Shown: piece after piece, positions 1-27,404 of the stretch
Numbering within the stretch: position 1 is the stretch's first letter
How the letters are laid out: each line of letters starts with the position of its first letter
Virus record (IMG/VR): IMGVR_UViG_3300027708_000251
Span: 1 to 27,404 of that record
Origin: a virus
Strand: one strand, 5' to 3'
DNA: 27,404 bases
Made by a program: the position numbers and the translations under genes
The notes under the pieces: model-generated
Told to the model about the DNA's origin: nothing
The model's input: only the letters and a program-made list of their open reading frames with translations
The model's database searches: none

Positions 1-1
1 T

Positions 2-157
2 AGCTGGTGGCAGCCTTTCAATGCCGTTACCTACCTGACCGATCACCTTGCTGGTCGTTCGGCTGATACTCGCCTTACCTCCGCCTGGTATGGCTACAAT
101 AAGGGTGTCAAGACTCGCGCTCTTGAACTCGCTATCGAAATGGCAGAAACCGTCTAA
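2..157 (+). CDS. C-terminal end of a DUF932-like phage protein (5' truncated)
   Basis: An open frame enters from the left edge and stops at TAA 155-157. It encodes 51 residues, including NAVTYLTDHLAGR and TSAWYGYNKGVKTRALELA. The pattern Asn-Ala-Val-Thr, a following Asp-His, an Arg-x-x-Ser-Ala-Trp block and a closing Ala-Leu-Glu-Leu-Ala helix resembles the C-terminus of DUF932 (phage/plasmid-like TIGR03299) proteins, found in plasmids and phages with no settled biochemical role. Codon choice favours CGT/CGC, CTC and GCC, as in the next gene and unlike the late genes to the right. Only the tail of the protein is visible, so the family call is moderate. The stop lies 10 bases before the next start, suggesting cotranscription. 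Confidence 0.6.
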   Translation, partial: SWWQPFNAVTYLTDHLAGRSADTRLTSAWYGYNKGVKTRALELAIEMAETV

Positions 158-167
158 GGAGAAAACT

Positions 168-1280
168 ATGGCTCGTCGTGCATCACTGATTGCTAAGAAA
201 GTTAAGAAGCCTCGTACAACACGGAGTGAGTCTTACTTCATCAATCGTAAGTACATGGGCGACGAGCCAGAGTTTCTCGGGGCGATGACAGAAGGCGAAA
301 TGGCCATCGCTTACAATTGGTACAATGCCATGGCTGACAAGTCAGAGATCAAAGAATATACAGAAACTTGGCTCAAGAATCAAAATCGCCTTGTAGAACT
401 GAAGAAGTTCAAATATGTACCTGATGAATGGGTCAATCATACCTGTGGTGCGATCGCTCGTATGATTAGTAAGGGATATGATGTTCCTGTTCACTCTAAG
501 AAATTCTTGGAAGAAACATTTGCATATACTCTTACAAAGGCCAAGGTTCAAGCTGAATCAAACATACCAAAAGTTTCTGTACAAGATCGCATGCGTGACC
601 GTCAGAATGACATCATTGGTGATATCGAAGAACTGATTGATGCTGGAGAAACGTTCTCTCTATATGATTGGCTCAAAGCCAAGGAGATTCCTGCTGCATA
701 TTGCCCATCCATAGTTGCTCATTATTCTCCAGTGCTTGATGAACTTCTTGAAACTTTGGAAGGTAAGTGTCCTCAGCTCAAAGAAGCCTACAGTCATTTT
801 ACCAAGAAACAACTTCGCGATCGTATCGAATTCTATAATAAGTTAATCGAAGATGCTGAACGCTACGGTAATGTTACAAAGAAAACACGTGCTCCTAGAA
901 AGCCTCGGGCTGTCTCTATAGAGAAGAAGCTCAAGAACCTTAAGTATCAGAAGGAAGATAATACCTTTAAGATCGCCTCTGTTAACCCAGAGAAACTTAT
1001 TGCTTGTCAGGAGCTTTGGACTTTCAATACAAAGAACAAGGTATTGACTGTATTCCGAGCAATTGATCGTGGTGGACTTCAGGTAAAGGGTACTAGTATT
1101 ATCAACTATGATGAGGCTACTTCTATCAGTAAACGTACTGGGCGTAAACCAGAAGAGTATGTTAAGAAGGTTCAGGAAGCAGGTAAGATCACACTACGCA
1201 AGTTGATGGACGAACTTAAGGGTGATGCTCCCTTTGCTCATCGTATCAATGAAAATACTATCCTACTTAAAATAACTTGA
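168..1280 (+). CDS. T4-like phage protein of unknown function, 370 aa
   Basis: I chose ATG 168 because AGGAG (156-160) lies just upstream. The frame stays open back to 48, but those extra 40 codons overlap the preceding gene and have no ribosome-binding site. The protein starts very basic (MARRASLIAKKVKKPR), has a central helical, charged region, and a second basic stretch (KKTRAPRKPRA) near residues 235-250. The C-terminal third contains NPEKLIACQELWTFNTKNKVLTVF and ends INENTILLKIT, a block I believe recurs in T4-like marine phages, though no function is known to me. The basic segments suggest nucleic-acid contact, which is inference only. No signal peptide or membrane segment is seen. It lies in the replication-side gene block, followed by the tmRNA. 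Confidence 0.75.
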   Translation: MARRASLIAKKVKKPRTTRSESYFINRKYMGDEPEFLGAMTEGEMAIAYNWYNAMADKSEIKEYTETWLKNQNRLVELKKFKYVPDEWVNHTCGAIARMISKGYDVPVHSKKFLEETFAYTLTKAKVQAESNIPKVSVQDRMRDRQNDIIGDIEELIDAGETFSLYDWLKAKEIPAAYCPSIVAHYSPVLDELLETLEGKCPQLKEAYSHFTKKQLRDRIEFYNKLIEDAERYGNVTKKTRAPRKPRAVSIEKKLKNLKYQKEDNTFKIASVNPEKLIACQELWTFNTKNKVLTVFRAIDRGGLQVKGTSIINYDEATSISKRTGRKPEEYVKKVQEAGKITLRKLMDELKGDAPFAHRINENTILLKIT

Positions 1281-1298
1281 CTTTAAAAAGTAAGTAGG

Positions 1299-1310
1299 GT
1301 ATACTAAATA
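1299..1310 (+). promoter_or_regulatory. Promoter element GTATACTAAATA upstream of the tmRNA
   Basis: GTATACTAAATA occurs here and, identically, at 3111-3122 before gp32. The octamer ACTAAATA (1303-1310) resembles the T4 late promoter TATAAATA recognised by gp55-type sigma, and the CTAAATA form used in some T4-like phages. If it is a -10-like element, transcription would start near 1316-1320, at the inferred 5' end of the tmRNA acceptor piece. No convincing -35 hexamer was noted. Confidence 0.55.
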
Positions 1311-1380
1311 TATTGCTTGGTTGTTGAGGCGTTCGGAATAGACGATCCAGACTCGGGGGCAGTACCCGACGCCTCCACCA

Positions 1381-1481
1381 TGGATATACAGAGCGACGCA
1401 AGATACCTTAGTGGTTGTCGGCGTAACATGCGGTCTTGGTAGTGTTATGTACTGTAGGCATACAGGCTGTATATCTTTGAT
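1381..1481 (+). other. Intervening segment of the permuted tmRNA precursor
   Basis: This segment separates the CCA end of the acceptor half from the 5' GGGGGCG of the coding half and should be removed from the precursor. GATATACAG (1383-1391) pairs perfectly with CTGTATATC (1467-1475), placing the two mature ends side by side for end-processing. The remaining loop of about 75 bases holds no clear gene. Confidence 0.8.
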
Positions 1482-1544
1482 GGGGGCGAAATAGGCTCGA
1501 TGGGTTGTAGTAAAGTTACGAAGAGACTAAGTAAACTCGTAAAT

Positions 1545-1586
1545 GCAAACGATAACAATGCATCTCGTTTGGCTCTAGCAGCCTAA
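1545..1586 (+). other. tmRNA tag-peptide reading frame
   Basis: Resume codon GCA 1545-1547, then codons giving ANDNNASRLALAA and TAA at 1584-1586. The ANDNN start and LALAA end match the usual alphaproteobacterial tag form. The hydrophobic C-terminus is what ClpXP-type proteases recognise in known tags. Confidence 0.93.
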
Positions 1587-1595
1587 CATGAGTCC

Positions 1596-1630
1596 GGTGG
1601 GAACTTGGAAACAGAATCCCACCACCTTTT
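1596..1630 (+). terminator. Terminal hairpin of the tmRNA coding piece, possibly also a terminator
   Basis: GGTGGGA (1596-1602) pairs with TCCCACC (1617-1623) around a 14-base loop, followed by ACC and TTTT (1627-1630). It probably closes the mature tmRNA. The short T run could allow partial termination, but the tRNA starts at 1634, so read-through is likely. Confidence 0.45.
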
Positions 1631-1633
1631 CAC

Positions 1634-1710
1634 GGTTCCTTAGCTCAGCTGGATAGAGCATCAGACTTCTAATCTGAGGGTCGTTGGTTCGAGTCCAACA
1701 GGAATCGCCA
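1634..1710 (+). tRNA. tRNA-Arg (anticodon UCU), CCA encoded
   Basis: The cloverleaf reads directly. The acceptor strand GGTTCCT pairs with AGGAATC (one G-U), the D arm contains AGCTCAGCTGGATAGAGC, the anticodon stem TCAGA/TCTGA encloses CTTCTAA with anticodon TCT, and the T arm is GTTGG-TTCGAGT-CCAAC. Discriminator G is followed by encoded CCA (1708-1710). The tRNA reads AGA and AGG. The late structural genes to the right use AGA heavily, while gp32 uses almost only CGN, so the tRNA plausibly supports late gene translation. It lies four bases after the tmRNA hairpin T run and is likely cotranscribed with it. Confidence 0.95.
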
Positions 1711-1821
1711 TTATTGGGGGTGGGTGTAAGACACGAGAGAGACTTATAAACTCTTTAGCAGTAGATGACTGTTCTAGACCAGGAGCGTTACCTGGCATCC
1801 CTACCATTTCCAGGAGAAAAC

Positions 1822-2031
1822 ATGAAAGAAGCGAAGATAGTTAAAGACATTCCAGTTGGTGTCCTAATGCTAGTCCTATCACAATTTGTTTTCTATGGTG
1901 TAATATATCTGGCAAAACATCCTCCTTTTTGGGAACTTGCAGGTATTGTTTTTCTTACTCTGGTTTCTAGTGATATGGTCCATTTTGGAATAAGGTTAAT
2001 CAGAGGATATGAAAATGATACATCCGAATAA
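1822..2031 (+). CDS. Small two-helix membrane protein, 69 aa, function unknown
   Basis: ATG 1822 is chosen because AGGAG (1812-1816) stands at good spacing. An in-frame ATG at 1765 lacks such a site. The protein has two hydrophobic stretches, about residues 10-30 (PVGVLMLVLSQFVFYGVIYL) and 35-60 (FWELAGIVFLTLVSSDMVHF), separated by a short turn KHPP, and ends in a charged tail GYENDTSE. It should be a hairpin-like inner-membrane protein. No family is recognised. Roles in lysis timing or superinfection control are possible for phage membrane proteins of this size, but nothing in the sequence points to either. Its end overlaps the beginning of gp33, indicating translational coupling. Confidence 0.6.
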   Translation: MKEAKIVKDIPVGVLMLVLSQFVFYGVIYLAKHPPFWELAGIVFLTLVSSDMVHFGIRLIRGYENDTSE

Positions 2032-2239
2032 TTTCACATTCATAGAAGAAATAGACAAATTGTGTTCTACAAAAAATATAGAATATATTGATGCTGTAGT
2101 AATTTGGTGTGAGAAAAATAATCTAGAAGTTGAAGTAGCAGCTGGTTGGATAAAGAAAGATCCAACAATGAAGTCTAAAATTCAAGCAGAAGCAGAAATT
2201 CTTAATGTTCTTAAACGTGGAGCAAGGCTCCCATTATAA
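2015..2239 (+). CDS. 33: gp33-like late transcription co-activator, 74 aa
   Basis: T4 gp33 links the RNA polymerase beta-flap to the gp45 sliding clamp, so that late promoters recognised by gp55 fire in step with replication. This protein has the length and layout of cyanophage-type gp33: an N-terminal FTFIEEIDKLC block, a helix with DAVVIWCEKNNLEVEVAAGWI, then KIQAEAEILNVLK and the C-terminal LPL. In T4 the C-terminal residues bind the clamp. AGAGG at 2002-2006 fits ATG 2015 (8 bases) better than ATG 2009 (2 bases). It overlaps the end of the small membrane gene. Its place near gp59 and gp32 matches the T4 order 59-33-32, apart from one inserted small gene and a changed position relative to 59. 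The match is by remembered pattern. Confidence 0.78.
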   Translation: MIHPNNFTFIEEIDKLCSTKNIEYIDAVVIWCEKNNLEVEVAAGWIKKDPTMKSKIQAEAEILNVLKRGARLPL

Positions 2240-2251
2240 GAGGAATAAGTT

Positions 2252-2530
2252 ATGGGATACCGTAGTTCAACAAGAACAGCATGCGTAGAGGTTGACGTTG
2301 ATGTTAACCTTGATGACTTTGATGAATCAGATTTGGTTGATTACCTCGAGGATAAGGGATATACCGTTATCGAGGGTAAGGTAAGTACTAAGTACGAAAG
2401 TTTCGATCAGCTTGATAAGCAAATCTGGCAGCTGTATCTAACTTACATATCATGCAACGGTGCTGGTCATTTGATGGATAAAGAACTTGGTAATTTCTTC
2501 GCAGAGTACTATAACAAAGTAAATGTATGA
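2252..2530 (+). CDS. Small acidic protein of unknown function, 92 aa
   Basis: The ATG at 2252 follows an AGAGGA ribosome-binding site at suitable spacing. The protein has a distinctive acidic stretch near residues 13-31 (VEVDVDVNLDDFDESDLV) and then a beta-alpha segment (DYLEDKGYTVIEGKV). The rest is helical with IWQLYLTYISCNGAGHLMDKEL. No family is recognised and there is no membrane segment or signal peptide. It sits between gp33 and gp59, and its TGA overlaps the gp59 start as ATGA (2527-2530), so the two are translationally coupled. A replication- or transcription-related role is suggested by position only. Confidence 0.65.
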   Translation: MGYRSSTRTACVEVDVDVNLDDFDESDLVDYLEDKGYTVIEGKVSTKYESFDQLDKQIWQLYLTYISCNGAGHLMDKELGNFFAEYYNKVNV

Positions 2531-3108
2531 TGTCAGCCTTCGAATGTTATCAAGAGTATCTTGCTCTTAAGAATCATTTCTCAAAACCTACTTACGACTA
2601 TTTCAAATACAATGGCAAGATGAAAGTTAATCCTGCTTCATTCGATAAACGTAAAGACAAGATATTCTTTCAGAAGCTTGCCAAACATCCAGATGTTCAT
2701 AGTTTCCTTATTGCTAATCTTTCTGAAAATGAAAAGTCATGGATACGCGACTTGGCATATAGTGAAGAAGCCGAGAAAACATATAAGGCTTGGCTTAAGC
2801 GTCAGCAGTCTTTAACATACGTTTTCAAACAAGAGCTTGGTAATCTTGATACCAAATTTAATGAAAACTTTATTTGTAGAGATAACGAACATCCTTTTTT
2901 GCTACAGTTGTATCTTGGTAAAAACATCAGCCTTGATACTTTGTGTTTGCTATTAGAATTAGCTGGTGCTAAGAAACACTGGGATTCTAAGATGCAGTAC
3001 GATTTGATTTGGGACACTATCCGAATCAAAGTTGAGAAGTACTCTCCATTCATTACATATGATAAGGACAAGATAAAAAATATTGTCCTTGACTATTTTG
3101 ATGAATAA
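2527..3108 (+). CDS. 59: gp59-like loader of the gp41 replicative helicase, 193 aa
   Basis: T4 gp59 binds fork DNA and gp32 and loads the gp41 hexameric helicase. The N-terminal region here carries YDYFKYNGKMKVNPASFDKRKDKIFFQKLAK, matching the pattern of T4 gp59 (KYNWCMRVS...KRRDKYFFQKLS). The remainder follows the same all-helical layout, with ISLDTLCLLLELAG matching the region ISFETFILLDSFL. It is somewhat shorter than T4 gp59 (217 aa). The ATG overlaps the previous stop as ATGA; a second ATG at 2530 is also possible. It lies directly before gp32, its known protein partner in T4. The gp32 promoter element begins two bases after its TAA. Confidence 0.8.
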   Translation: MMSAFECYQEYLALKNHFSKPTYDYFKYNGKMKVNPASFDKRKDKIFFQKLAKHPDVHSFLIANLSENEKSWIRDLAYSEEAEKTYKAWLKRQQSLTYVFKQELGNLDTKFNENFICRDNEHPFLLQLYLGKNISLDTLCLLLELAGAKKHWDSKMQYDLIWDTIRIKVEKYSPFITYDKDKIKNIVLDYFDE

Positions 3109-3110
3109 GA

Positions 3111-3122
3111 GTATACTAAATA
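3111..3122 (+). promoter_or_regulatory. Promoter element GTATACTAAATA upstream of gp32
   Basis: This is an identical copy of the 12-mer before the tmRNA at 1299-1310. The ACTAAATA core (3115-3122) resembles T4-type late promoter cores. It begins two bases after the gp59 stop and lies 72 bases ahead of the gp32 start, leaving an AU-rich leader of roughly 60 bases. Confidence 0.55.
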
Positions 3123-3127
3123 ATGTT

Positions 3128-3194
3128 GAAGCGTTTCTTTGATTCGCTTTTATATATTGTCATATATCGTCATATTAAACATACGGAGAATACA
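3128..3194 (+). promoter_or_regulatory. gp32 mRNA leader with a small hairpin, possible autoregulatory site
   Basis: In T4, gp32 represses its own translation by binding an unstructured AU-rich leader nucleated at a 5' pseudoknot. Here AAGCG (3129-3133) can pair with CGCTT (3145-3149) near the 5' end, extended by a G-U, followed by an AU-rich tract with repeated GTCATAT up to the ribosome-binding site CGGAG (3184-3188). The layout is similar to T4, but I could not build a convincing pseudoknot. The regulatory role is inference. Confidence 0.35.
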
Positions 3195-4097
3195 ATGGTA
3201 GATTTTTCTAAGCTTAAGTCAATGTCTGGTAAGAAGTCTCTTGAAGCTCTTACTAATGAACTTTCCAAGGTTAACGGAACTTCAGAATCTAAGGGTTCAG
3301 ACGATCGTTTTTGGACCGCCACAGTCGATAAGGCTGGCAATGGATACGCAGTTATCCGCTTTCTTCCCTCCCCTCCCGATGAAGATGTTCCCTTTGTTCG
3401 TATTTTCGATCATGGGTTCCAGGGTCCAGGTGGTTGGTATATCGAGAATTCTTTGACTACTGTTGGTAAGCAGGATCCTGTTTCAGAGTATAATTCTAAG
3501 CTTTGGAATTCTGGTGTTGAAGCCAATAAGGAAATTGCTCGTAAGCAGAAACGTCGTCTTCACTTTGTCTCTAACATTTACGTTGTCAGCGATCCTGGCA
3601 ATCCTACCAATGAAGGCAAGGTTTTCCTTTACAAGTATGGTAAGAAGATCTTTGATAAGCTCAATGATGCCATGAACCCTCAGTTCCCTGGTGATGAGCC
3701 TACCAATCCTTTTGACCTTTGGGCGGGTGCTAATTTCAAGCTCAAGATTCGTCAGGTAGAGGGTTATCGTAATTACGATAAGTCAGAATTCGATAAAATT
3801 TCACCACTTCTTAATGATGATGAGCAGCTTGAGATTATTTGGAAGAGCGAACATGCTCTACAAGAATTCCTTGCTCCTAACAACTTTAAGAGTTATGATG
3901 AACTTCAGGCACGACTCATGAAGGTGCTTGATGAGAATACGCCAGCTGTTAAGGTTGCTCGTGCAGAGGAAGAGGATCTTCCGTGGGCACGTACAGAATC
4001 AGCTCCTAAGTTTAAGGCTGCTGACGCACCAAGGCATGTTGCCACTGATGATGAAGATGATGAATCTTTAGAGTTTTTTAAGAAGCTCGCAAGCTAA
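3195..4097 (+). CDS. 32: gp32-like single-stranded DNA-binding protein, 300 aa
   Basis: gp32 coats single-stranded DNA during replication, recombination and repair. ATG 3195 follows CGGAG and gives 300 aa (T4: 301). The N-terminal basic segment contains the LAST-like KKSLEALT. The core has HGFQGPGGWYIEN and then NIYVVSDPGNPTNEGKVFLY with KYGKKIFDKL, matching the T4 core around NEGKVF. The C-terminus is acidic (DDEDDESLEFF), the tail that binds partner proteins such as gp59. The protein contains no cysteine at all, so the T4 zinc site (one His, three Cys) is absent; the corresponding stretch reads ENSLTTVGKQDPVSEYN. Arginines are coded by CGN except one AGG. A strong terminator follows directly. 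Confidence 0.93.
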   Translation: MVDFSKLKSMSGKKSLEALTNELSKVNGTSESKGSDDRFWTATVDKAGNGYAVIRFLPSPPDEDVPFVRIFDHGFQGPGGWYIENSLTTVGKQDPVSEYNSKLWNSGVEANKEIARKQKRRLHFVSNIYVVSDPGNPTNEGKVFLYKYGKKIFDKLNDAMNPQFPGDEPTNPFDLWAGANFKLKIRQVEGYRNYDKSEFDKISPLLNDDEQLEIIWKSEHALQEFLAPNNFKSYDELQARLMKVLDENTPAVKVARAEEEDLPWARTESAPKFKAADAPRHVATDDEDDESLEFFKKLAS

Positions 4098-4100
4098 GGG

Positions 4101-4125
4101 AAAGGGAGCTTCGGCTCCCTTTTTT
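4101..4125 (+). terminator. Rho-independent terminator with UUCG loop, shared by converging units
   Basis: AAAGGGAGC (4101-4109), loop TTCG (4110-4113) and GCTCCCTTT (4114-4122) form a perfect 9-bp hairpin that runs into T residues to 4125. It ends the gp32 transcript. Read leftwards, the hairpin has loop CGAA and a broken T run (TTTCCCTT), so it may also weakly end the minus-strand unit, whose last stop codon is 4124-4126. Confidence 0.9.
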
Positions 4126-6061
4126 ATATGTATATCATTTTTCCATCAAAATCCATATACGCATGTTTCAGTCCTGCTCTGAAATTGCCAATCCATTCAG
4201 GCGTAGCTCTTGTGTCTGTTTCTCTTTGTTGAGGCGGAGCTTCAACATTTTGTTGAGTAGGACTTGGTTGAGCAGCTGGCTGTGGAGCTGGAGTTTCTTT
4301 TTGGGTTTCTCTTGTAACAGCAGCCTGATCAATGCCTCTTGTTCTTGATCTTGATTGGTCTAGGTATGGATTATTTGGTTGCATTGAAGCTGTTGAAGAC
4401 CCTTGTAATCCTCCTAAAAGATTTTCAATTGCTGGAATTAATATACCAGCAAGGCCACCAATACCAGCTCCTTGTCTACCACCTATCATACCGCCCAGTG
4501 CAGCATAAGGATTCATCATCCCCATTCTAGGATCTTGTTGTGGGGTATATCCTCTTTGTTGTGGCTGTTCTGGTTCTTCTCTGGCAGCACTCATTCCTCT
4601 ACTAGGACCTGGACCTGGACCAGGTGTTTCTCCTCCAGGAGCTCCACCAGTAGCTTCTCTGAGCCATCCTGCAGCATTTTTACCTGCCCCACCAGCACCC
4701 CATATAGCCTGACTTCCGAACCCGACGTGCATTCTGGCACCATCACTATCCATATATCCTTCACCTGCACCAATACCAGTAGCTCCTGCGGCTGATGCAG
4801 CCATAACGAACTTTTTGAATATAGGCAAATCTTCGGAATTCTTTGGTGTTAGTTTTTTTTCTCCGGAGTAGATATCAAGATCAGCTGCCATACCTTTATC
4901 GTGTCTGGTTGAACCTGTTCTTTGGCCACCTTCTGTTTGTGCTGGCTGACCGCCAGATTTAACCTTTACATCAACTCCTGCTTCTCTTGCTGCCTTTTCA
5001 AGAACAGCTAGAAGTTCTGGGCTGATTGGCAGTTTTCTTATGCCAGCTTCTTTCATTTGATCTTGTGAAACTTTTCCACCATCAGTTTTTATTGGAGTTT
5101 CAGTTTGCTGATTTTGCATTTCGCCACCTTGTTTTGTGGCGTCAGCTGATACACCACGTGTAGGCGAAGATACAGCTGTATTATTTTTAGAATTTTTTCT
5201 TTCTAATTCTCTCATCCATAAATCTTGATATTCTTTCATACTATATTTGTTGTTCTTTTGTTCTTTATCATTCAAATAGCCCTTTGGACCACCATACCAT
5301 TCTCTTGGCACCCAGCTTACATCGCCATTATGTCTTTTAAGAATATCTGATATATATTTGTCTGCAACAGCATCCTGAATTGCAGGAGGAGCGTCTTTTG
5401 CGCGATTGTATTCTGTGCCAATACTAAATTGTTTAGTTAATCCTTTCCAGGTTGTATCAATAAATTGATACGCCCCAGAAGCAGTATTTGGTGGTTTTTG
5501 CTCTGCTTTATAATTGTTTGTAGATTCTCTTTGTTTTATAACTTCTAAAATTGTTTTATTTTCTACATTAGCCAAAGGTGTTTCATTGTTTGATGGAGAT
5601 ACTGGTTTTGCATCATCTCCTTCTGATTTTTGACCCATAATAAGGGCTATGCCAGCTGCTGATACTCCCATGCCAGTAAGAAGATTACTTGCTAGACTTG
5701 CGCCCTTTCCACCATTACTACTTTTAACAGCACTTTCTTTAATTAACATTTTTAATGTTTTGAGTATATCGTTTTGGACAGAAATCGATTGCTGTAAGAG
5801 ACTATTTGCTTTATCTATTTTCTTGGTATTTTGTTGAGTCTGTTCTTCAATGTTTTCAACATTTGCTGTGAGTTGTTTTATCTGTCCTTTTTGAGAAGAA
5901 AAAAGAGAACCTAAATTTTTATTGATTATTGATACATTTCCATTATTATCATTAGCAGCTTTTTTGAATGATCCTTTCTCTGCTGGCGCATTGACAGGCT
6001 GTGTTTTATCTGCTTGTTTATTCTTCTTAAATAATGAAAATGGATTAAATTTTATTGGCAT
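4124..6061 (-). CDS. Virion-associated bifunctional peptidoglycan hydrolase, 645 aa, possible tape measure
   Basis: Domains in order: charged N-terminus; coiled coil about 49-110; one hydrophobic Gly/Ala segment 126-142; lysozyme-like transglycosylase domain about 168-290 with QRES (E179 the likely catalytic acid), SGAYQF (195-200) and EWYGG; M15-type metallopeptidase domain about 341-470 with GSTRHDKGMAADLD (H387, D394) and GEGYMDSDGARMHVGFG (E434, H445) as zinc and catalytic residues; Pro/Gly-rich linker; glycine-rich hydrophobic stretch; C-terminal DFDGKMIYI. It should cut both glycan strands and peptide stems when the tail penetrates the wall. AAAGG lies before ATG 6061, two bases after the gp26-extension stop. 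Being directly downstream of a chaperone-like frameshift gene, with coiled coil and membrane segment, it could be or replace the tape measure; that is inference. Confidence 0.82.
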   Translation of the reverse strand: MPIKFNPFSLFKKNKQADKTQPVNAPAEKGSFKKAANDNNGNVSIINKNLGSLFSSQKGQIKQLTANVENIEEQTQQNTKKIDKANSLLQQSISVQNDILKTLKMLIKESAVKSSNGGKGASLASNLLTGMGVSAAGIALIMGQKSEGDDAKPVSPSNNETPLANVENKTILEVIKQRESTNNYKAEQKPPNTASGAYQFIDTTWKGLTKQFSIGTEYNRAKDAPPAIQDAVADKYISDILKRHNGDVSWVPREWYGGPKGYLNDKEQKNNKYSMKEYQDLWMRELERKNSKNNTAVSSPTRGVSADATKQGGEMQNQQTETPIKTDGGKVSQDQMKEAGIRKLPISPELLAVLEKAAREAGVDVKVKSGGQPAQTEGGQRTGSTRHDKGMAADLDIYSGEKKLTPKNSEDLPIFKKFVMAASAAGATGIGAGEGYMDSDGARMHVGFGSQAIWGAGGAGKNAAGWLREATGGAPGGETPGPGPGPSRGMSAAREEPEQPQQRGYTPQQDPRMGMMNPYAALGGMIGGRQGAGIGGLAGILIPAIENLLGGLQGSSTASMQPNNPYLDQSRSRTRGIDQAAVTRETQKETPAPQPAAQPSPTQQNVEAPPQQRETDTRATPEWIGNFRAGLKHAYMDFDGKMIYI

Positions 6062-6063
6062 CT

Positions 6064-6249
6064 TTAACCTTTATTCTTTTGTTTTTCTTCTTCTAGTTTT
6101 CTTAAATGAACTATCAAAAATTCAACATATATGTCCCTCTCAAAAGGGATTAGGTTTTCAATTTCAGTAATCGAATATTTGTGATGCTGAACCATAGAAA
6201 AAATAGTAGAAAAGTAATTCTCTAAAGAGTTATGATTCAGCGCCAGGAA
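6064..6249 (-). CDS. -1 frame extension of gp26 (61 residues), probably reached by frameshifting
   Basis: This frame is open from a TGA just upstream of an 8-T run to TAA 6066-6064. It overlaps the end of gp26 and encodes FLALNHNSLENYFSTIFSMV followed by QHHKYSITEIENLIPFERDI and a Lys/Glu-rich end. The only internal ATG (6195-6193, giving 43 aa) has no ribosome-binding site, so entry by a -1 frameshift at TTTTTTT (6255-6249) is favoured. The fusion would be 295 aa. The block YSITEIENLIPFERDIYV looks conserved and resembles the small acidic helical extension found in tail-assembly chaperone pairs. An independently translated 43-aa protein is the alternative. Confidence 0.55.
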   Translation of the reverse strand, partial: FLALNHNSLENYFSTIFSMVQHHKYSITEIENLIPFERDIYVEFLIVHLRKLEEEKQKNKG

Positions 6250-6950
6250 AAAAAATCATTTAACGAGCTCAAAATTATTTCTCTATCGTTTCCTAAAGAA
6301 TTCTTGTACTTAATTTTATGCTCTATTTTGGGGACACTCAAAAGAAATTTCTGAATATCTTCGAATACCTTCAAATTCATATTCTCTAGGAACTCACTCA
6401 TTTCTTCTTTACTGTGGTTTGAAGGTTCGAATATCTCATCGTCATCATAAATTTTATCGATACATCTAAGAATCAATTCAAACATGTAATTATCTGTTAA
6501 TGATAGAAATTCTTTGTCTTCATATAGTAAAGCTGATGGATAATTCATCACAATTCCTGATTTTTCGCCAATTTTTATGTTATTACTGACTCTTTCAGGA
6601 ATTTTTACTTCAATTTCATTCAAATCGATGTCAAAATCGTAAACTTTTTCGTCTTCATAGTCTTTATATGAAACTTTTACGATATTATTTACAGAAAACG
6701 CTCTTAATTTTAGAAAAATGTATTCGAGATCGAAAAGTGCAATTTTATCAAGATTCAATCCCTTATCTACACAACAATTATTAACAATTTGTTTAATTGC
6801 TGACAAAATATCAGAATCATTTTCACTTTCTTTGGCCATAAGAAGTAGCTTTTCTTCTTTTACCAAAAATGGTCTAAATTTTATATTTTTATTTAACGAA
6901 GGCACCTTAATATTGTACATTGGTTGATCGATTTTAGGCAAGCCAGACAT
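6237..6950 (-). CDS. 26: gp26-like baseplate hub / tail assembly protein (T4_baseplate family), 237 aa
   Basis: The start is ATG 6950 after GGAG in ATTATGGAGATATGTT. The N-terminal IKFRPFLVKEEKLLLMAKES, then AIKQIVNNC and LDKIALFDLEYIFLKLRA, matches the pattern of the T4_baseplate family (PF12322), which includes gp26. T4 gp26 is a hub component needed for hub assembly; relatives in other myoviruses look like tail-assembly chaperones. Length is near T4 gp26 (208 aa). Near the 3' end the coding strand has T TTT TTT in the reading frame (6255-6249), followed by SWR and TGA, and a -1 frame continues open for 61 codons. The gene lies between the tube-fold protein and the hydrolase, as expected for a chaperone placed next to a tape-measure-like gene. 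Confidence 0.8.
   Translation of the reverse strand: MSGLPKIDQPMYNIKVPSLNKNIKFRPFLVKEEKLLLMAKESENDSDILSAIKQIVNNCCVDKGLNLDKIALFDLEYIFLKLRAFSVNNIVKVSYKDYEDEKVYDFDIDLNEIEVKIPERVSNNIKIGEKSGIVMNYPSALLYEDKEFLSLTDNYMFELILRCIDKIYDDDEIFEPSNHSKEEMSEFLENMNLKVFEDIQKFLLSVPKIEHKIKYKNSLGNDREIILSSLNDFFSWR
6249..6255 (-). other. Putative -1 ribosomal frameshift site T TTT TTT
   Basis: The minus strand has eight consecutive T residues (6255-6248). In the gp26 frame they read GAT TTT TTT TCC, i.e. a heptamer X XXY YYZ with both tRNAs able to re-pair after a -1 slip. The -1 frame is open for 61 codons beyond it, while the zero frame stops after three more codons. Confidence 0.55.
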
Positions 6951-6976
6951 AACATATCTCCATAATTAAAAATAGT

Positions 6977-7615
6977 TTAAAATACTCTTATTGGTGTTTC
7001 CAATACAGAACTTACAATTGTATAATCAGTATAAGCAATGGCAACGTTGATCTTAATCATATTACCAGTATCGCCCCATGCTAATGGTACCTCACCTATA
7101 GCTGTTGGGAAAGCTTCGTAGAGGTTTATTCTTTGAACTGTATTACCTTCTTGGTCATACATTACGATTTGCATAATTGTAGAATAATTTGATTTGTATT
7201 CTGATAGATAAGTGGGTATTCTATTAACCTCACCAAACCCAGAACTTTCTGTTCCGGTAAATTCGTATATCGACCTTACCCAATTATACCAATATTGCCA
7301 AACTACTGCTTGATCGTCTGATAGTATAGAAAAATGTATTTCATTGAATTGTGCATTGAAAGGTTGTTTCTGAGTTGGTCCAGCACCATATCGACTAACA
7401 TCAGCACTAGCCAAAGAAATTCCAGGCGCTCTAACTTGATCGATTCTAAAGGTTTGTAGGTCAGTAATTTCTTTCAGTTCTGATAAGCTGCCATTGTTGT
7501 TTAACATATTACCAAACATAATAGGTGGTGGTTGTATAAACACCTCAAACTGATTGGCTTTAAGATAACCATAGTCTTCTATGTTTGCTTTGAAATCGTT
7601 AATATTAAATGGCAT
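6977..7615 (-). CDS. Tail-tube-fold protein, probably gp54-like tube initiator (or gp19-like), 212 aa
   Basis: The protein has ANQFEVFIQPPP near the start, then FRIDQVRAPGISLASADVSRY, a middle block with VVWQYWYNWVRSIYEF, and a C-terminal INLYEAFPTAIGEVPLAWGD followed by IKINVAIAYTDY. The last block parallels T4 gp19 (LWPTNVGELQLDWD ... FEVTFALDYWE), so the tube fold is well supported. gp19, gp48 and gp54 share this fold. Position among baseplate genes rather than beside a sheath gene, and gp48 lying just across the divergent promoter, favour the gp54-like tube-initiator role; a tail tube paralogue is the alternative. ATG 7615 follows TTAGG. It lies 8 bases after the upstream gene's stop codon. 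Confidence 0.65.
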   Translation of the reverse strand: MPFNINDFKANIEDYGYLKANQFEVFIQPPPIMFGNMLNNNGSLSELKEITDLQTFRIDQVRAPGISLASADVSRYGAGPTQKQPFNAQFNEIHFSILSDDQAVVWQYWYNWVRSIYEFTGTESSGFGEVNRIPTYLSEYKSNYSTIMQIVMYDQEGNTVQRINLYEAFPTAIGEVPLAWGDTGNMIKINVAIAYTDYTIVSSVLETPIRVF

Positions 7616-7623
7616 TTTTAAAC

Positions 7624-8190
7624 CTAATAAGGAGGTGAACCAGCGTATTTTTTATTTGGATTGATTTTCCATTTCTGTAGTGGCATCGTAACAACCTTGG
7701 CCCAATCAGATGGTGAAACAAATTGAAACTGACTTCTCACGTGTCCATAGAGGTATCTTTTTATACATTCTGTATTACCTGGAAATTGGCTAGAATATCT
7801 TTTGACAATTTCATACGATATCGTTAATTTAGTAGTATCGTTGTATTTATCATTATTGGCTAAAGTTGCCAGTGCACTCAAAAGAGAAGATCGAGCAGCT
7901 GGTGGAAGATAATGTAAATTTAACCCAAGAAATCCTTGATTTTGAAATTCTATTGGTATGACAAGAGGAAACATATCATAAAATGGTAGGGTGTCCTTGT
8001 ATTTTGGGTCGTATACAAAAAGATACATGCTACCGATCTCTGGCATTGCTGTTTTTTTGAATATGTCGTTTATGTTTTTCTTTGAAAAATTATCTATCTT
8101 ATCTTTGAACCAATCAAGGGAACCTTTGGCGGCTGCTAGTAAATTATTACCAGCTTCATTGAGTTGTTTTTCAAAATCAGATATTGCCAT
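7624..8190 (-). CDS. Conserved T4-like phage protein of unknown role, 188 aa
   Basis: The protein begins MAISDFEKQLNEAGNNLLAA, then has PEIGSMYLFVYDPKYKDTLP with FYDMFPLVIPIEF, then FLGLNLHYLPPAARSSLL and a C-terminal region ending NPNKKYAGSPPY. I recall similar proteins with the motifs MYxFxYDPKxKxxLPYYDxFPLV and GLNLHYLPP in T4-like marine phages, but do not know a confirmed function. A DNA-end or neck/tail-completion role would fit its neighbour gp4 and is inference. The ATG overlaps the gp4 stop by one base (TAATG at 8192-8188), so translation is coupled. No membrane segment or signal peptide is seen. Confidence 0.7.
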   Translation of the reverse strand: MAISDFEKQLNEAGNNLLAAAKGSLDWFKDKIDNFSKKNINDIFKKTAMPEIGSMYLFVYDPKYKDTLPFYDMFPLVIPIEFQNQGFLGLNLHYLPPAARSSLLSALATLANNDKYNDTTKLTISYEIVKRYSSQFPGNTECIKRYLYGHVRSQFQFVSPSDWAKVVTMPLQKWKINPNKKYAGSPPY

Positions 8191-8636
8191 TAAAATTTAA
8201 TCCCTAATTCTTTTTCAGTAAATATATGAAAAGTCCAGCCTCTGTCTTTACAAAAATCTAATGCTGCTTTCCATTTAGCCTCATTAACCCCCCAAGTTTT
8301 CACTTCTGTGATATAACTTTTGGTTATTTTGGTTTTCAATTTAGGAGGTACAGTTTGTTTTGCAGGCTTCACTTCTATCAAAGCGGTTTCTCGGACGCCT
8401 TCATTATTTATCTTGGTTACGAGAAAGTCGGGGAAATATCGATGAATTCTGTTGTCTAGAGGAGACCTGTATGGGATTACAATTTCCTCAGAGCTCCAAC
8501 TTATGACTTCTTTGTGATCGTCTAAATACAACATAAGCTTGAGTTCCCAGCTAGATCTCCAATAGATTTCCGTGGGATTCCCTTTGTATTTTTGAGGGTT
8601 TTTTGGTTTAAATTTACCTTTGTTATATTTTGTCAT
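8190..8636 (-). CDS. 4: gp4-like head completion protein with nuclease fold, 148 aa
   Basis: T4 gp4 (150 aa) is needed for head completion before tail joining. This protein shows the same pattern: FKPKNPQKYKGNPTEIYWRS, SSWELKLMLYLDDH, SWSSEEIVIPYRSPLD and RIHRYFPDFLV, followed by ALIEVKPAKQT. E31, D70 and E88-x-K90 form the E...PD...ExK arrangement of PD-(D/E)xK (TnsA-like) nucleases, so the catalytic set appears intact. ATG 8636 is chosen because it starts the conserved region; an upstream ATG (8678) would add 14 residues reading through the divergent promoter. It is the first gene of the minus-strand tail unit, driven by the CCTAAATA element at 8667-8660. Confidence 0.85.
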   Translation of the reverse strand: MTKYNKGKFKPKNPQKYKGNPTEIYWRSSWELKLMLYLDDHKEVISWSSEEIVIPYRSPLDNRIHRYFPDFLVTKINNEGVRETALIEVKPAKQTVPPKLKTKITKSYITEVKTWGVNEAKWKAALDFCKDRGWTFHIFTEKELGIKF

Positions 8637-8643
8637 GATTCCA

Positions 8644-8651
8644 TATAAATA
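8644..8651 (+). promoter_or_regulatory. T4-type late promoter TATAAATA for the rightward baseplate operon
   Basis: TATAAATA matches the T4 late consensus exactly and lies 36 bases before ATG 8688. A start site near 8658-8660 would leave a leader of about 30 bases. Late promoters have no -35 element and need gp55, gp33 and the gp45 clamp; a gp33 gene is present at 2015. Confidence 0.7.
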
Positions 8652-8659
8652 AAAGAAAA

Positions 8660-8667
8660 TATTTAGG
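8660..8667 (-). promoter_or_regulatory. Late-type promoter CCTAAATA for the leftward tail unit
   Basis: On the minus strand CCTAAATA lies 23 bases before the gp4 start at 8636. It shares the CTAAATA core with the elements before the tmRNA and gp32. It faces the TATAAATA element (8644-8651) across only eight bases, so the two initiation regions overlap. Confidence 0.5.
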
Positions 8668-8687
8668 TTGCAATCCACGGATTTTCA

Positions 8688-9542
8688 ATGGCAATTTTAT
8701 ATCAAAACATAAATGCAAATAATTCTAGGTTTCCTACACCTAAACAGAAGCCAATTCAGAGAAATGTTTTTCCAAACGATTTGATAGCAAATGGTAGAGA
8801 TTTTTACATGTCTATGGAGTTCAAAGATTATAGTTTTAGGGAAATAATGCCAAACGCTGTACCTTTTAGTGCAGAAATATTAAACGTAATAGACAATAAT
8901 ATAACTCCCATATTAAACGAAGGTAAAAATCTTTTTGCTGGTGCGATAAATTCTCTTACTGGATCAAATTTGAACAGAGATAGTTTTAATTTTACACCAA
9001 GTACAAGAATTGGTAATATTGCTTTGCCATTGCCTAAATCAATCAATGATATTACTACTTTAAATTGGTCAGATCAATCAGTAATTGAGAAAATTCCAGG
9101 TATTCGTGATGGCGCAGCTGGTTTTGCAACTACAAGTTTTATGTCTGGTCTTACTATCAATCCATTTCTTTTTATGTTTTTCCAAAGACCAAATTTTAAA
9201 GAGTTTATTTTCAAATGGACACTAACACCGAATACAGAAGAAGAATCTAATACTATTGTTAAAATTATTAATAGTTGCAAGAAAGCATCTTTGCCAACTA
9301 AATCTGGGTTTGGGTTTCTTCTACAGTATCCTCAAATAGTACAAATATATTTGTTTCCAAAAGAATTAGAAAAACATATGAGATTCAAACCTTGTGCAAT
9401 AACATCGGTACAGGCTGATTATACTGCTGCCGGAAATCCTTCGTTTTTCAAAGGTACTAATTTACCAACTGTTATATCGTTGACGCTTTCTCTCAAAGAA
9501 ATCGAACTTTGGGATAGTTCAGAAATATATGGTGTATCATAA
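8688..9542 (+). CDS. 48: gp48-like baseplate tail-tube cap protein, 284 aa
   Basis: T4 gp48 caps the baseplate hub and, with gp54, starts tail tube growth. The N-terminal MAILYQNINANNSRFPTPKQ, a middle FMSGLTINPFLFMFFQRPNF followed by FKWTLTPNTEEESNTI, and a C-terminal MRFKPCAITSVQADYTAAGN then LPTVISLTLSLKEIELW fit the gp48 family, whose C-terminal half has the tube fold. It is shorter than T4 gp48 (364 aa). It is the first gene of the rightward operon, behind a perfect late promoter; no strong ribosome-binding site is visible before ATG 8688. Its TAA overlaps the gp53 ATG by one base (TAATG at 9540-9544). Confidence 0.75.
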   Translation: MAILYQNINANNSRFPTPKQKPIQRNVFPNDLIANGRDFYMSMEFKDYSFREIMPNAVPFSAEILNVIDNNITPILNEGKNLFAGAINSLTGSNLNRDSFNFTPSTRIGNIALPLPKSINDITTLNWSDQSVIEKIPGIRDGAAGFATTSFMSGLTINPFLFMFFQRPNFKEFIFKWTLTPNTEEESNTIVKIINSCKKASLPTKSGFGFLLQYPQIVQIYLFPKELEKHMRFKPCAITSVQADYTAAGNPSFFKGTNLPTVISLTLSLKEIELWDSSEIYGVS

Positions 9543-10396
9543 TGGCTGAAAGATATTTTCAAAAATTTCCGATTACTCTATATTCTAATACATACGTTGT
9601 TGATATAACAAAACGTGCAACATTGCTTAACAAAGTTTACAGTAATCCTTTTATTTTTTACCCTTATGAAATCAATAATGAGAGAGCCGATCAGTTAAGT
9701 CAGAGATATTACGAAGATTCGTTTCAAAGTTGGATACTGTATTTTTCTAATAAAATAGTAGATCCTTATTATGAGTGGTATATGAACGAGAACGAATTTA
9801 ATAGTTTTATAGCTTCAAAATATGGATCGTACGAAACGTCTGTTCAAAAAATAAAATTCTACAAAAATAATTGGATCGGCCAAGACAATATCGATATAAG
9901 TTACTATAACTCTTTAGTTCCAAATTTGAAAAAATACTGGGAGCCTGTATATGGCTATGGAAATAAAATTGTTTCTTATAAAAGAATAGAACAAGATTGG
10001 ACTGTTAATACTAATCAGATCGTTTCATATTCTGTTAATACAACTTCTACTTTTATCAATGATGAAGTTTGCAAAATATATTTAAATGGCAGTTTAGGTA
10101 AAGGACAAGTGCTTTCTTCATCTAATACATCAATATATCTACAGCATTTATCAGGAACATACATTACTTCTGGCACTGGATATATTGTTGGTTCGGAAAG
10201 TAATTCGAATGTCACTTTCACAACAGCTACTTCTGTTTCTGACAATATTGCAATGGAAGAAGAAATTTATTGGAATCCTATTAGTTATTTTGAATATGAA
10301 ACAAACAAAAATGAATACAATAGAACGTTGCGTGTCATAGATAAGGTTTATGAACAGAAAATATCTGATGATCTCAAAACATTAATGAATGAATAA
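9542..10396 (+). CDS. 53: gp53-like baseplate wedge protein, 284 aa
   Basis: gp53 clamps the wedges around the hub in the T4 baseplate. The N-terminal 130 residues match the family pattern: MAERYFQKFPITLYSN, then DITKRATLLNKVYSNPFIFY, ERADQLSQRYYEDSFQSWIL, YFSNKIVDPYYEWYMNENEF and ASKYGSYETSVQKIKFYKNN. The protein is longer than T4 gp53 (196 aa), with a Ser/Thr-rich beta-like insertion about residues 155-235 and a helical end. Arginine is mostly coded AGA. It starts by TAATG overlap with gp48, and the hub gene follows two bases after its stop. Confidence 0.85.
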   Translation: MAERYFQKFPITLYSNTYVVDITKRATLLNKVYSNPFIFYPYEINNERADQLSQRYYEDSFQSWILYFSNKIVDPYYEWYMNENEFNSFIASKYGSYETSVQKIKFYKNNWIGQDNIDISYYNSLVPNLKKYWEPVYGYGNKIVSYKRIEQDWTVNTNQIVSYSVNTTSTFINDEVCKIYLNGSLGKGQVLSSSNTSIYLQHLSGTYITSGTGYIVGSESNSNVTFTTATSVSDNIAMEEEIYWNPISYFEYETNKNEYNRTLRVIDKVYEQKISDDLKTLMNE

Positions 10397-10398
10397 AC

Positions 10399-11610
10399 AT
10401 GGAAGCTGGCGAAATAAGAATTTCAAATTTACGAATTGGTGACATTGATTTAAGTAATCAAAATCAAATTAATTATAGTGTGATTGAAATATACGAAGAC
10501 ATTTTAAGTCCAACAGGGCCATTTGCTGAAATCAACGTTGTTGACAGTAATGATGTATTGGGCAAATCTAATTTAAATGGTTCTTACGATAAAGATGTCC
10601 AAATATCTTTTTCGCTTGATGGTACAGGTTCGGCTAGTTTCAAATTTAAAATGATGGAAAATAAAGATTTGAAAGATGGATCTTCTGATAAAATTGGGTC
10701 AGGGCACAATAAAAAATATACAATTAGATGTTGTTCTGTAGAAATGTTAAACGCTCAAGGTAATTATGTTCAGAAAAGTTATGAACAACAAACAAGTAAA
10801 ATAGTAGAAGATATTGTAAAGAATAATTTTAAAAGCGATAAGAGTATCGATTTAGAAAGTACATATGGATCAAGAAGACTAGTTTTTTCAAATAAGCATC
10901 CTCTAGAAGTAATAAGAATACTTAATTCTGAACATGTTTCCGATGAAAACAAATCTTCTGCTTTTGTTCTGTTTCAAAGATCTCAAAAATATGTATTTTC
11001 TACATATGAAAAACTATTCAAACAAGGCGCAGTAGTTACTTTAAAACAATCAGCGACTTTAGCTTTTGCTAATGGTGGTGATAAAGCAAATTCTATTTTA
11101 TGGATCGATGTGCCGAATTCGTTCTTTACCCCAACTAGATCTCTGTCTAAATCTCAGCAGAACTCGTATGACCCTACAACTGGAACTGCTGATCAAGTAG
11201 AACAAAAAAAGAAATCTTGGAGTTTACCTGGAAACCAAGCGTATGACGATACTTCTTATTCTAAAGCTGTTCCAGTCCATACTATGAACGATGCTATAAA
11301 CAATAAATCATCTACAAAACTAGCAGATGCAAGAAAAAATAGAGTAGATTTCTTATCGCATTTATCACAAACATATGGAACATTAGAGGTTTATGGAAAC
11401 CCAGATATAACACTTGGTTCTATTGTGAATTTGGATATTCCTAATAAATCTGATGGTAATACCTCTGCTGGTGAAAAACAATTTAATGGTAAAGCATTAG
11501 TTGTTTCAATTAGACATAAGATAAAACCAATTGGTGAAACACCTAGATATACTATGATTCTTGGTGTTGTAACTGGTGGTTATAAAGAAGGTGGTGGTGG
11601 TAATGGCTAA
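10399..11610 (+). CDS. 27: gp27-like baseplate central hub protein, 403 aa
   Basis: gp27 forms the trimeric hub ring that holds the gp5 spike. The length is close to T4 gp27 (391 aa). Visible features are the N-terminal IRISNLRIGDIDL, a beta-rich first domain (YEDILSPTGPFAEINVVDSN), a second domain with SRRLVFSNKHPLEVIRILNS and VLFQRSQKYVFSTYEKLF, and the C-terminal LSHLSQTYGTLEVYGNPDIT followed by LGSIVNLDIP and KALVVSIRHKIK, typical of gp27/gpD/VgrG hub proteins that end in a tube-like beta domain. The glycine-rich end (YKEGGGGNG) is coded by a GGTGGTGG stretch that also lies before the next start. It overlaps the OB-fold gene by 8 bases. Confidence 0.82.
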   Translation: MEAGEIRISNLRIGDIDLSNQNQINYSVIEIYEDILSPTGPFAEINVVDSNDVLGKSNLNGSYDKDVQISFSLDGTGSASFKFKMMENKDLKDGSSDKIGSGHNKKYTIRCCSVEMLNAQGNYVQKSYEQQTSKIVEDIVKNNFKSDKSIDLESTYGSRRLVFSNKHPLEVIRILNSEHVSDENKSSAFVLFQRSQKYVFSTYEKLFKQGAVVTLKQSATLAFANGGDKANSILWIDVPNSFFTPTRSLSKSQQNSYDPTTGTADQVEQKKKSWSLPGNQAYDDTSYSKAVPVHTMNDAINNKSSTKLADARKNRVDFLSHLSQTYGTLEVYGNPDITLGSIVNLDIPNKSDGNTSAGEKQFNGKALVVSIRHKIKPIGETPRYTMILGVVTGGYKEGGGGNG

Positions 11611-11914
11611 AATGTACTTTGCAGAAGTCAGAGATATTATGGACCCATTAAGATCTGGGCGTGTTAGAGTCAGAAAATATGGTTATGAGAATGATGAACA
11701 GAATGTAAAAGACGATCATCTTCCATGGGCTTTGCCTTTGCAACCTATTACATCTGCAGCTACAGGTAAGGTTGGAATTATTCCAACAGGAATGATAGTT
11801 GGTTCAAGAGTTATTATTGTATACATGGATAACGATACAGCTGAGCAGTATCCTATTGTTTTAGGATCCTTCGCTCGTGGTGCTTTATTAGCTAATGAAA
11901 CAGTTGGGGTATAG
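11603..11914 (+). CDS. 5: Stand-alone gp5 N-terminal OB-fold protein, 103 aa
   Basis: The protein begins MAKMYFAEVRDIMDPLRSGR followed by VRVRKYGY, and continues LPWALPLQPITSA, GIIPTGMIVGSRVIIVYMDN and EQYPIVLGSF. This is the gp5/VgrG OB-fold domain, the collar by which the spike sits on gp27. T4 gp5 fuses this domain to a lysozyme and a beta-helix; here the frame ends after the OB fold. ATG 11603 follows a GGTGGTGG tract and overlaps the gp27 end; ATG 11612 is the other candidate. The next gene starts 11 bases after TAG. The stop is not a simple frameshift artefact visible here, because the next gene begins with its own start and unrelated sequence. Confidence 0.78.
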   Translation: MAKMYFAEVRDIMDPLRSGRVRVRKYGYENDEQNVKDDHLPWALPLQPITSAATGKVGIIPTGMIVGSRVIIVYMDNDTAEQYPIVLGSFARGALLANETVGV

Positions 11915-11924
11915 AAAGAATAAA

Positions 11925-13472
11925 ATGGCAGTTTCAACTACAGATCTCGATCATGCTACAGACAAATTGGATAAAGCTCAAATAGGAGTAGATGTGCTTG
12001 GCTCTACTCCTAGAAATATATTAATGTTTAGACATCCGAGAGTTGAAGGAACGCCTCTTGGGCAGTCAACCCCACCATTTGCTACTTCGACTGAAGCAAA
12101 CACAAGTAAAAACGATCCAAATGCAAAAAATGTATTAGAAGAAGTAAAAAAAAGAAATGTTACTGTAGCAGACGAACCAACAACTGCTTCAGCCGCTCCT
12201 GGGAAAGATCTTGCACAAATAATATCACAAGTTGATCCAGCTGGTTCAGCTCAAGTATTTCCAAACATGATCAGACAATTTGCTATGATTAAATCAGTAA
12301 TGAATGTTGCTGGTGGTGGAGGAGGTAGATCTGCTGCGCCTACATCAAGTCAGACTATTGTTTTATCTGATGCGTTTTCAGAAGCTCTTTGTATACTTTG
12401 TAACACAACAAGTTTTTCAGAGGTTATGGTAGCGCTTGATCATCTACTGATCAATAATGGCATCAGCAGAATTGATGCTGGTTATCAAACTATTGTAAGA
12501 AATGGTATAACTAATTTAATACAAAAGGCTCTTATTTTTGGCGAAAATAATATACCTGTAAAACCAACACCAGTTGTTGTATATGGCACAAAAATACCTC
12601 CTACAAATTTAATTTTACCTGATATATACTCAGTTTTAGATTTAGCAGTTAAACAATATTACACATATAATTCTGATCCATATCCTGGTTATATCACATA
12701 CATTAATAATGATCAAACATATAGCTACGTAAAAAGAAGAGAAATAGATTATCCTTATGAAAATGTAGATGATGAATGTTTATCTATAGCTGAAAAAGGT
12801 ATAGCGTATGATCTTTATGCTTATGTATATACTAAAACACCAATAAGTGCAGATAATATGAATAGTATATTGATAAAACATAAAGTAAGTCATGAAGAAA
12901 ATGCTATGCATTATACTATTGGTAAAAACAGTAATACCAATTTAATGTCAAATTTGAGCGCTATACTTGGAATAGCTGGTATTATAATTAATTTGGCGCA
13001 AAGTTCATTTTTAGGTAAAACTATATTGGGTAGCGAAGTCAGTCAAGCATTAAATGCATTTTCTAAAAATTTATCCATGGCAAAAACAATGGCAGGAATG
13101 GCATCATCAGCATTAAAATCGCCATCATCAGGAGCTGGTATAGCAGGTATTGCTGCTATTGCAGGAATTCTTTCTAACGCTGGTATTCCTATGCCAAATA
13201 TTGCATCAGCTGTTGGTGGAAATGCAGTTCTTTCTGAGATATTAGCTGCACGTGGAACAATAGCTGGAATTGCATATGCAATTGCTTCTGTTACTAGTTT
13301 AAATAACCAATTAAATAATTCCGGAAGTTCTGTTTCGCAATTAAATTCAACTGCAATAGGCCAAACTACGCCATCATTAGCATCAATACTAAATGCAATG
13401 AAACTTGCAGGGTTTACAGTTGCAGCTATTAATGCTGCTGAAGCAGTTCTTAGAGATATAGGGTTAGTATAA
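11925..13472 (+). CDS. Hub-associated protein of unknown function between the two spike parts, 515 aa
   Basis: ATG 11925 is preferred over upstream in-frame starts, which overlap the OB-fold gene. The first 130 residues are polar and low in order, and include DVLGSTPRNILMFRHPRVEG. The middle (about 145-320) looks globular, with IVLSDAFSEALCILCNTTSF and a Tyr-rich stretch YPGYITYINNDQTYSYVKRR. The last 180 residues are Ala/Gly/Ser-rich and hydrophobic (GIAGIAAIAGILSNAGIPMP, ILAARGTIAGIAYAIASVTS), resembling long amphipathic or membrane-active helices. No family is recognised. Cotranscribed between the gp5 OB fold and the spike, with a TAATG overlap to the latter, it should belong to the hub or central channel. 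It could carry a membrane-active role at infection; that is inference. Confidence 0.7.
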   Translation: MAVSTTDLDHATDKLDKAQIGVDVLGSTPRNILMFRHPRVEGTPLGQSTPPFATSTEANTSKNDPNAKNVLEEVKKRNVTVADEPTTASAAPGKDLAQIISQVDPAGSAQVFPNMIRQFAMIKSVMNVAGGGGGRSAAPTSSQTIVLSDAFSEALCILCNTTSFSEVMVALDHLLINNGISRIDAGYQTIVRNGITNLIQKALIFGENNIPVKPTPVVVYGTKIPPTNLILPDIYSVLDLAVKQYYTYNSDPYPGYITYINNDQTYSYVKRREIDYPYENVDDECLSIAEKGIAYDLYAYVYTKTPISADNMNSILIKHKVSHEENAMHYTIGKNSNTNLMSNLSAILGIAGIIINLAQSSFLGKTILGSEVSQALNAFSKNLSMAKTMAGMASSALKSPSSGAGIAGIAAIAGILSNAGIPMPNIASAVGGNAVLSEILAARGTIAGIAYAIASVTSLNNQLNNSGSSVSQLNSTAIGQTTPSLASILNAMKLAGFTVAAINAAEAVLRDIGLV

Positions 13473-14311
13473 TGGGACAACCACCTAACAAAAAATTTCC
13501 AGATTCTAAAGCTATAACGGATCCTGGAGATTATCCGTATATTTTTGGCTACAGAGATACTAATGGCTGTGGTGTTATATCTGGTGTAGATCCTAACAAA
13601 CCAAATGAATCATATAGATGTGAAATCAATCATGACGGTAGTTTCGAAACCAGAGAAATATCTGATGAATTTGATGGTATGGTTACTTCTCATGTGCATC
13701 ATGAGAGATTAAATGCTGGAAGTACCAGTAAAAATAATGATGGTAATGTAGATATTAGTGGCCAAGCTACTTTAAACAGTAATTATAAAGGCGATGTTGG
13801 GCATGCTTCTGGAGGAACAGAATATAAAGCTGCTATTAAAACAATTAGTGGATCGGCTGAATCATCAACTATAGTTGCTCCGGGTGGTAAAAGCTACAAA
13901 CTATACGATGATGATGTTATTGAATATATGTCCAAAGACAGAGCCATAAGTGTAGATGGTAATGAAGTAATAGCAATTGGTAAGTCATCAATTACAATGG
14001 TACAGGGTGATTTTGGTATTCACGCCCAAGGTTCTAACGGATTAGATTTACAGAGTGAATCCAAAGCCCAGTTGAGAGCTACACAGAAAATTAACATTCA
14101 GAGCGATACTGAAATTCTATTGAAAGTTTCTGGTGCCACCGTAGATGTTACACCTGCTACAATTACAGCAAAAATTGGAGCTGCTACAGTAAGCATTGCA
14201 GCTGGTACAGTTTCAGTAAGGCTCGGGGGGTCTTCTTTTGTTATAACATCTGGGTCTATAACAGGATCGGCCAGTTTAATTAAAATGAATAGTCTTACAC
14301 TTCCTAGATAA
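13472..14311 (+). CDS. Central spike protein, beta-helix part of a divided gp5, 279 aa
   Basis: The N-terminal half contains YPYIFGYRDTNGCGVISGVD and YRCEINHDGSFETREISDEF followed by MVTSHVHHERLN. The C-terminal half is a run of short beta segments (EVIAIGKSSITMVQGDFGIH, KINIQSDTEILLKVSGATVD, TITAKIGAATVSIAAGTVSV) as expected for the triple-stranded beta-helix needle of gp5/VgrG spikes. It lacks both the OB fold and any lysozyme domain, which are supplied by the 103-aa OB-fold protein and perhaps by the 645-aa hydrolase. It starts by TAATG overlap with the preceding gene. His-x-His-His (about residue 75) might bind metal, but this is a guess. The call rests on repeat pattern and position. Confidence 0.68.
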   Translation: MGQPPNKKFPDSKAITDPGDYPYIFGYRDTNGCGVISGVDPNKPNESYRCEINHDGSFETREISDEFDGMVTSHVHHERLNAGSTSKNNDGNVDISGQATLNSNYKGDVGHASGGTEYKAAIKTISGSAESSTIVAPGGKSYKLYDDDVIEYMSKDRAISVDGNEVIAIGKSSITMVQGDFGIHAQGSNGLDLQSESKAQLRATQKINIQSDTEILLKVSGATVDVTPATITAKIGAATVSIAAGTVSVRLGGSSFVITSGSITGSASLIKMNSLTLPR

Positions 14312-14314
14312 ATA
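14307..14314 (+). promoter_or_regulatory. Possible late promoter GATAAATA before gp25
   Basis: GATAAATA differs from the T4 late consensus TATAAATA at one base. It straddles the spike stop codon and lies 29 bases before the gp25 start, in one of the few gaps (32 bases) in this otherwise packed operon. An internal late promoter here would separate hub from wedge genes. Confidence 0.4.
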
Positions 14315-14343
14315 CTAAGTTATAATAACAATTTAAGGTAAAT

Positions 14344-14778
14344 ATGGCTACAAATTTAACAAGAGCGCAGTCGATAACTGGATCAAATACTAAGAAAGTC
14401 GAATTCTTTTCTGACTTCTTAAACAGTTTTGCGAAAACTCCGTATGGCAATCAGCTTGGCCGTGTTACCAATGAGCAATCAGTCAATCAGTCTTTAAAGA
14501 ATTTGATAATGACGAATATAGGGGAAAGAATGTTTCAACCATTTGTTGGTTGTAATGTCTATGACTATTTGTTCGAACCTAATGTACAAGATTATATTAC
14601 ATCTCTTGAATCGTATATTGAAGATACTATAAAAATAAGCGAACCAAGAGTCAATGCTCAAGAAATAACAGTTTTACAGGGTTATGATGAACAAACTATC
14701 CAAATAAAAATTGTTTACAATCTTATAAATAATCCAGCACCTATAACTCTTGACTTTCTCCTAAAAAGAGTACGATAA
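14344..14778 (+). CDS. 25: gp25-like baseplate wedge protein (GPW/gp25 family), 144 aa
   Basis: gp25 is the small sheath-initiating wedge protein related to phage P2 gpW. The family pattern is plain: FFSDFLNSFAKTPYGNQLGR, NEQSVNQSLKNLIMTNIGER, MFQPFVGCNVYDYLFEP and the C-terminal INNPAPITLDFLLKRVR. The ERMFQP box contains the conserved Glu-Arg. T4 gp25 is 132 aa. AAGG lies 7 bases before ATG 14344. The gp6 start follows the TAA with no gap, in agreement with the 25-6-7 wedge gene order seen in many T4-like phages. Confidence 0.92.
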   Translation: MATNLTRAQSITGSNTKKVEFFSDFLNSFAKTPYGNQLGRVTNEQSVNQSLKNLIMTNIGERMFQPFVGCNVYDYLFEPNVQDYITSLESYIEDTIKISEPRVNAQEITVLQGYDEQTIQIKIVYNLINNPAPITLDFLLKRVR

Positions 14779-16620
14779 ATGGCAAATAGCTCTTTAACAC
14801 TTACATCATTAGATTTTGATACATTAAAACAGAATTTTAAAACATACCTTTCTTCACAGTCAGTGTTAAAAGACTACAACTTTGATGGTTCGAACATCAA
14901 TGTTCTTCTTGATGTAATGAGCTACAACTCTTATCTGAACTCTTTCTATTTGAATATGGTTGCATCAGAAATGTTCTTGGACTCTGCTCAAAAGTATGAG
15001 TCTGTTGTTTCGCACGCCAAAGAGTTAAACTATGTTCCAAAAAGTGCTCGTTCTGCAGAAGCAGAAATTTCTTTTACCATAGATACAAAGGGTATAAGTG
15101 ATCCTTTATATATTAAAAAAGGTTCAAAGTTTTCCGGTACAAATTCTAATGGAACTTACACATTCACAACCGATACTCAACAGTCTTTTGTTTCGAGTAA
15201 CAGTACATATTCAATTAATAAACTAAGAGTATACGAAGGTTTGTATTTTACTGAATCTTTTCTAGTAGATTATAATATCGAGAATCAAAGATTTCTTTTA
15301 TCTAATAAAAATGTAGATACTAGTATTGGTAGTATAACAGTTACTGTCATAGAAAATAATGGATTAACTAGTACTGTTTTTACAAAGGTTGATACTCTTT
15401 TTGGATTAAGTTCTATTTCTAATGTATATTTTTTACAGGGCGCTGAGAATGGTAAATATGAAATTGTTTTCGGTGATGGATTGTTCGGTAGAAAACCTTT
15501 AAATTCTAGTATAGTTTCAGTTCAATATAGAGTTACTAATGGTACAGATGCTCTTGGTGTTGATAACTTTACTATAATACAAGATATTGGTGGTGACAAT
15601 AATGGAAGTATATCAAGCCCTACCATTATTGTAGACTCTATTTCTTCTGGTGGTGCGAATCAAGAATCAATAGAATCAATTAAATTTGCTGCTCCTCGCT
15701 ATTTTGCTACACAACAGAGAGCGGTTGCCTCGGACGATTATTCTTCGTTGATAAAGACAAATTTCAGTGGTGTAATTACAGATGTTAATGTTTATGGTGG
15801 CGAACAACTAGAGCCAAAACTGTATGGACGTGTTATAGTTTGTTTGAAACCAACAGGAGCTTTAGTAGCTCCAAATTATGTTAAAGATCAAATTTCAAAC
15901 TATCTTCTAAATTATATTTCATTACCAACAAGAGTAATTATTACAGATCCAGAATATCTTTATATAGATGTCGATAGTGTAGTACAATATAATACAACAT
16001 CTACAACAAAGTTAAGTAACGATATTAAAACAGCTGTTGTATCTTCCATGAAACAATTCAGTACAACCTATCTTGAAAAATTCAATGATGATTTCAGATA
16101 TAGTAAATTCGTTAATGCCATTGATAATTCAGATTCTAGTATTACTAGTAACAGTACAGAAATTAGAATTTCAAAGAGAATAACCCCAAAATTAAATTAT
16201 TCTACTTCTTATGTATTGAATTTTAACAATTCAGCTGAAATCGAAAAACCAGTAGCTGGTTACGACCCAAGTAAACAGTCTAGATTTTATGATGAACCAA
16301 TGTTAGAATCATCACCATTTACATATGTAGCAAACAATGGTACTGTTTATGACACGTGTTATTTCCGTGATGATAATTTTGGTGTTTTAGTTATATACAA
16401 ATTCATTAATAATGTATTTACTATCATTAATGACAATGCAGGATCTATAGATTACATTAATGGTGTTGTTAAAATCAATAATTTAACAACATCTTATTAT
16501 AATAATCATATTTCTATATACATTCATCCTATGAACAAAGATATTATTGTATCAAAAGATAAAATCATATTAATCGATTTGACAGACGTTACTGTCAATG
16601 CAATACCAACGCAGAAGTAA
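14779..16620 (+). CDS. 6: gp6-like baseplate wedge protein (baseplate J-like), 613 aa
   Basis: gp6 forms the dodecameric ring joining the wedges and changes shape when the sheath contracts. The N-terminus SLDFDTLKQNFKTYLSSQSV followed by FDGSNINVLLDVMSYNSYLN and FYLNMVASEMFLDSAQ is characteristic. The middle has FGDGLFGRKP and AAPRYFATQQRAVASDDYSS followed by LIKTNF, the core motif of baseplate J/gp6 proteins. The C-terminal region contains YDPSKQSRFYDEPM and ends in beta segments. T4 gp6 is 660 aa. ATG 14779 directly abuts the gp25 stop. Confidence 0.92.
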   Translation: MANSSLTLTSLDFDTLKQNFKTYLSSQSVLKDYNFDGSNINVLLDVMSYNSYLNSFYLNMVASEMFLDSAQKYESVVSHAKELNYVPKSARSAEAEISFTIDTKGISDPLYIKKGSKFSGTNSNGTYTFTTDTQQSFVSSNSTYSINKLRVYEGLYFTESFLVDYNIENQRFLLSNKNVDTSIGSITVTVIENNGLTSTVFTKVDTLFGLSSISNVYFLQGAENGKYEIVFGDGLFGRKPLNSSIVSVQYRVTNGTDALGVDNFTIIQDIGGDNNGSISSPTIIVDSISSGGANQESIESIKFAAPRYFATQQRAVASDDYSSLIKTNFSGVITDVNVYGGEQLEPKLYGRVIVCLKPTGALVAPNYVKDQISNYLLNYISLPTRVIITDPEYLYIDVDSVVQYNTTSTTKLSNDIKTAVVSSMKQFSTTYLEKFNDDFRYSKFVNAIDNSDSSITSNSTEIRISKRITPKLNYSTSYVLNFNNSAEIEKPVAGYDPSKQSRFYDEPMLESSPFTYVANNGTVYDTCYFRDDNFGVLVIYKFINNVFTIINDNAGSIDYINGVVKINNLTTSYYNNHISIYIHPMNKDIIVSKDKIILIDLTDVTVNAIPTQK

Positions 16621-16624
16621 TAAT

Positions 16625-18850
16625 ATGGATTTTTCCGTAGAAAAGAAAATATCTAATTTCATAGAAGGTCAATTTCCTCAATTCTATCAAGAAGAGGGAA
16701 CTGATTTCATATTGTTCATGAAGGCGTATTATGAGTGGCTAGAGTTAGAAACTCAGCCAGTTGGTAAAGCTCGTAGAATTTTTGACTATCGTGACATTGA
16801 TAATACTCTTACTGAATTTCTTGAACATTTTCAGTTAAAATATCTTTATGGTATTCCATTCAATGTGATTATCAATAAGAGATTTCTTTTAAAGCATATC
16901 CTTGATGTGTATCGTTCAAAAGGAACAATACAGTGTTATAAGCTTCTTTTCAAATTAATCTACAATCAAGATATTGAGATATATTTACCAGGTGTTGATC
17001 TACTGAAACCATCAGATGGTACATGGGTTGAACCTTTGTATTTGGAAGTAACAGATAACCTTAATATACAAAGTTTAGTTGGTAAAACAATTGTTGGAAC
17101 ATCTTCAGCCACCACTGCAACTATTGAAAGTTTTATTACTGAACCAATTAATAACAATATTGATTCTACTGTTTTTATCTCAAATATGATGCCAAAAGGT
17201 GGTCAATTTATATACGGCGAAAAAATAGTTGATATAAATTACCGAGAAAACACACAAATAATTCAAGCTTCTCCTACAGTTCTTGGGTCTCTTGATTACT
17301 TGAATATAATAAATGGCGGTCAGAATTTTAATATCGGTGATGTTATTAAAATAGCACATAGAGACATTTCAAACAATTCAGTAATATCTTCTGGTATTGA
17401 TGGAAAATTAAAAGTTACCGGATTATCTAGAGCTTTAGGTTCCATAAATTTTAATATCGAAAAGGGTGGATTCGGTTATACATCTGATGCTAATATATTA
17501 ATATATAAAAATAGTGCATCAGGTAATGGCGCCGCTTTTAATATGAGCAATTATTCATATAAGAAATCAATAGAATATAATACAGATTTAATAGTCGATT
17601 ATTATACCAAACCTATAAATTCAGCAACATTCGGATTTCCTGCAAATACTTCTGCTAACAATTCGAGTAATTTGAATCAAGTGTTCTCGTATCAAAATAA
17701 TTATTTTGGCACTATTGCTTCTTTGACAAATATCAATACAGGTAATGGGTATACTGATAATCTTAATATTTTCGTTCGTTCTACACAAGTTTCTTCTAAT
17801 GCTTTGCCAGGGACTATAAGTTACAGTACAGCTTCAAATACAATTACAGGATCAGGCACACTATTTCAAGGCAATTCAACCATAACTTTCTTTGCAAACG
17901 GCGATGTAATATGTTTACAGGCTAACTCTTCGAATGCAAGTTCTATTGAATACCAAGTAATTAAATCTGTCAACAGTAATACTAATATAACTTTGTATGG
18001 CCCTACAAAATACAATTCTACTGGCCAGGCGATTTACAAAAATGCTCCTGTTATTTTACCTTCTAATTTTGCTATATATGAACCTACAATGTATAGACCT
18101 GATGGCACAATTAATGGTATAAACGAAAAGATAACAGGTATACCATCTTCTGGAAACAATATTATAGCCAATACAATTGCAATCGATTCTGGTAAAGGGT
18201 ATAATGAAGGTGAAATTGTATATGCGTATCTATATAATGGATTAAACTCTATATATATTTCCAATGGTGGTATCGGGTATTCTAATGCAGAACCTCTTAA
18301 TATATTTGGCGGCGACCCCTCTAGTATTGCTTATGGCTATGTAACAACTGATGGCACTGGTTCTATTTTATCTGCAGTTTTAAATAATGGTGGTTCTAAT
18401 TACAAATCAAATCCTTCAATAAGTGTTAAAACTGCAAATGGAACTGGTGCTATTTTAACAGCTTCTGTTTCTGAATTTAATACAACAGTTAAAGTCACTG
18501 GTAAAGTTGTCAAGACAGGTGTTGGTAGAAGACAAGGTTATTGGTCTACTACAAGAGGCTTTTTGAATTCAGATAAATATATACAAGATAGTGAATACTA
18601 TCAAGATTATTCATATTTAATTAAAGCAGCCTTAACGCTTGATAAATATAAAGATATTCTATACAATACATTTCATACTGCAGGTTCTGAATTATTTGGT
18701 CAATTTTATCAACAATTACAAGAAGGAACTAGTAGTAAATTGATATATGAGCCAAAAATAGTATTATATGTTCCTCAATATCCAGCCCAAACAGATTCTA
18801 ATTTGATTAGATCAGATAATCCTTTCGTAACAGCAGATCAAGTACCATAA
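16625..18850 (+). CDS. 7: gp7-like baseplate wedge protein with P2 gpI-like N-terminus, 741 aa
   Basis: ATG 16625 is chosen because the conserved sequence MDFSVEKKISNFIEGQFPQF starts there; the frame is open for nine codons upstream inside gp6. Residues 1-125 have FYQEEGTDFILFMKAYYEWL, DYRDIDNTLTEFLEHF, LLKHILDVYRSKGT and CYKLLFKLIYNQDIEIY, a pattern like Tail_P2_I proteins that partner gpJ as gp7 partners gp6. The long middle is beta-rich, with recurring Gly-Gly-x-x-Tyr motifs (GGFGYTSDANI, GGIGYSNAEPLNI, GGSNYKSNPSI), and a TGSGTLFQG segment like one in the DUF4815 protein. The C-terminal 100 residues return to helices (YWSTTRGFLNSDKYIQDSEY, FHTAGSELFGQFYQ). It is shorter than T4 gp7 (1032 aa). 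The gp7 name rests on position and the N-terminal pattern. Confidence 0.72.
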   Translation: MDFSVEKKISNFIEGQFPQFYQEEGTDFILFMKAYYEWLELETQPVGKARRIFDYRDIDNTLTEFLEHFQLKYLYGIPFNVIINKRFLLKHILDVYRSKGTIQCYKLLFKLIYNQDIEIYLPGVDLLKPSDGTWVEPLYLEVTDNLNIQSLVGKTIVGTSSATTATIESFITEPINNNIDSTVFISNMMPKGGQFIYGEKIVDINYRENTQIIQASPTVLGSLDYLNIINGGQNFNIGDVIKIAHRDISNNSVISSGIDGKLKVTGLSRALGSINFNIEKGGFGYTSDANILIYKNSASGNGAAFNMSNYSYKKSIEYNTDLIVDYYTKPINSATFGFPANTSANNSSNLNQVFSYQNNYFGTIASLTNINTGNGYTDNLNIFVRSTQVSSNALPGTISYSTASNTITGSGTLFQGNSTITFFANGDVICLQANSSNASSIEYQVIKSVNSNTNITLYGPTKYNSTGQAIYKNAPVILPSNFAIYEPTMYRPDGTINGINEKITGIPSSGNNIIANTIAIDSGKGYNEGEIVYAYLYNGLNSIYISNGGIGYSNAEPLNIFGGDPSSIAYGYVTTDGTGSILSAVLNNGGSNYKSNPSISVKTANGTGAILTASVSEFNTTVKVTGKVVKTGVGRRQGYWSTTRGFLNSDKYIQDSEYYQDYSYLIKAALTLDKYKDILYNTFHTAGSELFGQFYQQLQEGTSSKLIYEPKIVLYVPQYPAQTDSNLIRSDNPFVTADQVP

Positions 18851-18863
18851 ATGGAGAAATTAA

Positions 18864-20429
18864 TTGCCATATACTAATGTTGTTTTTCTTGGCACCAATC
18901 CAAACGATGGAACAGGCGATCCATTACGCACAGCTTTTAATAATATAAATCTTAAATTTTATGATATATATTATAACTACCAATACTCAAATACGCTTGC
19001 TGCTAATGTTGCTACATTAACTTCGAACAACGTATCTTATGTTGGTAGTGTAACAGCTGCTAATGTTGTTTCTAATGCACAACTTCAGGCAAATTTAAAT
19101 AATTATGTGCAAATAACTAATCTTTTAGGTTATGGTTACCAAACATCAGATACATTAGCTGCCAACGTTGCTAAACTTACTGCTAATAATGCTAATAACC
19201 TTGGTGGTACACCAGCTGCCAGTTATGCTCTATCAGCTGCATTAGTGAATTACCAAACAACTGCTGGATTATCGACTAATGTTGCTACATTAACTTCGAA
19301 TAATGTATCTTTTGTTGGTAGTGTAACAGCAGCTAATGTTGTTTCGAACAATCAGTTATCTTCTAATCTTGCTAATTATCAAACATCTGCTGGTCTTGCT
19401 GCCAACGTTGCAACTCTTATAGCAAACAATGCAGCGTTTATTGGTAGTATAGCAGCTGCCAGTGTTGTTTCTACTCAAATATTACAAGATAATTTGTCTG
19501 CTTATCAAACATCTGCTGGACTATCAGCCAACGTCGCTAAACTTACTGCTAATAATACCACTTATGCTTTTGGTAAAACTCAGGGTGCAATTAATGCAAA
19601 TAGTGCTTTGTATGCTAATGCTTCAATAACTAATACATTTACTGTTGGAACATCTGCATATTATGTTGCTAATGGTAATGTTGGTTTAGGTGGCAACACC
19701 ACACCAGCAAGCCCATTGACTGTTAATGGTGTTATACAATCTACTAGTGGTGGATTTAAATTTCCAGATGGTACAACACAGCTTACTGTTGCTACTGGTT
19801 TTTCTAACATAGTAGTTTATAAGTCTGAGGACGCTCTTAACAATTGGACAATTCCTGCTAATGTAACTAGATTTAAAGTAACAGTTGTTGGTGCTGGTGG
19901 CGGCGGCGGTGGTGTTGCAAATGGAGCTACTGGGGCAGCATGTGGAGGTGGTGGTGGTGGTACAGCGATAAGAATATATACTGGAGCTACTCCAGGCACT
20001 ACAACTTATTTTCAAGTTGGAGGTGGTGGTACTGGTGGTCTTTATGCTGCAAATGGTGGTAATGGTTCTGATTCTCTATTGATATATGGAGGAGTTACGA
20101 TTACTGGTGGTGGTGGGCTTGGTGGTGGGTATATATCAAGTGCAGGTTCACTACTTGGACCTACATTTTATATGTCTGGTATTGCATCTGGTGGGGATTT
20201 AAATATAAATGGAAGTGATGCATTTGCATATCAACAATTTTCTGGAAGCTCTCATCTAGGACCTGGTCGAAGAACACCAACTGGCATTTCTGGTCCATCA
20301 TCTCCTTCCGCTAATGGATTTTTATATGGTGGCGGTGGATGCGGCGGCCATGTTGCAACAATTACAGGTTCTGGCCAAGGTGTTAGAGGTGGATATGGCG
20401 CAAATGGTGTCGTAATCATCGAATATTAA
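18864..20429 (+). CDS. Tail fibre / adhesin with 38-42-residue repeats and a glycine-rich tip, 521 aa
   Basis: The start is TTG 18864 behind GGAG (18853-18856); there is no nearby in-frame ATG, and the N-terminal VVFLGTNPNDGTGDPLRTAF is a block common at the front of T4-like fibre proteins. Residues 41-213 are repeats built on YQTSAGLAANVATLTANN followed by an SVTAANVVSN-type segment. Then come GGFKFPDGTTQLTV, typical of a phage fibre shaft end, and a C-terminal domain from about residue 312 rich in poly-Gly loops (GAGGGGGG, GGGGCGGH-like runs) ending GANGVVIIEY. Glycine-rich sandwiches of this sort are receptor-binding tips in some T4-like adhesins. It should be a trimeric fibre that meets the host surface. 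It lies between gp7-like and gp8 genes. Confidence 0.8.
   Translation: MPYTNVVFLGTNPNDGTGDPLRTAFNNINLKFYDIYYNYQYSNTLAANVATLTSNNVSYVGSVTAANVVSNAQLQANLNNYVQITNLLGYGYQTSDTLAANVAKLTANNANNLGGTPAASYALSAALVNYQTTAGLSTNVATLTSNNVSFVGSVTAANVVSNNQLSSNLANYQTSAGLAANVATLIANNAAFIGSIAAASVVSTQILQDNLSAYQTSAGLSANVAKLTANNTTYAFGKTQGAINANSALYANASITNTFTVGTSAYYVANGNVGLGGNTTPASPLTVNGVIQSTSGGFKFPDGTTQLTVATGFSNIVVYKSEDALNNWTIPANVTRFKVTVVGAGGGGGGVANGATGAACGGGGGGTAIRIYTGATPGTTTYFQVGGGGTGGLYAANGGNGSDSLLIYGGVTITGGGGLGGGYISSAGSLLGPTFYMSGIASGGDLNINGSDAFAYQQFSGSSHLGPGRRTPTGISGPSSPSANGFLYGGGGCGGHVATITGSGQGVRGGYGANGVVIIEY
18984..19565 (+). repeat. Coding tandem repeats in the fibre gene (about 114-126 bp units)
   Basis: Units begin near 18984, 19137, 19251, 19377 and 19503. 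Protein units are 38-42 residues, with an 11-residue spacer after the first. The 19251 and 18984 units are close copies at DNA level (GTTGCTACATTAACTTCGAA and GGTAGTGTAACAGC in both). The last unit runs into the shaft end. Such arrays can change fibre length by recombination. Confidence 0.85.
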
Positions 20430-20458
20430 TTTTATAAAAAAAATAAGAACGGGAAATA

Positions 20459-21994
20459 ATGGGAAAGCTGTTACCACAATATCAGAAAGCTGTCATTGAA
20501 GAAATAATCAATTCGATAAACAGTAACACATCAAGCTACTATGCATTTGCAGCTAATCCAATTGCATATGTTGCCAATACTCCTGATGTTACTTCAGATG
20601 ATTATTCAACATCATTTACTAATAATTGGCAAATGTTATTTGGTAAAAAGTTAACAACTTCCGATGTTGTTCCTGTTATTGATAATGAATCTTGGACACA
20701 GAATAAAGTTTACAACCGTTACGATAATACTGTTGCCAATTTAACAAACTTTTATACCATAACACCGCCATCAACAGTTGGTGGGTATTATAATATTTAC
20801 AAATGTATCGATAATGCTAATGGTGGACCAACAATTTATCCACCAGATCAAGTTCAGTCGCAGTCATTTACAAAGTCTGATGGATACACATGGCGATATA
20901 TTAGTTCTATTTCTAGCGCACAATATAATAAAACAGCAACAGTAGATTATGTTCAAGTAACATCGAATACAACAGTTGTTTCTGGTGCTTTTGGGTATTC
21001 AGGTATAGAAGTTGTTATGATTAATAATGGTGGTGTAGGATATTCTGCTTATACCAATGGAACAATCCAATCTGTTTCTAATAGCACATTGTTACAGATT
21101 CAATCGAGCGCCTCTGTTGATAATGATTTTTATACTAAAAATAGCATTTACATTTATAACACTGGTTCTGCTACCGGACAATTATCGACAGTTAAAAACT
21201 ATGTTTCAAATTTGACTGGAAATTACGTATATCTTGAATCAGCAATTAATACTGATAATATAATTTCAACAGTAACAAAATATTATATTTCTCCAAAAGT
21301 TGTATTCAAAACAGATGGTGCTTCACAACCATCTGCATTAAGCTACATAAATCCTTCTTCTAATTCTATATCAAGTATAAAAATAATCGAGGCGGGTTCA
21401 GGTATTTCTTGGGCAAACGTTTCTATTCAAAGTAATACTATATATGGTTCTGGAGCTAATTTGTATGCAATTGTTCCTCCACCAGGTGGACATGGTAGCA
21501 ATCCTCAAGCAGAACTTGGTATTTCTGGATTTGCTGTGTATTTCTATTTTGCTAATACTGAAGGCAGTACCATTTTAGGAACAACACAATACAATAAAAT
21601 TGGTCTAATAAAAAATCCATATGCTATATCACAAACAACCAAGTTAAAGACAACACCTTATACTTCAAGTACATTTAGCGCCACATTACAAGCTAATATG
21701 ACTTTGAATACTGCTTTGTTTACACTTGGTGATACTGTTGTTGGTGAAATTAGTGGTGCAAGAGGTACTGTTGCCTTTGCGAATACAAGTAAGATTCATT
21801 TGACAGGTGATAAATATTTCAGTAATAATGAGAGAATTGTTTCGAGTAGTGGCTTAGTCTTCGCAAATATTACAATAAATACAATTGGCGATATATACAC
21901 AAAAGATTTATCACCACTCTATGTTCAAAATATCAGTAACGTTACTCGTTCTAATACCCAAGCTGAGTCGTTTAAATTGATTATTAAAGTTTAA
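20459..21994 (+). CDS. 8: gp8-like baseplate wedge protein, 511 aa
   Basis: gp8 is a dimeric peripheral wedge protein in T4. The N-terminal third fits the family: YYAFAANPIAYV, WQMLFGKKLTTSDVVPVIDN, YNIYKCIDNANGGPTIYPPD and FTKSDGYTWRYISSIS (T4: VYRCLD ... GDGYVWEYLFEI). The C-terminal NTQAESFKLIIKV aligns in style with the T4 end (QTEEINILFTF). It is longer than T4 gp8 (334 aa), with beta-rich additions carrying INNGGVGYSAYTNG and a segment LGDTVVGEISGARGTVAFAN. ATG 20459 follows ACGGGAAAT. It is followed after 13 bases by the DUF4815-type gene. Confidence 0.82.
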   Translation: MGKLLPQYQKAVIEEIINSINSNTSSYYAFAANPIAYVANTPDVTSDDYSTSFTNNWQMLFGKKLTTSDVVPVIDNESWTQNKVYNRYDNTVANLTNFYTITPPSTVGGYYNIYKCIDNANGGPTIYPPDQVQSQSFTKSDGYTWRYISSISSAQYNKTATVDYVQVTSNTTVVSGAFGYSGIEVVMINNGGVGYSAYTNGTIQSVSNSTLLQIQSSASVDNDFYTKNSIYIYNTGSATGQLSTVKNYVSNLTGNYVYLESAINTDNIISTVTKYYISPKVVFKTDGASQPSALSYINPSSNSISSIKIIEAGSGISWANVSIQSNTIYGSGANLYAIVPPPGGHGSNPQAELGISGFAVYFYFANTEGSTILGTTQYNKIGLIKNPYAISQTTKLKTTPYTSSTFSATLQANMTLNTALFTLGDTVVGEISGARGTVAFANTSKIHLTGDKYFSNNERIVSSSGLVFANITINTIGDIYTKDLSPLYVQNISNVTRSNTQAESFKLIIKV

Positions 21995-22007
21995 ATAGGA
22001 AATAGAA

Positions 22008-25000
22008 ATGCCATTAAGCGCAAATTTAAATGTTTCTCCTTACTTCGACGATTATAATGAAGACAACCAATACTATCGTGTCTTATTCAAGCCGCAAGTA
22101 GCTGTACAGGCTCGCGAGCTTAATCAAGTTCAGTCAATTTTACAAAATCAAATTGAACGTTTTGGTAATTGGGCGTTTCAAAACGGTGACATTGTTTCTG
22201 GTTGTACGATCATTGATATTCCTTCATTACCTTTTATTCGTCTTCAGGATTTCCAGGTTAATGGTGCTTCTTTTGATGTTACCTCATTAGTTAATACTCA
22301 GGTTGTTTCAGCTTCTTCAAATTTGACAGCACGCGTGTTCGTTGCTAATACTGGTCTTGTTACCAACTACCCAAATACAAACGTTGTTTATGTTCAATAT
22401 GTAAACACTGGTAACACTGGTGGTAGCGTTGTAGTTTCTTACAGTAATAATGAAACATTAAATTTCTATGCAATTCCTTCAAACGGTACACCAATCGCTA
22501 CTATTAATGTTTATGCAACATCTAATTCTACTCAAATTTCTACAGGTAATGCACATGGCATTTCTGTTAGTGATGGTATAGTTTTTATCAACGGGGTTTT
22601 CGCCAAAGTAGTTACCCCAACTTTTGGTATTGTTAATAATTTTGGCACATATGCTGGTAATAGCGTTGTTGGATTCAAGCTTTCCGCAAATAGTATTACA
22701 GAGAATCAAGATTCTTCATTGTATGATAATGCTCTTGGATATTCGAATGAAAACGCACCTGGAGCACATCGTTTAAAACTTATCCCAAACCTTATAACAC
22801 TAGATCCAGTTACTGCTACTAATACATCTGGCTTTAATCCAATTGCTGTATATAATTACGGTGGATTGATAAGTAAATCTGTTGCTTCACAAAATGTTTA
22901 TTCTGTTGTCGGCGAAGCTATAGCTACTAGAATTTATGATGAATCAGGTAACTACGTTGTTAATCCTTTTGTTATTGATACAGTTACAGGATTAACTGGT
23001 AATTCTATTATAACAACTATAGATGCAAACACTGTATTGGCTCGTGTTAGTCCAGGTGTTGGATACGCTCAGGGACAACGTGTACAAATTCTTAAAACTG
23101 CATATATTAATATGCGTCGTGGTATTGACACACAGTCTTTTACTTCCCAGCAAATAACATTTAATTATGGTAACTATTTCACAGTTAATGAAACTGCAGG
23201 TATTTTCCCATTCAATACAGCGCAAACAATTAATCTTTATGATTTACCACAACAGGCTGTTACAACAAGAACGTTTGCTTCTATTTCAAGTCCAAAAGGT
23301 AATTTGATTGGTACAGCTTCTCTTAGAAATTTCAATTACGTTTCTGGTGTAGATGGAACCAATACTGCAGTTTATGCAGTTCATGTGTTTAATATTCAAA
23401 TGAACACTGGTTATCAAGTTAACCAAATTAGATCTATAGGATATACATCAGGAACAAAGGGGTTTGCAGATTTAACAAATCCTGGAACTATAAACAGCTC
23501 TTCGTTTAAAGATCAGCTTTATAGTTTTGGTGTTACTGGATTAAAGTCTCTCAGAGACTCTGCAAATAACAATAACACTCAATATACATATCGTACAAAC
23601 CAATCATCTTCTATGTACTCTAATGGACAAATTGTTGTAACGATTCCAGGTTCTGCAACTGGTGGTATTGATGTTCTTTCTTATGGTCAAGGTGTTCTTC
23701 CTATTATTGATACATCAACAATTACTGTTGTTGCAACGGCTAATGTTGATACAGCCCAATTAGCTGGATCTATAACTACTTCTTCTACACTTACAACTGT
23801 TACTGGATCTGGTACTAATTTCTTATCAGATTTTGTTCCAGGTTCGTTGTTAAAATATAATTCAGTAATACGAACTGTTACATCTATAACAAACTCGTCA
23901 GTTATGACTGTTGATGCTAATTTTGGTGGTGCTGCAGGAACTGGTGGATATTATAAATCATATTTGAATGGTAGAATAATTCCATTTTCTTATAGTTCTA
24001 CTGGACCACAAACAGGATATGTTTATGTAAGCAATACTACTTCTTTTGAAGTTAGATCAACACAGGCACCAGCTTCTTCTCTTGCTGTTCAAGTATACTA
24101 TGATATAATAAGAACAAATGTTGTTGCTGCTAATAAAACTATCAATAAGAAACGTTTTGTTAAAATTAATACAGCTAATAATGCTGGTGGACCTAATGGG
24201 CCATGGTGCCTTGGTGTCAGTGATCTACACCAAATATCTGCAGTGTACGGCGCATCAAGTGATTCTTTTTGTAATTCAACTGCTATTACTGCAACAAATA
24301 TAACAAGTCAGTTCAGTTATGATACTGGTCAAAAAGACACTCATTATGATCTTGGTTACATATATCCAAATCCTGGATATACTTCAGCCACATACCCATA
24401 TTTACTTGTACAAATGGATTATTTTACAGTAAATAATTCTCCTGGTTGTGGTTTCTATAGCATAGAATCTTATCCGATTGATGATGCCAATACAGCAAAT
24501 ACTAACGCTATCCAAACTAAAGATATTCCACTTTATGTAGACGAGGCAGGTAAGAAAAATTGGTTGAGAGATTATGTTGATTTTAGAACTGTTGGTGTTT
24601 TGACCGCCAATAATACTGGCGCTGTATCAAATGTTGTTACATCTATCTCATATTCTACAATAAATCCATCAACTGCTCTTACATTTACTATTCCATCTGG
24701 TGGTTTAAATGTACCATCTTATGGTAAAAATATGCAATCAAACTATACTATATATTTGTCAAGAAGCGATTTGGTTACAATCACACCTGATAATAATATA
24801 AAGGTAATCGAAGGTCAACCAAAAATTTCACCGCAGACGCCAATTTTTCCAGATAATTCTATGGCTGTTGCTGTTATTAATGTTCCTCCATATCCTTCTC
24901 TTTCAACAGATCAAGTTGACTTAGATCAAGCTATAAACAAACTTTCTAAGAATTTGATTCGTGATACTTCTACTGCAATTAGTACAAACCTTGTAATGAA

Positions 25001-25769
25001 TCGTCGTTACACTATGCAAGATATTGGTAAGCTAGATAAGCGTATCTCTAATCTTGAATATTATACTCAGCTTTCTCTTCTTCAGCAGAAAGCTACGAAT
25101 ATGGTTGTTACCGACGTTAATGGATTAAATCGATTTAAGAATGGCATATTTGCTGATTCTTTTGATAGCTTTTTGTTAAGCGAAGTTTCTAATCCTGAAT
25201 ATTCTATCGCTATTGACAGAAAAGAAGGTAAAGCAAGACCTAAATTTGTAACAGAATCATTTAGATTTGATTTTAATTCAACTGCTTCTTCTAATGTTCA
25301 AAAAACAGGTCGTGTTATTACTCTTCCTTATACAAGTGTTGCATTTATAACTCAGCCATTTGCAACTAAATACCGTTCATCTGCTCATGTTGCCTCACAT
25401 TGGAGTGGATTTGTGTCATTGATGCCTACATATAATAATAACGTTGATACAAATCAAACAGCTTCTGTTGGTATTACAATCGATAATACTACACCATGGA
25501 AAGAATTTGCCAATTCACCATTTGGTTCTATTTGGGGTGCTTGGCAAACATCGGTAAATACAGTAAGTTCTTCTGTTACAACAGGCAAACAGGATGTTTA
25601 TAATGTGGAACTTGGATATCAATATGATAACAGTACAGCTCGACAAGCCCTTAATAATGCGATTGCGCAATACCAATCAGATGGTTTTGTTATTGGTGGT
25701 ACTTCATTGACATTTACTGGATCACATGGTGGTATTGGAAGTAACGCCTCTGTAACTCAAATAAGTTAA
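22008..25769 (+). CDS. Large virion structural protein, DUF4815 type, 1253 aa
   Basis: The N-terminus LSANLNVSPYFDDYNEDNQY then YRVLFKPQVAVQARELNQVQ and SILQNQIERFGNWAFQNGDI is the mark of DUF4815 proteins, large baseplate or fibre-associated proteins of T4-like marine phages. The middle is beta-rich and contains a TTVTGSGTNFLSDFVPGSLL module shared in style with the gp7-like protein. Near residues 955-1035 a helical segment appears (SLSTDQVDLDQAINKLSKNL, MQDIGKLDKRISNLEYYTQL), likely a trimeric coiled coil. The C-terminus is beta again. AGGA lies before ATG 22008. The exact place in the particle is unknown; a peripheral baseplate or long fibre attachment role is likely from position after gp8. 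No T4 counterpart is assigned. Confidence 0.8.
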   Translation: MPLSANLNVSPYFDDYNEDNQYYRVLFKPQVAVQARELNQVQSILQNQIERFGNWAFQNGDIVSGCTIIDIPSLPFIRLQDFQVNGASFDVTSLVNTQVVSASSNLTARVFVANTGLVTNYPNTNVVYVQYVNTGNTGGSVVVSYSNNETLNFYAIPSNGTPIATINVYATSNSTQISTGNAHGISVSDGIVFINGVFAKVVTPTFGIVNNFGTYAGNSVVGFKLSANSITENQDSSLYDNALGYSNENAPGAHRLKLIPNLITLDPVTATNTSGFNPIAVYNYGGLISKSVASQNVYSVVGEAIATRIYDESGNYVVNPFVIDTVTGLTGNSIITTIDANTVLARVSPGVGYAQGQRVQILKTAYINMRRGIDTQSFTSQQITFNYGNYFTVNETAGIFPFNTAQTINLYDLPQQAVTTRTFASISSPKGNLIGTASLRNFNYVSGVDGTNTAVYAVHVFNIQMNTGYQVNQIRSIGYTSGTKGFADLTNPGTINSSSFKDQLYSFGVTGLKSLRDSANNNNTQYTYRTNQSSSMYSNGQIVVTIPGSATGGIDVLSYGQGVLPIIDTSTITVVATANVDTAQLAGSITTSSTLTTVTGSGTNFLSDFVPGSLLKYNSVIRTVTSITNSSVMTVDANFGGAAGTGGYYKSYLNGRIIPFSYSSTGPQTGYVYVSNTTSFEVRSTQAPASSLAVQVYYDIIRTNVVAANKTINKKRFVKINTANNAGGPNGPWCLGVSDLHQISAVYGASSDSFCNSTAITATNITSQFSYDTGQKDTHYDLGYIYPNPGYTSATYPYLLVQMDYFTVNNSPGCGFYSIESYPIDDANTANTNAIQTKDIPLYVDEAGKKNWLRDYVDFRTVGVLTANNTGAVSNVVTSISYSTINPSTALTFTIPSGGLNVPSYGKNMQSNYTIYLSRSDLVTITPDNNIKVIEGQPKISPQTPIFPDNSMAVAVINVPPYPSLSTDQVDLDQAINKLSKNLIRDTSTAISTNLVMNRRYTMQDIGKLDKRISNLEYYTQLSLLQQKATNMVVTDVNGLNRFKNGIFADSFDSFLLSEVSNPEYSIAIDRKEGKARPKFVTESFRFDFNSTASSNVQKTGRVITLPYTSVAFITQPFATKYRSSAHVASHWSGFVSLMPTYNNNVDTNQTASVGITIDNTTPWKEFANSPFGSIWGAWQTSVNTVSSSVTTGKQDVYNVELGYQYDNSTARQALNNAIAQYQSDGFVIGGTSLTFTGSHGGIGSNASVTQIS

Positions 25770-25784
25770 TTTGGAGATAAAAAA

Positions 25785-27404
25785 TTGGTAGCAACAGTAA
25801 CAACGACTACAGTCAATACATCTACTTCTAACAGACAAGGTGTTCAATTAACTGTAGATTCTCAATCTAATACAGTTCAAATTGGTAATTTTGTTACTGA
25901 TGTTACGATAAACCCATATATTGCTCCTCAAATCGTTTCTTTTTATGCTACAGGTCTAAGACCAAATCAACTTATGCATGCTTTTTTTGATAGCGTTTTG
26001 GTTGATGCGTATTGTGCGCCTGGTACATATAATGGTGGTGATACTTCTAGATGGGAATCTGTTGATAGGACTGCAAATTGGGGGACTAAACTTGTAACAT
26101 CTTCAACTGGAAATGTTGCAGGTCAGTTTAATATTCCTACAGGAACATTTAAAAATGGTGATCGTGTATTTGAACTTGCTGATGTTGATAATTTAGCTCA
26201 AGGTAATGCAGCAATTACAACACAGGCTTCTGGAACATTTACTGCTTCAAATATTTCTGTTACAAAACAAGGTTCTACATTAACTACTGTAAATCCTTTA
26301 CTTTCTACACGTTCAGTTTCTAATACAGTTGTTACTACTAATACACAAGTTACATCTACAACTTTAAAAGACATAGTTAATATCGATGCACAGTGGGAAC
26401 CTATTGCACAAAGTTTAACAATTAATACACCAAATAGCGAAGCTGGCGTTTATGCTACTTCGCTTACAATTTATTTTAAACAAAGAGCTCAAATTGGGAC
26501 AAACGGTGTAACTATATATCTTTGTGAAACAAACAATGGATACCCTGATGGTTCTAATGTATTACCTTTCTCTACTGTTCATTTACCATATGAAAGTATC
26601 AATATAAGTAGTAATGCATCTGATGGAACAACCTTTACTTTTGAATCGCCAGTATTTTTAAATAATGCAGCCACATATGCATTTATAGTTAAACCAGATA
26701 ATAATGATCCAGATTATTGGTTATATAGTGCTGAGCTTGGCGATATTGATGTTAAATCTGGCGTACAAATGTTCAGTCAGCCTGTAATGGGAACAGCTTT
26801 CTATGGCGCCACAACTACTCAGTGGACAGCGCTCCAAACAGAATATATCAAATTTCAGTTAAATATTGCTAATTTTACTTCTTATTCTGGTGATGCATAT
26901 TTTAATAATGGTAATACTGATTATGTAACAGTATACAATGTTGGTTATGTTAATACATCTGCAACTATTCTACACGGCGATTATGTATTCGGATCCACAA
27001 ATGCTTCTCTTGCAAATGTAAACACATCTATAAAAGGTGTTGCTAGATATTACGATAGTGGTAAAAACGTGTTATACGTTTCTAATTCTTCAGGTAATTT
27101 TGCACCTAACACATTTGTACAGATACACAGATTTGCTAATTCTTCATTAGTAACATCTCCAGGGCCAAACACTGAAACTCTTATTGCTTATGCAAATACT
27201 GGATCTTTTTACCAACCAATTGTTGATGCATTTGTTCCTAATTTTGCCGTCATTACGCCAGCTGGTACAAAAGTTTTTTATGATTACTCAGGTACAAGCA
27301 ATAGTTATGTTTTAGATACTGTACCTAATACGCTTAATCCAGGAACAGAAACCGAATTCTTTGATAAAGAACGTATTCTTGTTTCTAGAACAAATGAAGT
27401 TTCC
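25785..27404 (+). CDS. Virion structural protein, 3' truncated at window edge (540 codons visible)
   Basis: The start is TTG 25785 behind TTGGAG (25771-25776); the first in-frame ATG is over 60 codons later and would cut into ordered sequence. The frame is open to the last base. Visible blocks: VTDVTINPYIAPQIVSFYAT followed by GLRPNQLMHAFFDSVLVDAY; WEPIAQSLTINTPNSEAGVY; NNGYPDGSNVLPFSTVHLPY; FTFESPVFLNNAATYAFIVK; and QPVMGTAFYGATTTQWTALQ then TEYIKFQLNIANF. This series (xPIAQSL, NGYPxxSxxLPFS, QWTAxQxEYIKF) recurs, as I recall, in large structural proteins of T4-like cyanophages next to DUF4815 proteins. It is very low in Lys/Arg and rich in Asn/Thr/Ser, like exposed beta-structured tail proteins. 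Baseplate periphery or fibre is inferred. Confidence 0.75.
   Translation, partial: MVATVTTTTVNTSTSNRQGVQLTVDSQSNTVQIGNFVTDVTINPYIAPQIVSFYATGLRPNQLMHAFFDSVLVDAYCAPGTYNGGDTSRWESVDRTANWGTKLVTSSTGNVAGQFNIPTGTFKNGDRVFELADVDNLAQGNAAITTQASGTFTASNISVTKQGSTLTTVNPLLSTRSVSNTVVTTNTQVTSTTLKDIVNIDAQWEPIAQSLTINTPNSEAGVYATSLTIYFKQRAQIGTNGVTIYLCETNNGYPDGSNVLPFSTVHLPYESINISSNASDGTTFTFESPVFLNNAATYAFIVKPDNNDPDYWLYSAELGDIDVKSGVQMFSQPVMGTAFYGATTTQWTALQTEYIKFQLNIANFTSYSGDAYFNNGNTDYVTVYNVGYVNTSATILHGDYVFGSTNASLANVNTSIKGVARYYDSGKNVLYVSNSSGNFAPNTFVQIHRFANSSLVTSPGPNTETLIAYANTGSFYQPIVDAFVPNFAVITPAGTKVFYDYSGTSNSYVLDTVPNTLNPGTETEFFDKERILVSRTNEVS

Follow-up and report, generated by a model that had tools for sequence, protein, structure and literature searches.

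Gene arrangement and the end of the gp26-like gene

We analysed a virus record of 27,404 bases (IMG/VR IMGVR_UViG_3300027708_000251), the whole length of which is called the window here. On its minus strand lies a gp26-like gene (6237..6950) that is predicted to encode a short tail-assembly chaperone of 237 aa (PF12322, E 3e-55; phrog_150, E 1e-57). Upstream of it is a tail-tube-like gene (6977..7615, minus strand; phrog_45, E 7e-24; PF23849; PF06841), and its 3′ end is overlapped in the -1 frame by a gp51-like extension of 61 codons and a TAA (6064..6249, minus strand; phrog_634, E 3e-24). Further downstream on the same strand, positions 4124..6061 encode a protein of 645 aa with a transglycosylase-like domain (PF06737, E 4.5e-5), which also has a coiled-coil-like N-terminus, a hydrophobic stretch at about residues 123-141 and a RHDKGMAADLDI stretch. 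Judged by these features it could be a tape measure or a hub lysozyme, the role of tape measure being possible; BLASTP returned no match to T4 gp29 or to the Cr30 tape measure, the latter represented by its N-terminal part. In Caulobacter phage Cr30 the annotated tape measure gene sits two genes past the gp51-like frame.

The gp26-like gene ends with GAT TTT TTT TCC TGG CGC TGA. As the original prediction had noted, this places a slippery heptamer, T TTT TTT, in the gp26 frame (6249..6255, minus strand), three sense codons ahead of the stop, and the heptamer is embedded in a run of eight T (6255-6248). A TGA at 6258-6256 shuts the -1 frame just upstream, so that a shift into this frame is possible only at the T run itself or within the few codons that follow. 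From 6249 the -1 frame stays open for the 61 codons that had been read there, up to the TAA at 6066-6064, and joining 234 gp26 codons to these 61 extension codons gives the 295 aa that had been expected for a long form. The small frame has a single ATG (6195-6193). In the window this is also the sole ATG, GTG or TTG within 22 codons of the slip site, and it has no Shine-Dalgarno-like match (+2.9 kcal/mol), in agreement with the claim that it lacks a ribosome-binding site.

Conservation of the predicted slip site and selection on the -1 frame

The comparison of gp26 homologues for the slippery run and the downstream frame, which had been proposed as a check, came out in favor of a frameshift. 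In a first set, the best 80 gp26 relatives in IMG/VR picked on gp26 similarity alone, T TTT TTY was found 2-5 codons ahead of the gp26 stop in 80/80, and the -1 extension spanned 53-75 codons in all of them except one (L018), where it was ended by the contig end. The second set, also of 80 relatives, had the same heptamer in 77, and the other three, the close relatives L164, L165 and L166, carried G TTT TTT at the end of gp26. An in-frame heptamer of the X XXY YYZ form is thus conserved at this position, and the frameshift layout, as far as the sequences tell, looks conserved throughout these marine T4-like relatives. The same -1 arrangement was found in isolates, namely phages of Synechococcus, Prochlorococcus, Methylophilales, Caulobacter and Stenotrophomonas, as well as Aeromonas phage phiAS5 and Vibrio phage PG216. 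A +1 reading was ruled out, since the +1 frame closes early, within 0-38 codons, in 93 loci.

The heptamer is replaced by ATT TTC in Kuttervirus-like Ackermannviridae and by CTT TTC in one Vibrio phage, with a homologous -1 extension in both cases. In the Kuttervirus-like loci (L004 and L094-L111) gp26 ends with GAA/GAG ATT TTC ATT TAA, and as the -1 frame opens just 10-22 nt ahead of the stop, a shift must fall there; this slip site resembles the T7 gene 10 type.

Homopolymer runs are prone to error, and one continuous gene might have been split by a mistake of sequencing or assembly within the run of eight T. We consider this explanation refuted and its remaining probability negligible, as independent contigs and isolate genomes, those with six T included, agree on the same -1 relation between the frames.

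The heptamer is not simply the way in which these genes write Phe-Phe. Among 33 gp26 genes that are less than 70% identical to each other, Phe-Phe was always written T TTT TTY at the slip site and in 0/24 cases elsewhere in gp26, the chance expectation from codon use in this test being about 0.45 per gene. From the slip site to codon 18, dN/dS was 0.15 in the -1 frame vs. approximately 1.5 in the other two frames, as estimated by simple pooling of related pairs, which indicates purifying selection on the protein ahead of every start codon that could be used. The -1 extension, in which a segment had looked conserved, is a known gene: the protein is homologous to the "baseplate hub assembly catalyst" gp51 of cyanophages (phrog_634), where the gene is already annotated.

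In several genomes the annotated gp51 begins at an ATG right after the gp26 stop, and the first 22 codons of the -1 frame include at least one ATG in 105/111 loci. Both observations would suit a separate small gene, translated by coupled re-initiation from an internal ATG, GTG or TTG once the gp26 stop has been reached, with an incidental likeness to a slip site. However, the positions of these ATGs are scattered over codons 1-19, and a good Shine-Dalgarno match was found at any early start of the -1 frame in only 6/111 non-redundant loci, compared with 59/110 gp26 starts. Moreover, the low dN/dS applies to protein sequence upstream of the start, and the sole ATG in the window lies in the middle of the domain, inside the RNA stem described below. 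A separate gene would also leave the conserved heptamer without explanation, and we regard it as very improbable. Overall, the -1 frame is open, homologous and selected, and it is without a well-initiated start of its own, as the frameshift predicts.

Putative stimulatory elements around the slip site

For the sequence 3′ of the slip site in the window, the folding energy is -20.6 kcal/mol (z -5.25). The predicted downstream stem has its 5′ arm at 6231..6245 and its 3′ arm at 6182..6196, both on the minus strand; its covarying core, 6241-6232 paired with 6195-6186, begins 7 nt past the heptamer, and the single ATG of the small frame lies in the 3′ arm. We evaluated covariation in 55 relatives, which were selected by clade rather than by pairing. 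Two-sided changes were observed in 7/12 stem pairs, and the covariation was 0.248, compared with 0.156 in shuffled and at most 0.092 in slid versions. The clearest pair, which changed repeatedly on the tree, joins the first base of extension codon 4 to the third base of codon 19, a synonymous position.

Over all representatives, a Shine-Dalgarno-like element about 6-8 nt upstream has a mean of -4.5 kcal/mol; it is weak in the window, and no clear upstream element of this kind was found in the window or its nearest relatives. A strong Shine-Dalgarno-like element 5-6 nt 5′ of the heptamer occurs in many cyanophages, together with a short hairpin 3′ of the heptamer, the hairpins having a mean z of -2.2 over 57 loci. 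In L027-L093 the short hairpins lie a few nucleotides past the heptamer, in a register that varies by cyanophage subclade (e.g., GGTATGGCTCATGAAAACCTTGAGTCATACT in L050). A candidate stimulator, either a downstream structure or an upstream Shine-Dalgarno-like element, is thus present at the level of sequence features.

A heptamer phased with the reading frame, a spacer of 7 nt and a covarying stem, as seen here, are typical features of ribosomal frameshifting and speak against slippage of RNA polymerase on the T run, which would yield mixed mRNAs with no involvement of the ribosome. The eight consecutive T of the window would be compatible with such transcriptional slippage, and T8 occurs in 8/111 loci; however, 65/111 loci have just six T, and a run of six is short for polymerase slippage. 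We therefore consider transcriptional slippage very improbable and retain the ribosomal frameshift.

We give about even odds to the broader proposal that a single conserved T4-like recoding site has had its stimulator swapped among lineages. The window's marine clade would rely on the covarying stem, which has a 36-nt loop and would also bury the only internal ATG, many cyanophages on the upstream Shine-Dalgarno-like element with a short hairpin, and the Ackermannviridae would use an NTTTTC-type slip site. T4 would have replaced the frameshift with a separate gene that encodes the long form in one frame.

Chaperone-like fold of the gp26 model, relation to T4 and known systems

The AlphaFold model of gp26 (pLDDT 93) matched over residues 1-96 with 3fgx (Z 8.0), with 2ob9, the HK97 tail assembly chaperone (Z 7.3), and with YqbN, 3klu (Z 7.1), and a clear gap separated these three from the later rows of the fold search (Z 4.9, then 2.5). 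We take 3fgx and 3klu to be prophage tail chaperones. The Z values of 7-8, which are moderate and concern the N-terminal 96 residues only, indicate that the modelled short form has a fold like that of the HK97 chaperone, and with the matches to the two other small proteins they lend support to the earlier reading of gp26 as a tail-assembly chaperone. Foldseek alone gave no significant match of the gp26 model in the PDB, a profile sequence search of the PDB with gp26 yielded chance-level matches only, and the proteins studied here reached no NCBIfam family at its cut-off. Chaperone folds were not listed for an AlphaFold model of T4-type gp51 (pLDDT 80, 7 sequences), which we do not count as evidence against this reading.

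The gp51 of T4 is a single ORF that spans both families, with the gp26 and gp51 parts in one frame. HHalign aligned the predicted 295-aa fusion with it at a probability of 99.2 (E 3.5e-19) over 240 columns that span the junction, so that the reading frame and this alignment together point to short and long predicted proteins with a common N-terminal part. T4 gp26 corresponds to the short form alone. Since T4 gp51 covers both parts and T4 gp26 only the short one, T4 makes the two forms from two genes. The protein families are the same as in the window; the difference is that in T4 the two genes lie on opposite strands and gp26 does not end with a T TTT TTY slip site, whereas here there is one locus with a predicted frameshift. 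By comparison of these sequences, these marine phages most likely make both chaperone forms by frameshifting.

Taken together, the heptamer, the -1 frame, the selection on it, the stem and T4 gp51 strongly support the predicted -1 programmed frameshift joining gp26 to gp51. We put the probability that this frameshift yields short and long tail-assembly chaperones at roughly 0.88, on the basis of sequence and structure models. Points against it are that many relatives have an ATG in the -1 frame, which annotators took as the start of gp51, that T4, which is part of the wider group, does without a frameshift, and that the fold matches are moderate and N-terminal only. Most ribosomes would read gp26 to its own stop and produce the 237-aa short form, while a minority would slip back by one base on T TTT TTT, aided by the RNA stem 7 nt downstream, and read on in the gp51 frame to give the 295-aa long form. 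As with lambda G and GT, the two forms may coat the tape measure protein and deliver tail-tube subunits to it.

The locus resembles lambda G/GT in its short chaperone ORF with a slip site near the 3′ end, in the -1 extension, in the tail-tube-like gene upstream and in the chaperone fold. It differs in that gp26 is larger (237 aa) and belongs to the T4_baseplate family, in that the slip site is T TTT TTY, and in that the next gene downstream is only a possible tape measure. T4 gp26 and gp51 are presumably the two genes meant by Vladimirov and colleagues in the 2022 study named below. The G/GT frameshift is conserved among long-tailed phages, with the exception of T4 (2016 review, PMC5009743). 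According to PMC10885494 and PMC12846349, T4-like tail assembly chaperone genes were identified by Vladimirov, Gautam and Davidson (2022, Virology 566:9-15), and poly-T slip sites in T4-like chaperone genes are described as known. In Vandenendeviridae and Andersonviridae, the available text of PMC12846349 describes a chaperone frameshift with a GTTTTT motif, as in phage Adele. There too, a poly-T slip site ends the short chaperone gene and the -1 extension is always open, in other phage families, and that text mentions no covarying stem and no Shine-Dalgarno-like element.

Because the G/GT frameshift and the T4-like chaperones of 2022 were already known, our finding is a well-supported further case, and the idea of a frameshifted T4-like chaperone is not new. 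What may be new is the covarying stem, the way in which stimulators differ between clades and how broadly the locus was surveyed.

Among the phage records examined, none had gp26 as a joined frameshifted CDS. The gp51-like extension is unannotated in the records of S-BM3 (L002) and Vi01 (L004), and cyanophage "gp51" is usually annotated as a stand-alone small gene. Most likely this "gp51" is just the last part of a long chaperone that is made by frameshifting. If so, hundreds of marine T4-like genomes would need changes in their annotation, and the "hub assembly catalyst" gp51 of T4 gains a plain meaning, as the long form of the chaperone, produced there with no frameshift.

Follow-up and report, generated by a model that had tools for sequence, protein, structure and literature searches.

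The window analysed here carries, as judged from its sequence, a variant of the T4-type spike in which the lysozyme slot is held by a new domain family and in which the spike gene is split in most of the members found and fused in some. The window is the whole of IMG/VR virus record IMGVR_UViG_3300027708_000251 (27,404 bases), from an uncultured T4-like phage, and contains a T4-type tail module with the genes for W (a candidate wall hydrolase), gp26, tail tube protein, gp2 and gp4 on the minus strand. On the plus strand, gp48, gp53 and gp27 are followed by three ORFs, and these in turn by gp25, gp6 and then more wedge and fibre genes (Table 1). The three ORFs encode an OB-fold protein (OB), a middle protein (X) and a beta-helix needle, confirming the claim of an earlier note that gp5 is split here at the gene level into separate OB and needle genes. 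The C-terminal end of gp27 overlaps the OB gene. The same note had described all parts of the spike as tightly coupled; the X and needle genes overlap in TAATG, and the gap between OB and X is 10 bases rather than the 11 claimed. An alternative in-frame ATG at 11895 would extend X to 525 aa.

Table 1. Coordinates of the spike genes and of the tail genes discussed with them (positions in the window)
Feature	Position	Strand	Basis
gp27-type hub protein, 403 aa	10399..11610	+	phrog_350 tail protein 2.6e-36
OB: gp5 N-terminal OB-fold domain, separate 103-aa protein	11603..11914	+	PF06714 4.3e-9
X: 515-aa middle protein	11925..13472	+	ORF; no family match
X conserved motif QYY-x4-DPYPGYI ... R271, residues 240-271	12642..12737	+	aligned X family
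Needle: beta-helix, gp5C-like, 279 aa, own gene	13472..14311	+	profile A7 matches VgrG/gp5/central spike chains
gp25 wedge protein	14344..14778	+	PF04965 4e-16
gp26 baseplate hub protein	6237..6950	-	PF12322 3.2e-55; phrog_150 1.3e-57
W: 645 aa, candidate wall hydrolase	4124..6061	-	transglycosylase-like module + M15-like region

In the window, needle and gp25 have no PAAR gene between them (14312-14343); one is present in the loci of 54 of the 78 distinct X sequences described below, some of the other loci ending too early. A recurrent ORF of 64-69 aa, with a start like MxHKFVILKNGxLETYxKYEDI, follows the needle in loci L002/L054, L070, L071, L072, L108 and L110, and precedes the PAAR gene where a PAAR gene is shown. 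Elsewhere, window 1273-1626 encodes a permuted, alphaproteobacterial-type two-piece tmRNA (RF01849, 114.6 bits) that is followed by a tRNA-Arg; of 18 related records, 9 have such a tmRNA scoring above the cut-off. Phages have already been described to carry two-piece tmRNA, one of them infecting a host outside the Alphaproteobacteria (PMC9004378), so its presence hints only weakly at the host.

T4 gp5, which sits on gp27, is described as a three-part chain whose middle domain is a wall-degrading lysozyme and which is cleaved between Ser351 and Ala352 (PMC3004832). The spike genes of the window resemble it in their homologous OB, the same kind of needle, their place after gp27 and the three-part layout. 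By contrast, T4 has a lysozyme in the middle and makes one precursor chain, whereas the window has X in the middle and uses three genes, with the border between the X and needle genes falling at the T4 cut between gp5* and gp5C (PMC3004832). Like a T4-type gp5 spike, the genes lie beside gp27 and begin with a Gp5_OB-family domain: OB scores above the cut-off of that family, matches phrog_430 at 8.1e-24, and in a PDB search a profile of 8 OB proteins reaches chains of T4 gp5 (4.5e-10). The needle alone gave weak matches to phrog_694 (0.0015) and DUF2345 (0.0025), and one to the VgrG tip model NF041249 at 1.9e-7, yet far under the cut-off of the model; as a single sequence it found no spike in the PDB by phmmer and no match among phage records by tblastn. 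A profile of 11 needles (A7) matched VgrG 6sjl (2.7e-6) and the 'central spike' 8kea (4.8e-4), the only PDB entries at or below 0.001, with T4 gp5 chains at 0.03-0.07. The profile had 21 PDB matches with E no higher than 1; one is unnamed, and the name or known family of the other 20 marks them as spike proteins (VgrG, gp5, phiKZ164, All3320). The 279-aa protein thus bears out its earlier reading as a spike and, at the level of sequence profiles, is a C-terminal beta-helix needle. Comparisons of the needle profile with single phage gp5 C-termini and cyanophage ends (hhalign, probability 8-46) were uninformative, and a count of octads was dropped as needle evidence when 108 of 1000 shuffles proved equally good. 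The C-terminal part of the needle is longer in the window than in L002 and L003.

That X is a real gene follows from a dN of 0.159 against a dS of 1.00 between the window copy and that of L002 (76% identical). The protein consists of a variable N-terminal linker (residues ~1-80), a conserved core (~80-400) and a variable Ala/Gly C-terminal tail. The window X has no convincing relative in Pfam, PHROG, NCBIfam or the PDB; a known non-hub family, which would have spoken against the reading of the earlier note, was not matched in the first three. Among 27 family members scanned, PHROG returned 25 families, each in one to three members (best E 0.0021), and Pfam 8 stray families (best 0.028), in both cases with no shared theme. 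Neither X nor any of these 27 members matched a lysozyme domain, and the place between OB and needle, which is that of the T4 lysozyme, is taken by X as had been suggested. Profiles of X found PDB entries only at E 0.2 or worse, PADLOC gave no match for two proteins, tblastn of 50,697 phage records with five X proteins as queries returned nothing, and a single pattern scan across genomes of bacteria and archaea revealed no relative.

Relatives of X were recovered from IMG/VR by searches with X, with OB and with alignments, of which the last contributed the best 80 of 122 matches. At least 170 loci carry X, several of them from one contig, and they represent at least 78 distinct core sequences. 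In a first census OB was always a separate ORF (67 of 68 OB loci, the remaining one running off its record), with lengths of ~94-159 aa measured from the start of the match. The last search used a query built from more distant X proteins, and ORFs in which OB and X are fused appeared after it. The split form accounts for 59 of these 78 distinct sequences and fusion to OB for 13; the other 6 are cut on the OB side. The fused forms that the earlier note had asked to be sought in related phages therefore amount to 13 of the 72 distinct sequences with the OB side covered and the split form seen in the window to 59, and the real fused share may be higher because the searches were seeded with split forms. 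The fused ORFs span 523-582 codons from stop to stop and come from at least 19 loci. None of the 78 sequences has X and needle in one ORF. The needle lies downstream of X in 71 of the 78, the X ORF of the other seven stopping at, or at most 75 bases from, the end of the locus; gp27 likewise lies upstream in 71, and in the remaining seven the X ORF starts within 376 bases of the locus start. Since 59 distinct X sequences show the split, it is no assembly slip.

Fused and split X aligned over 394 columns with a probability of 100 and an E-value of 1.2e-72 (hhalign), using a fused profile of 11 rows of which L129 and L135 stand near the split clade. Single sequences of the fused clade also matched one split X by tblastn (L180 2e-33, L188 3e-22, L195 6e-20), indicating that both forms are one family. 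In a 74-row tree, three changes are needed for the fused label, at least two of them forced by well-supported branches, and none of 500 shuffles needed as few; the fused pair L129/L135 was placed within an otherwise split clade. Given the meeting long branches of this tree, its finer history and the direction of change are unsure. A programmed frameshift joining OB and X was rejected, since the frame relation from OB to X varies between lineages (39, 14 and 6 of the 59 split sequences), against one conserved recoding site. Judged against 2000 shuffles, the OB tail of L044 resembles the N-terminus of X in L029 (equalled by 5 shuffles) and L045 (equalled by 4), but only weakly that in L038 (67), L076 (86) and L103 (239); a wider GxDNP comparison over 21 pairs was unconvincing, as between 1.5% and 97% of 1000 shuffles did equally well. 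These similarities are no more than a hint that the OB/X border may slide along the linker; the case is carried by the fused ORFs.

X lies in the spike gene cassette, can share one chain with OB and contains no detectable lysozyme domain. Because it is fused to OB in some relatives, X is very likely a part of the spike proper. The same covalent tie disfavours an earlier suggestion that X is a cargo delivered freely with the spike. It also hardly fits a chaperone that would assist needle or hub assembly and be absent from the finished virion, a role to which the tight coupling of the X and needle genes and the predominance of split forms could point and which we consider to have a very slim chance of being correct.

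Conservation within the family bears on whether X could be an enzyme. The core elements PTTAS, VDP, QYYxxxxDPYPGYI and GKNSS are all present in the window X, and the aromatic DPYPGYIxW motif sits in the conserved, mostly helical core. Positions 245, 256 and 259 hold an aromatic residue in 74 of 74 sequences, and near-invariant polar sites are D104 (71/72), Q/N244 (70/74), D/E251 (72/74) and R/K271 (73/74). Sites conserved at 75% or more are mainly G, P, Y, A, L and V, plus D104, Q244, D251, R271 and N313, with no Glu, His, Cys or Lys among them, and look mostly structural. We considered that X might be a new domain degrading peptidoglycan or surface glycan, or binding glycan, that took over the task of the lysozyme in the same slot. 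This would suit its position and the near-invariant D104 and D/E251 next to an aromatic cluster (245, 246, 253, 256, 259). However, X has no convincing match to a hydrolase family, Glu, His and Cys fall short of conservation at 75%, and W, or else a protein near gp26, already contains hydrolase modules, so that we regard an enzymatic X as quite unlikely.

In an AlphaFold model of X the core is predominantly helical and has short strands, and the mean pLDDT is only 59; in blocks of ten residues, values reach 76-90 for residues 141-330 and 77-82 for the last helix (491-510) and are low for most of the rest. With this model Foldseek found nothing among PDB folds at E <= 0.001, and the best VIA score was a Z of 5.9 across 61 residues. 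In BFVD it matched two proteins of uncultured Caudovirales phages, A0A6J5NTL0 (uncharacterised, 469 aa; E 6.8e-22) and A0A6J5M3J2 (543 aa; E 5.4e-7), with low TM-scores of 0.34-0.49. The second is named 'Protein Gp5, N-terminal OB-fold domain containing protein', and this structure search provides an independent line for fused and split X being the same. The earlier note had also proposed a channel or membrane-active component, and one version of this idea would have X leave the hub after contraction and form a channel. The window X has hydrophobic stretches at 340-358 and 403-421 besides its Ala/Gly-rich tail, and the gp5 of cyanophages also has, by eye, a long hydrophobic-looking middle region. 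By contrast, a 19-residue hydropathy window of at least 1.6 occurs in only 9 of 27 X proteins, the tail is the variable part of the family (Gly-rich in L029/L038/L076, nearly absent in L069/L070/L108), and X is covalently tied to OB in the fused forms. A membrane role was therefore rejected as the main one and appears highly improbable. The X of L074 (6224-8800, 858 aa) contains DUF4214 insertions (PF13946 1.5e-27), and the middle part of the spike therefore tolerates insertions.

Wall-degrading modules are encoded in another gene, near gp26. In the window copy of W, which neighbours gp26, the transglycosylase-like module PF06737 scored 4.5e-5, just below the cut-off, and the M15-like region was recognised by eye. 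The window protein found W in 11 of 16 records, and a W profile found it in 9 of 16, three of which lacked a match in the earlier search. Of seven W copies scanned, those of L118 (SLT_3 1.5e-13), L116 (M15_4 1.3e-16) and L120 (Amidase_2 7.5e-10) each carry a hydrolase above the cut-off, whereas PF06737 stays below it in every copy where it shows up; the copy in L114, the nearest relative, has no Pfam hydrolase at E 0.01, and NCBIfam matches of W were weak and unhelpful. W relatives show exchangeable wall-hydrolase modules. The seven records missed by the W profile include all six of the fused clade, so that W was matched solely in split-lineage records. Two fused-clade records examined have a gp26 homologue (50-53% identical to that of the window), a small ORF and then a protein of 937 or 998 aa, with CHAP (8.8e-7) or M15_4 (7.7e-13) among these proteins near gp26. 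Both the failure to match W in the fused clade and the sub-cut-off score of PF06737 speak against W as the enzyme. W or its counterpart would reach the periplasm.

Cyanophage gp5 (S-ShM2, S-SSM5, S-CAM1, Syn10, S-RIM2, ACG-2014d) likewise begins with OB, continues with a long middle region and, by eye, finishes in a helix-like part; unlike in the window, a single chain holds all three in five of these six phages (by eye). The middle region of S-ShM2 gp5, the one cyanophage scanned, has no lysozyme match. X compared with the middle region of cyanophage gp5 (phrog_430) gave hhalign probabilities of 0.1-0.5 with thin profiles; because no homology is detectable here, the assignment of X to the lysozyme slot is based on position. 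Homology of X to this region or to the N-terminus of the phiM12 M15 protein, raised by a lookalike SHE(E/Q)N motif, was rejected after profile comparison gave nothing. In S-CAM1, a separate 369-aa ORF after gp5 (L018:7018-8127) looks needle-like (NF041249 0.0043, far under the cut-off; no PDB match) and is perhaps another split needle. Caulobacter phage Cr30 and Sinorhizobium phage phiM12, the top gp6 matches among cultured phages, share the order gp27-gp5 ... gp25, and their gp27-type genes are among the tblastn homologues of the window gp27. Cr30 also has a separate PAAR-motif protein. In contrast to the window, Cr30 gp5 carries Phage_lysozyme2 (5.5e-29) behind OB and an M15-like end (by eye), while phiM12 gp5, with weak matches to OB and the gp5 trimerisation domain, has an annotated muramidase domain and an M15 peptidase protein next to it; tblastn found X in neither phage. 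The gp5 proteins of Acidovorax phage ACP17 (306 aa) and Stenotrophomonas phage DLP6 (305 aa) combine OB with a needle-like end, and by eye no middle domain is seen. Sphingomonas phage PAU was discarded as a second split case, as the genes after its OB protein are unlike X or needle (by eye). Anabaena myophage A-1(L), described as having hydrolase domains on a hub protein rather than the spike, offers a parallel for a wall enzyme placed outside the spike (PMC10966104), and pelagimyophage gp5 is reported as strongly divergent with several clusters (PMC7029224). Among the literature matches listed, no title or abstract opening reports a gp5 that is split and has a middle protein of this kind.

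Taken together, the placing of X within a gp5-type spike, as its middle domain and in the T4 lysozyme slot, is well supported, and the role of X is most likely that of a structural collar or adaptor, neither enzyme nor membrane channel. We suggest that, as in T4, three copies of the OB domain attach to the gp27 trimer and that X, tethered to them via its N-terminal linker, packs as a collar around the base of the trimeric needle, where T4 has its lysozyme. The separate needle gene would be the gene-level counterpart of the T4 cleavage of gp5 and may allow the needle to detach after piercing, while cell-wall cutting would fall to W, another tail protein. OB plus X would then probably be the equivalent of gp5* (OB plus lysozyme) and the 279-aa protein that of gp5C, with X structural and wall cutting left to W. 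The near invariance of D104 and D/E251 counts against a purely structural X and leaves room for catalysis. A bolder proposal, which we hold to be unlikely, is that X represents a new domain family unrelated to lysozyme, filling the lysozyme slot in the T4-type spikes of many uncultured aquatic phages, acting on or binding the host envelope via its acidic-aromatic motif, and that the split lets OB, X and needle swap separately.

These results also affect annotation. Many phage records are named in the 'tail lysozyme' style under an OB match, and in the fused OB-X proteins of L129, L181, L188 and L195 it is only the OB part that matches PHROG families called 'baseplate hub subunit and tail lysozyme', so that annotating them by this name would be mistaken as to the lysozyme. 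With a new middle domain that has natural fused and split forms, the role of the lysozyme slot and the maturation cut of gp5 become directly testable, and the arrangement suggests that wall degradation in such tails is encoded by a different gene.
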